From Bdellovibrio bacteriovorus (GTDB lineage: Bacteria > Bdellovibrionota > Bdellovibrionia > Bdellovibrionales > Bdellovibrionaceae): 64,000 nt of DNA. Shown here piece after piece: positions 1 through 64,000 of the stretch (positions are counted from its first letter, which is position 1; each line of letters begins with the position of its first letter). A program made the translations under genes and the position numbers. The notes under the pieces were generated by a model, which was not told the DNA's origin, did no database searches, and saw nothing but the letters and a program-made list of their open reading frames with translations. The DNA lies in contig NZ_LUKE01000001.1 in NCBI RefSeq assembly GCF_001592735.1, positions 1,337,018 through 1,401,017 of the forward strand, read 5' to 3'.

Positions 1-1014
1 GAAAACCCACATAAAAAACGCAAACTTGATAAAGAACGAAAGGAAGTGCAGAAGGGCCACAAGACCGCTACCAAAACCAATCGAAGTCGCCCATTCATTA
101 AGCTCGCCAACAGTCACATAAGGAATGCTGAAACCCCCAAAGAAGAATAGCGCCATTAAACCAGAAGCGATCATCATATGGCCGTACTCACCGATGAAGA
201 ACATATTGAATTTAAATCCGCCGTACTCGGTGTGGAAACCGGCAACAAGCTCGGATTCACCCTCAGCTAAGTCAAATGGCAGGCGGTTTGATTCAGCAAA
301 TGTGGTCGTGAAGAACAACAAGGCCGCTAACGGCTGGTAAAAGATACCCCAATTTGGAAGCCAGCTCGCCACAACATTGTGACCTAAGAAGTTAAAACTC
401 AATGGACCTTGTTGAGCCAGTGTCATTGCCGTTAAATCAAAAGTTCCATAAAGCATAATGATGCCGACGATAGAAAGACCCAAAGCCAACTCATAAGAGA
501 TTGCTTGAGCTGACGCTCGAAGAGCACCCATCAAAGCGTATTTATTTCCCGATCCAAAGCCCGCCATCAAAAGGGTGTAAGAAGCTAGTGAAGAAATACC
601 CAAGATGAAAACGATGCCGATACCGATTTCATAACCTTGAACAAGGAATGTGTAGGGCCCCCAAGAAGAGCCAAACATTTCAAACGCGGCTACTTGAATG
701 GGTGTCGACATCGGAATCGCGGAAAACGCCACCGCACCCGGAATCAACGCAAACACCGGCGCTGCATAGTACAAGAAAGTTTTCGCACTTTCTGGAACGA
801 AGTTTTCTTTTGTTAAGAACTTAACGGCATCGGCAAGAAGCTGCATTAAACCCAAAGGTCCTACGCGGTTTGGCCCCAGACGATCTTGGATAAATGCCGA
901 TCCACGGCGCTCTAGCCAAACCAAGATAGGAACGGCTTGAACCATCATCAGAAAGATGACGACTAATTTCAGTCCGTTGACTGTAATTTCAAAAATATCT
1001 TTACCCATTCCCAT
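1..1014 (-). CDS. nuoH: NADH-quinone oxidoreductase subunit H (partial, 3' end off window)
   Basis: Membrane subunit of respiratory complex I at the junction of the peripheral and membrane arms, next to the quinone site. The 338 codons present read MGMGKDIFEITVNG then hydrophobic helices, with the family landmarks QDRLGPNRVGP, LADAVKFLTKE, ESNRLPFDLAEGESELVAG and EYGGFKFNMFFIGEY. The frame stays open to base 1, so the C-terminus lies outside the window. It starts three bases after the nuoA stop, so the two are co-transcribed. The direct nuoA-nuoH junction, without nuoB-G between, suggests a membrane-arm-only cluster. Identity is secure from the motifs. Confidence 0.95.
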   Translation of the reverse strand, partial: MGMGKDIFEITVNGLKLVVIFLMMVQAVPILVWLERRGSAFIQDRLGPNRVGPLGLMQLLADAVKFLTKENFVPESAKTFLYYAAPVFALIPGAVAFSAIPMSTPIQVAAFEMFGSSWGPYTFLVQGYEIGIGIVFILGISSLASYTLLMAGFGSGNKYALMGALRASAQAISYELALGLSIVGIIMLYGTFDLTAMTLAQQGPLSFNFLGHNVVASWLPNWGIFYQPLAALLFFTTTFAESNRLPFDLAEGESELVAGFHTEYGGFKFNMFFIGEYGHMMIASGLMALFFFGGFSIPYVTVGELNEWATSIGFGSGLVALLHFLSFFIKFAFFMWVF

Positions 1015-1017
1015 GAA

Positions 1018-1386
1018 CTAGTCCCATTCCAATGCTTTTGATTTTACTTCCCAGAACAATCCGTAAATGAAGATCGCAATGAAGACCATCATTGAAATCA
1101 ACACGAATGCGCCAGTCCCTGTAGCGATGAATTCTCTGAAAGAAACCGCCCATGGATACATGAAGATGATCTCGATATCGAACAAGATAAAAAGGATCGC
1201 CGTCAGATAATACTTTACCGAAACTTTCGTATCTTTTTTGTATTGAGATGGTAAGCCGCACTCGTACGGTTCAAATTTTACCGGATTATACTTGGCTTTA
1301 CCGCCGGTTTTGGACGCGACCCATAGCAAGAATGCACCGAATACCGCGATGAAAATAAAAATGAAGATAATACCACCGAGTGGCAT
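1018..1386 (-). CDS. nuoA: NADH-quinone oxidoreductase subunit A
   Basis: Small membrane subunit of complex I, 122 residues, the usual family size. It has an N-terminal transmembrane helix (about residues 4-25), the conserved loop FEPYECGLPSQ (about 38-48), and two further helices around the motif ILFILFDIEIIFMYPWAV. The ATG is preceded by GGAGG four bases upstream. First gene of a minus-strand operon with nuoH; its promoter must lie in the 119-bp divergent spacer shared with mfd. Confidence 0.95.
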   Translation of the reverse strand: MPLGGIIFIFIFIAVFGAFLLWVASKTGGKAKYNPVKFEPYECGLPSQYKKDTKVSVKYYLTAILFILFDIEIIFMYPWAVSFREFIATGTGAFVLISMMVFIAIFIYGLFWEVKSKALEWD

Positions 1387-1505
1387 GGCCCCTCCAAAGT
1401 TGTCGTTATTATTTGGATTTCAATTAGTTATATATGTGTCGTCTGTGAAAACCAAGAAATATGAATGGAAACAAGGCGATAAGCATGGCAGGATAACTCC
1501 ACCAC

Positions 1506-4500
1506 ATGAAAGCCGAGAGCACTCACACAAGACTCGAATCCATTCTGGAAAGAGCCTTTGAAACATCACGAGGAAAAATCAACGTCACCGGAGCCTCATC
1601 ACCTCTGGCGCTCGCGTATTTCTTGTCGCAAACTTACTCTAAAAAAATCAACAGCTTGCCGCATCTGGTTGTAGTTGGTAGTGCGCAAGATGCACGCAAA
1701 CTTTCAGAGCTGATTGAGTTCTTTGACCCGTCTCGTCGAAGCCACCTCTTCGCTTCTTTTGATGTCTCTCCATATTCCGGTCTTTATCCAAACACAAAAG
1801 TTGTCAGTGATCGCATTTCGTTTTTGTCGGCGGCCCAAAATGCCAAAGCTGGAGAAATCTTCATATCCCCGTCTGACGCACTGATGCAAAAAACTCTGCC
1901 TGTCGAAATTTTAAAGAAAAACTCTCGCAAAGTTTCTTCCGGCGACGAATTGCCAGAAGACATCGCTGAGTTTTTAAATTCTTTAGGATATTCAGCAGCT
2001 CCCATGGTCGAAGATCGTGGTCAGTATGCTTTGCGTGGGGGGATTGTTGATATTTTTCCACCGACAACCGACAAGCCTGTCCGTTTAGATTTGTTTGGTG
2101 ATCAGGTGGAAAGCATTCGTCATTTTGACGTCTCTGACCAAAGAAGCACGGACGAACTTTCATCGTTTGTTTTGACTCCAGCAAGAGAAGTTTTATTTCG
2201 TGACGAAACCCATGAGCGGCTTTTGCAACGTGTCCGTGGCATGATTGATGGCCGTGAAGTCGATAAGGCTGAAGCCGAAGATCTGTTGCGATCTTTGGTT
2301 CTTAAAAATGTCTTTCCCGGCGTTGAGTTTCTTTTGCCCTATTTTTACGGGGAACTTTCCTCGCCCCTAGATCACTTCCCAGGGCCGGTGAACGTTTGGT
2401 TCTTAGATCCGATTGAGATTTCTCGCGTCACGGATGAGCTGGCATCCGATCTTAAAGCTGATTTTGCTCAAAGTCGCAAATATGTTATTCACCCAGAAAT
2501 TGAGTCTCTTTACGAGGGTTTTGAAAAGCTGCGTTTTCCCGAAAACTCTCGCGAAGTTTATTTTTCGTCACTTCAATATTTTGATGAAGAAAATAGCGAA
2601 GATGCTCACGTCGAATATAAAACTTATAACACCCAAGACTTTAACAACTTAAGCCTGGCAAATCCCATCGGATCCGATTTGTGGTCCCAAGCCGCCGCCA
2701 ATAAACTTCACCGCTGGAAGTCCGATGGATATCGCATCTTTGTCGGATCTAAAAATCAATCCCACATTGAAAAACTAAAGCTGATCTTTGAAAAAATGGA
2801 TTTGCGCATTCAGCGAATTGCCGACGACGACTATCGTTGGGACACCTGGCTTCAAGAGCAAGACCGCGATGCCGGCCTCGTGCATGTAATTCCGCGCGGG
2901 CTGGTTGAAAGCTTGCGTTTAGACGAAGAAAAAATTGTCTTTTTGCGCGATGAAGATTTTTACGGAAAAAAACTTCGCTCGCGCGATTCTTCGGGTGCTC
3001 AAGATTTTCAAAAGCAAGCAAAACGCCTGGCTTTCGGTGATTTAAAACCGGGCGATTTGGTCGTTCACGTCAAGCATGGCGTAGGACAGTATGAAGGCTT
3101 AAAGCTGATGAACATCAGCGGCGTGGAGTCCGAGTACATTCAGGTGGGGTATAAAGACAAAGACAAACTTTACCTCCCCGTCTATCGCGTGGGACAGCTG
3201 CAAAAATTTTCTGGCGCAGCCGCCACCTCCGTCCTGGATAAACTTGGCGGCACGGCCTGGGAAAAAACTAAGACCAAAGTTAAATCTCATGTACGGGATA
3301 TCGCGTCTGACTTGCTGGCCCTGTATGCAAAACGGGCCGAACTTCATCGGCCGCCCTTCGAATTTAAAGAAAGCGAAATTTCTTTATTTGAAAATGGCTT
3401 TCCTTATGAAGAAACCGAAGACCAATTGCGCGCCATTAACGATATTGAAAAGGATCTTCACTCCACGAAGCCGATGGATCGCCTTATCTGTGGCGATGTG
3501 GGCTTTGGTAAAACTGAGGTCGCCATGCGCGCGGCCTTCTTTGCCGTGCAAGCCAGAAAACAAGTGGCCTTGCTCGCGCCGACCACCGTCCTGACGTTTC
3601 AGCACTTTGAAACTTTGAAAAAGCGCTTTGATGGATGGCCCGTAGATATCCGCGTCTTAAATCGTTTTGTCTCCACCGCGGAAGTTAAAAAGACTTTGCA
3701 AGATCTTAAAGATGGCAAAGTCGATATCGTGGTTGGTACTCATAAGCTCTTAGGATCCTCAATCCAATATAAAGATTTAGGCCTATTGATAGTCGATGAA
3801 GAACAAAAATTCGGCGTTGCTCATAAGGAAAAAATTAAAAAGATCAAAAACAGTGTTGATACTTTAACTTTGTCAGCCACTCCTATCCCTAGAACTTTGA
3901 ACATGGCCTTGGTGGGCGTGCGCGATTTAAGTTTAATAAACACCGCGCCCGTGGATCGACTTCCAACCAGAACTTTTGTGACCAAGTTTGATGAAGATAC
4001 GATTCGCAAAGCCATCACCGCAGAAGTGTCCCGCGGTGGACAGGTTTACTTCATTCATAATCGCATTGAATCTATTTACGGATTGGCGGATGAAATTCGC
4101 AATATCGTTCCGGAGGTACGCATCAAGGTAGCTCACGGCCAAATGGAAGAGCATGAGCTAGAAAAAGCCATGCTTAGCTTCTTTCACCATGAAATTGACG
4201 TCCTTATTTGTACTGCCATCGTAGAGTCCGGCATGGACGTGCCTCGTGCTAACACCATGTTTATTGATTCCGCCCATATGTTTGGGTTGTCGCAGTTATA
4301 TCAACTGCGTGGACGCGTGGGTCGCAGCAAAACGCGGGCTTATTGCTATCTAATGATGCCGCGAAATCGCAAGCTTGATAAAGAACAGCAAGAGCGTCTT
4401 AAAATTATCCAAGAAAATACAGCATTAGGTAGCGGCATTAAGATCGCACAATACGATCTTGAGCTTCGCGGGGCGGGAAATTTCTTGGGTGAAGAACAAT

Positions 4501-5027
4501 CCGGACACATCAATGCCGTCGGGTATGAACTTTACATGGATCTTTTAAACGAAGCCCTAGCGCAAGCCAAGGGTGAGGCCGTGGAAGACATGGATTTGGA
4601 TCCTGAAATAAACTTGCGCATCCCTGCCATGATTCCTGATAGCTATATTGCCGACATTCGTATTCGCTTAAGTTATTACAAAGCGCTGGCCGATATTACG
4701 TCCGCTGATGAGTTAGATCGCATCGAAGAAGAGCTGCGCGATCAGTTTGGCACCATCCCAGAGCCTACCGTGAATCTAATGGGGCTGATGTTGATACGCC
4801 GTCTTTGCAAAGAACTCGGAGTTCGGGACGTCAGTGCAGGCGTAAAATCTATTTCATTAATCTTTACAGCGCAAACCAAGTTGAAGCCTGAAGCCGTGAT
4901 CGGCTTAGCGATGCGCGAATCAAAAAAATACTCCTTAACCCCAGACAACCGTTTGAATATTAAAATGGGAACTATTAGCTGGTCAGCGGTACACGAAGAG
5001 TTGGAAAACCTTCTGCGTTTAATTTAG
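1506..5027 (+). CDS. mfd: Transcription-repair coupling factor
   Basis: DNA translocase that releases stalled RNA polymerase and recruits UvrA for nucleotide-excision repair. The 1173-residue length is typical. An N-terminal UvrB-like region is followed by the CarD-like RNA-polymerase-interacting domain (around residues 505-570, with GDLVVHVKHGVGQYEGL), then a superfamily 2 motor with Walker A GDVGFGKTE (about 663), the DEEQ box (about 763), SATPIPRTLNMAL, the helicase motif QLRGRVGRS and a C-terminal TRCF domain. The ATG at 1506 has no strong Shine-Dalgarno sequence. It ends three bases before the stop of the convergent outer-membrane gene. Confidence 0.97.
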   Translation: MKAESTHTRLESILERAFETSRGKINVTGASSPLALAYFLSQTYSKKINSLPHLVVVGSAQDARKLSELIEFFDPSRRSHLFASFDVSPYSGLYPNTKVVSDRISFLSAAQNAKAGEIFISPSDALMQKTLPVEILKKNSRKVSSGDELPEDIAEFLNSLGYSAAPMVEDRGQYALRGGIVDIFPPTTDKPVRLDLFGDQVESIRHFDVSDQRSTDELSSFVLTPAREVLFRDETHERLLQRVRGMIDGREVDKAEAEDLLRSLVLKNVFPGVEFLLPYFYGELSSPLDHFPGPVNVWFLDPIEISRVTDELASDLKADFAQSRKYVIHPEIESLYEGFEKLRFPENSREVYFSSLQYFDEENSEDAHVEYKTYNTQDFNNLSLANPIGSDLWSQAAANKLHRWKSDGYRIFVGSKNQSHIEKLKLIFEKMDLRIQRIADDDYRWDTWLQEQDRDAGLVHVIPRGLVESLRLDEEKIVFLRDEDFYGKKLRSRDSSGAQDFQKQAKRLAFGDLKPGDLVVHVKHGVGQYEGLKLMNISGVESEYIQVGYKDKDKLYLPVYRVGQLQKFSGAAATSVLDKLGGTAWEKTKTKVKSHVRDIASDLLALYAKRAELHRPPFEFKESEISLFENGFPYEETEDQLRAINDIEKDLHSTKPMDRLICGDVGFGKTEVAMRAAFFAVQARKQVALLAPTTVLTFQHFETLKKRFDGWPVDIRVLNRFVSTAEVKKTLQDLKDGKVDIVVGTHKLLGSSIQYKDLGLLIVDEEQKFGVAHKEKIKKIKNSVDTLTLSATPIPRTLNMALVGVRDLSLINTAPVDRLPTRTFVTKFDEDTIRKAITAEVSRGGQVYFIHNRIESIYGLADEIRNIVPEVRIKVAHGQMEEHELEKAMLSFFHHEIDVLICTAIVESGMDVPRANTMFIDSAHMFGLSQLYQLRGRVGRSKTRAYCYLMMPRNRKLDKEQQERLKIIQENTALGSGIKIAQYDLELRGAGNFLGEEQSGHINAVGYELYMDLLNEALAQAKGEAVEDMDLDPEINLRIPAMIPDSYIADIRIRLSYYKALADITSADELDRIEEELRDQFGTIPEPTVNLMGLMLIRRLCKELGVRDVSAGVKSISLIFTAQTKLKPEAVIGLAMRESKKYSLTPDNRLNIKMGTISWSAVHEELENLLRLI

Positions 5028-5030
5028 AAG

Positions 5031-5765
5031 CTAGAATTCAAGTCTTAGGCCCGCTCCGTACAGGAAGTCGGTCTCGGTATTGGGGTCCGCATCCGACATC
5101 GTTTTTGCGTATTGAGTGGCATACACATCTACAAATGTATTTTCGATACCCCAATCCCACGTTGACGTTTTTGAGGAATCATAATCAAGCCAATCTAATT
5201 GAAATAAAAAACCCAGGGTGTAGTTATATCCAAAATCCGTGGTCATATCAAAATTATCCGTAGGAGTTTTTTCTTTAATTCCCATCTGCCAAAAGTTGAT
5301 TCCCACATACGGCGCCACGTAAGGCTCCGTCCACAGGTTGTCGAGCGTCCATTTTAGTCCTACCCCATATTTCAATAGCGATAGATCATGGGTCACCCCA
5401 TTCACCGTTCCGGAAAGCTGGCCTGTTCCCAAATCAATTCCCGCAGCGATAGATCCCAATGCCGTATTATATTTATAATCAACATTCAGGCGAATTAGCG
5501 GAACTGGGTTAGATCCAAAAATGCTCGCGTAGCTTTGATTCACACCATCTAAAACTGAAATATAGTTTTTAAGATCAACACCCTCATACGCAATGCCAAA
5601 ATAAACCCCTGAATTATCACGACGCTCAACATACGGAGCAAGATTGTCCTGGCTAAGTTCAACCTCGACAAGAGGCGGGTCTTCTTGCGTTTGGGCTGAG
5701 GCCACGACTCCGCAGACTCCCAGACTCCATACGATTAGAATTTTCAGACTAAGGTGCAATTTCAT
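5031..5765 (-). CDS. Outer-membrane beta-barrel-like protein, unknown function
   Basis: Predicted exported protein of 244 residues. A signal peptide (MKLHLSLKILIVWSLGVCGVVASAQ) is followed by alternating polar/hydrophobic stretches rich in Y, G and D (for example GVYFGIAYEGVDL, YKYNTALGSIAAGIDLG) and it ends in RLEF. A terminal aromatic residue is the usual signature of outer-membrane barrels. An upstream TTG would add four residues, but the ATG at 5765 starts the signal peptide cleanly. Family not recognised; it resembles generic OmpA/OmpW-type barrels. Convergent with mfd. Confidence 0.7.
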   Translation of the reverse strand: MKLHLSLKILIVWSLGVCGVVASAQTQEDPPLVEVELSQDNLAPYVERRDNSGVYFGIAYEGVDLKNYISVLDGVNQSYASIFGSNPVPLIRLNVDYKYNTALGSIAAGIDLGTGQLSGTVNGVTHDLSLLKYGVGLKWTLDNLWTEPYVAPYVGINFWQMGIKEKTPTDNFDMTTDFGYNYTLGFLFQLDWLDYDSSKTSTWDWGIENTFVDVYATQYAKTMSDADPNTETDFLYGAGLRLEF

Positions 5766-5819
5766 GCTGTCTCGCAAATCTTACCTATATTCCCAAGGGC
5801 TGAATGATACGCTTTACCT

Positions 5820-7484
5820 ATGCACAAGTATATCAGGGAAAATATTCGAAATTTGAGTGTTACTCTCTGGCTGATGCTATTTCCCCACCTTGTGCTAGCT
5901 CTTCCTAAGAATATCGACAACCTGGTCGAAAAAAAAGTCGCCCAGATGACTTTGGAAGAAAAGGTCGGGCAGCTTTTCATCGTCGGATTTCCGCAAACTA
6001 AAATCGACGCAAGCTTAGAAAAATTCATCGCTAAGCATAAGCCCGGCTCTTATCTGCTTTTTAAAAGAAATATTAAAAACGCAGAACAGATTCGCACGCT
6101 CAATGACCAACTTTACAAGCTTAGCTTTAAAGTTTCAAAACTCCCTCCACTGATTGCTATCGACCAAGAAGGCGGTGCGGTCTCAAGACTTCCGATAGTA
6201 CCTGCTCAACCGAATGCTCTTGCTGTTGGACAAACTCAATCACCGCTTATGGCTGAAGAAATGGGTCAAATCACCGGCAGATTTTTACGCGAAGTCGGAT
6301 TTAATATGAACCTCGCGCCGGTCTTAGACGTCTCTGATCCGTTCAGTGGAAGCTTTATCGGTGTAAGATCTTTTGGATCTGATCCAAACCTGGTTCGGGA
6401 GCTTGGATTTGCTTACTCCAAAGGTCTTTTAAAGGCACGGGTTGTTCCCACGGCTAAACATTTTCCCGGGACCGGAGACCTAAAAGCCGACCCACACCAC
6501 AAAGTAGTCGAAAACAATACCCCTTTAGATCGCCTTTACAGCAAAGATCTTCTTCCATACAAGGGATACGCGCAGCTAGGTCCGAGTGTTGCGGTCATGC
6601 TTTCACATTACATTTACCCTGCCCTGGATGAATCTAAAGAGCCCGCAAGCTTTTCAAAAAAAATCATTCAAGATATTCTTCGGCGCGATCTGGGCTATAA
6701 AGGCTTAATCGTCACTGACGATTTACAAATGCAGGGATCAAGACAGCTTCTGCGTCCCGAAGCCGCCGCTCTTAAGGCGTTGCAAGCTGGGGCCGACATC
6801 GTGATGTTAACTTATTCCTTTGCGGACCAAGAAAAGGCCTTTCAATATATTAAAAAATCAGTGGCTTCAGGCGAGCTGCCAATGAAGGCTGTGGATGAAA
6901 AGATGAAACGCATCTTAACGGCGAAGGCCTTTGCTAATCTTTACCGTCGAAGCCCTCAGTCCCCTTCTCTGTTTCAAGGAAACTCACTCACTTCAAATGA
7001 TTACCGAGAGCTGGAGTCCACGATCTTAGAAAGAAACCTCAGCGCGGCTTTGATGCCTAAAGATCTGCCGCCAAAGGTGCAAAAAAGATCGATGGCCTCT
7101 TCGGAAAATATCTGTCTGCTGGCCCCTAATAAAAAGTTTTTATCTTCATTTCAGAGGGCGACCAAGCGCTCGGTGAAATCTCGTCTGCTCGCGGGCGGAG
7201 TTAAAGCAGACACCGTCAAGGAATGGGTGCAGCAGCAAGGTTGTGATAAGGTCCTTTTTGCGGTCACGGGTCCGCAAACCGCTGGTCTTACTAAAGCTCT
7301 CGCTTCATCGTTAAAAGAAAAATCGATTGTCATAAACTTAGGATCACCAAAACTGTTTTCTAAAAATTCGAAATCGCCGCGAGTGATGAATTTATTCTTT
7401 AACCACGAAGACTCTGGAAAAAAAATCGCCGAACATCTTGATCAGATATTATATTCTTCTTCGACGAACTTAGTTTTACGCTGA
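5820..7484 (+). CDS. Exported family 3 glycoside hydrolase (NagZ-like)
   Basis: Likely beta-N-acetylhexosaminidase-type glycosidase acting on peptidoglycan or chitin-like sugars. An N-terminal signal segment (about residues 1-28, WLMLFPHLVLALP) precedes the barrel. The family stretch KHFPGTGD is at about 213-220, followed by D224 and H226, which match the Asp-His general acid/base pair of bacterial NagZ. The nucleophile is D300 in VTDDLQMQG. Most NagZ proteins have His where this one has Thr218. The region after about 380 is longer than in cytoplasmic NagZ and looks like a degenerate C-terminal domain. The 554-residue length suits a secreted two-domain GH3. The exact substrate is inferred. 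Confidence 0.85.
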   Translation: MHKYIRENIRNLSVTLWLMLFPHLVLALPKNIDNLVEKKVAQMTLEEKVGQLFIVGFPQTKIDASLEKFIAKHKPGSYLLFKRNIKNAEQIRTLNDQLYKLSFKVSKLPPLIAIDQEGGAVSRLPIVPAQPNALAVGQTQSPLMAEEMGQITGRFLREVGFNMNLAPVLDVSDPFSGSFIGVRSFGSDPNLVRELGFAYSKGLLKARVVPTAKHFPGTGDLKADPHHKVVENNTPLDRLYSKDLLPYKGYAQLGPSVAVMLSHYIYPALDESKEPASFSKKIIQDILRRDLGYKGLIVTDDLQMQGSRQLLRPEAAALKALQAGADIVMLTYSFADQEKAFQYIKKSVASGELPMKAVDEKMKRILTAKAFANLYRRSPQSPSLFQGNSLTSNDYRELESTILERNLSAALMPKDLPPKVQKRSMASSENICLLAPNKKFLSSFQRATKRSVKSRLLAGGVKADTVKEWVQQQGCDKVLFAVTGPQTAGLTKALASSLKEKSIVINLGSPKLFSKNSKSPRVMNLFFNHEDSGKKIAEHLDQILYSSSTNLVLR

Positions 7485-7614
7485 ATATCTTTTAGACACT
7501 GACGGACGCTGGCTGTCCCCGGGAAAAATTTACCGGCACTTTAAAACTCAAAAGCCCGAACTTTCAGCATGTTTAACTTTTATAAACGAATATGCTCCAT
7601 TTCACTGCCCTTTT

Positions 7615-7630
7615 TCTCATTTTGAGACGA
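7615..7630. promoter_or_regulatory. Candidate operator TCTCATTTTGAGACGA
   Basis: An imperfect palindrome with half-sites TCTCA/TGAGA lies 61 bases before the GTG of the following exported-protein gene. It matches 15 of 16 bases with the sequence at 38504-38519, which also precedes an exported-protein gene. No regulator is known to me for this motif. The match could be chance, but it is long for two intergenic sites in one window. Confidence 0.35.
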
Positions 7631-7691
7631 CTTTGGATGGGCCTAATTTTGCATTACCTCCTTTGGAACAACAATGCTGAGGCGGTAAACG

Positions 7692-8870
7692 GTGTTAAGA
7701 CAACAACCACAATCAATTAAAGCAAAAGCAAAATGGTTTTCAAAATGCTTCATGGTATTTTCCCTTTTGTTTTCAGCAGGTTTAACTTTCCACACGGAAG
7801 AATCCGAGGCTGCTCGCCGCACAGTTCGTAAAGCGACAAACACAAAACGTGTTGTTCGAACCAAGAAAAATCCTACAAAGAAACGCGCACTTCAGCGCCG
7901 TAACAAAACAACCCCTGCCGGGGTCTTCGCCCTTTATCAGAATCCCGTATTTGGATACGGAAAATGTTTACCCGGCCTAGTTGAGCCGGCAAAAGCTATT
8001 TTATCTCGAAACGGAATCCAAACTGAAAGAGCCTCTGCCCTTGAAATCGCGGCCTTAGCTAAAGGCATCGCGCAAGTCGAAAGACTTTTAGGGAAGCCAA
8101 TTCCAAATGATTATCAATATGACTATCAATGGAAAGAAGCTTCTGGTCCTTGGAATTCTGGCTTATCTCGCGTAGGTTTCGTTACCGTAAAACGTCCTCG
8201 CGGGTCACCAAAGGGGCAACTTACGGGTCGTATGATGCATGAATTGGGTCACAGATTCGGTCATGCTAACGGCAATCAAAACTATAATGAGTATCGTCAA
8301 CACATGCGCGGCAAAAAGTGCATGATCACTACTTATTGCGGAAAAAGTTTGAACGAAGAATTTGCCGAAGTCTTCGAAGCCTATGTCGTTCACCCAGACT
8401 TCTTGGCAAAACATTGCCCAGATTCTTACGCGTATTTCAAAAACAAACTTTTCAGAAATCCAGAGGCTTTAAATGTGTCGTGTGAAGACCCGGATTCTAT
8501 CTTAGATCACGATCATGACGATGATGATGATGCGGTTGAAGAGTCTAACGAGCAGCAAATTGACGAAAACAAAGACTATGATCTGCCTGACGTCGGCCCT
8601 GTTCCAATGATGAATCCACGTTCGGCCGAGGACGTTCCAGCGGTAGAAACTGCACCTGTAACGACCGAAGAGGCCGCCCCACAGGCCGAAAACCCGAGCG
8701 CCGCGCAAGAGCAAGCCGTTGAGACGGTTGAATCCGTAATTCAGCAAGATCAGCAAGGTCAACAAACACAAACGACTCCGGCTGCCACCGCAACCACGGT
8801 GCAAGCTCAGCAATATAATTTACCTACCGGAATGAATATTCCGGTTCCGGTAAGTCGTCCAAAAAGATAA
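7692..8870 (+). CDS. Exported protein with zinc-metallopeptidase-like motif
   Basis: A protein of 392 residues starting at GTG with GAGG upstream. It has a basic N-terminus and hydrophobic core (about 18-34), then a Lys/Arg-rich stretch (about 40-72), suggesting secretion followed by an anionic-surface-binding segment. The core contains MMHELGHRFGHANG (about 180-193), an HExxHxxxH-like zinc motif (HELGH then H at +4), and Glu residues in NEEFAEVFEAYV downstream that could complete the site. A metal-rich acidic run (DHDHDDDDD) lies near 272, and the tail is rich in Q, A, T and P. Metallopeptidase activity is inferred; the family was not recognised. A strong terminator follows. Confidence 0.65.
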   Translation: MLRQQPQSIKAKAKWFSKCFMVFSLLFSAGLTFHTEESEAARRTVRKATNTKRVVRTKKNPTKKRALQRRNKTTPAGVFALYQNPVFGYGKCLPGLVEPAKAILSRNGIQTERASALEIAALAKGIAQVERLLGKPIPNDYQYDYQWKEASGPWNSGLSRVGFVTVKRPRGSPKGQLTGRMMHELGHRFGHANGNQNYNEYRQHMRGKKCMITTYCGKSLNEEFAEVFEAYVVHPDFLAKHCPDSYAYFKNKLFRNPEALNVSCEDPDSILDHDHDDDDDAVEESNEQQIDENKDYDLPDVGPVPMMNPRSAEDVPAVETAPVTTEEAAPQAENPSAAQEQAVETVESVIQQDQQGQQTQTTPAATATTVQAQQYNLPTGMNIPVPVSRPKR

Positions 8871-8895
8871 TTTAGATTTTTATAGCTTTGAAAAA

Positions 8896-8925
8896 GAAAA
8901 AGCCCTCTCTCGAGGGCTTTTTTTA
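8896..8925. terminator. Bidirectional intrinsic terminator
   Basis: The stem AGCCCTC / GAGGGCT (8901-8907 and 8912-8918) with a four-base loop is flanked by A-rich and T-rich runs on both sides. It can end both the plus-strand exported-protein gene and the minus-strand ATP synthase operon. The atpC stop codon sits inside the T run. Confidence 0.9.
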
Positions 8926-9339
8926 TTTGCGTGGCGCCATGCTGGCAACATCGATCTTCGCGCGGGCGTGCGCCCATTCACGTTGAAATTCTGCCCAGTC
9001 TTCATCAGTGATAAGTTCGTTCATCACTTTTTTCTCAGACTCCGCCAATTGAGTTTTGGTCATTTCAAGGTCGATTTCTTCTGGCAACTCAGCGATGTTC
9101 GCTAAGATGTTCACGCCTTCAGGACTGACTTGGCAATAACCCCAGCTGATAACTGCAAGTTGTTGCAACTCTTTCCCTTTGATTTTCCATTTCATCACGC
9201 CTGTTTCCAGAGTGGTGATCAATGGGGCGTGACCAGGAAGAATATTAAGCTCTCCCTTAAACGCGGGAACAGTAACCTCTTCGACCTCTTGGCCGACCAG
9301 GATACGTTTTTCCGGTGTCACGATAGTTAGTTTAAACAT
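8923..9339 (-). CDS. atpC: ATP synthase F1 epsilon subunit
   Basis: Rotor subunit that couples gamma to the c-ring and regulates ATPase activity. 138 residues, the usual length, with the N-terminal beta-sandwich start MFKLTIVTPEKRILVGQEVEEVTVPAFKGELNILPGHAPLIT and a C-terminal helical pair (about 90-130). Last gene of the F1 operon, 23 bases after atpD, ending in the shared terminator. Confidence 0.96.
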   Translation of the reverse strand: MFKLTIVTPEKRILVGQEVEEVTVPAFKGELNILPGHAPLITTLETGVMKWKIKGKELQQLAVISWGYCQVSPEGVNILANIAELPEEIDLEMTKTQLAESEKKVMNELITDEDWAEFQREWAHARAKIDVASMAPRK

Positions 9340-9362
9340 GTAAGCTCCTTAGAGTTGCAAGC

Positions 9363-10772
<1,410 letters not shown>

Positions 10773-10781
10773 TCAGCTCCC

Positions 10782-11669
10782 CTATTTCAGCGCTTCCGCG
10801 CCAGATACGATTTCAATCAATTCTGTAGTAATTTTTTCTTGTCTCAACTTATTGTATGTCAGCGTGAGCTTGTTGATCATGTCTCGCGCATTGTTTGTCG
10901 CGTTTTCCATCGCGCTCATACGAGCACCATGTTCACCGGCAACAGACTCTGACATAGTTCTGTAAACTTGAAGGTCGAAATGTTTCTCAAGCAATTCTTT
11001 GATGATTTGCTCTGGAGCTGGTTCGAAAATCATATCTACAGAGAAATTTCCCGCTTTGTCAGTTTGATCTGCATTGAAAGCGCTCAAACCCATATCGATA
11101 GGCAAGATTGTTTCACAGACAACTTGTTGGGAAATTGCAGACTTAAATTCGTTATACACGATACGAACTTCGTCATAACTACCTTCAAGATAGTCATTCA
11201 TAACTCGGTTCGCCACCTTTGAAGCTAGTTCATAAGAAATATCCTTATCTAGCTTCGTGATGTAATCGATTGGTTTGATCCCGCGGCGAGCGAAATAGTC
11301 ATGAACCTTGCGGCCCACGAAAATAAAATCGATCTTCTCAAGTTTCGTTTTGTTCTCGTTATAATAGTTCTCGGCGAACTTGTTGATATTGCTGTTAAAG
11401 GCTCCGCACAAACCGCGGTCAGAGCTAATTACAACAAGCAAAACCTTCTTTACTTGTTCTTTAGCTTCCATCAACGGATTAGAGACTTTGTTTGTAACAG
11501 CGATATCCGCAATCACCTTACGCAAAGTTAAAGCGTAAGGACGCATATTAACGATGTTATTTTGCGCCCTTCTTAACTTCGCCGCAGACACGAGCTTCAT
11601 CGCTTTCGTGATCTGCTGGGTGTTTTTAGTGGACTCAATCTGAGCCCGGATATCCTTCAAACTTGCCAT
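10782..11669 (-). CDS. atpG: ATP synthase F1 gamma subunit
   Basis: Central rotor shaft of F1. 295 residues, with the N-terminal coiled coil MASLKDIRAQIESTKNTQQITKAMKLVSAAKLRRAQ and the C-terminal helix containing SESVAGEHGARMSAMENATNNARDMI, both hallmarks of the family. It lies 11 bases after atpA in the operon. Confidence 0.98.
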   Translation of the reverse strand: MASLKDIRAQIESTKNTQQITKAMKLVSAAKLRRAQNNIVNMRPYALTLRKVIADIAVTNKVSNPLMEAKEQVKKVLLVVISSDRGLCGAFNSNINKFAENYYNENKTKLEKIDFIFVGRKVHDYFARRGIKPIDYITKLDKDISYELASKVANRVMNDYLEGSYDEVRIVYNEFKSAISQQVVCETILPIDMGLSAFNADQTDKAGNFSVDMIFEPAPEQIIKELLEKHFDLQVYRTMSESVAGEHGARMSAMENATNNARDMINKLTLTYNKLRQEKITTELIEIVSGAEALK

Positions 11670-11680
11670 TTAAGCACCGA

Positions 11681-13755
<2,075 letters not shown>

Positions 13756-13758
13756 TAT

Positions 13759-14313
13759 CTACACTCCGACGTGATTGATGAAATCTTTTTGAAGTTTTTG
13801 CTGATCAGCGCCACTTAAGTCTTTCGTCAAAACTGTACGAGCGGCTTCAACTGAATCTTTCAAAAGTTGTTGACGCAAATCGCGCTGAGCGCGCTCGACT
13901 TCAAGCTTCATAGTTAACTGCGCGTCTTCTTTAATGCGCTTACTAACCGCTTGGGCCTCGTCCAAGATTTGTTTTTTCAAATCGTTAGCGTGTGCTTGAG
14001 CTTTATTAAGGGACTCGGCGCGAGTTGCATCTAACTGAGCCAATTTATTTTTGATATCTACAAACTCACGCTCTGCTTGCTCGCGAGCAAAAGCAGATTT
14101 TTGAGCCGCTTCAAGATATTGCGCCTTACGATCTTTAAAGAAAGTCACGATGCTGTCTTTAGTGAAATAGATCAAACCCGCAACTAGGATTACTACGTTG
14201 ATCGCTTGGTACATGACAACCGTAGGAACTCCTTCGTTGTGGCCATGACCACCACCCGCCGCAAGTGCTAGGGCTGGAGACAAAAGAATCAATGTGTTCA
14301 AAAGTAACTTCAT
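13759..14313 (-). CDS. atpF: ATP synthase Fo b subunit with signal-peptide-like N-terminus
   Basis: Peripheral-stalk subunit of 184 residues. A first hydrophobic segment ending in ALALA (about 1-19) is followed by a short Gly/His-rich linker (GGGHGHNEG) and then the true membrane anchor INVVILVAGLIYF (about 38-50). Residues 55-165 form a charged heptad-rich coiled coil. The N-terminal segment looks like a cleavable signal peptide, as in some b subunits of deltaproteobacteria-like groups. It lies between the second b-type gene and atpH. Cleavage is inferred. Confidence 0.93.
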   Translation of the reverse strand: MKLLLNTLILLSPALALAAGGGHGHNEGVPTVVMYQAINVVILVAGLIYFTKDSIVTFFKDRKAQYLEAAQKSAFAREQAEREFVDIKNKLAQLDATRAESLNKAQAHANDLKKQILDEAQAVSKRIKEDAQLTMKLEVERAQRDLRQQLLKDSVEAARTVLTKDLSGADQQKLQKDFINHVGV

Positions 14314-14324
14314 AGTCTGCTCTC

Positions 14325-14756
14325 TTACTTCAACAGTTTATTTGTGATCGCTAGGGCCACGGCCGTTGTTTGATTTTTCAGATCTTGAGCCGCGCTTTGT
14401 ACTGCCGACATCAGCTGCGTGCGATTGCTTTGAACAGCTTTTTCAGATTCACTACGAACAGCAGATACCGCCGCTTCGTATTCTTTATTGGCTTGAGTTT
14501 TTGCCGAATCAACGATGGCTTTAATCTCGCCATTCAGTTCACGCATTTTGGTCTCATAAGTTGAATTAAGTTCGACGGCTTTATTTTGGAACTCTAAAGC
14601 AAGGTCTTCGCCCCCTTTAGTTCTTCTTTGACGTTCTTCCAATGCATGCGCATATGGGCCGAAAACTACTTTCGACAAAAAGATCAAAGCGACACAAAAA
14701 AACACGAACTGGAACGCGGCTGTGGTATTGATACCAAGTTGATTAAATATGTCCAT
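14325..14756 (-). CDS. atpF': ATP synthase Fo second b-type (b') subunit
   Basis: Second peripheral-stalk subunit, 143 residues, first gene of the operon. It has one N-terminal membrane helix (FQFVFFCVALIFLSKVVFGPY, about residues 16-36) and then a long charged helix (EERQRRTKGGEDLALEFQNKA...). The FGPYAHALEERQRR turn resembles b/b' proteins of photosynthetic and deltaproteobacterial enzymes. With atpF this implies a b/b' heterodimeric stalk rather than a b homodimer. Confidence 0.92.
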   Translation of the reverse strand: MDIFNQLGINTTAAFQFVFFCVALIFLSKVVFGPYAHALEERQRRTKGGEDLALEFQNKAVELNSTYETKMRELNGEIKAIVDSAKTQANKEYEAAVSAVRSESEKAVQSNRTQLMSAVQSAAQDLKNQTTAVALAITNKLLK

Positions 14757-14789
14757 TTAGCTGAAATCCCTACTAGTTTTTGAGCTTCG

Positions 14790-14818
14790 GATTTACCCGG
14801 TAGCCCATAAGGGGTCAA
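14790..14818 (-). promoter_or_regulatory. Candidate promoter of the F1 operon
   Basis: On the minus strand, TTGACC (14813-14818) and TAAATC (14790-14795) are separated by exactly 17 bases, 34 bases upstream of the first b-type gene. The -35 lies inside a GGGGTCA / TGACCCC inverted repeat (14811-14817 and 14849-14855). The assignment is by consensus only. Confidence 0.4.
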
Positions 14819-14879
14819 GCCGTATTTCTAATTGATAATGTTCAGGAATGACCCCAAATTGGGACCACTTTAAAATAGC

Positions 14880-15245
14880 CTATGACTTAGGCATATAAGA
14901 AGCACCCTCAAAGACCACGCCCTCATCAATTCTCAAGCTGGGTGACGTGACCGTGCCCTTAAAGATTGCGGGTGGGTGCATAATAACTCGGCGGCGGGCA
15001 AAGAGATTCCCCTCAACCCGGCCACTTATTATAATGGTATCGGCTTCGATTTGAGCCGTAACAGACGCGCCTTCGTTAATAACGATCGTATCTTTAGTAA
15101 AGATTTCGCCTTTAAAGTCGCCACCAATTTGAACCGTGCCCTCAAAGCTGAGCTTTCCCTCGAAATGAGTGCCTTGATCCAATATCGCCGTGACATGACC
15201 AGAAAGAAGATCGTCTTGAAGTAAGTTTGCGTTCGCTATTGCCAT
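14880..15245 (-). CDS. Bactofilin family cytoskeletal protein
   Basis: Small polymer-forming cytoskeletal protein, 121 residues, made almost wholly of the right-handed beta-helix repeat of bactofilins. The repeats read as GxxFEGKLSFEGTVQIGGDFKGEIF, TKDTIVINEGASVTAQIEADTIIISGRVEGNLFARRRVIM and so on. It overlaps the end of parB by 10 bases and is the last gene of the parAB operon. In Myxococcus xanthus bactofilins scaffold the ParABS machinery, so a role in chromosome positioning here is a reasonable inference. Confidence 0.9.
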   Translation of the reverse strand: MAIANANLLQDDLLSGHVTAILDQGTHFEGKLSFEGTVQIGGDFKGEIFTKDTIVINEGASVTAQIEADTIIISGRVEGNLFARRRVIMHPPAIFKGTVTSPSLRIDEGVVFEGASYMPKS

Positions 15246-16258
15246 CCCTCTTTCAGCCTGTCTACTAAGTTCGTTAATTCATCATCAGAATAGAAGTGAA
15301 TACTGATTTTACCTTTTGAGTTGGAATAATCAATGTTCACCTTCGTCCCCAGCATCTTTTGTAGCTCTTCGCTTAATCCAGAAATCAAACGTTGAGTTAC
15401 ATTAGAACCAAGCTCGCTTACTTCTTCTTCTTTATCATCAGCTCCCTTAACGACAGCCTGCACCATTTTTTCAAGCTTACGAACTGCAATTTTTTCGTTG
15501 ATGACTTTCTTAGCGAATTCAATCTGTTTTTTTGAATCTGGAAGTGCCAATAACACTTTCGCATGACCCACGGACAATTCATTTCCTGAAATCAGGCTTT
15601 TGATTTCCTCAGGCAAAGACAATAAGCGCACGGCATTTGCTACGGTGGCACGATCACGCCCCACTTTTTCTGCCACTTGCTGCTGAGACAATTTAAATTC
15701 AGAAATAAGGCGCGAGTAACCTTCTGCTTCTTCGATCGGATTTAAATCTTCACGTTGAATGTTCTCAACAATCGCCAATTCAAGCGCTTGCTTGTCATCG
15801 TAATTCTTAAGGATAACTGGAACTTCATGTAAAGCCGCAAGCTGAGCCGCTCTCCAGCGACGCTCTCCGGCCACGATTTCTAATTTTCCATCTTTTCTTC
15901 TGCGCGCTACGATCGGCTGAAGAATTCCGTTTTCTTTGATCGATTGAGCTAACTCTTGAAGAGGCTCTTTTTCAAAGTGACGACGAGGCTGATATTCGCC
16001 TGGTGAAAGTTTATCAATGGCTACTTTCCAAATCTTGCTTTCAGGATCCACGGGAGGGGCTGCAACTGGAGCAGGAGTTGGGGCTGGGGCTGGCATTGCC
16101 GCGGAAGCCGCAGTTGCACCAGCCGGAGGGTTCATGGTTTTTGGAACCGTTGATGCGGGAGGGGCAACGGTTTCATTAGCAGGTCCACCAAGCAAGGAAC
16201 CAAGTCCACGACCCAGTCCCTTTTTTTTGTTTGATGATTCGACAGCAGTATCAGACAT
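15236..16258 (-). CDS. parB: Chromosome partitioning protein ParB
   Basis: CTP-dependent parS-binding clamp of the chromosome segregation system, 340 residues. A Pro/Ala-rich N-terminal tail (about 20-75) carries the ParA-stimulating end. It is followed by the nucleotide-binding box IVAGERRWRAAQLA (about 128-141), the helix-turn-helix LSQQQVAEKVGRDRATVANAVRLL (about 195-218) and a C-terminal dimerisation domain. It lies 14 bases downstream of parA. Two perfect parS sites lie just outside this operon. Confidence 0.98.
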   Translation of the reverse strand: MSDTAVESSNKKKGLGRGLGSLLGGPANETVAPPASTVPKTMNPPAGATAASAAMPAPAPTPAPVAAPPVDPESKIWKVAIDKLSPGEYQPRRHFEKEPLQELAQSIKENGILQPIVARRRKDGKLEIVAGERRWRAAQLAALHEVPVILKNYDDKQALELAIVENIQREDLNPIEEAEGYSRLISEFKLSQQQVAEKVGRDRATVANAVRLLSLPEEIKSLISGNELSVGHAKVLLALPDSKKQIEFAKKVINEKIAVRKLEKMVQAVVKGADDKEEEVSELGSNVTQRLISGLSEELQKMLGTKVNIDYSNSKGKISIHFYSDDELTNLVDRLKEGWQ

Positions 16259-16272
16259 TTAAATCACCTTTC

Positions 16273-17085
16273 TTAGGCCATTTGTTCTGCTAGCGAAGGG
16301 GCCTCAACAGAGACTTTTCCTTGTGCACGAGCAACAACTTCCTTTGCAAGTTCAAGATATCGCTGAGCACCAATCGATTTGCTGTCATATTCAAAGATGG
16401 ATTGTCCGTGTGATGGTGCTTCGCTAAGGCGAACATTGCGTGGAATAATGGCGTTAAATACTTTGTCACCAAAGTGGTTTTTAATTTCAGTTACCACCTG
16501 ATGGCTTAAATTATTACGAGCATCAAACATCGTTAAGACGATGCCCTCAATATGTAATTGAGGATTTAAGTTCTTCTTAATCAAACCCGCTGTATTCAAC
16601 AGCTGACTAAGCCCTTCAAGCGCATAGTATTCACATTGAAGAGGAACCAAAAAAGAGTCCGCCGCATTTAAGGCGTTCAGAGTAATCAATCCTAAAGATG
16701 GAGGGCAATCAATGATCACGAAATCAAATTGATCAGCCACCGTCGCAATGGCTTGCTTAAGACGGTATTCACGCTGCGGCATATCAACAAGTTCAATCTC
16801 TGCACCTACCAGGTCAGGATTGGCCGTAGATATTTTCAAATTGCCGTTTGAAGTATTTTGAATAGCTTCAGTCAGTGTTTTTTCGCCGATGAGTACGTGG
16901 TAGCTATTCGCATCTTGGCTTTCATATCTTTTGATACCCAAACCGCTTGATGCATTCCCTTGAGGATCCATGTCGATCAAGAGTACGCGCTTACCCATCG
17001 TTGCTAAGGCTGATGAGAGGTTTACAGACGTCGTTGTCTTGCCTACGCCACCCTTTTGATTAGCTATACAGATAGTTTTAGCCAT
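16273..17085 (-). CDS. parA: Chromosome partitioning ATPase ParA
   Basis: Deviant-Walker ATPase that moves ParB-parS complexes over the nucleoid. The start at 17085 is chosen because AAGGAGG lies six bases upstream and the protein then begins MAKTICIANQKGGVGKTTTS, with the deviant Walker A KGGVGKTT near residue 11. This gives 270 residues; an upstream in-frame start would add 16 unneeded residues. Walker B is IIDCPPSLGLITLNAL (about 122-137). It is divergent from the small lipoprotein gene across a spacer holding a parS site. Confidence 0.98.
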   Translation of the reverse strand: MAKTICIANQKGGVGKTTTSVNLSSALATMGKRVLLIDMDPQGNASSGLGIKRYESQDANSYHVLIGEKTLTEAIQNTSNGNLKISTANPDLVGAEIELVDMPQREYRLKQAIATVADQFDFVIIDCPPSLGLITLNALNAADSFLVPLQCEYYALEGLSQLLNTAGLIKKNLNPQLHIEGIVLTMFDARNNLSHQVVTEIKNHFGDKVFNAIIPRNVRLSEAPSHGQSIFEYDSKSIGAQRYLELAKEVVARAQGKVSVEAPSLAEQMA

Positions 17086-17187
17086 ATTTCCTCCTTGAGA
17101 TTTAAAATTCTTCCTTTTTTGGATAACTAGCAAGAATAAAGACTAGTTTTTCGCGCCACATCTTATGATTTTTCAAAAATATGCCGA

Positions 17188-17203
17188 TGTTCCACGTGGA
17201 ACA
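17188..17203. promoter_or_regulatory. parS site 1
   Basis: TGTTCCACGTGGAACA, a perfect 16-bp palindrome matching the ParB-binding consensus. It ends two bases before the ATG of the lipoprotein gene and lies about 100 bases upstream of parA. It therefore occupies the ribosome-binding region of one gene and the promoter region of both. Confidence 0.95.
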
Positions 17204-17205
17204 CT

Positions 17206-17739
17206 ATGCTTTTTAGAATAATCACACTTCTATTCTTGTGCGCAGCCATTGTTAGCTGTAATAAGCCCGATCCAAATCCGGAGCTTAAAGATCCCATTTA
17301 CAATGATTTGAATTCTAGGCTCGGCAGTACAAAGCAAGCCCTCGAAGCTGAAAAGAAGGCGCTTGAAGGTCACGAGCAGGCGTTAAAAGACGTAGTTCCT
17401 CAAACAGGCCAAATTAAGTATGCGCAGAAACGTATTTATGAATCTCAGGCAAAGATTCAGAAACTCGGCCAAGAAGTGAGATATCTGGAGCTAAAAATTG
17501 AAAGTCGCAAAAAGGAAGCTAAAACTTCTTACATGTTGGCTTTTCAAAAGGGCGAAGAGTGGCCAAATCCAAACGAATTCTCTTCATATGAAGCCGCCAA
17601 TAAGCTCCGCGCAGGTAAGATGACCTGGGATGCAAACGCACGGGTAAAAGCTCTCGCGCCGGGAGCAAAACCGGCGGCCGGAGGACATGGGGCTGCTGAA
17701 GGTGGAGAAAAGAAGGCGGAAGGCGGCGGACATCACTAA
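17206..17739 (+). CDS. Small coiled-coil lipoprotein framed by parS sites
   Basis: Predicted lipoprotein of 177 residues; function not recognised. A signal peptide ends in the lipobox AAIVSC (Cys18). Residues 35-110 are rich in K, E, Q and A with heptad character (RLGSTKQALEAEKKALEGHEQALKDV) and should form a coiled coil. The tail is Gly/Ala/His-rich (GGHGAAEGGEKKAEGGGHH). No Shine-Dalgarno sequence is visible, because parS site 1 fills that position. A second perfect parS follows the stop. Expression may therefore respond to ParB spreading; this is inference. Confidence 0.75.
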   Translation: MLFRIITLLFLCAAIVSCNKPDPNPELKDPIYNDLNSRLGSTKQALEAEKKALEGHEQALKDVVPQTGQIKYAQKRIYESQAKIQKLGQEVRYLELKIESRKKEAKTSYMLAFQKGEEWPNPNEFSSYEAANKLRAGKMTWDANARVKALAPGAKPAAGGHGAAEGGEKKAEGGGHH

Positions 17740-17742
17740 AGA

Positions 17743-17758
17743 TGTTCCACGTGGAACA
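17743..17758. promoter_or_regulatory. parS site 2
   Basis: A second copy of TGTTCCACGTGGAACA, identical to site 1, lies three bases after the lipoprotein stop and one base before the rsmG stop codon. The centres of the two sites are 555 bp apart. Confidence 0.95.
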
Positions 17759-17759
17759 T

Positions 17760-18425
17760 CTAAGCGATTTTTTCAGTTTTAACGACGGAAAATTTGATTG
17801 CACCTACTGGAAGTTTATATTCTCCAATAAGTGAGGGCGACCAGATGGAGCAAAGCTGAGTTGGAATTTCTCCAACCTCGATACCCCACTCTTCTCCCTT
17901 AAGATGATAAAAAGACCCGCCTTTAACCATCGACTTTCTAGCCGTCATGATTGTGCGGGAAATATTGGAAAGTCCGCGAGCCATCGCGTGCTCGACCGAG
18001 TTTTCCGGCAAGGATTCAATCGTCTTGCACTCCACCGTCGCATTCTTCAATTTTAAAACAGAAACGATGTTATTTAAAAACTCACACTTCTTTTGATCAG
18101 CCTCGACCAGCACGACCTCTACTTGGGGAAATAAAAGTGCAAAGATAGCTCCTGGGAACCCGGGACCACTGCCAAAATCAAAAATCTTTTTGATACCCTT
18201 TTGGGTCGACATAATAACCCGAGACGCTAAGATAGAATCCGCAAAGTGAAGAGCATCCGCCACGAAAACAGTTTTGGCGGAAATAAGATTCGTCGTCCGA
18301 TTATATTTAATCAGCTCTTCATGGTAGGTCTTAAGGCTAGTCTTGATCTCAGGACTTAGATCCGGGAACCACTCATCAATTCGCCAGAATACCGTCGGTG
18401 CGTCCTGCTCTTGGTTTTCCTTCAA
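17760..18425 (-). CDS. rsmG: 16S rRNA (guanine-N7) methyltransferase
   Basis: Methylates G527 of 16S rRNA using S-adenosylmethionine. 221 residues. The SAM site is KIFDFGSGPGFPGAIFALLFPQVEVVLVEADQKKCEFL (about 78-115). The start is TTG, supported by AAGGAG seven bases upstream and by the lack of any usable ATG before residue 70. The gene overlaps the 3' end of mnmG by 50 bases, so it is translated by coupling. Confidence 0.95.
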   Translation of the reverse strand: MKENQEQDAPTVFWRIDEWFPDLSPEIKTSLKTYHEELIKYNRTTNLISAKTVFVADALHFADSILASRVIMSTQKGIKKIFDFGSGPGFPGAIFALLFPQVEVVLVEADQKKCEFLNNIVSVLKLKNATVECKTIESLPENSVEHAMARGLSNISRTIMTARKSMVKGGSFYHLKGEEWGIEVGEIPTQLCSIWSPSLIGEYKLPVGAIKFSVVKTEKIA

Positions 18426-20304
18426 GCTCGATCTCCTTGGTCGTTTTGTGACCTTTTAGATAGATCATTATAGCTTGAATTGCCGAAGGATTAACACCAC
18501 TGATTCTTTGAGCTTGACCTAAGGTGCGTGGCTTGATGCGCTGCAGCTTATCTTTCTCTTCGTTAGACAGTCCACGAATGTCTGCATACACAAGAGTCTC
18601 AGGAAGAAGCATTTCTTCCATTTTTTTAGACTGATTAATAAGCTCGAGCTGTCTTTTTACGTAACCCGAATATTTTACCTCAATTTCAACAGGTTCACTC
18701 ACGTTTGGATCTTCATCCACAGTAAAATTCAATTTCTCAAGATGAGAACAAGAAACCTCTGGACGACGCAGCAACTCTTCGAATGTTAACGACTTTGTAA
18801 GTTCAGGGGTCGGAAAGGACGCCAAGATTTCCTGAACATCTTTGGTCGGATACACCTTTTCTGTACGAAGTTTTGTGTGTAATTCCCGGCGCTTTTCTTG
18901 AAGAGTTTCTAAGATCTCCAATGACTGTGAAGAAACAATACCCAGTTGAGCGGCTTTTGCGCCTAAGCGATCGATAGTATTGTCTTCTCGCAAAACCAAG
19001 CGGTGTTCTGCGCGTGAAGTGAACATGCGATAAGGTTCGCGCGTTCCCTTCGTCACAAGATCATCAATAAGAACTCCGATGTACGCTTCATCACGCTCCA
19101 AAATAAATTCTTCTTTTCCCAAAATACTGTGGGCGGCGTTTACGCCCGCAACAAAACCTTGAACAGCCGCTTCTTCATAACCAGAAGTTCCGTTGATTTG
19201 TCCCGCCAAGAAAAGTTGGCGAATCGTTCTTGTTTCAAGGCGGTGCCAGATTTGAGTTGGCTCTATATAGTCATACTCAACCGCATAACCATAGCGCGCG
19301 ACTTTCACGTTTTCTAATCCAGGGATGGTCTTTAAAAACTCATCCTGAACTTCTTCCGGTAAACTTGTCGAAATACCTTGAAGGTAAATAAGGTCGGTTG
19401 AAAGACCTTCAGGTTCTAAGAAGGTTTGATGGCTGGTTTTATCCGCAAAACGAGTGATTTTATCTTCGATCGAAGGACAATAACGTGGCCCAACGCCTTC
19501 AATAATCCCACAAAACATAGGGGATTTATCTAGGTTCTCACGGATAATTTCATGGGTTTTTTCCGTCGTGCGAGTCAGATAGCAAAGAATTTGTGGGAGC
19601 TTTAATTTGGTCGAAGAACGATAGCTAAAAGGATAAACCTTTTCGTCCCCGCCTTGGGCAATAGTTTTTGACCAATCAATGCTGTCTTTTAGAAGTCTCG
19701 CGGGAGTTCCGGTTTTTAAACGTTTCACTTCAAAACCGAATTGCGCCAACTGATCAGATAAACCAATGGAAGGCAAGTCGCCGACGCGGCCGCCAGCCTC
19801 TTGGCGAAGACCGATATGCATCACTCCATTCATGAAGGTGCCCGTGGTGATGATCACGGATTTTGCGAAAATTTCGGATCCATCTTGCAAAACCACGCCT
19901 ACGCATAAATCTTTTTCTAAAATCAGGCGCTTTACTTCGCCTTCCAGCAAATCTAAGTTGGGTTGATTCTTTAAAACCGCGGTTTGGAAGGCCGAATAAA
20001 GATGCTTATCATTTTGCACACGAGTTCCGCGAACGGCGGGACCTTTTGAGGAGTTAAGGCGTTTGTACTGGATGCACGTTTCATCCGCCGCCAAACCCAT
20101 TTGTCCGCCAAGCACATCAAGCTCACGAACCATGTGGCCTTTTGCTAAGCCACCGATAGAAGGATTGCAGCTCATGTAAGCGATGCGGGAAATGTTTGAA
20201 GTGATCATCAACGTTTGTAAGCCTAAACGCGAAGTCGCCAAGCAAGCTTCAACCCCTGCATGTCCGGCACCAACCACGATCACATCAAATCTTTTGTTAT
20301 TCAT
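18376..20304 (-). CDS. mnmG: tRNA uridine 5-carboxymethylaminomethyl modification enzyme, FAD subunit
   Basis: Partner of MnmE in making the cmnm5 modification at the wobble uridine. 642 residues. The FAD-binding motif VVGAGHAGVEACLA is near residue 10. Further signatures are SCNPSIGGLAKGHMVREL and the conserved C-terminal helical domain with GYVKRQ and SGVNPSAIQ. It lies 36 bases downstream of mnmE, so the two enzyme subunits are made together. Confidence 0.98.
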   Translation of the reverse strand: MNNKRFDVIVVGAGHAGVEACLATSRLGLQTLMITSNISRIAYMSCNPSIGGLAKGHMVRELDVLGGQMGLAADETCIQYKRLNSSKGPAVRGTRVQNDKHLYSAFQTAVLKNQPNLDLLEGEVKRLILEKDLCVGVVLQDGSEIFAKSVIITTGTFMNGVMHIGLRQEAGGRVGDLPSIGLSDQLAQFGFEVKRLKTGTPARLLKDSIDWSKTIAQGGDEKVYPFSYRSSTKLKLPQILCYLTRTTEKTHEIIRENLDKSPMFCGIIEGVGPRYCPSIEDKITRFADKTSHQTFLEPEGLSTDLIYLQGISTSLPEEVQDEFLKTIPGLENVKVARYGYAVEYDYIEPTQIWHRLETRTIRQLFLAGQINGTSGYEEAAVQGFVAGVNAAHSILGKEEFILERDEAYIGVLIDDLVTKGTREPYRMFTSRAEHRLVLREDNTIDRLGAKAAQLGIVSSQSLEILETLQEKRRELHTKLRTEKVYPTKDVQEILASFPTPELTKSLTFEELLRRPEVSCSHLEKLNFTVDEDPNVSEPVEIEVKYSGYVKRQLELINQSKKMEEMLLPETLVYADIRGLSNEEKDKLQRIKPRTLGQAQRISGVNPSAIQAIMIYLKGHKTTKEIELEGKPRAGRTDGILAN

Positions 20305-20340
20305 AACTACTAAGCCCTATTTGCCGGCTTATTTCGCCGA

Positions 20341-21771
20341 CTATTTTCCAATACAGAATTCTTTAAACACGCGATCCATGATTTGATCATCAAATCGTTT
20401 ACCCAAAGTTTCATGAATTGCGATCAAAGCCTCTTTAAGCTCCAAAGCAATAAATTCTTCGCCCAAGCCCTGCTTTACTAACGCCTCGGTTCTTCGGGTG
20501 TTCTCAAGTGCTCGCGTCAGGTTTTCAAGATGTCGAGAGTTAGAGATCAACACTGTGTTTTCTAACTGCAAATCGGCAAATTCAGCGACCAATTCTTCAA
20601 GGACTTGAGAGCGGATCTTTTTATCAAGGGCGCTGACAAAGAACACCCTTCTTTTCAGGAAGCCTTCCAGGTCCCCGATTTTTTGTAAAAATTCGCTGTT
20701 ATCAAGGTCTTTAAGTACCGTTTTAGGGCTTAAAACAGATGAAATTCGGTCGATTTTATTAGCTAAAATGTAGGTTCTTTGAGGGTCTAAACCGTTCAGA
20801 ATCTTGATCTCTTCCTGGCTCAGTCCTTTTTCAGAGTCATAAACAAAGAATACGAAATCTGACTCGCCCGTGGCTTCTTTAGATTTTTGAATCCCGATTT
20901 TTTCAACCAAATCAGAAACCGATTCACGCAAACCCGCTGTATCCAAGAAGGTGAACTTAACACCTTTAAAGCTTGTATCCCCGTGAATAACGTCCCTGGT
21001 GGTTCCGGGGATATCTGTCACGATGGCGCGTTCATCTTCTAAAAACACATTTAAAAGGCTGGATTTCCCCACATTAGGAAGACCAGTTAAAACAATGCGG
21101 AAACCGTCTTTCAGAATTCTGCCGACGCGGAAAGTAGCAACTAATTCTTGCAGAGACTTTTCAATGACCGCCAATTTTTGCAAGGTCACCGTTTGATCAA
21201 CCACTCGAATGTCTTCGGTTGAAAAATCAATGCCGGCTTCAGCGTGAGCTAAAATCCAGGTCATATCATTTTCGATGTCTTCTAGTTTTTTAGAAACCGA
21301 ACCTTTAAGCTGACGCAAAGCGAGTTTTGCTGCCTGCTGACTTTGCGCTTCGATAAGTGAAAGCACGCTTTCAGCTTGAACCAGATCCATTTTTCCATTC
21401 ATGAATGCCCGATAAGTGAACTCACCACGATCTGCAGGGCGTGCGCCTAAACCCACCAGTTGAGTTAAAATACTTTGGCAGATGACCGGGCTTCCGTGAC
21501 AAGAAATTTCAATAACTTCTTCACCCGTGAAAGAGCGGCCGTGTTGGAAATAGGCTGCAAGAACCTCATCAATCTCTAAACCTGTTTCGACGTCTTTAAG
21601 AAGACCGAAATAAGATTTATGAGACTCAGGATGTTCAGGCAAAAATGCGCAGATTTTTTTTACGATTGATAAAGTCTTTGGACCGCTAATGCGGATGACT
21701 GAGATTCCACCCACTCCGTGAGGGGTAGAGACCGCACATATTGTGTCGTTATCACGATCTCCACGAAACAT
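20341..21771 (-). CDS. mnmE: tRNA modification GTPase
   Basis: GTPase that works with MnmG in wobble-uridine modification. 476 residues. It has an N-terminal formyl-THF-binding domain (GVGGISVIRISGP, residues about 20-32; GRSFTGEEVIEISCHGSP), the G1 motif GLPNVGKSSLLN (about 230), G3 DTAGLRE, G4 NKID, and the obligatory C-terminal CIGK. Located between jag and mnmG as in many origin regions. Confidence 0.98.
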   Translation of the reverse strand: MFRGDRDNDTICAVSTPHGVGGISVIRISGPKTLSIVKKICAFLPEHPESHKSYFGLLKDVETGLEIDEVLAAYFQHGRSFTGEEVIEISCHGSPVICQSILTQLVGLGARPADRGEFTYRAFMNGKMDLVQAESVLSLIEAQSQQAAKLALRQLKGSVSKKLEDIENDMTWILAHAEAGIDFSTEDIRVVDQTVTLQKLAVIEKSLQELVATFRVGRILKDGFRIVLTGLPNVGKSSLLNVFLEDERAIVTDIPGTTRDVIHGDTSFKGVKFTFLDTAGLRESVSDLVEKIGIQKSKEATGESDFVFFVYDSEKGLSQEEIKILNGLDPQRTYILANKIDRISSVLSPKTVLKDLDNSEFLQKIGDLEGFLKRRVFFVSALDKKIRSQVLEELVAEFADLQLENTVLISNSRHLENLTRALENTRRTEALVKQGLGEEFIALELKEALIAIHETLGKRFDDQIMDRVFKEFCIGK

Positions 21772-21824
21772 TTGGTTACTCCCTTTTAGTGCGGCTAGCG
21801 ATATGCACCGCTAGCCTTTAAACA

Positions 21825-22391
21825 CTAATCGTTACCCGCGTGAGCGTCTTCGGCCCCATTGCCTTGTGCTTGCCCACCCTTAGCTGGGTAGATTTTGATT
21901 TTTTTGTACAGACCATCACCCAAAGAGCGGCTTTTAACACGTGGGTCTTTGGCTAAGTATTGGTGAACAACTTTACGATCTTTTGGAGGAAGGGCGCGGT
22001 AATAAACGGATTTACCTTGCTCAATACAGATCGCTTTTAGGTTTTCTGCACGCTCAATTAAAGCATTTGCAGATTCATCACGGTAACCACCACAGTCCAC
22101 GGTGATGTTCGTTTTATCTTCAGGGAAGTTGTGTTGAACAACGCGTTTAAGGAACAGTTGAAATGCATCCAACATTTGTCCTTTTTTATCTTTCAAGATG
22201 TCTTCATCAGCGCCGTTAAATTCAACTGCCAAAGTTGAGCCACCGTCTTCTTCTTTTTCGGTGTTCAACTCAAAGGTCAATTCAAACTGTGCTTTTTCAA
22301 TGATTCCCTCTAAGGTTTTTTGAACAAGTGCTTCAACTTCACTGTTGGCACCCTTGCTTTTCCCCCCGAAAAGCTTACTAAAGAAACCCAT
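21825..22391 (-). CDS. jag: Jag/KhpB-type RNA-binding protein
   Basis: RNA-binding protein of the SpoIIIJ-associated (Jag/KhpB) family, 188 residues. The short N-terminal Jag-like segment (MGFFSKLFGGKSKG, then EALVQKTLEGIIEKA) precedes a KH-like domain (about 40-100) and a C-terminal R3H domain with YYRALPPKDRKVVHQYLAKDPRVKSRSLGDG (about 130-165). It lies directly after yidC, its usual neighbour, and ends in an acidic tail. Family membership is solid; targets are unknown. Confidence 0.92.
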   Translation of the reverse strand: MGFFSKLFGGKSKGANSEVEALVQKTLEGIIEKAQFELTFELNTEKEEDGGSTLAVEFNGADEDILKDKKGQMLDAFQLFLKRVVQHNFPEDKTNITVDCGGYRDESANALIERAENLKAICIEQGKSVYYRALPPKDRKVVHQYLAKDPRVKSRSLGDGLYKKIKIYPAKGGQAQGNGAEDAHAGND

Positions 22392-22440
22392 TTTACCTCC
22401 TAGTTATAAATCAAATTTAATCCACTATCGCTAAAGCTCC

Positions 22441-22504
22441 AGCGGACAAGTCCAAATCGCCCAGAACTTGGTGGGCTTGCCAGCCGAAGCCTCGGCGTAG
22501 GCGT
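22441..22504. repeat. GC-rich imperfect palindromic spacer element
   Basis: The spacer between yidC and jag contains nested complementary words. GCCGA/TCGGC pair across AGCC, and related GTAGGCG and GCGGAC words flank them. The look is that of dispersed intergenic palindromic repeats. Only one copy was noticed in this window, so repeat status is unproven; it may simply be an mRNA hairpin between the two genes. Confidence 0.3.
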
Positions 22505-22505
22505 A

Positions 22506-24149
22506 TTATTTTTTCGCGACGTTGATAACCGCAGCTGAAGCCGGTGTCCTATCGCGCATCATGATATACTGTTGAATGATCCCGAAGAGCGTGCTTACAA
22601 CCATGTAAAGTGTAAGGCCCGCAGGTAACTGCAACATAAATAACGAGAATACCACCGGCAAGAACAGCATAATCTTAGCTTGAGTAGGATCCATTGTTGT
22701 CGGCGTGATCTTTTGTTGAACAAACATGAAAACTGCCATCAATACTGGCAAAACATAGAATGGATCATGAGCACTTAAGTCATGGATCCACAACACAAAA
22801 GGTGAACTGTAAAGTTCAATGCTTGACCCGATAACGCGATAAAGAGCGAAGAAAACGGGAATCTGCAGCAACATCGGTAAGCAACCACCAATGGGGTTCG
22901 CGCCGTTTTGTTTCATCACCGCCATCATTTCAGTGTTTAAACGCATTGGATCGTCTTTATATTTTTCACGCAAATTAGCGATGATCGGCTGAACCTTTTG
23001 CATCGCTTTCATTGATTTGAAAGACATGATGTTAAAAGGAAGTACGCACAACCGAACTAAAAGGGTCAGAATGATGATCGCAAAGCCCCAGTTTCCAACA
23101 ACAGCGTGAGAAGCTTTCATCACGTAAAGAAGTGGTTTAGCGATAAAGCTAAAGAAACCAAAATCAATAATATCCGCCATCGCGGGATCCACAGCATTTA
23201 GCGCATCAATTGATTTAGGGCCTGCATAAAAGATCTCGTTGAACTTCATTTCAGGAGTCAGATTAACTGGTTTATAAGTTAATTCTGCAAGGCCTGAATG
23301 ATTAACCACGGATGAAGTAACTTTTACTTCCGGCAAGATTTCAGATTTATCCAAGATCGCCGCTGCAAAGTATTGTGAGCTTACCGACAACACACTTGCT
23401 GTTGAAAGACTCTTATTTACGTCTTCTTTAGCATTATTAAAGTTGATGGTTTCATGCTTTCCGCCATTATGAACAACGAAGAAATCTTGGTGTTCGTAAG
23501 AAGGAAAAAAGAATGAAGAAGACCCTTTAGCGTGAACTGCTTCCGGAATTAAAAGAGTAAAACCCTTTTTAAATTCGTCACCTGGGTTTTCCACCGTAAT
23601 GGTGTTAGTGAAAGAAGAGTTTTCCGTATTGAATTTAAGTTCGCGGGTGATCGTTGTTGATCCAACTTGCGCTTTACCAAGATAATGACCCGGAGATTGT
23701 TCAGTGATGTTAAAGTTTAAAGCCTTATCATCCCCCGCCCAACGCATTTCAAAAAGAGCCGTGTTTTCCGAAACCCCAAGGCGAATATTATTTTTTTCTT
23801 TATCTTGATAGTTGTTGATTGTGTAGTTTTTTAGGCCCATCCCATGACTAGTCAGTGCGAAAGAAACTTTGTCGTTAGAAAATTGGAATGTTTGTTCTGT
23901 GTTTTGGGTGACTACTTCGGATTTGCCATCGACAGGCTTAGTCACTTTTCCTTCAGCAAGTTCTGCTGATGAAGAGCCTGGTGTTGGTGAGGTCGCGACT
24001 TGCGATTGTGCCGGGGTATTTTTGCCGTAGTCAGGATATTTTTTTTGTAGGTACGTATTCCACCCGAAATAGACAATCGCAACTGCGGCAACGGCGATAA
24101 GTGTTTTCGGCTCTAAAAAAGAAGGATTTTTGTCATTCTTTTGTTGCAT
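22506..24149 (-). CDS. yidC: Membrane protein insertase
   Basis: Inserts and folds inner-membrane proteins, including Fo subunits a and c, alone or with SecYEG. 547 residues, the Gram-negative long form. One N-terminal helix (TLIAVAAVAIVYFGWNTYL) is followed by a large periplasmic domain (about 60-330) and five C-terminal helices with FNIMSFKSMKAMQKVQPIIANLREKYKDD and GGCLPMLLQIPVFFALYRV. AAGGAGG lies eight bases before the ATG. The gene overlaps yidD by 17 bases. Confidence 0.98.
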   Translation of the reverse strand: MQQKNDKNPSFLEPKTLIAVAAVAIVYFGWNTYLQKKYPDYGKNTPAQSQVATSPTPGSSSAELAEGKVTKPVDGKSEVVTQNTEQTFQFSNDKVSFALTSHGMGLKNYTINNYQDKEKNNIRLGVSENTALFEMRWAGDDKALNFNITEQSPGHYLGKAQVGSTTITRELKFNTENSSFTNTITVENPGDEFKKGFTLLIPEAVHAKGSSSFFFPSYEHQDFFVVHNGGKHETINFNNAKEDVNKSLSTASVLSVSSQYFAAAILDKSEILPEVKVTSSVVNHSGLAELTYKPVNLTPEMKFNEIFYAGPKSIDALNAVDPAMADIIDFGFFSFIAKPLLYVMKASHAVVGNWGFAIIILTLLVRLCVLPFNIMSFKSMKAMQKVQPIIANLREKYKDDPMRLNTEMMAVMKQNGANPIGGCLPMLLQIPVFFALYRVIGSSIELYSSPFVLWIHDLSAHDPFYVLPVLMAVFMFVQQKITPTTMDPTQAKIMLFLPVVFSLFMLQLPAGLTLYMVVSTLFGIIQQYIMMRDRTPASAAVINVAKK

Positions 24150-24402
24150 CGTTCATTCCTCCTTGAGGGGGTACGGGGTCGTATCCATAAGGACCACCCG
24201 GACGACATTTACAAACTCTTTTTGTGATTAACCACAAAGCTTTATGTGCATGATGAGTGTTAATTGCTTCCACAGCATAAGCAGAACAACTTGGTTCGAA
24301 GCGACAAGAACCACCAAGATGTGTGGTTCCGATAGTGCGATACGCACTTATAAGAACTAACAAAAGCCCTCTAAAGATGTTTTCGAAGGCTTTCCAAACC
24401 AC
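24133..24402 (-). CDS. yidD: Membrane protein insertion efficiency factor
   Basis: Small factor (89 residues with this start) of the YidD family, which aids membrane insertion next to YidC. The motifs GGSCRFEPSCSAYAVEAI and CKCRPGGPYGYDPVP contain the family cysteines and the RxxPSCSxY core. A GTG start at 24402 with AAGGGG seven bases upstream gives the normal family length; an open frame upstream would add 36 non-conserved residues that only reflect rnpA read in another frame. It overlaps the end of rnpA by 32 bases. Confidence 0.92.
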   Translation of the reverse strand: MVWKAFENIFRGLLLVLISAYRTIGTTHLGGSCRFEPSCSAYAVEAINTHHAHKALWLITKRVCKCRPGGPYGYDPVPPQGGMNDATKE

Positions 24403-24730
24403 GATCCATCCCCTTAACAAATTCTTCGTAACGAAGACCTTTGTAGAAGTTCTGGTCCATAGGTTTAAAAATAATGTTAATGTCGGCTTCAATAGTTTTC
24501 CCTGCCACAAGAAAAGCCCTGAAATACTCTCGACACCAACGTTTTAATTTGTTGCGAACAACAGCGGGACCGACTTTGCGGCTTGCTGTAACTCCGAAAC
24601 GCAACTGACCCTCGCTGTTCTTCTTATAATTAAGAAGCAACCATTGCGTGGGCCAATATCTTTTTCCCGTTTGTTTTAAAGAGAGAAATTCAGAACTTCG
24701 CTTTATTATTTGCGGAGAACTATTTTCCAC
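24371..24730 (-). CDS. rnpA: Ribonuclease P protein component
   Basis: Protein subunit of RNase P, which trims tRNA 5' leaders. 119 residues. The RNA-binding signature [28 protein letters not shown] (about 42-69) is clear. The only reasonable start is GTG at 24730, inside the last codons of rpmH (11-base overlap), without a visible Shine-Dalgarno sequence, so translation is probably coupled to rpmH. The 3' end overlaps yidD by 32 bases. Confidence 0.95.
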
Positions 24731-24869
24731 CAGTAGAAACTGTCAGACGCTTTCTACCTTTAGCGCGACGACGATTTAGAACTTCTTGACCCGCTTTAGT
24801 AGCCATACGAGCACGGAAACCGTGAGTAGTTTTACGACGTTTATTAGAAGGTTGGTATGTACGTTTCAT
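24720..24869 (-). CDS. rpmH: 50S ribosomal protein L34
   Basis: 49-residue ribosomal protein starting [22 protein letters not shown], almost identical to the universal L34 pattern. The ATG at 24869 is used because L34 always begins at this MKRT. An in-frame extension of 15 residues upstream is not conserved. It is divergent from dnaA across an AT-rich spacer, the classical arrangement at bacterial origins. Confidence 0.98.
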
Positions 24870-25058
24870 GATATTCTCCCCGAAACAAAAAATTACGACG
24901 CTATATGACGTCAATTACATCTATATATGTATTCCACCGAGCTGTATTAAACTAGATACGTGGGGCACTAATAAAGCACGTTGCGGCACGAAGGTCAACT
25001 GTTGAAAACTTCAGCTCCCCTTGTTAAGACCGCTCCAGGTTTTGAGGGGATGGTCTTT

Positions 25059-26474
25059 GTGGAGTTGAACTCGTCGTTTTGGACATTGATTAAATCGAAA
25101 ATGAAGAGCCGGAACGATAACAATAAGTTATTGGATACCTGGCTTGATCCTATTGAGTATGTGAATACCAGTGGCAGCACGGAACGTCCCAAATTGATAC
25201 TTGGGGTCCCCAATGCCCTTCACCAATATTTTGTTATTGAGAACCTCCAAGATAAGATTTATTTAGAAATTTCAGATACTTATGGAAGACCCTTTGAGGT
25301 CGAGTTTAGTATTACGGGAAGCAAAGTAAATACTCATATTGATAGCTCTGTCGCCCAGGAAGAGGCTGTGGGGGGAACTGAAATCCTTCAGGCTCAATTA
25401 GCACGTACTCAGAATATCCAGATTACTCAACCTAAGTCGGGCCCCGACACGCTCAACCAAGAGCTGACGTTTGGAACCTTCGTCGTAGGTAAAAATTCCG
25501 AATTTGCCCATGCGGCCTCTTATAATGTAGCCCGCAATCCTGGCGCTGATGATTATAATCCTCTCTATATATATGGACCCGTAGGAATGGGTAAAACCCA
25601 TCTTTTACATGCCGCTGGGAACTATATTCGCGAGCAATATCAGCATCTTAGAATCACCTACATTTCGGCCGAGCGCTTTATGAATGAGTGTATTTCGGCG
25701 ATCCGACGCCATGAAATGGATAAATTCCGTCAGAAATACCGCGAAAATTCAGACATCTTATTGGTGGATGACGTGCAGTTTATCGCCCGTGGTGAAGCTG
25801 TTCAGGAAGAATTTTTCCATACTATCAACAGCTTTATCGACAGTCGTAAGCAAGTTATCTTAGCCAGCGACCGTATGCCGAAAGATATCCACGGACTCGA
25901 AGATCGTTCGCGCACTCGTTTAGAACGTGGATTGATTGCCGATATCACGATGCCGGATTTAGAAACCCGTATCGCGATTTTAAGATATAAAGCTGAAAAA
26001 TTTAATGTCCGTATGCCCGAAGATGTCGTGAACTATATCGGACGCATCTCTAAACGTTCTATCAGAGAGCTCGAAGGCAATTTGAAGAAAGTGAAGATGT
26101 TCTCTGAACTTCAAGGCTTGCCAATCGATGCAGAGCTTGTGAAGCGCATTCTTTCGCATCATGAAACTCAAAGCACAATTTCAGTTGAGGAGATTCAAAA
26201 GCTTGTCGCGGACCATTATAAAGTGCGCGTTCCGGACTTAAAATCATCAACTCGTGCCAAACCCATTGTCGTTCCACGTCAAATTGCGATGTATCTGATT
26301 AAAAAGTTTTTGGACAAATCCTTGGTGGATATCGGTAAAGCTTTTGGCGGAAAAGATCACACCACCGTGATGAACGCGCTGGATCGAGTTAAGAATCTAC
26401 AATCTGCTGACCAAGATATTTCAAAAGATATCGAGGATTTAGAGCAGAGGATCCACAATATCACAGGGGTGTGA
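25059..26474 (+). CDS. dnaA: Chromosomal replication initiator DnaA
   Basis: AAA+ initiator that binds DnaA boxes and opens oriC. The GTG at 25059 is preferred: GAGGGG lies nine bases upstream and the protein then begins MELNSSFWTLIKSKM, which aligns with the start of domain I; an ATG nine bases earlier is too close to the Shine-Dalgarno sequence. Walker A is GPVGMGKTH, Walker B LLVDDVQF, sensor motifs follow, and the C-terminal helix-turn-helix contains GGKDHTTVMNALDRV. Domain II is short. Start uncertainty is three codons in practice. Confidence 0.97.
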   Translation: MELNSSFWTLIKSKMKSRNDNNKLLDTWLDPIEYVNTSGSTERPKLILGVPNALHQYFVIENLQDKIYLEISDTYGRPFEVEFSITGSKVNTHIDSSVAQEEAVGGTEILQAQLARTQNIQITQPKSGPDTLNQELTFGTFVVGKNSEFAHAASYNVARNPGADDYNPLYIYGPVGMGKTHLLHAAGNYIREQYQHLRITYISAERFMNECISAIRRHEMDKFRQKYRENSDILLVDDVQFIARGEAVQEEFFHTINSFIDSRKQVILASDRMPKDIHGLEDRSRTRLERGLIADITMPDLETRIAILRYKAEKFNVRMPEDVVNYIGRISKRSIRELEGNLKKVKMFSELQGLPIDAELVKRILSHHETQSTISVEEIQKLVADHYKVRVPDLKSSTRAKPIVVPRQIAMYLIKKFLDKSLVDIGKAFGGKDHTTVMNALDRVKNLQSADQDISKDIEDLEQRIHNITGV

Positions 26475-26575
26475 ATGTGGAGTGTGGAAAGAGTTGTGGA
26501 AGAGTTTCTGGGAAAAATTGTGGATTGAAGTTACCCCCAAAAACAGCTTTCTTCCCTCGAGTTTGTACAGAGCCC

Positions 26576-26584
26576 TTATCCACA
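26576..26584 (+). promoter_or_regulatory. Perfect DnaA box
   Basis: TTATCCACA, identical to the bacterial consensus, about 55 bases upstream of the CTA trio array. Confidence 0.9.
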
Positions 26585-26638
26585 GGCGTTTTTTAGTGTT
26601 TACAGGTATTTAAGACATTTGTTAGGTTTTCCACGCCC

Positions 26639-26653
26639 CTACTACTACTACTA
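26639..26653 (+). repeat. DnaA-trio array (CTA)x5
   Basis: Five uninterrupted CTA triplets begin four bases after the TTTTCCACG box and run straight into TATATATA-type DNA. In the DnaA-trio model the complementary strand (3'-GAT repeated) is bound by the DnaA filament during melting. The perfect triplet regularity is higher than in most described origins. Confidence 0.8.
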
Positions 26654-26710
26654 GTATTTATATATATAAGTAATAGTTAATAAGAGAGGGTCATCAAAGA
26701 GGGTTCAGAT

Positions 26711-27817
26711 ATGAAACTTGAAATTGATAAAAGAGATCTATTAGGCCTGATCGGAAAGACTCAAAACATCGTTGAGAAACGAAATACAATGCCGATTTTG
26801 GTGAATGTGCTTTTAGAAGCTGACCAAAACTCATTGAAAGTTTTTGCCACAGATCTTGAGGTAAGTTTAACCGACCAAATTAAAGTTCAAGTTCATCAAG
26901 CAGGTAAAGTTGCCGTGAGTGCAAAAAGTTTGTTTGAGATCGCCAAAGAACTTTCTGAAGGTCCAATCACTTTAATCAAAAAAGAAAATAATTGGTTGGA
27001 AATCAAGCAAGGCAAATACACTTCAAAAATTGTTGGTATTTCGGCTGAAGAGTATCCCATCTTCCCTACTTACAATTCTCAAAGCTTCATGACAATCAAT
27101 GCGCAAACATTGAAAGAGATGATTGATAAAACAATCTACTCTGTCTCCAACGATGAAACTCGTTACCATCTTAACGGCGTTTTTTTTGAATTAAGTCCAA
27201 GCACTGGTTTTAAAATGGTTGCCACTGATGGTCACCGTATGAGCTTGGTGAATAAACCTGTCAGCGAAGTAAAAGTAAATGCCACTCAAGGTGTTATCAT
27301 TCCTCGTAAAGGTCTTCATGAAATTAAAAAGATTTTGGAAGGCATTGAAGGAAATGTGGAGATCGCTATCGAAGGTTCACAATTCGTATTGAAACATTCA
27401 TCCACAATTTTGATGATTCGTTTGATCGAAGGAAAGTACCCGAATTATCAACAGTTTATTCCACAGAAACTTCCGCAAAAAGTGATGATCAACCGTGATG
27501 CGTTCCTAACATCACTAAAACGTGTATCACTTTTGGCAAATACGAAATCTAAAGCGGTTCTTTTGAATCTTTCAAATGGCCGTATGGAGATTTCTTCGAA
27601 CAATCCTGAATTGGGTGACGCGAAAGAAGAAATCGAAGTTGATTATTCAGGTGGAGAAATCAAAATTGGTTTCAACGCGAAATACATCACGGATATTTTA
27701 ACTAGCATGCAACATGATAAAATTGATTTTGAATTGAACGATCATCTTTCCCCAGGATTGATGAGACCTCACAACGACCAGTCTTACACTTGCGTTGTGA
27801 TGCCTATGAGAATCTAA
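26711..27817 (+). CDS. dnaN: DNA polymerase III beta sliding clamp
   Basis: Ring-shaped processivity factor. 368 residues, the family norm, with three clamp folds. It begins MKLEIDKRDLLGLIGKTQNIVEKRNTMPILVNVLLEA and ends MRPHNDQSYTCVVMPMRI, the typical C-terminus with VxPMR. The stop overlaps the recF ATG by one base (TAATG). Confidence 0.98.
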   Translation: MKLEIDKRDLLGLIGKTQNIVEKRNTMPILVNVLLEADQNSLKVFATDLEVSLTDQIKVQVHQAGKVAVSAKSLFEIAKELSEGPITLIKKENNWLEIKQGKYTSKIVGISAEEYPIFPTYNSQSFMTINAQTLKEMIDKTIYSVSNDETRYHLNGVFFELSPSTGFKMVATDGHRMSLVNKPVSEVKVNATQGVIIPRKGLHEIKKILEGIEGNVEIAIEGSQFVLKHSSTILMIRLIEGKYPNYQQFIPQKLPQKVMINRDAFLTSLKRVSLLANTKSKAVLLNLSNGRMEISSNNPELGDAKEEIEVDYSGGEIKIGFNAKYITDILTSMQHDKIDFELNDHLSPGLMRPHNDQSYTCVVMPMRI

Positions 27818-28944
27818 TGATCTTTGAAAAACTACGTCTGGTTAATTTTCGTAATTATCGAGACGTTGTCGTGTCTTTCTCTCCTCGAGTGAATGTATTT
27901 CTTGGAGAGAATGGGCAAGGTAAAACAAATCTCCTTGAAGCCATGTATCTTATCTCTCAAGGAGATTCTTTTCGTTACGGTGACAACACCACTCTTATAA
28001 ATTCGAATAATCAAGAAGCATTAATTCAAGCCTTGATTACTCAAAATGATCTTCACTACAAACTTAAGATGGGCTTAGGACGTTCGCGAAAAGTTCTAAC
28101 CTTGAACGACAAGAAAGTTTCTTCGGCCGATGTTCGCAAACTTTTTGCTAGTGTGGTGTTTTCTCCGGAAAGTCTTTCTTCGATCAAAGAAGGTGCGGAT
28201 CATCGACGTGAACTTGTGGATGAACTTCTAGTGACCTATGAGCGTCGTAATGCTGACTTAATCTCGGATTATAGAAAAGCACTGAAAACTCGAAATAAGA
28301 TCCTTAAAAACCATTTAGATGGGGGGCAGCCCCTCAGCCTTACCCGAGACCTTCTTGAAAGCCTAGAGCCTCAATTTGTGCGTTTAGGTGCGGAACTGGC
28401 CTACGCCCGGATCACTGCATTGAAAGGCCTTTCCAAAGAATTTAATAATGCCATGCAATACATTTCAGGGCAAAGCGCTGTGGATATCTCAGTGGAATAT
28501 GTGATTTCCGACCAAAATGCGCTGAATTTTTCATTGGAAGAAGTGACTTTCGCTTTGAAAAAACGCCTTCAAGAATTGCATGATGCGGAGCTCTCAAGTG
28601 GCACCAGTTTGGTGGGTCCGCACAAGCACGATATCGTCTTCCTATATGGTCAAAAAGACTCGAGATTTTACTGTAGCCAAGGGCAGCAAAGAGCGATCAT
28701 ATTATCTTTCAAAATGGCCCAAATTGTGTATCATAGGAAGGCTCACGGAACCTATCCTGTTCTGATGCTAGATGATGTTTTATCCGAGCTCGATAAAAAC
28801 AAAAGAAATGCGCTGATTACGTTTCTTCACGAAATCAATACGCAGATTTTTGTTACGACCACGGATTTTACATTACCTGAAGCATTCAGTCTTGATCAGT
28901 TATCTGTGTTGCACATCAAGGAGGGCACAGTCCTCCCTGGTTAG
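27817..28944 (+). CDS. recF: DNA replication and repair protein RecF
   Basis: SMC-like ATPase of the RecFOR pathway, which loads RecA at gaps. 375 residues from the ATG that overlaps the dnaN stop. It starts MIFEKLRLVNFRNYRDV, has Walker A GENGQGKTN (about 31-39), the signature-like SQGQQRAIILSFKMAQ, and Walker B VLMLDDVLSELD (about 318). Followed by gyrB after 25 bases. Confidence 0.96.
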   Translation: MIFEKLRLVNFRNYRDVVVSFSPRVNVFLGENGQGKTNLLEAMYLISQGDSFRYGDNTTLINSNNQEALIQALITQNDLHYKLKMGLGRSRKVLTLNDKKVSSADVRKLFASVVFSPESLSSIKEGADHRRELVDELLVTYERRNADLISDYRKALKTRNKILKNHLDGGQPLSLTRDLLESLEPQFVRLGAELAYARITALKGLSKEFNNAMQYISGQSAVDISVEYVISDQNALNFSLEEVTFALKKRLQELHDAELSSGTSLVGPHKHDIVFLYGQKDSRFYCSQGQQRAIILSFKMAQIVYHRKAHGTYPVLMLDDVLSELDKNKRNALITFLHEINTQIFVTTTDFTLPEAFSLDQLSVLHIKEGTVLPG

Positions 28945-28960
28945 TTCAAATTGCTAGTGA

Positions 28961-31408
<2,448 letters not shown>

Positions 31409-31434
31409 TTTTAGTTTTTTAAGTTGGTGATTGA

Positions 31435-33924
31435 ATGGATAATGTAAATGAAGAAAAAGGCGTAACCCGAGTTGATGTCAGTAAGGAAATGCGTGATGCA
31501 TACCTTCAATACTCAATGTCGGTTATTGTTGGTCGTGCCCTTCCTGACGTTCGCGACGGTTTAAAACCCGTTCATCGTCGCGTGCTTTTCGCCCAAAGCG
31601 AAATGAACAACCGTCCGGGAAGACCTTATTTGAAGTCTGCCCGTGTTGTCGGCGATGTTATCGGTAAATACCATCCTCATGGTGACTCCGCAGTTTACGA
31701 AACTATGGTTCGTATGGCCCAAGATTTTTCTTTGCGTTATCCGCTTGAGGATGGACAAGGAAACTTCGGTTCGATTGACGGCGATAGCGCAGCAGCTATG
31801 CGTTACACCGAAATTCGTATGACTCATCTTGCAGAAGAACTTTTGCAAGATATTGATAAAGAAACTATTCCGTTTGGACCAAACTATGACGACTCTTTAC
31901 AGATTCCATTAGTTCTTCCCGCAAAATTTCCAAATCTTTTAGTAAATGGTTCCACGGGTATTGCCGTGGGTATGGCGACGAACATTCCTCCGCACAACTT
32001 GGGCGAAGTGATCGACGGTTGCGTTCACTTGATCCAAAATCCTCAATGTACAATTGATGATTTGATGGTTCACATTAAAGGACCGGACTTCCCGTCTTCA
32101 GGTGTTATCGCCGGACGCGAAGGTATTTTACAAGCGTACAAAAAAGGTCGCGGTATCATCACCCTTAAAGGTGTGGCAGAGATCACCCAAGTAAAAGATC
32201 GTGAAGAAATCATTATCACGGAAATTCCATACCAGGTGAATAAAGCTAAGCTTATCGAAAGCATGGCGGATCTTGTTCGTGACAAACAAATCGAAGGTAT
32301 TTCTGATATTCGTGATGAGTCTTCACGTGAGGGTATGCGTATCGTGGTTCAATTAAAACGCGGCGAAAATGCGAGCGTTATCTTGAACCGTCTTTACAAA
32401 TTTACTCAATTGCAAACAAGCTTCGGTATTATCATGCTGGCGCTGGATGCGAAAAATCAGCCGATCACTTTCGATTTGAAAGGTATGCTTGAGGCGTTCG
32501 TTGATCACCGTCGTGACGTTGTTACGAAACGCTGTATCTTCGAACTTAAAAAAGCCCAAGAACGTGCACACATCTTGGAAGGCTTGAAAAAAGCGCTAGA
32601 TCATATCGAAGAAGTTATTAAAACCATCCGCGCTTCAAAAGAGGCAAACACGGCTCGTGAAGCCCTGATGGAAAAATTTGAATTCTCCGAACGCCAAGCA
32701 GTGGCCATCTTAGAAATGCGTTTGCAACGTTTGACGGGTTTAGAGCGTGATAAAATCATCGCCGAACTTGCGGAGCTTCAAAAACAAATCGACTGGTTGA
32801 AGTTTGTTTTGTCTGACGTTCGCGAAATTTACAAAATCATCGTGGGCGAACTTGAAGAAGTTAAGAAAAACTACGCAGATCCTCGCCGCACGCAGCTTCA
32901 GGGTTCCGGCGATGACATCGAAGATGAAGATTTGATTGCCGATGAAGACATGGTTGTAACCGTGACTAACACCGGCCTTATCAAGCGTATGTCGCCAGAC
33001 GAATACCGCACGCAAAAACGTGGTGGTAAAGGGATGAAAGGCATGGAAACCAAAGAAGAGGACTATGTCACTGACTTGTTCTCTGCTTCGACGAAGACCA
33101 TGCTTCTGGTTTTCACTGATAAAGGTAAAGTTTACTGGGTGAAAGTTCACCGTCTGCCATTAGGAACTCGTCAGTCTAAAGGAAAATCTTTGGCCAACGT
33201 AGTTCAACTTGCAAGTGGCGAAAATGTTCGTGCGATCTTGCCGGTTGATGAATTTAATGAAAACAGATTTGTTGTTATGTTGACTGAAAAAGGTGTGATT
33301 AAGAAAACATCTTTGGATGCGTTTGCTCACCCGCGTACAGCAGGTATCATTGCATTAACAACGGATCTTGATGATGGCGTTATTGACGTAAAAATCTCTG
33401 ACGGTCAAAGTGACGTGTTCATCGCTACCAAAGAAGGTATGTCGATTCGTTTCAACGAAGCCGACGTTCGTGGAATGGGTCGTACCGCACGTGGCGTGAA
33501 AGCAATCACGTTAGCCAAAGACGATATCGTGGTCGCGATGGAAGTCATTGAGAAAAACACTAAAGACACTATCTTGATGGTGACCTCAAAAGGTTACGGT
33601 AAGCGTTCGGAAGTAGGCGAATACCGTGTTCAGTCTCGTGGTGGTGTGGGTATCATTACTCAAAAAACGACCGACAAAGTGGGCTTAGTTATTGGTACTA
33701 AAAAAGTATCTGAAAAACATGAGTTGATCTTGTCGACGGATAAAGGCCAAGTCATCCGCATGAGAATGTCTGACATCTCTGTGTTGGGTCGTAACACTCA
33801 AGGGGTTCGTTTGATTAACGTCAATGATTCTGATGAGTCCGTAACGGGTCTAGCAGTGGTCGAAGATACCGCCGGTACCGATGAAGCTTCGGCGCCCTCA
33901 AATCCGGAAGGTGTTACTCACTAG
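31435..33924 (+). CDS. gyrA: DNA gyrase subunit A
   Basis: DNA-cleaving subunit of gyrase. 829 residues. The active Tyr124 lies in [11 protein letters not shown]. The quinolone-determining region [13 protein letters not shown] is near residue 82; it has Ser at the position equivalent to E. coli Ser83 (GDSAV). The GyrA box is [10 protein letters not shown] (about 525), which separates true gyrase from topoisomerase IV. The next gene starts on the base after its stop codon. Confidence 0.99.
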
Positions 33925-34722
33925 ATGAAAAAATGGGCCTTCGTTGTGCTAGTATTAGCTTTATCTGCTTGTTCTTCCCAAGAAGAAGCAGATTATAAGC
34001 AGGCGCAAAAGGCCATGGGGCAAGAACATTACCGTATTGCTCTTACCCATCTGGATCGTGTCATTAAAAGAAACTCGAGTTCAAAATTACCATTAGAAGC
34101 CGCGCGGGATGCTGCGCGGATTTCATATTTTGAAATTAAAGACTTTAAAAAAAGTGTAGACTACTATCACTTTATTGTTCTGCATTCTAAAGACGAAAAA
34201 GAACGAGTTGAATCGCAAAGACAAATTGCCGCCATCTATTTTAATAACCTTCAAGACTATCCCCGCGCGATTATCGAGTATTCTAAGCTGCAACAAATGC
34301 CGCATACGGATCTAGAAGAGGCTCAATATAAAATGAATGTGGCACGGGCCCAGTATTACCAAAACAATTTCTTTCAGGCGGAATCCGAAATCGATTCCCT
34401 GTTACAACTTAAAGGCGATCAAGCTACTCGCTTTAGCGCCCTCATGTTAAAAGGAAATATTCTGGTAGCGCGCAAGGATTTTACGAAAGCCGCTGATATT
34501 TTTAAAGAATTGATCCGAGACTTTCCTGAAAAGTCGATACAAGAAAATGTGGCCCTGATCCTAGCTGTCTGTTACGAAGAAAATTTTGACTTTAAAAGCG
34601 CGCTAGCTGTACTTGAAGCTCATCGTGGTAAATACAATCCTCCCGAATATATCGAGTTGCGTATCAAACGTTTGCAAGAGCGTATGAAGAACGCTCCCGG
34701 AGCGAAAGGCTTTAGGAAGTAA
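33925..34722 (+). CDS. TPR-repeat lipoprotein
   Basis: Predicted lipoprotein of 265 residues with signal peptide and lipobox ALSAC (Cys16). Tetratricopeptide-like helical pairs follow, for example EADYKQAQKAMGQEHYRIALTHLDRVI, YFEIKDFKKSVDYYHFIVLHS and LKGNILVARKDFTKAADIFKELIRDFPE. It resembles BamD/YfiO-like TPR lipoproteins, but no such assignment can be made. It begins directly after the gyrA stop and overlaps atpZ by one base, so it bridges the gyrase and Fo genes in one transcription unit. Confidence 0.8.
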   Translation: MKKWAFVVLVLALSACSSQEEADYKQAQKAMGQEHYRIALTHLDRVIKRNSSSKLPLEAARDAARISYFEIKDFKKSVDYYHFIVLHSKDEKERVESQRQIAAIYFNNLQDYPRAIIEYSKLQQMPHTDLEEAQYKMNVARAQYYQNNFFQAESEIDSLLQLKGDQATRFSALMLKGNILVARKDFTKAADIFKELIRDFPEKSIQENVALILAVCYEENFDFKSALAVLEAHRGKYNPPEYIELRIKRLQERMKNAPGAKGFRK

Positions 34723-34958
34723 TGAAACGTTATATAATTTTTGCAAGCATTGGGTTTGAATTGGTGGGTCTAATTGTTGGATCTTATTACTTAGGCCAAA
34801 CGCTTGATGAGAAATACCAAACCAATGGGCTTATTTTCGTGGGACTTTCATTTGCCTGTTTGATCGGTTGGCTGACTCGGGTTATTTGGATGATCCGCAG
34901 AATTCAAAAAGAGGACGAAAAGGAAGAGGCTAAAAACCCGCCTTCGAACACCCTATGA
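34722..34958 (+). CDS. atpZ: AtpZ-like ATP synthase accessory membrane protein
   Basis: Small protein of 78 residues with two membrane helices (about 5-25 and 36-60) separated by a short polar turn with DEKYQTN, then a charged tail. This is the pattern of AtpZ/AtpI-type proteins that help assemble the c-ring or supply Mg2+. It overlaps the TPR lipoprotein by one base and the next gene by four. Confidence 0.75.
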   Translation: MKRYIIFASIGFELVGLIVGSYYLGQTLDEKYQTNGLIFVGLSFACLIGWLTRVIWMIRRIQKEDEKEEAKNPPSNTL

Positions 34959-35308
34959 ACTTCGTTTTATCCGTACAAATCCTCATAACGGCCCTGGGAA
35001 GCATTCTTTTAGGGTCTCTTTTAGGTGTTCAACCATCCGCGTCATTTGCCGTGGGTTCTTTAGGAATCGCTTTAAGCTTTTCCATGATGGCTATTGGATA
35101 CGGATTGATATTCAAAAAGAAAATGATTGCCCTTGCTGTGGGGATCATTGTATTTAAGTACGCGATTTTAGGGATTATTATCTTTACGCTCGTCAAGCTT
35201 TCATGGTTTGAACCTTTATGGTTTGCCCTGGGCGTGGCAAGTTTAATTCTTTCAGCTATTGCATACGCACTGAAAGAGGCTAAAGAAGGAAACAAAAATG
35301 TCATTTAA
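34955..35308 (+). CDS. atpI: AtpI-like membrane protein
   Basis: 117-residue protein with four predicted membrane helices, placed directly before atpB and overlapping it by 11 bases. Size, topology and position fit the AtpI family, a chaperone for c-ring assembly. Sequence identity to AtpI is low, so position carries most of the weight. Confidence 0.65.
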   Translation: MNFVLSVQILITALGSILLGSLLGVQPSASFAVGSLGIALSFSMMAIGYGLIFKKKMIALAVGIIVFKYAILGIIIFTLVKLSWFEPLWFALGVASLILSAIAYALKEAKEGNKNVI

Positions 35309-35987
35309 CTGGACACAACTTATTCCTGGCGTTGGTCACGAGTACGCACACATTGCCACTCTGGGTATCGCAACTGCAGCAACTATCGGTATCGGTGTTG
35401 CGGCTCGCGCGTCACTAGGCACTGGCGAAACGGCGATTCTTCCAGCAAGCAAGTTTTCTCTTCGCGGAATTATGGAAATGCTTACAGAAATGACGGCGGG
35501 TCTGGCGGAAATGGTTATCGGTGAACACGGTAAGCACTACATTCCGTTCTTTACGTCTGTTTTCTTCTTTATTCTTTTTAACAACTTGATCGGGATGATT
35601 CCGGGCATGACTCCGGCGACTGAAAATATCAACACGACTTTCGGTTTTGGTATCTTGATGTTCTTGTTCTATAACTTCCAAGGCATCAAAGAAAACGGTC
35701 CTGTCGCTTATCTTAAGCATTTTATGGGTCCGGTTATTTTCCTTGCTCCATTGATGTTCGTGATCGAACTTGTTTCCCACTTTGTTCGTCCGTTCTCTTT
35801 GGGTCTTCGTCTTGCGAACGTAATGATGGGTGACCACACAGTTCTATCTGTGTTCTTGGATCTTGCACCCATTGGTGTACCGATTCCATTCTATATCATG
35901 GGATTGTTCGTTTGTTTTGTTCAGGCTTTTGTATTTACTTTGCTTTCAATGGTCTACGTGGCATTCGCGATTGCACACGATCACTAA
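35298..35987 (+). CDS. atpB: ATP synthase Fo a subunit
   Basis: Ion-channel stator of Fo, 229 residues with about five membrane helices. The essential arginine lies in PFSLGLRLANVMMGDHTVLS (helix 5 equivalent), with NLIGMIPGMTPATENINTTFG and the terminal helix FVQAFVFTLLSMVYVAFAI. Followed by atpE 31 bases later with AAGGAGA upstream of its ATG. Confidence 0.97.
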   Translation: MSFNWTQLIPGVGHEYAHIATLGIATAATIGIGVAARASLGTGETAILPASKFSLRGIMEMLTEMTAGLAEMVIGEHGKHYIPFFTSVFFFILFNNLIGMIPGMTPATENINTTFGFGILMFLFYNFQGIKENGPVAYLKHFMGPVIFLAPLMFVIELVSHFVRPFSLGLRLANVMMGDHTVLSVFLDLAPIGVPIPFYIMGLFVCFVQAFVFTLLSMVYVAFAIAHDH

Positions 35988-36018
35988 GGCAAACTTTAAC
36001 GTTCTAAGGAGAACACAC

Positions 36019-36324
36019 ATGAAAAAAATGATGCTTGTACTAGCTACTATGATGGTTTCTGTTTCTGCTTTTGCTCAAGAAACTGTTAACGCAACAGTAA
36101 CTACTAACGACCGTGGTATGGTTGCTATCGCTGCTGCTTTAGCTATCGCTATCTCTGTATTGGGCGGCGCTCTTGCTCAAGGTAAAACTGCAGCAACTGC
36201 TCTTGAAGGTATCGCTCGTAACCCAGCGGCTTCTGGTAAACTTCTTATCCCAATGATCTTGGGTCTAGCACTTATCGAGTCTCTAGTTATCTACGCGTTG
36301 ATCATCGCTCTTGGTCTTAAGTAG
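36019..36324 (+). CDS. atpE: ATP synthase Fo c subunit with N-terminal signal peptide
   Basis: Proteolipid that forms the c-ring, 101 residues. The first 19 residues (MKKMMLVLATMMVSVSAFA) form a typical signal peptide; after removal about 82 residues remain, the usual c length. The loop is GIARNP (64-69). The ion-binding carboxylate is Glu87, with Ser88 and Tyr92 after it and Gln54 in helix 1. Gln/Glu/Ser/Tyr is most of the Na+-binding set of Ilyobacter c, but Leu89 replaces the Thr, so proton use is equally possible. An in-frame open stretch reaching back into atpB is not coding. Confidence 0.96.
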   Translation: MKKMMLVLATMMVSVSAFAQETVNATVTTNDRGMVAIAAALAIAISVLGGALAQGKTAATALEGIARNPAASGKLLIPMILGLALIESLVIYALIIALGLK

Positions 36325-36364
36325 TCATTAAGTCGTCGTTCACGACGACAGTTGATTCTTAAAA

Positions 36365-36400
36365 ACACAAAGGCTGGGTTTATCCCGGCCTTTTGTTTTT
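36365..36400 (+). terminator. Intrinsic terminator after atpE
   Basis: The stem AAAGGCTGGG / CCCGGCCTTT (36369-36378 and 36384-36393) with a five-base loop is followed by TGTTTTTT. It closes the gyrase-Fo transcription unit. Confidence 0.9.
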
Positions 36401-36657
36401 TAAAGGTGCCCTCACCAATCTCTTCCATGTCTCACCCGTCCAAAATTTAAACGGCCCGTTTCCCAGTCACTGGTCCTTGGACCGTGTTACTTGTGGAGTT
36501 ATTGTGTCTGCGATTAAGTCTTAAACATTAAAGCGATCTTTAAAATCATAATGAATATGACTAAGATCGCTTTAGTAATCCCTAATATGCGTCGATAACG
36601 TAATTAACTGTGTTTACGCATCGGACACCTCCGAGTCATTCGGACATAGGGTCCACC
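36401..36657. other. Gene-free structured region, candidate non-coding RNA
   Basis: The stretch from the atpE terminator to the next gene lacks a convincing ORF but is rich in inverted repeats. The pair TAAAGCGATCTT / AAGATCGCTTTA (36529-36540 and 36563-36574) is perfect over 12 bp, with an inner TCATA / TATGA stem. A further hairpin TCCGA / TCGGA lies inside GGAC / GTCC arms around 36622-36654. A small GGTCC-TT-GGACC stem lies near 36464-36475. A strong hairpin with a T run follows at 36658. The set could be a small RNA or an untranslated leader. No known family was recognised. Confidence 0.4.
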
Positions 36658-36695
36658 AAAAGCGAGATTGGCGAAGGCGAATCTCGCTTTTGCAT
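36658..36695. terminator. 12-bp terminator-like hairpin
   Basis: AAAAGCGAGATT / AATCTCGCTTTT (36658-36669 and 36680-36691) is a perfect 12-bp stem with a ten-base loop, A-rich on one side and T-rich on the other. It could terminate transcription in either direction and would end a transcript made from the preceding structured region. Confidence 0.8.
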
Positions 36696-36750
36696 TTCTG
36701 GGGCCCTGACTCAGGTTGACTTAGATAATTGCCCAAACTCTAATAATTTC

Positions 36751-37341
36751 ATGAACAGCTCATTTCATAAATACCTCGAGTTTTTGGAGTTCTATCTTCA
36801 GGGGATTCTTTCTGAGGGTTTGTTGATTCCTTTGCGAAATTTTTCTGCGCGTAGGTTGGATGACGTCGGAACGGATGCGGCCCTGTTTTTTCAGTTTCAG
36901 ATGGATGGCCGTTCGCCTCAAGATGCTTTGAAGGATCTAAAGATTAAAATGCCCCAGGCACTTAAGGAAGCGCTTGTGCTTGGTTTTGAAAAGTCCACGC
37001 TTGATTTAGTACTTGCGGACACCATTCAAATATTAAAATCTAAAAATTCTGAAGAAGAAACTGAATCGGCTCTTTCTGAAATTTTAAAAAAATATAAAAA
37101 AATCGATACGACTCTTATTTGTATTGGATGCGCGAAAGAGGAGATTTCAAAGATCTTTGCTCGGGCTGAAGCCGAAGGTGTTAAAGAGGTCATCATCCAG
37201 CAAAAAGGTGAGTTCATAGTTCAGAAATACTTAGGCCCTAAGCTCGTGACCGTCATCGAGGCGTCGATTCCCGGCGTTTATGAAAGCCTTAAGGAAGCTT
37301 TAAAAAACCGCAAAGACAGAATTCAAATCATTTTTCAATAG
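36751..37341 (+). CDS. Unrecognised protein of 196 residues
   Basis: Soluble-looking protein without signal peptide or membrane helix. The first half is helical (FHKYLEFLEFYLQGILSEGLLIP; KMPQALKEALVLGFEKSTLDLVLADTIQIL). The second half reads like an alpha/beta fold (TTLICIGCAKEEISKIFARAEAEGVKEVIIQQ, then LVTVIEASIPGVYESL) with a CIGC cysteine pair near residue 128. The ATG at 36751 is chosen because upstream in-frame codons run through the terminator hairpin; no good Shine-Dalgarno sequence is visible, so the start is uncertain. It lies directly before the MerR-type gene. No family assigned. Confidence 0.6.
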   Translation: MNSSFHKYLEFLEFYLQGILSEGLLIPLRNFSARRLDDVGTDAALFFQFQMDGRSPQDALKDLKIKMPQALKEALVLGFEKSTLDLVLADTIQILKSKNSEEETESALSEILKKYKKIDTTLICIGCAKEEISKIFARAEAEGVKEVIIQQKGEFIVQKYLGPKLVTVIEASIPGVYESLKEALKNRKDRIQIIFQ

Positions 37342-37349
37342 TATCCATA

Positions 37350-37380
37350 TTGACCTTGACCCAAGGGCAACCTCGATATT
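37350..37380 (+). promoter_or_regulatory. MerR-type promoter with 19-bp spacer
   Basis: TTGACC (37350-37355) and GATATT (37375-37380) are separated by 19 bases, the over-long spacer typical of MerR-controlled promoters. The spacer contains the near-dyad TTGACCCAAGGGCAA (37356-37370). It lies 15 bases before the ATG of the MerR-type gene, suggesting autoregulation. Confidence 0.7.
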
Positions 37381-37395
37381 GATTGCGAGGTAAGG

Positions 37396-38382
37396 ATGAA
37401 GAATTGGCTGACCATTGGACAATTTGCTCGTGAATCCGGATTTTCGCCGAAAGCCTTACGGCTTTATGAAAAGATGGGTTTGATTATTTCCCATGCCCGT
37501 GGGGACAATGACTATCGCTATTACGATCAATCGCAATTAGCAACTGCCGGACGAATCAAAGAGCTTAAAGACCTTGGTTTCACGTTAAATGAAGTAAAAG
37601 ATCTTTTAAAGGTGGATGAAGAGTTGAACTCTGAAAAGCTTCATTCCGCCCTATTAAAACGTCGCGATCTTATTTCGGAGCAAGCCGATGTTCTTCGTAA
37701 TCAAAAAAACCAAGTTGAAAAAATCCTCTCCTCTTTGAGCAAAAAAACACAGCCACTAGAGGCTGAACAAAGGAGAGCGATTATGAGTTTTTATGGAAAT
37801 ATTTCGATCTTGGTCACAGGAACTCAAGGCCTAGAAAAAACGGCTTCTTATATTCAGAAGCACTTTAAGAATAACGGCAAAGACATTCCCATTGTTCAAT
37901 GGAATAAGGCGCAAGCACTGCCGGTACAAAAACCATATATTCTGGTATGCCCTGAGGCGGTCTTAGGAGATTCATCTGTGGAAGAAATAAACGCCGACGT
38001 TATCGTGGTAAAAAATATAAGCGCTCACGATCAAAACCTTAAACAAAAGTACCTTCGTCTTTTTTTAGCTGCCGGTCCTCACGTGACTACGGTCATAAAT
38101 GCAGATGATCTTGCCTCTGTGGATTTAGCTGGGGATAACTCTATACGCTCAGGCAGGATATTTTATTTTTCTAAGAATAAGGCCCTACAAGAACAGATTT
38201 CAAAAATTGGTGGAGTCATTGGTCAAGGTGATGATGTTTATCTATTTGGATTTAATCTTCAGAAAAAAGAGATTGAATTTAAGTTGGATAAAATCTTGGC
38301 CTTAGAAGATGAAGTTTCCTATTTGTCCTCTTTAGGAGCAGTTCTCACTGCGGGTTTTTCCTATGAAACATTAAGACCTTAA
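37396..38382 (+). CDS. MerR-family regulator with Mur-ligase-like C-terminal domain
   Basis: 328 residues. Residues 1-75 are a MerR winged helix (LTIGQFARESGFSPKALRLYEKMGLI; RYYDQSQL), followed by a dimerisation coiled coil (about 80-118). From about 133 it resembles the central ATPase domain of Mur ligases: VTGTQGLEKTA at 140-150 where Mur enzymes have TGTNGKTT, DVIVVKNISAHDQN at 201-214 where they have a TNI-x-x-DH motif, and VINADD at 233-238 followed by GRIFYFSKN. The P-loop Gly-Lys-Thr is broken, so the domain probably senses rather than catalyses. This architecture is unusual. The similarity is by eye and needs a profile search. Confidence 0.8.
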   Translation: MKNWLTIGQFARESGFSPKALRLYEKMGLIISHARGDNDYRYYDQSQLATAGRIKELKDLGFTLNEVKDLLKVDEELNSEKLHSALLKRRDLISEQADVLRNQKNQVEKILSSLSKKTQPLEAEQRRAIMSFYGNISILVTGTQGLEKTASYIQKHFKNNGKDIPIVQWNKAQALPVQKPYILVCPEAVLGDSSVEEINADVIVVKNISAHDQNLKQKYLRLFLAAGPHVTTVINADDLASVDLAGDNSIRSGRIFYFSKNKALQEQISKIGGVIGQGDDVYLFGFNLQKKEIEFKLDKILALEDEVSYLSSLGAVLTAGFSYETLRP

Positions 38383-38502
38383 TATCAAGTGTCAGCCAAA
38401 TTTTGGCAAGGGCGCAGGACAGCGCCCTGTGCTACCGATTGCTTTCATTTAAGTCGGCCTTTTTCTTGCTGATTAGTACTGCGAACTGTCTTTTAAATTT
38501 TT

Positions 38503-38519
38503 GTCTCAATTTGAGACGA
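38503..38519. promoter_or_regulatory. Candidate operator GTCTCAATTTGAGAC
   Basis: A perfect 7+1+7 palindrome (38503-38517) ends just before the GAGGA ribosome-binding site of the acyltransferase gene. With loop length one it cannot be an RNA hairpin, so a DNA-binding site is more likely. It shares 15 of 16 bases with 7615-7630. Confidence 0.4.
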
Positions 38520-38528
38520 GGAATTTTT

Positions 38529-40502
38529 ATGAAAGCAAATCGCACGATGAATCTTTTAGTCGCAAGCACTTTGGCTTCAAGCTTGGTGCTGACATCAACA
38601 ACCGCATTTTCAGCCGAAAAATGTGCGACGATTTTTTTAGAAAAACAGGCGATTTTAGCTTTCAAACTAGGTGTACGTCAAACAGGTTTAGAAGGTCGCC
38701 CACTAGGTCTGCAAGTTGTTGAATCAAGATATAAAATTGTTGAAAACACTATCAACGCCGTTGCCACGGCGGTATTTGGAAAAACACTTAAGCTTGATGT
38801 TATCAACAAAGTTACTAAAAACTTTTTAGCCGACACCAGCAGCGATCCCTATTTTGTGCGCTTGGCGCGCGCCTTTGATTTACGTTTTAGCGCGGATGAG
38901 GCGGCATTAGTAAAAGGAATTCCGGCTCAAGGTGGTGGGATCATCGTATTAAATCACCCTCGCAATGGTTCAGATGGTATTGCCGTCGCCGCTGCCATTT
39001 CAAAACTACGTCCCGACACCAAAGTTGCCATGACACTATTCTTAGAAAATGTTCCGGGACTGAGTGATCACGCTATTTTCTTAAATCCTTATGGGGGCCG
39101 GGCGGCCCGCGATTACAACGCGCCAAGAATGAAAGAAATGGAAGAGCATATTCGTAATGGGGGACTTCTGGTGGTCTTTGCTTCGGGCGAAGTTAGCATG
39201 AAAGATCCAGGATCAGCGCAAAAACCGGTGGATCCAGAATGGAGATCCGGGGTTGCGCGCCTAGTACAAGCCGTTCCTGAAACCCAAGTTATCCCTGTCT
39301 ATGTCGGTGGCGAAGCTTCAAAACAGTTTTATGAAGTTCGAAAAAAAGGCTTAGGATTAAAAACAACGATTTTTCATGTCAGAGAACTAGCCAATAACGT
39401 AGGTCGTGAATTCCCACTTTCTATTTCTAACCCCGTTCAGGGTAAAGAACTTTTAGAAACTTTCGGAACTAACTCTAAAGATATGATGCAGTACTTGCGT
39501 GCGCGCACATATTTAATGAATGAACAAACAAGTTTGGTAAAAAAATCTGAGGCGGCTCCGCGAGTGATGGTCGATGTCGCGTTGTCAAAAGACCCTGCCC
39601 GTATTCACTCTGAAGTTATGCGCGACGGCGACTTGCTTGTCTCTGATGATAAAAAGGGTATCAACGTTTATGCTCTAGAAGGCAGCAAGATGTCGGATCT
39701 GGTGTGGCATGAGTTAGGCATTGCGCGCGAAAAATCCTTCCGTGTTGTGGGTGAGGGGTCCGGCAAAGAAATGGATATTGATGTGTATGACAGACACTAT
39801 ATTCACATCATCGCCATGGATACCGTGACCAATAAAATGTTAGGTGCGTATCGTGTGGGTCGCGTGGATAAGATCGTGGCGGAAAGAGGCCTAGAGGGTC
39901 TTTACACTTCAAACTATTTCAAACACCAAGCCTTGATTGAAAAACACGGTTCCCAAATGTTAGAGATGGGCCGAAGCTTTGTCGACTTTGAAGCCGGCGC
40001 CAAAGCTATTGTGGGATTAGATCGCTTATGGAGAGGTGTGACCTCTTACGTTTCAAAAAACCCGCATTATAGATATCTTATTGGGCCGGTTTCTATTTCC
40101 AATGCTTATTCCACAACAAGTAAATTGTTGATGTTAAAGTATCTAGAAAAATACATGGACCCAGAACTTTCGCAAGTTGTGAGCGGTAATACTCCGATTG
40201 AGTTTAAAAGTCAGTTCTCTAAAGAAATTGATATCGTTGCTAATAAAACTGCGGACTTAAGAGAATTAAATCGTTTGGTAGTAAACTTAGACGGCCAATC
40301 TATCCCGCCATTGCTTATCAGTTACAATAAGCTTGGTGCAAAATATATCGCCTTTGACCGTGACGTTCAATTCAACACGGTCGATGGACTTATTCTTGTG
40401 GATCTAGTTTCTAAGGGAGCTGCTGACGAGGCGTCGAAATTTTTCGGAGACCAGTGGCCTGCGTACTTGCAGTACCACGGGGCCTCTGTAGATCAGAATT
40501 AA
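38529..40502 (+). CDS. Two-domain acyltransferase, ornithine-lipid synthase-like (OlsF type)
   Basis: 657 residues starting at the ATG with GAGGA six bases upstream. A signal-like N-terminus (about 1-30, ending TTAFSAEKC) is followed by a PlsC-type acyltransferase domain with NHPRNGSDG (142-150) and FASGEVSM, the pattern of the COG3176 'hemolysin' group. The C-terminal part (about 370-560) is an OlsB/GNAT-like domain with DRHYIHIIAMDTVTNKMLGAYRVG and MGRSFVDFEAG (about 478). OlsF proteins combine these two activities to make ornithine lipids from ornithine and two acyl-ACPs. A signal peptide would be odd for an ACP-using enzyme; substrate is inferred. It overlaps the convergent gene by four bases. 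Confidence 0.75.
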   Translation: MKANRTMNLLVASTLASSLVLTSTTAFSAEKCATIFLEKQAILAFKLGVRQTGLEGRPLGLQVVESRYKIVENTINAVATAVFGKTLKLDVINKVTKNFLADTSSDPYFVRLARAFDLRFSADEAALVKGIPAQGGGIIVLNHPRNGSDGIAVAAAISKLRPDTKVAMTLFLENVPGLSDHAIFLNPYGGRAARDYNAPRMKEMEEHIRNGGLLVVFASGEVSMKDPGSAQKPVDPEWRSGVARLVQAVPETQVIPVYVGGEASKQFYEVRKKGLGLKTTIFHVRELANNVGREFPLSISNPVQGKELLETFGTNSKDMMQYLRARTYLMNEQTSLVKKSEAAPRVMVDVALSKDPARIHSEVMRDGDLLVSDDKKGINVYALEGSKMSDLVWHELGIAREKSFRVVGEGSGKEMDIDVYDRHYIHIIAMDTVTNKMLGAYRVGRVDKIVAERGLEGLYTSNYFKHQALIEKHGSQMLEMGRSFVDFEAGAKAIVGLDRLWRGVTSYVSKNPHYRYLIGPVSISNAYSTTSKLLMLKYLEKYMDPELSQVVSGNTPIEFKSQFSKEIDIVANKTADLRELNRLVVNLDGQSIPPLLISYNKLGAKYIAFDRDVQFNTVDGLILVDLVSKGAADEASKFFGDQWPAYLQYHGASVDQN

Positions 40503-41875
40503 AGATATTTATTCACGACGGCCTCGACGCGATTTCTAATAGCGTCTAGGCCGGCTTGAGTATTTGATTCATAACGAACTACAACCACGGGTTGTGTGTT
40601 CGAAGAGCGGCACAAAGCCCACCCGTCTTTAAAGCTCAAGCGAATACCATCAGTGAAATCCACTTTATAGTCAGCACCTGGCTTGTCCGGAAAAGCCTCA
40701 ATCATTTTTTGAACGATCAAAACTTTTTTCTCTTCCGTGGTATCAATACGAATTTCAGGCGTGTTGAATGCTGGCGGAAGGCCTTCTAAAAGTTCTGGAA
40801 TGGTTTTTCCGGTTTTAGCTAAAATTTCCACCAAGCGAAGAGCCGCGTAAGGAGCATCGTCGTAACCATAGTTGCGATCTGCAAAGAACACGTGCCCTGA
40901 CATCTCGCCACCAAACGGAGCTTTTTCAACCTTGATTTTTTCTTTTACTAACGAGTGACCCGTTTTCCACATGATAGGCACGCCACCATGCTTAGCCACG
41001 TCTTGATACATACGATCGGAACACTTCACGTCGCCGATAATTTTTGCGCCTTTTTGTTCCGCCAAAATCGCGCGTGAAATAATAACCATCAACTCATCGC
41101 CATAAACCATGCGGCCGGTGTGATCTACAACACCGATACGATCCGCGTCGCCGTCAAAGCCGATACCACAAACGGCACCTTCTTTAGCGACTTGTTTTTT
41201 TAGGTCCTCAAGATTTTCTTCAACCGTTGGGTCTGGATGATGATTTGGGAAGCGTCCATCTGGCTCTTCGAACAGGATTGTCGGCGTTAAACCGACGGCA
41301 TTAAATAAACCGCGCACAACTGAACCGCCCGCGCCATTTCCGCAATCTAAAACGAATTTGATGTTTTTGATCGTACCGAATTCTTTTTTATAGCGATCAT
41401 AATAAGTCGGTTTGATGTCGATTGTCTTTTCAGTTCCTTGACCATCGATGTATTGACCCTTTTGAATGATGTGCAAAAGTTTTTGGATCTCGACACCAAA
41501 GATGGTTCCTTTGCCGACAGAAATTTTAAACCCATTATATTCTGGAGGATTGTGGGAACCTGTTACTTGGAAAGCACCTTGAACTCCGGCCACTTCGAAT
41601 GTTGAAAAATAACAAACCGGAGTTGTTACTAATCCTAGATGAATAACATTCGCACCCGACTCCATTAAACCTTTAGCCAAACTTTTTACGATGGCTGGAG
41701 AGCTTTCGCGTGCATCACAACCGATAGCCACTGTTGGATTAGAAATATTTTTTTCGTTCTTCATGTAAACGACATAAGCGCGAGCAAGCAAACGAGCAAA
41801 ATCGTCGTCGAATTGTTGGTTATAAACGCCGCGGATATCGTATTCTCTAAAAATCACTGGTTGAAACATAGTCAC
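40499..41875 (-). CDS. manB: Phosphomannomutase/phosphoglucomutase
   Basis: Alpha-D-phosphohexomutase interconverting hexose 6- and 1-phosphates for envelope sugars. 458 residues. The phosphoserine loop is TGSHNPPEYNGFK (about 105), the metal loop GFDGDADRIGVVD (about 243), the sugar loop GGEMSGHVFF (about 324), and the phosphate-binding loop RSSNTQPVVVVRYES lies near the C-terminus. All four active-site loops are intact. PMM versus PGM preference cannot be told. Confidence 0.93.
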   Translation of the reverse strand: MTMFQPVIFREYDIRGVYNQQFDDDFARLLARAYVVYMKNEKNISNPTVAIGCDARESSPAIVKSLAKGLMESGANVIHLGLVTTPVCYFSTFEVAGVQGAFQVTGSHNPPEYNGFKISVGKGTIFGVEIQKLLHIIQKGQYIDGQGTEKTIDIKPTYYDRYKKEFGTIKNIKFVLDCGNGAGGSVVRGLFNAVGLTPTILFEEPDGRFPNHHPDPTVEENLEDLKKQVAKEGAVCGIGFDGDADRIGVVDHTGRMVYGDELMVIISRAILAEQKGAKIIGDVKCSDRMYQDVAKHGGVPIMWKTGHSLVKEKIKVEKAPFGGEMSGHVFFADRNYGYDDAPYAALRLVEILAKTGKTIPELLEGLPPAFNTPEIRIDTTEEKKVLIVQKMIEAFPDKPGADYKVDFTDGIRLSFKDGWALCRSSNTQPVVVVRYESNTQAGLDAIRNRVEAVVNKYL

Positions 41876-41941
41876 CTCTGAATAAGACGGGCCTTGCGGC
41901 CGCAGATCATTGCAATCATTAAGGAATATAATTTTAGGCAG

Positions 41942-42892
41942 CTACAGTCGAGCTAATTTTATCGCCCAAATGATAGAATCCTTCATAGAGCTTGGATTGG
42001 CGATATTTTTACCAAAAATGTCTTTGGCGGTTCCGTGATCGACACTGGTTCTTACAAAAGGAATGCCCAAAGTAATATGGACCCCGCTGTCTTGACCGTG
42101 GACGAGCTTAAAGGGAATAAGCCCCTGATCATGGTAAAGCGTCAGGTAAAGGGAGTATTTATTCCAATTGCTTTTAAAAAACGCGGCATCTGGAACTAAC
42201 GGCCCCTCAAAAGGGATTTTATGAGTCTTCGCAAAGGCTTTTAGCTTCGGAAACAGTTTCAGCTCTTCTTTGCCGATCAAACCCTCTTCGCCGGCGTGGG
42301 GATTTAATCCCAGCACGGCAATAGGTTTTTTTGCCTGTTTTTTATCTAATTTTTTTCTCAGGTCATTGGCATTTTTTAGTGCAGAAGAAATACTTTTAAA
42401 AGTTACCTTCGACGGCACATCTTTGATCGCAGAATGCCCCGTACCTAGAACGACGTTAAACTGATCCCCGACAAAGCCCATATTCACGTTTTTAGATTTT
42501 GAAACGCGCTTTAAGATGTCGGTGTGCCCCAAATCTTTGTATCCGGCGGCCTTGATGCTGGTTTTAGATAAAGGAGCCGTAGCAATCGCGTGGACTTTGT
42601 TTTTCAAACAAGCAAGAGCTGTGATCTCAACCCAACGTGCGGGCGCTAAGTCGGACTCGATATCCACCAAATAAGGACCTTCGATTTTTAAAGCTTCTTC
42701 AAATGAATCAACAGTGATGCGTGACCATTTTTTATCAAGCAACTTCAAATAGCGAGGATCTGCATTTTCGGAGCGAAATAAAATGACTTGAACGTTTTTC
42801 TGTGGACCCAAAGCGTGCAAAGCTTTTGCTGCGACCTCAAGTCCGATGCCGTCGATATCGCCTGTGGTGACAACGACTTTTGTTTTACTCAT
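41942..42892 (-). CDS. pdxA: 4-hydroxythreonine-4-phosphate dehydrogenase
   Basis: Oxidises 4-phosphohydroxythreonine in the DXP-dependent vitamin B6 pathway. 316 residues. Signatures are TTGDIDGIGLEV near the start, the metal ligand region ALSKTSIKAAGYKDLGHTDIL, GLNPHAGEEGLIGKEE (about 195-210), YHDQGLIPFKLVHG and FVRTSVDHGTAKDIFG. It overlaps the upstream parvulin gene by eight bases, as pdxA often follows surA. Confidence 0.95.
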   Translation of the reverse strand: MSKTKVVVTTGDIDGIGLEVAAKALHALGPQKNVQVILFRSENADPRYLKLLDKKWSRITVDSFEEALKIEGPYLVDIESDLAPARWVEITALACLKNKVHAIATAPLSKTSIKAAGYKDLGHTDILKRVSKSKNVNMGFVGDQFNVVLGTGHSAIKDVPSKVTFKSISSALKNANDLRKKLDKKQAKKPIAVLGLNPHAGEEGLIGKEELKLFPKLKAFAKTHKIPFEGPLVPDAAFFKSNWNKYSLYLTLYHDQGLIPFKLVHGQDSGVHITLGIPFVRTSVDHGTAKDIFGKNIANPSSMKDSIIWAIKLARL

Positions 42893-43829
42893 TGATGCGG
42901 ATAGAGGATTCTTCGCGCTTGCTTTGCAACCAGTTTTTTAACTGACGTTTAAAGCTGGCTTCCATAAGTTGAGCTTTGATGGCCTCTTTTCTTGCCTCAA
43001 ATTTAGGATCCGTTGTTAGCTTTTTCCCAGTCAACTTAACGATATGATAACCCATGCGTGATTTTACGATCTGAGTTGTTTCGTTCACTTTTAAGTTTGA
43101 AATGGCTTCTTCAATTTCCGGTAAGAACTCGCCGGATTTAAAAGAACCTAAGCTTCCGCCGGAAGAAAAATTTGGATCTTCGCTGAATTGTTGCGCTAGG
43201 TTTTCAAAGTTTTCACCGGCACGAAGTTTTCCTAAAGCAGTTTCCGCACGCTTCATCGCCGCCTCGGCCCCACCCTTTTTTGGATTAAAAAAGATGTGCG
43301 ATACGCTAAACTCGTCAATCGAAGGACGACTTGATGGAGACGTTTTAAGATATTCGTTTAAAGCATCCTCGTCCGCAATACGCAGTTTAGAAATGATCTC
43401 TGAATCCATCAAAGAACGCTTCTCGATACTTTCTTTTAAAAAAGCACGATATTCCGTCGGATTTAGGCCCTGCCCCTTGATGATTTCTAAAAGCTGCTCC
43501 TCAGAAACATTGTTTCTTTTGGCCATATCTTTGATTTCAGAATCAACGCGGTCATTGGTCACGGTTAAGTTCAAACGCTTTACTTCAGACTGAAGAATCT
43601 TTTCGTCGATAAGATAGTTCAATTGAGCCTTGCGATTTGATTTTAGTGAATCTACGGATGAATCAAATAAAAGTGACTCATCAATTAAGCCCGGCTTGCC
43701 AATGCGCTTTTGTAATTCTTTGAAATCAGATTCTAAAACCAGCTCTGAATTCACGATAGCCACAGTTTTTTCCACAACCTCTGCGTGGGCAGAGAGAGCT
43801 ACTAGAGAAATAAGAAGAAACTTAATCAT
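42885..43829 (-). CDS. surA: SurA-like periplasmic parvulin chaperone
   Basis: Periplasmic folding factor for outer-membrane proteins, about 314 residues from the ATG with GAGG five bases upstream (a GTG two codons earlier is possible). Signal peptide to about residue 17, SurA N-terminal core (VVEKTVAIVNSELVLESDFKELQKRI) and one parvulin domain (VSHIFFNPKKGG ... QFSEDPNFSSGGSLGSFKSGE ... KSRMGYHIVKLTGK). E. coli SurA has two parvulin domains; only one here. It overlaps the upstream lipoprotein gene. Confidence 0.9.
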   Translation of the reverse strand: MIKFLLISLVALSAHAEVVEKTVAIVNSELVLESDFKELQKRIGKPGLIDESLLFDSSVDSLKSNRKAQLNYLIDEKILQSEVKRLNLTVTNDRVDSEIKDMAKRNNVSEEQLLEIIKGQGLNPTEYRAFLKESIEKRSLMDSEIISKLRIADEDALNEYLKTSPSSRPSIDEFSVSHIFFNPKKGGAEAAMKRAETALGKLRAGENFENLAQQFSEDPNFSSGGSLGSFKSGEFLPEIEEAISNLKVNETTQIVKSRMGYHIVKLTGKKLTTDPKFEARKEAIKAQLMEASFKRQLKNWLQSKREESSIRINE

Positions 43830-44790
43830 TGGCACCTCGAGTATCGACTTTGATGGAATTCATCAAATCATAGTCCTTAAGCACTTTACTACTTCTTAGC
43901 TGAGCATCAAGCCACGCCACGTATTCTGCCTGTTCGCGTTGTGCTTTTAGCTCCCGCAGGATCTGCGGTTTAACCTCTTCCAAGGTCTGCGTGCTGGCAG
44001 GGGCTTTCTTCTCGACGCGGATAAGGTGGACGCCAAAGGGGCTTTTAATAACCTGAGGGGCGGATCCGGCGCTAAATAACGGATCAAAGTAATCAACCGT
44101 TCCTTTTTCGATCCAACCTACGACTCCGCCCGCTTTTCCCTCAGGAGTGATAGAATATTTCTTTGCTAGCGTCGCAAATTCGGTGGTTTTAAGATCGGTT
44201 TTAATGGCGTCTATTTTTGCTTCTTCGTCGACCACGATTTGTCGCAGGTAAACACGCTCCTTGCGTTTATAGCGATCTTTGTGATCATCGTAATAGCGCT
44301 TAATTTCTTCATCGGTGACGGCCTTAACTTTTTCATTAATTTTTTTGAAAACCTCTTTTTCGATCAGTGAATAACGAAGCGCTTCGCGCCACTCTGAAAA
44401 GGAAAGATTTTCTTGGGCCAAAGCTCTGCGGAACGAAAGATCATCGGGGTAATTAGCGCGAAGTTTGTCGACTTCTTTATCTAAAGTGGTGTCAGAAATC
44501 GTGATATTTTGGGCTTGGGCCCAATCTAGCGTTAAGCTTTTTACTAAAAAGTCTTTTAAAATTTCTTCTTTAATCCGGTGAATGTTGTTTGGATCTTTGG
44601 CTGCCAAAGCATCAAACTGACGTAAACGTCGCGCCAACAAATTTGCAAACTCACGGCTGGTAAGAACGTGATCGTTCACCTTTTCTACGGGCTTGGTAGA
44701 AATCTTTTGATAGCTTGACGGACAGCCGGCCAAGGCCAGGCTTAAAAAAACAAAAAGCCCCGTCAATGCGGGGCTCTTCTTTGAAATCAT
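43822..44790 (-). CDS. Parvulin-type peptidyl-prolyl isomerase lipoprotein
   Basis: 322 residues with a lipobox LALAGC (Cys22), so likely anchored to a membrane and facing the periplasm. SurA-like N-terminal helices (VNDHVLTSREFANLLARRLRQFDAL) precede one parvulin domain (RVYLRQIVVDEEAKIDAI ... KYSITPEGKAGGVVGWIEKG ... SPFGVHLIRVEKK). Middle gene of three consecutive parvulins. It may be a PrsA-like folding factor. Confidence 0.88.
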   Translation of the reverse strand: MISKKSPALTGLFVFLSLALAGCPSSYQKISTKPVEKVNDHVLTSREFANLLARRLRQFDALAAKDPNNIHRIKEEILKDFLVKSLTLDWAQAQNITISDTTLDKEVDKLRANYPDDLSFRRALAQENLSFSEWREALRYSLIEKEVFKKINEKVKAVTDEEIKRYYDDHKDRYKRKERVYLRQIVVDEEAKIDAIKTDLKTTEFATLAKKYSITPEGKAGGVVGWIEKGTVDYFDPLFSAGSAPQVIKSPFGVHLIRVEKKAPASTQTLEEVKPQILRELKAQREQAEYVAWLDAQLRSSKVLKDYDLMNSIKVDTRGAND

Positions 44791-44802
44791 AAGAGAATAT
44801 CC

Positions 44803-45609
44803 TTACCTAATTGCGCTCGCATTCTCTTTGATTGTGTACGATTTTTTCAATTTTGCGAAATATTCATTGAAGATTTGACGTCTTTTTTCGTCAAATACAG
44901 CAGCGCGGATTTGACGCTTGTTCGCATTCTCAAAACTTCTGCGGCCTGTCAGTTTTACGATGTGGAAGCCGAACTGAGTTTCGATCAGACCGCGGACATC
45001 ACCGACTTTCATAGATTGCACAGTTTCGTAGTAATTTGGCACAAGCGTTACGCGGGATTGCCAGCCGATATCCCCACCGGCTTGTTTGGATAAAGCATCG
45101 TCTGAATAAAGTTTTACTAGTTCTTCAAAAGGTCTTTTGCTTGATTTCACTTCGGACCAGATTTCTTCCGCCCGTTTTTTTGCCTCTGCAATTTGTTGCG
45201 GAGTTGCGCCAGGTTTGAACTCAATCAAGATGTGGCTGGTGCGAAGCTCTGGATTTTTTGCGTACCATGCTTGCATCTCTTTGTCGTTCACTTGGATTTT
45301 TTGGATTCTTGGTCCTAATTCGCGCTCTAAAAGGGCTTTGTACATCTCTTGGTTAAGACGTTCTAAAACGATAGGATCTTTAGCAAAACCGCGTTTTTCA
45401 GCTTCTTGCAAACCCACTTCGTAACGAATTAGGTCTTCAAGGAAAAGTTCTTTTGTTGGTGGATTCACTGATTGGGCTTTGACCTCATTAAACTTTTTAT
45501 TGAACTCTTCAAGAGTGATGGTCTTTTTTCCGACCTGAGCAACGACTTCATTTTTCTGTGCAAAAGAAGTCGAGGCGATAAGCAACATGATGCTGATAAT
45601 AAGTTTCAT
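44803..45609 (-). CDS. PpiC-type peptidyl-prolyl isomerase
   Basis: Exported parvulin of 268 residues. Signal peptide MKLIISIMLLIASTSFAQ, short N-terminal helical region (VVAQVGKKTITLEEFNKKFNEVKAQ), then one rotamase domain (ELRTSHILIEFKPGATPQQIAEAKKRAEEIW ... LYSDDALSKQAGGDIGWQSR ... ETQFGFHIVKLTGRR). First gene of the parvulin trio, 12 bases before the lipoprotein. Confidence 0.9.
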   Translation of the reverse strand: MKLIISIMLLIASTSFAQKNEVVAQVGKKTITLEEFNKKFNEVKAQSVNPPTKELFLEDLIRYEVGLQEAEKRGFAKDPIVLERLNQEMYKALLERELGPRIQKIQVNDKEMQAWYAKNPELRTSHILIEFKPGATPQQIAEAKKRAEEIWSEVKSSKRPFEELVKLYSDDALSKQAGGDIGWQSRVTLVPNYYETVQSMKVGDVRGLIETQFGFHIVKLTGRRSFENANKRQIRAAVFDEKRRQIFNEYFAKLKKSYTIKENASAIR

Positions 45610-45668
45610 ACTTTAAAAGTCCCTCTTAAAAGTTGAAGACGCGTAGTACTAAAACGCTAGCACTAGGT

Positions 45669-46325
45669 TTAATTATCCGCAATGAATTTACGTGCTTGGT
45701 CCCTTGCCTGGTTCAAAAGAACCTCTAACTCTAGAGCAAGGTCTGGGTTTCTTGGGTCGGCATCTCTAGCGACGGGATTCATGGGCCCAACCCAATAGAT
45801 AACGACCTTCGCAAACGGTTTTGGCAGAAAGGTTTTGTTCCATGATTTTGGAAAATGAAGGGCGCGATCAACCGCCACACCTGCTGCATACACAGGTCCT
45901 GAAATCATACGCGAGATCTCAAAAACACCGGGTTTTACTTTGTATATCGGACCCTTTGGGCCGTCGACAGCAAAACTGCAATTAGCCCCGTCTTTGATTA
46001 AACGAATAAGACCCTTGAGACCTTGAACGGCCCCGCGCGAGGAAGATCCCCGACTGGTTTTTGCCCCCAACCAACCAAGAACTTTAGACATCAACTCACC
46101 GTCTTTAGATTGCGAGGCAATGGTGGCAATGCGATAGCGTTTAACGATCGAAATAAGCGCCAGCTCATCCCCGTGCCAGTGCGCGAGCACGACCGGAGTT
46201 TTACCATCTTTATTTTCTAGGGCCTTTTTTAAAGAGTCAGGTTCGATGATTCGAACCCTCCAAGTGAATGTGAGGGTTCGATAAAAGACATAAACGATAA
46301 TAGGAAGTAGGTATTTCCTAAACAC
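45669..46325 (-). CDS. DUF374-family lysophospholipid/KDO-type acyltransferase-like protein
   Basis: Inner-membrane acyltransferase-like protein of 218 residues. An N-terminal hydrophobic anchor (YLLPIIVYVFYRTLTF) is followed by VVLAHWHGDELALI (HxxxE, about 46-56), the RGSSSRGAVQGL stretch and FAVDGPKGPIYKVKPGVFEISR (about 116-137), the hallmark of DUF374. This family is related to LpxL/LpxM lipid A acyltransferases. It starts two bases after the etfA stop, so it is read with etfBA. Substrate unknown. Confidence 0.88.
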   Translation of the reverse strand: MFRKYLLPIIVYVFYRTLTFTWRVRIIEPDSLKKALENKDGKTPVVLAHWHGDELALISIVKRYRIATIASQSKDGELMSKVLGWLGAKTSRGSSSRGAVQGLKGLIRLIKDGANCSFAVDGPKGPIYKVKPGVFEISRMISGPVYAAGVAVDRALHFPKSWNKTFLPKPFAKVVIYWVGPMNPVARDADPRNPDLALELEVLLNQARDQARKFIADN

Positions 46326-46327
46326 GA

Positions 46328-47296
46328 TTAGTGATGAAGAGCCTTTTTGAACTCTTCCGTCAACTTAGGAACGATTTCAAGAGCGTCACCCACAATTCCA
46401 TAGGTGGCTTTTTGGAAGATCGGCGCATTGGCGTCGTTATTAATCGCAACGATCACTTTTGAACCACTCATCCCTGCTAAGTGTTGAATCGCACCTGAAA
46501 TACCAACGGCGATGTACAATGAGGGAGCCACTGTTTTACCAGTTTGACCCACTTGCATACCGTGAGAAACCCAGCCCGCATCAACCACCGCGCGTGAAGC
46601 ACCCACGGTCGCGCCCAAAACATCTGCTAAATCATTAAGAACTTTAAAGTTAGCAGCTTCTTTAAGACCACGACCACCGCTGACGATAACGTTAGCTTCA
46701 GTCAAATCTAGCTTTTCGCTAGTTCCTTTAACGATTTCTTTGATCAAAGTTTTAAGATCTGGTTTTGCTGCTGCGTGATCAGTAACAGTTGCTGACTTGC
46801 CAGCATCCGCCGGTGCCACTGGAAGTTGATTGGCGCGCATCAAAACGATTTTTAAAGAGCAGTTTTCAAAGCTTGTTTTTGCAAAACATTTTCCAGAATA
46901 CAGAGGCTTCGTAGCCACAACGTTGTCACCAGAGATATTAAGCTCTGTACAATCTGAAGCAATCCCCGCACCCAGGCGTGCCGCAACCCTTGGGAAAAGG
47001 TCTTTTCCTGTTGAAGAAGCAGAAGCAAGCAGGATGCTTGGTTTTACATTTTCAATCACGGAAACCATGTTTGCCGTGAAAAGCTCTGGATTGTATTGAT
47101 CAAGGGCGCCGTCTTTAACCGTGTAAACCTCAGCGGCCCCATTTTGACCAGCGGCCGCAGTTACGTCGCCTGCGTGAGAGCCAAAAACGGCAGCCACAAC
47201 TTTGTTACCAGATTTAGCCGCGGCTTGAAGAAGTTCGATCGAGCTGCGTTTAAGTTTGCCATTTGTTTGTTCGGCGAAAACTAATACTGTACCCAT
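46328..47296 (-). CDS. etfA: Electron transfer flavoprotein alpha subunit
   Basis: FAD-carrying subunit that passes electrons from acyl-CoA dehydrogenases to the quinone pool. 322 residues. The C-terminal FAD domain shows SGGRGLKEAANFKVLNDLADVLGATVGASRAVVDAGW and GQTGKTVAPSLYIAVGISGAIQHLAGM, the family fingerprint. Nine bases after etfB. Confidence 0.97.
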   Translation of the reverse strand: MGTVLVFAEQTNGKLKRSSIELLQAAAKSGNKVVAAVFGSHAGDVTAAAGQNGAAEVYTVKDGALDQYNPELFTANMVSVIENVKPSILLASASSTGKDLFPRVAARLGAGIASDCTELNISGDNVVATKPLYSGKCFAKTSFENCSLKIVLMRANQLPVAPADAGKSATVTDHAAAKPDLKTLIKEIVKGTSEKLDLTEANVIVSGGRGLKEAANFKVLNDLADVLGATVGASRAVVDAGWVSHGMQVGQTGKTVAPSLYIAVGISGAIQHLAGMSGSKVIVAINNDANAPIFQKATYGIVGDALEIVPKLTEEFKKALHH

Positions 47297-47305
47297 TTCA
47301 AACTC

Positions 47306-48079
47306 CTAAAGAACCTTCGCTTCGTCGCGAAGAAGAGAAACTAGTTGAGCGGCTTGAGCTGAAGAATCACCGGAAAGCATTTTTACCGGTGGCTTATCTG
47401 CTGGCAATGTAAAGCCTGTGTATTTCAATTTGATGTCTGTGGCAGGAATGTTCAAAGAGCTGAACTCAACTTCCTTAATCACTTTTTTCTTAGCTTTCAT
47501 GATGCCTGGCAAACTGGCGTAACGAGGCATATTTAAACCTTTGTTGGCCGCAACCACGGCCGGAGTCATCATCTGGACAACTTCTTTAGCGCCACCTTCA
47601 ACGTCGCGTTCAACCACAACGTTCTCGCCGTTGAAAGCAAATTTTGAAACCACAGTTGTGTGAGGAACATTCAAAAATTCCGCCATCATTTGGCTGACGG
47701 AAGAGGCATTGTCGTCGATCGCAAGTTTTCCAGAGAAGATGACTTTCGCACCACCTTCGGCTTTGATCACCTCGGCCAAGGCTTTTGCTGTGGAATAGTT
47801 ATCCAAATTTTCCGCATTAATCACGATGGCTTCATCGGCCCCCATCGCTAAAGCGGTACGCAAAGACTCGATAACGCGAGCTTTTGGTCCAGCACTTAGA
47901 ACCCAAACCTGGGACCCGGCATTGGCATCGCGAAGCTTCACCGCTTCTTCAACAGCATATTCGTCATAGGGGTTCATAACCCATTTAACGCCAGCCGTAT
48001 CAATACCGTTTTGGTCCGGAGTGATTTTGATTTTCGTTTCGGTGTCGGGTACCTGCTTGATACACACAAAAATTTTCAT
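47306..48079 (-). CDS. etfB: Electron transfer flavoprotein beta subunit
   Basis: AMP-binding partner of EtfA, 257 residues. It begins MKIFVCIKQVPDTETKIKI, contains VKWVMNPYDEYAVEEAVKLRD (about 30-50), and the signature VVERDVEGGAKEVVQMMTPAVVAANKGLNMPRYASLPGIMKAKKK (about 150-195). First gene of etfB-etfA-DUF374; divergent from sdhC across a 179-bp spacer. Confidence 0.97.
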   Translation of the reverse strand: MKIFVCIKQVPDTETKIKITPDQNGIDTAGVKWVMNPYDEYAVEEAVKLRDANAGSQVWVLSAGPKARVIESLRTALAMGADEAIVINAENLDNYSTAKALAEVIKAEGGAKVIFSGKLAIDDNASSVSQMMAEFLNVPHTTVVSKFAFNGENVVVERDVEGGAKEVVQMMTPAVVAANKGLNMPRYASLPGIMKAKKKVIKEVEFSSLNIPATDIKLKYTGFTLPADKPPVKMLSGDSSAQAAQLVSLLRDEAKVL

Positions 48080-48258
48080 ATTTTTACCCCGTATTTTAGA
48101 GTCTTTCTTCTATCCCAAGTCCAGGAAAGGGAAAACTAAATTACATATTTAACGTGTCGCGAAACATGACGGGTATCATGGACAACTTAAGCCCCCCAGG
48201 AGTAAGTTAGTTGTAAACTTATTGAGAAAATACTTTCAACTATGAAGGGGCTTCAACC

Positions 48259-48921
48259 ATGTTAGCATTTCTCCGATCGACTGTCGGGAAAAAGTACATT
48301 ATGGGAATCTCTGGACTTGTGTGGGCAGGTTTTGTTCTTACTCACATGGCCGGGAACTTACTTATCTTCGTCAGTAACGACGCCTACAACGCCTACGGGC
48401 ATGCGATCACCAGTGGAAAATTGATTTACATTGCGGAAGCGATCCTGCTTGCGGCTTTGATCACACATGTGTACCTCGCGATTTCTTTAACGGTGCAAAA
48501 TCGAGCGGCTAAAGGCAGCCGGTACGCTGTTTCCGCTAAAGGCGAAAAGCGTGTCACGCTGGCATCAAGAACAATGGCGATTCAAGGTTCATTGATTTTG
48601 GTTTTTATCATTTTGCATTTGATTACTTTCAAATACGGCGCCCATTATGAAACAACGGTGAATGGGGTGCCGATGCGTGACTTGGCTCGCCTGATGGAAG
48701 AAGTCTTTCAACAACCGGGTTACGTCGTTTGGTATCTGGTGGCTCTTTTCATTCTTGGTTTCCATTTAAAACATGGCGTCGGATCGACGTTTCAATCTTT
48801 GGGTCTGATGGAAGGCACCTACCGCGATATGTGGCGCAAACTTAGCATCACTTACGGAATCATCGTGGCGGCGGGCTTTATCGCGCAGCCTATTTATCTA
48901 CTCATGAGATCGATGCAATAA
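48259..48921 (+). CDS. sdhC: Succinate dehydrogenase/fumarate reductase cytochrome b subunit
   Basis: Single membrane anchor of the class-B complex, 220 residues with five membrane helices, starting at an ATG with AAGGGG upstream. Histidines suited to bind two hemes occur in LTHMAGNLL, THVYLAISL, IILHLITFK and GFHLKHGVGSTF. The SdhC-A-B order and one five-helix anchor match B. subtilis/Wolinella-type enzymes. Confidence 0.93.
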   Translation: MLAFLRSTVGKKYIMGISGLVWAGFVLTHMAGNLLIFVSNDAYNAYGHAITSGKLIYIAEAILLAALITHVYLAISLTVQNRAAKGSRYAVSAKGEKRVTLASRTMAIQGSLILVFIILHLITFKYGAHYETTVNGVPMRDLARLMEEVFQQPGYVVWYLVALFILGFHLKHGVGSTFQSLGLMEGTYRDMWRKLSITYGIIVAAGFIAQPIYLLMRSMQ

Positions 48922-48927
48922 GGAGCA

Positions 48928-50850
48928 ATGGCAATGGCTAACAAATTAGACAGCAAAATTCCAAGTGGTCCTATTGAGTCTAAATGGACAAAAACAAAAT
49001 TTAACTACAAACTTGTCAACCCGGCAAACAAACGTAAACACACCGTTATCGTTGTCGGAACAGGGCTTGCGGGTGGCGCTGCAGCCGCAACTTTAGGAGA
49101 GCTTGGCTATAAAGTAAAAGCTTTCTGTGTGCATGAATCCCCTCGCCGTGCCCATTCAGTGGCGGCGCAAGGTGGTATCAATGCTGCGAAAAATTATCAA
49201 AATGACGGCGACTCTACTTACCGACTTTTTTATGACACCGTAAAAGGTGGTGACTTCCGTGCGCGCGAAGCGAACGTTTATCGTTTGGCGGAAGTTTCGG
49301 CAAACATCATCGATCAGATGGTGGCTCAAGGCGTGCCATTTGCTCGGGAGTACGGCGGAACACTTGCCAATCGTTCATTTGGTGGTGCGCAAGTGTCTCG
49401 TACATTCTATGCGCGTGGGCAAACAGGTCAGCAGCTTCTTCTAGGTGCTTACTCTGAAATGATGAGACAAGTAGATTCAAAAAATGTCGAGCTTTACAGC
49501 CGTCGCGAAATGCTTGATGTCGTTGTGATTGACGGAAAAGCTCGCGGCATTATCGTGCGCAATCTTTTGACGGGCGAAATTGAATCACACGAAGCCGATG
49601 CGGTTGTTATCGCTTCTGGCGGTTATTCTAACGTCTTTTTCTTATCTACGAACGCGATGAATTGTGCGGTGACCGCGGCTTGGAAGGCCCATAAGCGCGG
49701 TGCTTACTTTGCAAATCCTTGCTACACCCAAATCCATCCAACGTGCATCCCAGTGCATGGTGAAAATCAATCCAAGCTCACTTTGATGTCAGAATCACTT
49801 CGTAATGACGGACGTGTTTGGGTTCCAAAGGCTGTAGGTGATAAACGTCATCCTTCACAAATTCCAGAAAACGAACGCGATTATTACTTAGAGCGTGTCT
49901 ACCCGTCTTTTGGTAATCTAGCTCCACGTGACGTGGCTTCTCGTCAGGCGAAGTATCGTTGCGATGAAGGTCGCGGTGTGAATGAATCGGGTAAAGCTGT
50001 TTACTTAGACTTTGCGGATTCTATCAAACGCTTAGGTGAAGATAAAATTTCAGAGCGTTACGGAAATCTTTTTGAAATGTATGAAAAGATCACCGGACAA
50101 AATCCTTACAAACAGCCGATGATGATCTACCCTGCTCCTCACTACACAATGGGTGGCTTGTGGGTGGATTACAATTTGGAATCAACGATCCCAGGACTTT
50201 TTGTTGCCGGCGAAGCCAACTTCTCAGATCACGGCGCGAATCGTTTGGGCGCTTCGGCATTGATGCAAGGTTTGGCTGATGGTTACTTTGTTCTTCCGTA
50301 CACTTTAGGTAACTACCTTGGTGGTACAAAACTTGAAAAAGTAACAAACACACACGACGCCTTTAAATCAGCTGCTGACGGTGTTAAAAACGAAATCAGC
50401 AAACTTATGAATATCAAAGGAAACCGCACGGTGGATAGCTTCCATAAAGAGCTAGGAAATATCATGTGGGAATACTGTGGTATGGGTCGTAACGAGGCCG
50501 GGCTTAAAAAAGCGCTTCAAGAAATTCCAAAAATCAAAGAGGAATTCTGGAATAACGTACGTATTCCAGGCGATGCAAATTACCTGAACGTCGAGCTTGA
50601 AAAAGCGGGGCGCGTGGCGGATTTCATCGAGCTGGGTGAGCTTATGTGCCGTGATGCTTTAGAGCGCAAAGAGTCTTGCGGTGGTCACTATCGTGAAGAG
50701 TATCAAGTGGATGGTGAAGCAAAACGTGATGATGAAAACTTCTGTCACGTGGCCGCTTGGGAGTACACAGGAGATAATAAACCTTCCGTGCGCCATCAAG
50801 AAGAGCTGACTTTTGAAAACGTACACTTAGCAACTCGTAGCTATAAATAA
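48928..50850 (+). CDS. sdhA: Succinate dehydrogenase/fumarate reductase flavoprotein subunit
   Basis: Flavoprotein catalytic subunit, 640 residues. [17 protein letters not shown] binds FAD; the covalent FAD histidine is H76 in [15 protein letters not shown]. Active-site signatures [33 protein letters not shown] and [13 protein letters not shown] are those of class-B enzymes. Whether it runs as succinate oxidase or fumarate reductase cannot be read here. An alternative ATG lies two codons inside. Confidence 0.97.
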
Positions 50851-50860
50851 GAGGCGTAAA

Positions 50861-51652
50861 ATGTCTGGTGGAAAAAATATTAATTTGACGTTAAAAGTAT
50901 GGAGACAAAAAGGCCCTAAAGATCAGGGTAAGTTTGTTGAGCTTCAAGCCAAGAACGTGTCGGAAGACGCATCTTTCCTAGAAATGTTAGATGCCGTGAA
51001 TGAAGAGCTGGTTTCTAAGGGTGATGAGCCTATCGCCTTTGACCATGACTGCCGTGAGGGTATCTGTGGTGCCTGCGGATTTGTGATTGATGGCGAGGCG
51101 CACGGTCCTCAGCGTGGAACCACAGTTTGTCAGTTGCATATGCGCAACTTTAAAAACGGTGAAACCTTAACGATCGAACCTTTCCGCGCGTCACCATTTC
51201 CGGTGATTAAAGACTTGATGGTCAATCGCTCTGCTTTTGACCGTATTATTTCTTCTGGCGGATTTATTTCACAAAATGCAGGGAATGCTGTTGATGCCAA
51301 TGCGATCCTGGTCCCGAAAGCAGATGCCGACGAAGCGATGTCTTCAGCAACTTGCATTGGTTGCGGTGCTTGCGTAGCGGCCTGTAAGAATGCTTCGGCG
51401 GCGTTATTTACGTCGGCAAAGATTTCTCACATGGCGTTGCTTCCACAAGGTCAGGTGGAGCGTAAAGAGCGTGCGATGCGTATGGTAGGACAAATGGATG
51501 CCGAAGGCTTTGGATCTTGCACCACCACAGGTGCTTGTGAAGTGGCTTGTCCGAAGGACATCCAGCTTACCAATATCGCTCGTATGAATCGTGAATTCTT
51601 CGTCGCTCAGACAACAAAACGCGAAAAACACAAAGACGGCGGCGCTGGATAG
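50861..51652 (+). CDS. sdhB: Succinate dehydrogenase/fumarate reductase iron-sulfur subunit
   Basis: Electron-transfer subunit with three Fe-S clusters, 263 residues. The [2Fe-2S] site is [18 protein letters not shown] (about 62-79), the [4Fe-4S] site [14 protein letters not shown] (about 167-180), and the third cluster is served by CEVACPKD (about 225-232). Last gene of the sdhCAB operon, 10 bases after sdhA. Confidence 0.97.
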
Positions 51653-51849
51653 CGCCCCGCTCTTTGCATACTAAAGGTGTACAAATAGTAATGCTTCTTG
51701 GCTATACGAACTGTTTTCATATCTATAACCGCATTTAAATCGAGCGGTACATAATCATACCCTTAAAAAATTTCATTAAGTACCGATAAATATATTGAAC
51801 TACAACTTATTGGTGTCCGAATTTTCTCGGGCCTTGTGGAACGTTCAAC

Positions 51850-54800
51850 ATGCAATACAAAAAAATATTCCTATCATTGTTGTTGAGTGTCGCCGGAGTA
51901 TCGCGCTCTGCCGAGGCCGTGGTTGGAGGCACCTCGAATGCCCTCACCTATCAAGGCAGAATAATTAAATCGGACGGATCTCCCCTTCAGTATTCCAATG
52001 TCAGTTTTATTTTCCAAATCACCGATCCGGCGGGGACGTGCTTAATTTATCAAGAGCAAGTCACCGGGTACAATATGGCCAACTCAGCCGGAGTTTTTGA
52101 TGTTCCGATCGGAGCAGGTACCATCGTTTGGCCAAACACAGGTTCATTTACAGTTATTGACTCGTTTAACAATGCTAAAAATTATACCTGTGGCTCTTGT
52201 TCGGGATCTAGTTGTGTGGCTGGTTCAAGCACTTATACGGCCTCGAGTGCTGATGGACGTATGTTGAGAGTTCAATTTTACGATGGTAATGGGTGGAAGT
52301 TGATTTCCCCAGATACTGCAATCAGATCAGTTCCTTTTGCTGGGTACGCACAATCGTCCCAAAAGCTTGGCGCATATGGGGCTTCTGAGTTTGTGCTAAA
52401 ATCAGCAATAAATAGCGGAACTAATTGTAGCGGGGGAAGTTTTTTGACCTGGAACGCCTCTTCCCAAACCTTCGGGTGCTCTGGGGTTAGCGGAGCATCG
52501 GGTGGTACAGTGACGGATTTGACGGTTTCTTCTCCATTAAGTGTTGTCAACGGGACATCTACTCCTCACATCACTATTCAGGCTGCGTCTAACTCACAAA
52601 ATGGCTATCTCACCTCTACAGATTGGACGACCTTTAACAACAAGATCGGCACCTCTTTTACATTTGCTGGGGATATAAGCGGAAACGCTTCGGCGATCTC
52701 GGTCGATAAAATTAAGAACGTTTCCATTTCCAATACGGCCCCGACTTTAAATCAGGTTCTCCAGTTTGACGGATCAAAGTGGACCGCCACAACTTTATCA
52801 ACCACTACCAGTGGTTCAGCTGGCGGGGATTTGTCTGGCTTCTACCCCAATCCTTCCGTCGCAAGCGTCGGCACATCCACAGCAGCAAATATTCACAGTG
52901 CGGAAATATTAGCAAACTCCGCAACCAACACCAACACCGCCAGCACCATCGTTAAGAGAGACTCCTCAGGAAATTTTACTGCGGGCAACATCACCGCTAG
53001 TTTGACAGGTGCGGCCTCTCTGAATGTTCTAAAGACCGGGGACTCCATCAGCGGAAATCTTGTGTATGCGGCAAACACCGGAAATGTGTACACCGCTGGC
53101 TCAGGTGGCAACACTGTGACGTTGCAGGGTCCATCAACGACTATAGGTACCAGTTATATACTTAGACTGCCGACTTCGCCCGCAAGCTCTACAGGACAGG
53201 CGCTGGTGTCTGACACCTCGGGAAATCTTTCTTGGCAGTCCTTAAACACGGGAGCGGTGACTTCTGTAACGGCGACCGCTCCTTTAGTATCGAGCGGCGG
53301 CTCAGCTCCGGTGCTTTCATTGACGGGCCTCACGGGCCTGGGAACTGCAAACCAAATTTTAGCAATGAACAGTGGGGCCACGGCTTACGAATATAAAACC
53401 GTATCCGGCACAAGCAATCAGATCGTCGTGAACAACGGGGCAAACTCTATCACTTTGTCGACACCTCAAAATATTCACACCGGAGCAAGTCCAACATTCT
53501 CAGCCCTCACTCTATCTAGCTTAACGACCGCTGGGTTTGTAAAAAACAATGCTTCTGGTGTGCTTTCCGGAGGAAACGCTATTTCTCTAGGCGCAGACAT
53601 CACAGGCACCCTGCCGGTCGCTAACGGAGGAACAGGCGCAACGAGCTTTGCCAACTATAGCGTAATTGCTTCAAACTCTAACGGCACCTCGCTATCCGCG
53701 GTGTCCGGAAGTACCAGCGGATCGATTTTGCAATATGGTGTGACCGGACCCATCTTTAGCACCGCTAGTTACCCCTCCACAACCGCGGCAAACCAATTGC
53801 TTTATTCTTCTGCGAATAATGTAGTTGGGGGACTTGCCACTGCGAACAGTTCCGTGTTGACCACAAATTCCTCCGGAGTGCCAAGTTTTAGTGCGCTCTC
53901 TAGCGATCTTTTTTCGCAATATGCTCGTTTAGCAGGGCGCTCTGGCGGGCAGACCCTTTATGGAGGCACTAGTTCTGGCAACTCTTTAACACTGGATTCT
54001 TCGAGCAATGCTACCAAGGGAAATATTGTACTGAACCCTTCCGGGGGCAATGTAGGGATAGGGACCCCCAGTCCTTCCGCAAAACTGGAAACAAATCTGA
54101 ATTCAACCGCCGCAACTACCTCTACGGGCATCTATTCGCTCTTAAATCTCAACCCGGCAGCCAATCAGAGCGCGGGAGTGGTAAATAGTTCCATATTAGG
54201 ATACGTAACCATCGATGTGGACAGCATGTATAATATTGGCGAAGTTGATGCTGTAAAGGGTTCCATTAACGACAACAGTGACAGCTCTTCAGTGGCCCTC
54301 AGTGGTATCAGATCGGACGTGCGGTCTTCAACAATGCGTACCGTGACCGAAGTTAATTCATTTATTTCTTCGGGAGATTTACAAGGGCCTACGGTTACCA
54401 ACTACAACGGCATTAAAATCAATGACTCAATCAGCGGCGCGACGGTCTCTAATTGGTATGGGCTTTATGTTAAACACACGGTGAACACGTCAGGCTCAAT
54501 TGCCAACCGTTATGGTGTGTACCTTGCCGCCCCAACAGGATCCGCCACCAACGACTTCGCATTTTACTCGGCCAACAACAAGCCCTCTTACTTTAGTGGC
54601 ACCTTAGGTATAGGCACCACCTCGCCGTCATACACTTTGGACGTCAATGGCAGTGTCCGGGGAACAAGTGCTTACGTGAACTCATCGGATGTAAGATACA
54701 AACGTCACATATCGAATATAGAAAATGCGCTTGATAAGATTCTGCAAATTAGAGGTGTGACATTTGACTGGCGCAACAATGAATTTCCAGAAAAAAGATT

Positions 54801-55125
54801 TAAAGAGACTCGAGACATGGGGGTGATTGCCCAAGAGATCGAAAAAGTCTTTCCCGAAGCTGTGGTAACAGACAGGGAGGGGTATAAATCCGTGGCATAT
54901 CCAGAGCTAGTGGCTCCGCTTATCAATGCCACCAAAGAGCTTTATAAAAAATGGCTTACAGACAGCGCTGAAATACATAGAGGGGTGGCGTCTAACACCA
55001 TAGAATTATCTCAACTCAAGTCCGAGAAAGACAACTTAAAGGACGAGGTACAAAAACTCAAAAATGAAAACGCCGTTTTCAGAGCTCGTCTTGAGAAGCT
55101 CGAAAAAATGCTAGTAGATAGATAA
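51850..55125 (+). CDS. Exported fibre-like surface protein with S74 self-cleaving chaperone domain
   Basis: 1091 residues. A signal peptide (to about residue 24) precedes a globular start (ALTYQGRIIKSDGSPLQYSNVSFIFQI). A long repetitive region rich in S, T, G, N and A (about 200-900) contains phage-tail-fibre phrases such as SGAAGGDLSG-like YPNPSVASVG, LSLGADITGTLPVANGGTGATS and GNVGIGTPSPSAKLE. The C-terminus is an intramolecular chaperone (peptidase S74): SSDVRYKRHISNIENALDKI, with the expected cleavage at Ser946-Asp947, then a coiled coil (about 1050-1091). It probably forms a trimeric surface fibre, perhaps for prey contact (inference). Confidence 0.88.
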   Translation: MQYKKIFLSLLLSVAGVSRSAEAVVGGTSNALTYQGRIIKSDGSPLQYSNVSFIFQITDPAGTCLIYQEQVTGYNMANSAGVFDVPIGAGTIVWPNTGSFTVIDSFNNAKNYTCGSCSGSSCVAGSSTYTASSADGRMLRVQFYDGNGWKLISPDTAIRSVPFAGYAQSSQKLGAYGASEFVLKSAINSGTNCSGGSFLTWNASSQTFGCSGVSGASGGTVTDLTVSSPLSVVNGTSTPHITIQAASNSQNGYLTSTDWTTFNNKIGTSFTFAGDISGNASAISVDKIKNVSISNTAPTLNQVLQFDGSKWTATTLSTTTSGSAGGDLSGFYPNPSVASVGTSTAANIHSAEILANSATNTNTASTIVKRDSSGNFTAGNITASLTGAASLNVLKTGDSISGNLVYAANTGNVYTAGSGGNTVTLQGPSTTIGTSYILRLPTSPASSTGQALVSDTSGNLSWQSLNTGAVTSVTATAPLVSSGGSAPVLSLTGLTGLGTANQILAMNSGATAYEYKTVSGTSNQIVVNNGANSITLSTPQNIHTGASPTFSALTLSSLTTAGFVKNNASGVLSGGNAISLGADITGTLPVANGGTGATSFANYSVIASNSNGTSLSAVSGSTSGSILQYGVTGPIFSTASYPSTTAANQLLYSSANNVVGGLATANSSVLTTNSSGVPSFSALSSDLFSQYARLAGRSGGQTLYGGTSSGNSLTLDSSSNATKGNIVLNPSGGNVGIGTPSPSAKLETNLNSTAATTSTGIYSLLNLNPAANQSAGVVNSSILGYVTIDVDSMYNIGEVDAVKGSINDNSDSSSVALSGIRSDVRSSTMRTVTEVNSFISSGDLQGPTVTNYNGIKINDSISGATVSNWYGLYVKHTVNTSGSIANRYGVYLAAPTGSATNDFAFYSANNKPSYFSGTLGIGTTSPSYTLDVNGSVRGTSAYVNSSDVRYKRHISNIENALDKILQIRGVTFDWRNNEFPEKRFKETRDMGVIAQEIEKVFPEAVVTDREGYKSVAYPELVAPLINATKELYKKWLTDSAEIHRGVASNTIELSQLKSEKDNLKDEVQKLKNENAVFRARLEKLEKMLVDR

Positions 55126-55177
55126 TTTAATCGTTCTCTAGATCATTAGCCGCTGCTGACGCGCCGTTTAGCCCTAG

Positions 55178-55189
55178 GCCAAATTTGGC
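55178..55189. promoter_or_regulatory. Palindrome GCCAAATTTGGC before trpS
   Basis: A perfect 12-bp palindrome 20 bases before the trpS start. Near-identical GCCAAATTTTGGC occurs at 38395-38407. It is in the promoter-proximal region; role unknown. Confidence 0.3.
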
Positions 55190-55209
55190 TGATTTGTTAT
55201 GGTGGCCCT

Positions 55210-56217
55210 ATGGGAAATAAAAAAACAGTTTTAAGCGGCAGTACGGTAACAGGGGATCTAACACTAGGTAACTATATTGGTGCGATCAATAACTGGACGA
55301 AACTGCAAGACGAATATGACTGTCTTTATTTCTTGGCTGATTTGCATGCGTTGACGGTGCATCAAGATCCGGAAGTTCTTAGAAAAAGAACTTACAGTTT
55401 TTTTGCGCAGTACTTGGCGCTTGGTCTTGATCCGCAAAAGAACACGATCTTTGCGCAATCTCACGTGTACCAACATACAGAGCTTTCCTGGATTCTGACG
55501 TGCTTAACTCCGATGGGTTATTTGAATCGCATGACTCAGTTTAAAGAAAAAGCGGAAAAACATGTAAAGAACGTTAATGCTGGTTTGTTTTCTTATCCGG
55601 TTTTGATGGCCGCAGATATTCTTTTGTATCAAGCCGATTTCGTACCGGTGGGTGAAGATCAAAAACAACATTTAGAGCTTTGTCGTGATCTTGTTGGCTA
55701 TTTTGAAAACCGCTACACGAAGGGTGTATTCAAAATGCCAGAGCCGATGATTCCTAAAGAAGGCGCGCGCATTATGTCTTTGCAAGATCCGACAAAGAAA
55801 ATGTCTAAGACGGATGAAAACGAAAAGAATTTCATACTGTGCATTGATGACGCAAAAAAAATCGAAAAGAAAATCAAGTCCGCGGCGACAGACTCGGGAA
55901 CTGAAATCAAATTTGACGTTGAAAACAAAGCCGGCGTTTCAAATCTTTTGACGATTTATTCTGTATTAAGCGGAAAATCCATCGAACAGCTTGAAAAAGA
56001 CTATGAAGGCAAAATGTACGGTCACTTGAAAGTAGACCTTGCGGAAGTCGTGGTGCAAACCCTGAAACCCGTGCGCGAAAAGTATGATGATCTTATGAAA
56101 AACCAAGATCATTTAGACCAGCTTTTGCTTCAAGGTGCTGAGCGTGCGGCGATCCGGGCCGAAGCAACGATTAAGAAAGTCTACGAGGCGGTAGGCCTTG
56201 TTCCTCGTCGCTCTTAA
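55210..56217 (+). CDS. trpS: Tryptophanyl-tRNA synthetase
   Basis: Class I aminoacyl-tRNA synthetase charging tRNA-Trp. 335 residues. The HIGH-equivalent is TGDLTLGNYIGAI (about 15-27), Trp-binding motifs ADILLYQADFVPVGEDQKQHLELCRDL follow, and the KMSKS loop is KKMSKTDENEKN (about 196-207). Monocistronic, followed by a strong terminator. Confidence 0.98.
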   Translation: MGNKKTVLSGSTVTGDLTLGNYIGAINNWTKLQDEYDCLYFLADLHALTVHQDPEVLRKRTYSFFAQYLALGLDPQKNTIFAQSHVYQHTELSWILTCLTPMGYLNRMTQFKEKAEKHVKNVNAGLFSYPVLMAADILLYQADFVPVGEDQKQHLELCRDLVGYFENRYTKGVFKMPEPMIPKEGARIMSLQDPTKKMSKTDENEKNFILCIDDAKKIEKKIKSAATDSGTEIKFDVENKAGVSNLLTIYSVLSGKSIEQLEKDYEGKMYGHLKVDLAEVVVQTLKPVREKYDDLMKNQDHLDQLLLQGAERAAIRAEATIKKVYEAVGLVPRRS

Positions 56218-56259
56218 CCCATCTAGTTTTTTAATTACTTAAACATTTCATACAGATAT

Positions 56260-56287
56260 ATCCCCGCATCGGCGGGGATTGTTTTTT
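56260..56287 (+). terminator. Intrinsic terminator after trpS
   Basis: ATCCCCGC / GCGGGGAT (56260-56267 and 56272-56279), loop ATCG, followed by TGTTTTTTG. Confidence 0.93.
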
Positions 56288-56450
56288 GTGGCGTGAAGGT
56301 TTGAAAAAAAATACGCAACACGCTTTAAATTTTTAACCTGAGCGGCGCAGCGGACCGGTCGTTTTATTTAGAGACAGCTTGGTCCCTCACCTTTGATTTT
56401 CTTCTTAAGTTCCACATCCTAGATACCGAAACCTAGACTAAGGATTGGTT

Positions 56451-56720
56451 ATGAAGAAGATAGATCAATTGATGGCTGAATTGGGTTTCAAAAAAGATGC
56501 TCCACAAGGAGTCAAAGAAGCCTTTATCAAACATCTTATTAAAGCATCTACAGGCGTGAATGTCGCAACACCTTCTGAAAAGCGCGAGATCGCGGAATCT
56601 CCAGAAAAGGTCGTGGTATTTCAAACTCCCCAGCAGTTGAGTTTTGATTTTATAGAGACCTCGCTTGCGCCACAGTCCGGAAAACCCCGACCATCGACTA
56701 AGAAAAAAGCGGTCTCCTAG
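56451..56720 (+). CDS. Small protein of unknown function
   Basis: 89 residues from ATG with AGGA six bases upstream. It begins MKKIDQLMAELGFKKDAPQGVKEAFIKHLIKA, an amphipathic helix, and ends with a basic tail (GKPRPSTKKKAVS). No signal peptide, membrane helix or known domain. Coding status rests on the ribosome-binding site and the open frame. The next gene encodes a subtilisin; no link is evident. Confidence 0.65.
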   Translation: MKKIDQLMAELGFKKDAPQGVKEAFIKHLIKASTGVNVATPSEKREIAESPEKVVVFQTPQQLSFDFIETSLAPQSGKPRPSTKKKAVS

Positions 56721-56728
56721 CGTTTCGC

Positions 56729-56757
56729 ACTAGACGATGGTCTAGTTCTAACTAGAC
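56729..56757. repeat. Three alternating CTAGAC half-sites at 11-bp spacing
   Basis: ACTAGAC (56729-56735), GTCTAGT (56740-56746) and ACTAGAC (56751-56757) alternate in orientation with four-base gaps, each 11 bp from the last. The array lies 160 bases upstream of the subtilisin start. A fourth CTAGAC sits at 56433, before the small gene. It could be an operator or competing hairpins. Confidence 0.55.
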
Positions 56758-56916
56758 TTTCTTACTAAAATTTAAGCTTTCCCCTTTATTTTCACAAAAT
56801 CCAGTAACCAGGCCCTGGACGCGTTGGTACCATTTTGGAACTGCGTGGTCGGGGAAATATTTGCCTCCTCCGCGAAGTTTTTCTCGGGATTATTTTCTCT
56901 AAGAGGGAGGGGATTT

Positions 56917-58551
56917 ATGAAGGGGCTTATCGGAAGAGCCGCATTGGCAACGTTGGGCGCTTTGATGGTAGCAGCGAATGTTTTCGCCGCAGAACCAGAA
57001 GCAGTACCAGGAGAATTCATCGTTAAATTGAAATCTCCAATTTCATCGCAATCACTGTCAGTTCTAAGCACAGAGCTTGGATATATTAAAGACGTGATTC
57101 CAAATCAAAACATCATCGTGATCAAACGTCCGATGTTTGAGATTCAATCAACAGTTGTAAAGTCTCTTTCAGAACATCCTGATGTTGATATTATTGAACC
57201 CAATTTCATTTATCGTATTAGTAAAACTCCGAATGATCCAATGTTGGGTCAATTGTGGGGTATGAAAAACATCGGCCAACCGGACTCTCAAAAGAAAGAT
57301 GGTATCGCCGGCATGGACATCAATGCTGAAAAAGCGTGGGATATTCAAACGGGTTCTCGCGACGTGATCGTTGCAGTTATCGATACAGGTGTGGATTTCA
57401 ATCATCCAGATCTTAAAGACAATATGTGGACTAATGAAGCAGAATTAAAAGGTCAAGCTGGCGTTGACGATGATGGCAACGGAATCGTAGACGATATCTA
57501 TGGGGCAAGTTTCGTAAATGCCAATGCTCCGACTGGAAATCCTCTTGATGATCACGGTCACGGAACTCACTGCTCTGGCACTATCGGTGCTAAAGGTGAC
57601 GACGGCAAAGGTATCGTGGGCGTTGCGTGGAATGTTCGTATCATGGGCGTGAAATTCCTTTCGGCAAGCGGATCAGGAAGTCTTGATGGCGCATTGAAAG
57701 CCATTGATTACGCAACCTCTAAAGGTGCAAAAGTTCTTTCAAACTCTTGGGGTGGCGGTGGCTACTCTGAAACGCTGAAACAGGCGATCGAACGATCTAA
57801 TGCGGCGGGCGCTATTTTCGTAGCGGCTGCTGGCAATGAGTCAAACAATAACGATTCAAGCCCGACTTACCCTGCTACTTATGACGTACCTAACGTCCTT
57901 TCAGTGGCGGCGGTTGATAACCGTGGTCAAATCGCTTCATTCTCTAATTATGGTAAAACAAAAGTTCACGTCGGTGCGCCGGGTGTGAATGTTTATTCAT
58001 CAGTAAAGGGTGGAACATACGATTCTTGGTCTGGAACATCAATGGCGGCTCCTCACGTGTCAGGTATGGCGGCGTTGTTGGCCTCTAATGAACCGACTTT
58101 GACTGGCGTGCAAATGAAAGATCGAATTCTTGCCACGTCTCGTCCGATTGCGGGTCTTCGCGGTAAAGCTAAAGGCGGTATGGCGGATGCTTGGGCGATG
58201 TTAACAAATACAACGCCTCCACCAGATGCCAATGATCCAATCAACTGGCAAACAGTAGCGGTGTCAGTTTCTTCTCCGCACCCATACAAAGAAAAATCAT
58301 CTATGGAATTCGAAGTTCGTGTTCCAGGTGCAAAGCAAGTCGCTTTGTATTTCGAAAAATTTGATACGGAAAGAGAATACGACAAAGTAGAACTTTTCGA
58401 TGCTAACGGTAAAAAAGTAGCAACGATGAGCGGAAAAAATGACGATTCATTCGCAACACCCGTTGATGGTGAATACGTAAAAATCAAATTCACCTCGGAT
58501 GATTCAGTCAACCGTTACGGTTTTGATATTACGAAAGCGGCTTGGAGATAA
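56917..58551 (+). CDS. Exported subtilisin-like serine protease
   Basis: S8 family protease, 544 residues from the ATG preceded by GGGAGGGG (an in-frame start 31 codons earlier adds non-signal residues). Signal peptide to about 23, then an I9-type inhibitor propeptide (EFIVKLKSPISSQSL ... VDIIEPNFIYRI, about 28-105). The catalytic triad is Asp156 (VIDTGVDFNHPDL), His215 (DDHGHGTHCSGT) and Ser375 (SWSGTSMAAPHVSG), with the oxyanion Asn in AAAGNES. A C-terminal beta-rich domain (about 445-544) resembles pre-peptidase/PPC-type modules. Likely a secreted digestive enzyme. Confidence 0.95.
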   Translation: MKGLIGRAALATLGALMVAANVFAAEPEAVPGEFIVKLKSPISSQSLSVLSTELGYIKDVIPNQNIIVIKRPMFEIQSTVVKSLSEHPDVDIIEPNFIYRISKTPNDPMLGQLWGMKNIGQPDSQKKDGIAGMDINAEKAWDIQTGSRDVIVAVIDTGVDFNHPDLKDNMWTNEAELKGQAGVDDDGNGIVDDIYGASFVNANAPTGNPLDDHGHGTHCSGTIGAKGDDGKGIVGVAWNVRIMGVKFLSASGSGSLDGALKAIDYATSKGAKVLSNSWGGGGYSETLKQAIERSNAAGAIFVAAAGNESNNNDSSPTYPATYDVPNVLSVAAVDNRGQIASFSNYGKTKVHVGAPGVNVYSSVKGGTYDSWSGTSMAAPHVSGMAALLASNEPTLTGVQMKDRILATSRPIAGLRGKAKGGMADAWAMLTNTTPPPDANDPINWQTVAVSVSSPHPYKEKSSMEFEVRVPGAKQVALYFEKFDTEREYDKVELFDANGKKVATMSGKNDDSFATPVDGEYVKIKFTSDDSVNRYGFDITKAAWR

Positions 58552-58592
58552 TATGTTTAGGGCGAAAGCCCTAAACCCTCTTAGCTAGGAAG

Positions 58593-58620
58593 AGCCACTG
58601 GGAAACCGGTGGCTTTTTAT
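58593..58620. terminator. Terminator between convergent subtilisin and hydrolase genes
   Basis: AGCCACTGG / CCGGTGGCT (58593-58601 and 58606-58614), GAAA tetraloop, then TTTTATTTTTT on the plus strand. The hydrolase stop lies at the edge of the T run. Confidence 0.88.
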
Positions 58621-59510
58621 TTTTTAGTCTTAGAAGGCTTTTCAACAGATTGAAGGAATTTTTCCATCTTCAGATCGGTATAGTCAGGAAAATCAAGCTG
58701 CGTGCAATGGGAGCCATAAGGAACAAGCACGAACTCAGAATGTTTAATAGTTTCTTTAAAGTGATATTGAAACCGCAGTGGAGTCACCATGTCTTTTTCG
58801 CCTGCGATCACAAGCGCGGGCACTTCGATTGTTGGTAAGACCGTTTCACCGTCGTATCTCATCAGCTCTTCAAAAAGTTTTAAAAAGACTTGCAGGTTTA
58901 AGCGCGCCACTCCACGCATGTAAACTTCGATATCTTTAAAGTGAGTGACCTTAAGATTAAATCCACCCGCGAGCGCCGCCAGATACATCGACATCGGATT
59001 ATCTACGGCCATTTTCCACAGGCTATTCCACAACAGGGGTTGATGTTCGTACTGGGATTTTACGAAATAAAAAAATGGCTCCACCACATCAAGACCAAAC
59101 ATGCCCTTAATCGGATTTTTCGCAAAACCGTTAATAAAGGTCATCGACAAAAACACATCGGGATTCATTGCGTAGGTATTTAAAATCACGGGGGCCCCAA
59201 AGCTGTGCCCGGCGAAATGCGCTTTTTTAATTCCTAAATGTTTAAGCATTCCTAAAATATCTTTAGAAAGTGCATCCATCGTAAGCTCGTCCATGTTGAT
59301 CACGGGGTTGCTTTTTTGATGGCCACGCAAATCAAAGGTAATGACCTGATAGTTATTGGCGAAGTATTCGATTTGGTGATGCCAGTGATTGATGATGCAC
59401 GCAATGCCGTAAACCAGAACTAAAGGCTCTCCCTGCCCGCGCACTTCGTAATAAATCGGAGTGCCATCAAAGCTGTCGAATGTTCCTGTCGTCTTCGGTG
59501 TGGTTTGCAT
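58617..59510 (-). CDS. Alpha/beta-fold hydrolase
   Basis: 297 residues. The nucleophile elbow is AGHSFGAPV (Ser near residue 105), the acid is in IAGEKDMVTPLRF (about 235) and the histidine in PYGSHCTQLDFPD (about 270). The oxyanion region near the start reads VLVYGIACIINHWHHQ instead of the common HGxP. It lies eight bases after the FHA gene and has AGAAGG before the ATG. Substrate unknown; an esterase or lactonase is plausible. Confidence 0.9.
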   Translation of the reverse strand: MQTTPKTTGTFDSFDGTPIYYEVRGQGEPLVLVYGIACIINHWHHQIEYFANNYQVITFDLRGHQKSNPVINMDELTMDALSKDILGMLKHLGIKKAHFAGHSFGAPVILNTYAMNPDVFLSMTFINGFAKNPIKGMFGLDVVEPFFYFVKSQYEHQPLLWNSLWKMAVDNPMSMYLAALAGGFNLKVTHFKDIEVYMRGVARLNLQVFLKLFEELMRYDGETVLPTIEVPALVIAGEKDMVTPLRFQYHFKETIKHSEFVLVPYGSHCTQLDFPDYTDLKMEKFLQSVEKPSKTKK

Positions 59511-59518
59511 GAATCCTT

Positions 59519-60205
59519 CTATAAGTAGGACACTTTAATAAGAGTGTTTCCTAACGCGATCAAGTCCCCATCTTTAAGCATGTCGGATTTTACAGACTTC
59601 TTATTTAGGGTGACTTTGTGAGAATGAATCCGAATTTCCACAGCACCCGGGCCGGCGTGCAGTTCGAAGGCTTCTTCGGGGGCTTCTTCATCTAAAAGTT
59701 CGATGTCTAAAGAATCTGAACCTGCTTGGCGAGGGCCATAACCTAAAATAATTTCCTCATCAGTTTGGATGCCTTGAACGAATTGCAGCCTTAGTGCGGG
59801 ACTAAAACTTTGCAAAGTAAGCCCGGCCGTTCTTTCCGGAGCCTGCACTTCGTGGAGGTACCCACCCAGCATTGTGCGCCACGTTATGATTCTACTAAAG
59901 TCAGCGGCCTCGGTTTCTTCAACGGTGATGACCTTAAACACGGTCCGACCCACCTCAAAGATAACTCCTGGTAATAACGCGACTTTCTTTACACGGCGGC
60001 CGTTGATGTGAAGCCCGTTAGAGGACTCCAAATCAACCATTACGAACTGTCCTTTGCTGTTTATTGCGATCTGAGCATGGGTCGAAGAAATCTTCGGGTC
60101 TTTCACGACGATATCTGACTTCGATCTTCCGATCGTCATTCCGTCTTCAATTTTAAATCGAGAGCCTTCTGCCGCGCCTTCGATGATCTCAATAAACGTA
60201 ACCAT
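59519..60205 (-). CDS. FHA-domain protein
   Basis: 228 residues. A forkhead-associated domain fills about 1-95: TIGRSKSDIVVKDPKISSTHAQIAI, then DLESSNGLHINGRRVKKVALLPGVIFEVG, with the phosphothreonine-binding Arg, Ser and Asn in place. The last 60 residues (FELHAGPGAVEIRIHSHKVTLNKKSVKSDMLKDGDLIALGNTLIKVSYL) look like a second, degenerate FHA or FHA-like fold. No kinase gene is in the window. It is read with the hydrolase gene. Confidence 0.9.
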   Translation of the reverse strand: MVTFIEIIEGAAEGSRFKIEDGMTIGRSKSDIVVKDPKISSTHAQIAINSKGQFVMVDLESSNGLHINGRRVKKVALLPGVIFEVGRTVFKVITVEETEAADFSRIITWRTMLGGYLHEVQAPERTAGLTLQSFSPALRLQFVQGIQTDEEIILGYGPRQAGSDSLDIELLDEEAPEEAFELHAGPGAVEIRIHSHKVTLNKKSVKSDMLKDGDLIALGNTLIKVSYL

Positions 60206-60254
60206 TTGATTATTCTAGGACCGGATTCTTTGGTATTCAAATGCCTAATCCTTG

Positions 60255-60377
60255 TGCTTGGGCCTTAGCCGTGCTAAACCCTCTAAACATTTTAATAAAA
60301 GTCGTCCTTGTGTCCGTCAAAAGGCGGATGCGAAACCTGGCCCCTCAAAAGGTCAGACCAACCGAAAGGATAAGTTC
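60255..60377 (+). promoter_or_regulatory. Possible leader of the rpsF operon
   Basis: The 172-bp region before rpsF contains a small hairpin TCCG-TCAAAAGG-CGGA (around 60313-60328) followed by ATGCGAAACC. Many bacteria carry an S6:S18-binding leader at this place. The resemblance is loose and the call is weak. Confidence 0.2.
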
Positions 60378-60842
60378 ATGGAACTTTCTAAAACTACTGC
60401 AAAGATGCCATACGAAGTTGTGGTTCTAATGCATCCAGATGCTACCGCTGATGAGCAAAAAGAGCTTTTCAAAAAGAATAAAGCGACTATTGAATCTTTC
60501 AAAGGTTCAATCAACTCGCTGGAAACTTGGGGAAAACGCACTCTAGCAACTCCAATTGGTAAGCTAAAAAAAGCGATTTACTTCCACTCTACATTTGAAG
60601 CGGACACTCAAGCTATCGCTGAGCTTGAGCGTACAATGCGCATCAATGATAAAGTACTTCGCTTCATGCACACTCGCTTGGACGAGCGTGTATCACTAGG
60701 CAAATTCTTGGAAGGCTTCAAAAAAGGTCTTGCGGAATCTGCAGCTCGTGAAAAAGAGCGCGAAGCAAAAATGGCTGCTCGTAAAGCCGCTTTTGCTGCA
60801 GCTAAAGCTGAGCGTTCTGACCGTTACGATAAAGGCGAGTAA
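60378..60842 (+). CDS. rpsF: 30S ribosomal protein S6
   Basis: 154-residue S6 from the ATG with AAAGGA upstream; earlier in-frame codons are not conserved. The core reads MPYEVVVLMHPDATADEQKELFKKNKATIESF and GSINSLETWGKRTLATPIGKLKKAIYFHSTFEAD. A charged helical tail (AAREKEREAKMAARKAAFAAAKAERS) is longer than in E. coli. Next is a membrane protein gene rather than rpsR. Confidence 0.96.
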   Translation: MELSKTTAKMPYEVVVLMHPDATADEQKELFKKNKATIESFKGSINSLETWGKRTLATPIGKLKKAIYFHSTFEADTQAIAELERTMRINDKVLRFMHTRLDERVSLGKFLEGFKKGLAESAAREKEREAKMAARKAAFAAAKAERSDRYDKGE

Positions 60843-60845
60843 TAG

Positions 60846-61739
60846 TTGAAAGCCTCACCCCAAAAGTTCATCACAATTGCGTCTCTCTCGATTTTGTTGT
60901 CGATGCTCACTTTGGTTCTTGGGGCTCCTCTTCTACGCGTTTTACGCAAAACTTATGGTCCCCGTGCCTTTTGGATTTTGGGACTGTTGGTGACAGGGGC
61001 CGCGTGGCTCCTCAACATTCAGCCGCTCGCGCTGTTCTTAGGCTCTGTTTGGATGACTTTAGGAGCTTATACCGAATTTGAGCGCAAGGGTTTTGGATGG
61101 TGGCATTCCGGGGTGTTAGGGGTTTTGATTGGGTCACTGACTGCGGTTGGTGGACTGATTATCGTCTTCAAGCAAAGCGGGATTAACACGTACGCTGAAG
61201 TTGTGAAACTTGCGGAGCAATTTACGACGAAGGTTCAAGAGATGAACCCGATGGCGAAGTTGGACCCAGAGATTCTGATTCAGCAGCTTCCTTCAACTGT
61301 AGTGATCCTTTTAATGATCGCTTTAGGAGTGGGATTAATGTTTGAGAGAAGGGTTTTTTCATGGCTCAATTTGCCCCATGAAAAGACGGCCTCTCAGCTC
61401 AAGTTGTTAGAATATCGTGTGCCTGAATATATGGTTTGGGTTGCGATGATTGCCTTCCTTCTAACGATGGTGAGTTTTGGCGGTAAGGCCATTGCTATTC
61501 CTGCAGTGAACATAGTGAACGTTTGTATCGTTCTTTATTTCTTTCAAGGGCTGGCGGTGTTGGAGGTATTTCTGAATTCGATGAAGGCCGGTGTCTTCAC
61601 CCGAATTTTGACGTACATAATCTTGGTCGGACAACTTCTGCTCGTGTTGAGCGTGGTTGGTTGGGCTGACTACTGGTTGGATTTCAGACGGCGCATTCGC
61701 AAAATGATGAAGCCCGTTGAAAACCCACCTTCGAATTAA
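60846..61739 (+). CDS. DUF2232-like polytopic membrane protein
   Basis: 297 residues with about seven to eight membrane helices. It starts at TTG three bases after rpsF. Its place between rpsF and rplI and its helix pattern match the DUF2232 (YybS-like) proteins common in this operon. Function unknown. It is followed by rplI after 36 bases. Confidence 0.75.
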   Translation: MKASPQKFITIASLSILLSMLTLVLGAPLLRVLRKTYGPRAFWILGLLVTGAAWLLNIQPLALFLGSVWMTLGAYTEFERKGFGWWHSGVLGVLIGSLTAVGGLIIVFKQSGINTYAEVVKLAEQFTTKVQEMNPMAKLDPEILIQQLPSTVVILLMIALGVGLMFERRVFSWLNLPHEKTASQLKLLEYRVPEYMVWVAMIAFLLTMVSFGGKAIAIPAVNIVNVCIVLYFFQGLAVLEVFLNSMKAGVFTRILTYIILVGQLLLVLSVVGWADYWLDFRRRIRKMMKPVENPPSN

Positions 61740-61775
61740 TAGCGCTTTGGTTAAGGCCAAAGTTAAGGAGATCAC

Positions 61776-62219
61776 ATGAAAGTTATTCTTCAAAAAGACG
61801 TTAAAGATGTAGGCCGTGTAGGCGAACTAGTTAACGTATCAGAAGGTTTCGCACGTAACTTCTTGTTTCCACGTAAATTGGCAGCAGAAGCTACTGAAAA
61901 ACGCGTAAAAGAATACGAACACTTGAAACGTGTTGCTGAAACTAAAAAGAAAAAAGCATTGGCAGAGCGCCAAGAGCTTTTGAACAAAATCAACGGCACT
62001 ACTGTGACATTCAAATTGCCAGCTGGTGAAACAGATAAGCTTTTCGGTACTGTAACAACTACAGATATTTCTAAAGAGCTTCAAAAATCTGGTTACTCAA
62101 TCGATCGTCGCGACATCCACTTGGAAGAGCCGATCAAAGTATTGGGTCAACACAAAGCTTTGGTAAAATACGCTGAAGGTTTGGAAGCAAAAATCCAAAT
62201 TTCTGTAGAGCGCGCTTAA
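61776..62219 (+). CDS. rplI: 50S ribosomal protein L9
   Basis: 147 residues. MKVILQKDVKDVGRVGELVNVSEGFARNFLFPRKLA is the L9 N-terminal signature; a connecting helix and C-terminal domain follow (KLFGTVTTTDISKEL; IKVLGQHKALVKYAEGLEAKIQISV). AAGGAG precedes the ATG. A terminator follows. Confidence 0.98.
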   Translation: MKVILQKDVKDVGRVGELVNVSEGFARNFLFPRKLAAEATEKRVKEYEHLKRVAETKKKKALAERQELLNKINGTTVTFKLPAGETDKLFGTVTTTDISKELQKSGYSIDRRDIHLEEPIKVLGQHKALVKYAEGLEAKIQISVERA

Positions 62220-62241
62220 TAGATTTACTGACGTAAATTTT

Positions 62242-62274
62242 AAAAAGGGAGTCGGAAACGGCTCCCTTTTTTTA
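62242..62274 (+). terminator. Intrinsic terminator after rplI
   Basis: GGGAGTCG / CGGCTCCC (62247-62254 and 62259-62266) with a GAAA tetraloop, A run before and TTTTTTT after. Confidence 0.95.
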
Positions 62275-62412
62275 TTCCTAAAATCATTCAGCCTTTGTAA
62301 ATTCTTCCCGGTTAACGGTTTCCATAACAAACGCTTATGATCAGCATTTGAAAAATTGTATTGCCCTGGTTCCAAATTGGGTGTTTAACCACCCACCAAG
62401 GGGAGGGGTTCC

Positions 62413-63306
62413 ATGAATTCCATGAATCTTTTGAAAGCTGCGGTTCTTACAAGCGTTTTATCTTTGTCAGTCATAGCGTGTTCTCAGAAAGCGCAAAACA
62501 CTGAGGAAATCGCGGCAGCCGGTTCTTCTATAATCGGAGGCGTTCAAGTTGAAGCCCAAGATACAATCTCTAAATCAACGGTGGCGATCATCGCTTCGGT
62601 GACGACAGAAGATGGTAAAGAAGGCCAATTCATCTGCACAGGTTCTCTTTTAAGCGATAATGTGGTTTTGACTGCGGGTCACTGCGTTCCTACCGAAAAA
62701 GAATATAAATCTATCGCTCTTTATGTGATCTTCAGTCGCGATCTAAATAAGATGGAACGCACGGACGTTCGTTTGGTGACGGATGCTCTTATTCACCCAC
62801 AATATGGATCTTCGACGGAAGGGGCGGATGCCCATGACGTAGCCGTGATTCGTTTTGCCGGAGCTAAAGCGAGCGGTTATGAAATCGCAAAATTCCTTGA
62901 TGACGAATCTGTTTTAACTGAAGGTGCGGTGGTTACTTTAGCTGGTTATGGTTTGAATAAAACTGATGGGGTGAATACCGAAAGCGACAACACTCTTCGC
63001 AAAGTAAACGTTGAAGTTGCTGGTAATTTGGGAAAAAACGAAATCATACTTGATCAACAAAATGGTCGCGGTGCTTGCCACGGGGACTCTGGCGGTCCAG
63101 CATTCATCAATGTTGCCGGTGTTGAGTATGTATGGGGTGTAACAAGCCGGGGTGCTGGTAAAAATGGTGTCGACGACTGCTCTCTTGCAAGTGTTTACAC
63201 AAAAGTTAAATCAGAAAGAACATTCATCAATGCGGCTTTAACTCAGTTGTCTGTAAAACCGGGCTCTCTGTCAGATCTTGATGGACTTGATGGTGAAGGA
63301 ATCTAA
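62413..63306 (+). CDS. Trypsin-like serine protease lipoprotein
   Basis: S1-family protease, 297 residues, with signal peptide and lipobox SVIAC (Cys23). The activation-type start is SSIIGGVQVEAQD (about 38). The triad is His90 (LTAGHC), Asp142 (AHDVAVIRF) and Ser226 (GACHGDSGGPAF). Specificity-pocket residues near DDCSLASVYTKV are chymotrypsin-like. A lipid anchor is unusual for S1 proteases and would hold it at the cell surface or in the periplasm. An alternative ATG lies three codons inside. Confidence 0.93.
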   Translation: MNSMNLLKAAVLTSVLSLSVIACSQKAQNTEEIAAAGSSIIGGVQVEAQDTISKSTVAIIASVTTEDGKEGQFICTGSLLSDNVVLTAGHCVPTEKEYKSIALYVIFSRDLNKMERTDVRLVTDALIHPQYGSSTEGADAHDVAVIRFAGAKASGYEIAKFLDDESVLTEGAVVTLAGYGLNKTDGVNTESDNTLRKVNVEVAGNLGKNEIILDQQNGRGACHGDSGGPAFINVAGVEYVWGVTSRGAGKNGVDDCSLASVYTKVKSERTFINAALTQLSVKPGSLSDLDGLDGEGI

Positions 63307-63308
63307 AT

Positions 63309-63334
63309 CCTAAATTCAATTTAGGTGTTTTTTT
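63309..63334 (+). terminator. Short terminator after trypsin-like gene
   Basis: CCTAAAT / ATTTAGG (63309-63315 and 63319-63325), loop TCA, followed by TGTTTTTTTTG. Confidence 0.75.
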
Positions 63335-63335
63335 G

Positions 63336-63365
63336 AAAAGGGCGCAACAGGGGCGCCCTTTTTTC
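63336..63365. terminator. GC-rich bidirectional terminator
   Basis: AAGGGCGC / GCGCCCTT (63338-63345 and 63353-63360) with a seven-base loop, A and T runs on the two sides. It serves the convergent protease and small-protein genes. Confidence 0.88.
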
Positions 63366-63568
63366 TATGCGCTGAGTTCGCGATTTTCTTCGGCAAGTTC
63401 TAAGAATACGATTTGAAGGTAGTCAGCCATTACTTCGCGCAACTCTTCTAAAGTCAGCTCGTCTTGGCTTTTTCCGTAACGTTCTAAAATTTTATTGAAC
63501 TCACGCTCAACCGGATCTTGTGGAAGTCCTGTTGCTGCGATCAGTTCCTGCGTCAAACCCTTAGCCAT
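63365..63568 (-). CDS. Small acidic protein of unknown function
   Basis: 67 residues from ATG with GGAGG six bases upstream. The sequence is helical and acidic (DPVEREFNKILERYGKSQDELTLEELREVMADYLQIVFLELAEENRE). No domain recognised, but the strong ribosome-binding site and the terminator at its end support a real gene. Confidence 0.8.
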   Translation of the reverse strand: MAKGLTQELIAATGLPQDPVEREFNKILERYGKSQDELTLEELREVMADYLQIVFLELAEENRELSA

Positions 63569-63696
63569 GATCAGCCTCCGTGCTTATCAAGCGTGTCTCT
63601 ATCCATGAGACGCCCTTAGCAAATCAAGAGGTTAAAGGGAACTCAACAGCAAAGAAGCAAATAGGGCCTTGGTCCAGCAAAACCGCTCTGGGCAGG

Positions 63697-64000
63697 CTAT
63701 CGGCGCCGATGGGTGTAGTTTTTGGCCCAGTGTCGTGCGTTGGGTAAACACCAAAAAAGAAAAGGTAAAAGCAAACGGCGCGGCAGCAATCGGCGCAGGT
63801 AATAAAAAACAATAGCATCAAGTGTAACCGGCACCCATAAGGGAGGGTTTTCGGTTTTAATAACTTTTAAAATTTGTTGAGCGACCTTTTCTGGCGTCGT
63901 ACGCGAGAGATTCATCATCTTTCCCACAAAGGGATTCATATTCTGATAAAAATCACTGTACGGCCCGCTCCAATTCAAAGTCGGCTCAGAATGTTTGGTG
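63697..64000 (-). CDS. Short-chain dehydrogenase C-terminal part (5' end off window)
   Basis: The frame is open to the right edge and reads TKHSEPTLNWSGPYSDFYQNMNPFVGKMM, then TTPEKVAQQILKVIKTENPPLWVPVTLDAIVFYYLRRLLPRRLL. The pattern of an EVAQ-like helix and a 'PP-x-WVPVTLDA ... RRLLP' tail is that of the C-terminal third of classical SDR oxidoreductases. The Rossmann motif and Tyr-Lys catalytic pair lie outside the window. Substrate unknown. Confidence 0.7.
   Translation of the reverse strand, partial: TKHSEPTLNWSGPYSDFYQNMNPFVGKMMNLSRTTPEKVAQQILKVIKTENPPLWVPVTLDAIVFYYLRRLLPRRLLLPFLFWCLPNARHWAKNYTHRRR

What the first reader, a model, noticed from the sequence alone, without database searches (positions are those of the whole stretch)
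37396..38382. MerR regulator fused to a degenerate Mur-ligase-like domain
After a normal MerR winged helix and coiled coil, the protein carries VTGTQGLEKTA, KNISAHDQ and VINADD in the order and spacing of the Mur ligase central domain (TGTNGKTT, TNI-x-x-DH, NADDP). The P-loop is broken. This suggests a transcription factor that senses UDP-MurNAc-type wall precursors, or recycled or prey-derived muropeptides. I know of no described MerR of this type.
Basis: partly seen in the sequence, partly recalled or inferred. Interest (0 to 1): 0.75.

Follow-up and report, generated by a model that had tools for sequence, protein, structure and literature searches.

The report
Self-regulating MerR with dead MurD domain
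A Bdellovibrio-type gene-control protein carries a catalytically dead copy of part of the wall-building enzyme MurD, appears to control only its own gene, and has a conserved second start site that should release the enzyme copy as a free protein; sister proteins carry copies or fragments of DNA polymerase, DNA helicase or Lon protease instead, which suggests a family of sensors or decoys for agents that attack essential cell machines.

Summary
The 328-aa ORF (37396-38382 +) is a MerR regulator whose residues 133-328 are a Mur-ligase central domain, derived from the lineage's own MurD (hhalign 99.6%, E 5e-24; model Z 18.9 to MurD). The flanking ligase domains are absent; the P-loop, catalytic His, carbamyl-Lys and adenine-binding Asn are lost.

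The wall-precursor-sensor reading is not supported: substrate sites are missing and no mur gene carries the operator.

Two unreported features point elsewhere. (1) A MerR-type promoter (TTGACC-19 bp-GATATT, partial dyad in the spacer) precedes all 12 orthologs aligned, is the only good match in most genomes searched, and stays with the gene in unrelated neighbourhoods: autoregulation. (2) An internal AGGAGA-N6-ATG at the domain boundary shows the strongest codon constraint in the gene, so a free 199-aa MurD-like product is probably made. This is the TipAL/TipAS and AlbA design with a new effector domain.

Related regulators repeat the design with DnaE or DnaB domains, and one carries a Lon-N domain. 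Best reading: autoregulated sensor-plus-sponge modules whose effector mimics a core enzyme, probably to catch agents that target it. The architecture is well supported at sequence level; ligand and function are inference.

The parts
37350..37380 (+). MerR-type promoter/operator: -35 TTGACC (37350-37355), 19-bp spacer TTGACCCAAGGGCAACCTC (37356-37374) holding the imperfect dyad TTGaCCC-AA-GGG.CAA, -10-like GATATT (37375-37380)
   Evidence: Conserved upstream of all 12 aligned orthologs; only match in the window with 0 expected by chance; only site under 3 mismatches in the genome; coordinates. Function inferred from MerR promoter architecture.
37396..38382 (+). Full-length MerR-MurD regulator, 328 aa (long form)
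37396..37770 (+). MerR winged HTH (residues 6-72) and coiled coil (helix 79-116)
   Evidence: Pfam MerR_1/MerR; solved MerR relatives CueR, BmrR, TipA-N; model helices
37771..37776 (+). Internal Shine-Dalgarno AGGAGA, coded as Arg126-Arg127 = AGG AGA
   Evidence: Codon test: R126 AGG 15/16 (usage 0.11, nominal p 4e-14), R127 AGA 14/15 (p 3e-9), two of the three lowest of 187 columns; sequences; one ortholog left out of the alignment agrees
37783..38382 (+). Predicted short form: free MurD-like domain, 199 aa, starting at invariant Met130
   Evidence: Met130 invariant in 17/17; next codon AGT 11/11 where Ser (p 5e-9). Translation itself is inferred.
37792..38379 (+). Degenerate MurD central domain (residues 133-328), ATP/catalytic residues lost

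Best explanation
It works like TipA/AlbA: one gene is sensor, activator and sponge. The long form sits as a dimer on the long-spacer promoter of its own gene. Its effector domain is a dead copy of the lineage's MurD central domain. When an agent that binds this MurD surface appears, the long form activates its own promoter; both the long form and, from the internal start at Met130, the free MurD-like domain are made, and the free domain soaks up the agent and spares the real MurD. The agent is most likely an inhibitor or hijacker of MurD (natural product, or protein of a phage or rival) rather than the MurD substrate. Shown by computation: MurD homology and loss of catalytic residues, the conserved MerR-type promoter before its own gene, nucleotide-level selection on an internal ribosome-binding site, and recurrence of the design with DnaE and DnaB domains (Lon-N once). 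Inferred: that the short form is made, that binding activates, and what is bound.
For: Homology and fold. Dead site. Autoregulation: operator before every one of 12 orthologs, best and usually only good site in the genomes searched, including two other genera with different neighbours. Standalone gene with no constant partner. Internal start: out-of-sample ortholog, control regulators show nothing similar (lowest p 4e-3). Same design in DnaE-type (AGG 12/12, nominal p 1.4e-13, operator upstream), DnaB-type and a Lon-type protein whose regulator half is 41-47% identical to the MurD type up to residue 139-162, with the Lon-like domain starting at 137, just after the internal Met. Precedent: TipA has two start codons, TipAL and TipAS, and is called a minimal autoregulated multidrug-resistance system (PMC7762955); AlbA is a self-regulatory sponge with two translation products (PMC10189885). 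Patchy presence among close relatives suits an accessory protective trait.
Against: No ligand known; no expression, proteomic or binding data. Codon p-values treat related sequences as independent. The Lon-type has only a weak internal Shine-Dalgarno and one DnaE-type (L232) lacks the internal Met. The DnaB-type keeps its Walker A motif in two of three members, so not every fused domain is dead. Weak or diverged target sites elsewhere in the genome could have been missed.
Confidence: 0.5

Rival explanations
1. Partner-protein control: the MurD-like domain competes with or joins real MurD, or binds a protein partner of MurD, tying expression or wall synthesis to growth state; the short form is a MurD modulator, not a sponge.
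For: The segment best kept is a lineage-special MurD surface (MurD 217-270: MerR domains 45% identical, other MurDs 19%; other segments 12-25%). A partner-binding face would give this pattern.
Against: Gene missing from many close relatives that all keep MurD. Does not explain why DnaE, DnaB and Lon domains sit in the same frame.
Confidence: 0.22
2. One reading: a transcription factor that senses wall precursors, D-Glu, nucleotide or recycled muropeptides and adjusts wall genes.
For: MurD ancestry; the Mur fold binds such ligands in the enzyme; NADD motif mostly kept.
Against: Domains 1 and 3 absent; P-loop, His, Lys and Asn lost; no mur gene near an operator match; paralogs with DnaE, DnaB and Lon domains have nothing to do with wall precursors.
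Confidence: 0.12
3. Plain negative autoregulation: the AGG-AGA-N6-ATG constraint has another cause (RNA element, protein-level hinge) and only the full-length repressor is made.
For: No direct evidence of a short product; all MerR promoters share this layout.
Against: Constraint is on the Arg codons AGG and AGA and on the codon after ATG, at Shine-Dalgarno spacing, and recurs in DnaE and DnaB types.
Confidence: 0.13
4. Chance motif resemblance; the C-terminal half is an unrelated domain.
For: No Pfam or NCBIfam hit on its own.
Confidence: 0.01

Closest known systems
TipA (TipAL/TipAS), Streptomyces; SkgA class
   Same: MerR N-terminus, gene activates itself, two in-frame starts giving regulator and free effector domain (PMC7762955); here the same layout is seen in sequence
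   Different: TipAS is a small helical drug-binding domain (PF07739); here the effector is a dead MurD central domain. Ligand unknown. No sequence relation of effectors.
AlbA (Klebsiella albicidin-binding MerR)
   Same: Self-regulatory sponge with long and short products and a 19-bp MerR promoter (PMC10189885)
   Different: Effector is a duplicated TipAS-like fold, not enzyme-derived
MurD (UDP-MurNAc-L-Ala:D-Glu ligase), middle domain
   Same: Fold and sequence of domain 2, best with the lineage's own MurD
   Different: No domain 1 or 3; ATP site and catalytic residues lost; fused to MerR
BlaR1/MecR1 (from own knowledge)
   Same: Sensor domain derived from the antibiotic's own target class
   Different: Membrane receptor-protease, not a MerR; no autoregulated sponge form
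PAP11/MurE-like proteins of plastid RNA polymerase
   Same: Mur ligase fold recruited into transcription machinery (8r6s, 8xzv among structural matches)
   Different: Whole MurE-like subunit, not a DNA-binding regulator

Membership tests
MerR family | N-terminal MerR winged HTH plus dimerising coiled coil | tested here: met
   Pfam MerR_1 E 1.2e-15 over cut-off; model helices
MerR family | Operator inside an over-long (19-20 bp) promoter spacer | tested here: met
   19-bp spacer with partial dyad, conserved; sequence level only
MerR family | Activates by DNA distortion | not testable with these tools
   needs in vitro transcription or structure
TipA class | TipAS effector domain PF07739 | tested here: not met
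   no PF07739 hit in the scan; effector is Mur ligase fold
TipA class | Second in-frame translation start giving free effector domain | tested here: inconclusive
   Strong sequence evidence for the site; product not observed
TipA class | Controls its own promoter | tested here: inconclusive
   Conserved operator before own gene, best genomic site; binding not tested
TipA class | Binds and sequesters a drug | not testable with these tools
   -
Mur ligase (MurD) | Domain 2 fold | tested here: met
   Z 18.9 to 3lk7, rmsd 2.8 over 176 residues; hhalign E 5e-24
Mur ligase (MurD) | Three-domain architecture | tested here: not met
   Alignment covers MurD 109-319 of 463 only
Mur ligase (MurD) | P-loop Lys, catalytic His, carbamylated Lys, adenine Asn | tested here: not met
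   Positions K124, H194, K208, N297 replaced in nearly all of 17 orthologs

The most novel reading that the evidence does not exclude
A phylum-wide class of autoregulated MerR target mimics: each carries a copy of one essential machine (MurD, DnaE, DnaB, Lon N-domain) as sensor and, through a conserved internal start, as releasable decoy, forming an inducible immune or resistance layer against agents (phage proteins, toxins, antibiotics) aimed at those machines.
Probability: 0.35. Interest if true: 0.95.

Novelty: new variant of a known kind. Interest (0 to 1): 0.83.

Why it matters
If right, these genes point straight at unknown agents that attack MurD, DnaE, DnaB and Lon in predatory bacteria: the fused domain names the target, and the promoter with its regulator is a ready-made reporter with which to fish for the agent. 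It would also add enzyme-derived decoys to the TipA/AlbA style of one-gene resistance. The internal-start prediction is directly testable.

Tried and rejected
Pfam and NCBIfam scans miss the MurD domain. The hhalign placement of MurD Glu157 on Glu187 is not stable: MAFFT puts Pro186 there, so no claim is made for that residue. Regulation of neighbours was considered and dropped: the gene stands between atpE and a convergent phosphomannomutase gene in the core genus, and has unrelated neighbours in other genera. A wider regulon was sought: remaining 3-mismatch sites lie before other MerR genes or scatter at the level of the reversed-pattern control; two 2-mismatch sites shared by G012 and G022 fall in or before a DEAD-box helicase gene, and one repeated site lies inside a coding gene; neither was taken as regulon. 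Papers: no report of MerR with a Mur ligase domain found and none for Bdellovibrio locus tags near this place; the library is open-access only. merRNA in Bdellovibrio is unrelated to MerR. A first control for the codon test failed for technical reasons and was replaced; that control has fewer testable columns (68). PADLOC hits are only the MerR-like HTH of Mad1 and generic ATPase matches.

Full report
What is there. The ORF at 37396-38382 (+) encodes 328 aa. Residues 6-72 are a MerR winged helix (Pfam MerR_1, E 1.2e-15), followed by a long helix 79-116. The rest has no family hit of its own. In the same genome its residues 220-283 match the dcw-cluster MurD at 44% identity with E 4e-12. A profile of 17 orthologous C-terminal domains matches a profile of 16 MurDs with probability 99.6% and E 4.9e-24 over 190 columns, from just before the P-loop to the end of domain 2. 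The same profile finds MurD at E 3e-23 and no other Mur ligase in the genome. The AlphaFold2 model (mean pLDDT 85; most of the domain about 90) matches Mur ligases and the related cyanophycin synthetases first: MurC Z 19.6 (rmsd 2.9 over 174), MurD Z 18.9 (rmsd 2.8 over 176) for model residues 133-328.

What was lost and kept. Only domain 2 is present. The positions of MurD P-loop Lys, catalytic His, carbamylated Lys and the Asn of the GxHxxxN helix are replaced in nearly all orthologs. The P-loop of the window protein reads TGTQGLEKTA. Identity to MurD is concentrated in MurD residues 217-270 (45% on average, 48% for the window protein) against 12-25% elsewhere. That stretch is special to this lineage's MurD: two more distant MurDs match it at only 19%, although MurD orthologs of the order keep it at 83%. 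The 17 fusion domains form one clade (support 100/100), so the fusion arose once.

Distribution. Full-length relatives occur in 19 genomes among the 369 of the phylum searched, all within the order, and in fewer than half of the congeneric genomes. In the core genus the gene lies between atpE and a convergent phosphomannomutase gene close to dnaA; in other genera the neighbours are unrelated, and in G013 and G023 the slot is without it. It is a single gene with no constant partner. A scan of 85,000 species found full-length relatives only in Bdellovibrionales (that scan uses exact peptide seeds and is not exhaustive).

Promoter. Immediately upstream, all 12 aligned orthologs share TTGACC-TTGACCCAAGGGCAACCTC-GATATT or a close form: a -35 box, 19-bp spacer with a partial dyad, and a -10-like box about 15 bp before the ATG. 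Shuffled sequence gives no match in the window. In the own genome this is the only site with fewer than three mismatches; most three-mismatch sites lie before other MerR genes, including the paralogs L002 and L003. In eleven other genomes searched the own-promoter copy matches with 0, 1 or (G006, G002, G088) 3 mismatches, and in most of them it is the best match; in G075 it was not found at this stringency. The operator thus travels with the gene, which points to autoregulation; no wall gene carries it.

Internal start. Met130, at the first residues of the MurD domain, is invariant in 17 of 17 orthologs. The two codons Arg126-Arg127 are AGG AGA in nearly all, although AGG is 11% and AGA 21% of Arg codons in these genes. 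A per-column codon test ranks R126 (nominal p 4e-14), R127 (3e-9) and S131 just after the Met (AGT 11 of 11, 5e-9) as the three lowest of 187 columns. The string AGGAGA-N6-ATG is a Shine-Dalgarno and start. An ortholog not used in the test, L110, has it too. Twelve other long MerR-type regulators of the genus show nothing like it (lowest p 4e-3). The p-values ignore relatedness, so only the ranking should be trusted, but the ranking is clear. A free 199-aa MurD-like protein (37783-38382) is therefore predicted; its production was not observed.

The wider set. Searching with the regulator half alone turned up related regulators in which the MurD domain is replaced by other core enzymes: DNA polymerase III alpha (L003, L025, L030 and others; TIGR00594 E 5e-19, PF17657 3e-13; model matches PolIII alpha 2hpi, E 3.6e-11), DnaB helicase C-terminal domain (L233, L234, L238; PF03796 E 1e-32 and 1e-36), and the Lon substrate-binding domain (L002, PF02190 E 3e-24; seen in this genome only). 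All 12 DnaE-type genes tested use AGG for the invariant Arg four residues before the boundary Met (usage 8%, nominal p 1.4e-13, lowest of 182 columns), and these genes have MerR-type operators just upstream. The own DnaE-type operator is also unique in the genome. The DnaB types have AAGGA-like sites before a Met at the first residue of DnaB_C, and an operator upstream. The Lon type keeps Met130 but with a weak site, and one DnaE-type, L232, has lost the Met. The join between regulator and enzyme domain falls at the internal start each time, as expected if the released piece is the functional unit.

Mechanism. The nearest working model is TipA and AlbA. TipA has two start codons, giving a regulator and a dominant free effector domain that binds the drug, and is described as a minimal autoregulated resistance system (PMC7762955). 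AlbA is called a self-regulatory sponge with two translation products, and MerR promoters have a 19-bp spacer (PMC10189885). The MerR-MurD gene has both features in sequence, with an effector that copies an enzyme. Three points favour a target mimic over a metabolite sensor: the substrate sites are gone, the kept surface is the one peculiar to this MurD, and the same frame is reused for DnaE, DnaB and Lon, whose only shared property is being core machines that phages or antibiotics can attack (the last from general knowledge). Binding of a MurD partner protein remains a serious rival. The ligand is not identified.

Verdict. The architecture (autoregulated MerR plus separately started dead enzyme domain) I rate about 80% likely; the sponge or decoy role about 50%; the immune-type reading about 35%.

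Noticed in passing
L002:1501-2583 (own genome C1:1016241): MerR fused to a Lon substrate-binding domain (PF02190 E 3e-24); regulator half 41-47% identical to MerR-MurD proteins; only copy found in 197 genomes.
   Followed up: partly
L003:1498-3030 (own genome C5:80836) and L025, L026, L027, L030, L031, L033, L034, L117, L119, L120, L229, L231: MerR fused to a degenerate DNA polymerase III alpha (DnaE) fragment, with conserved internal AGG..ATG and own operator; spread to other families of the phylum.
   Followed up: partly
L233:605-1726 -, L234:572-1693 -, L238 (G113): MerR fused to the DnaB helicase C-terminal domain, Walker A kept in two of three, Shine-Dalgarno before a Met at the domain start.
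   Followed up: partly
L081 (own genome C1:1414647-1415744, about 14 kb beyond the window): A second, divergent MurD gene (454 aa, about 35% identical to the dcw MurD), present in most genus members near dnaA; not the parent of the MerR domain.
   Followed up: no
window 36610-37341 +: ORF of up to 243 aa between atpE and the MerR gene with no Pfam or NCBIfam family; slot holds a cupin or other genes in relatives.
   Followed up: no
window 38403-40502 +: Downstream gene, probable start near 38529, joins an acyltransferase and a GNAT-type Acetyltransf_5 domain; not next to the MerR gene in the relatives examined.
   Followed up: no
L023 (G040:C16:96-770): Relic of a MerR-MurD C-terminal half at a contig start with stop codons inside, apparently a decaying copy.
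   Followed up: no
G006 and G002: Single-contig sizes 3,782,950 and 3,988,594 equal, from memory, B. bacteriovorus HD100 and Tiberius; if so the HD100 copy is at 13006-13980 and could be tested in that model strain.
   Followed up: no
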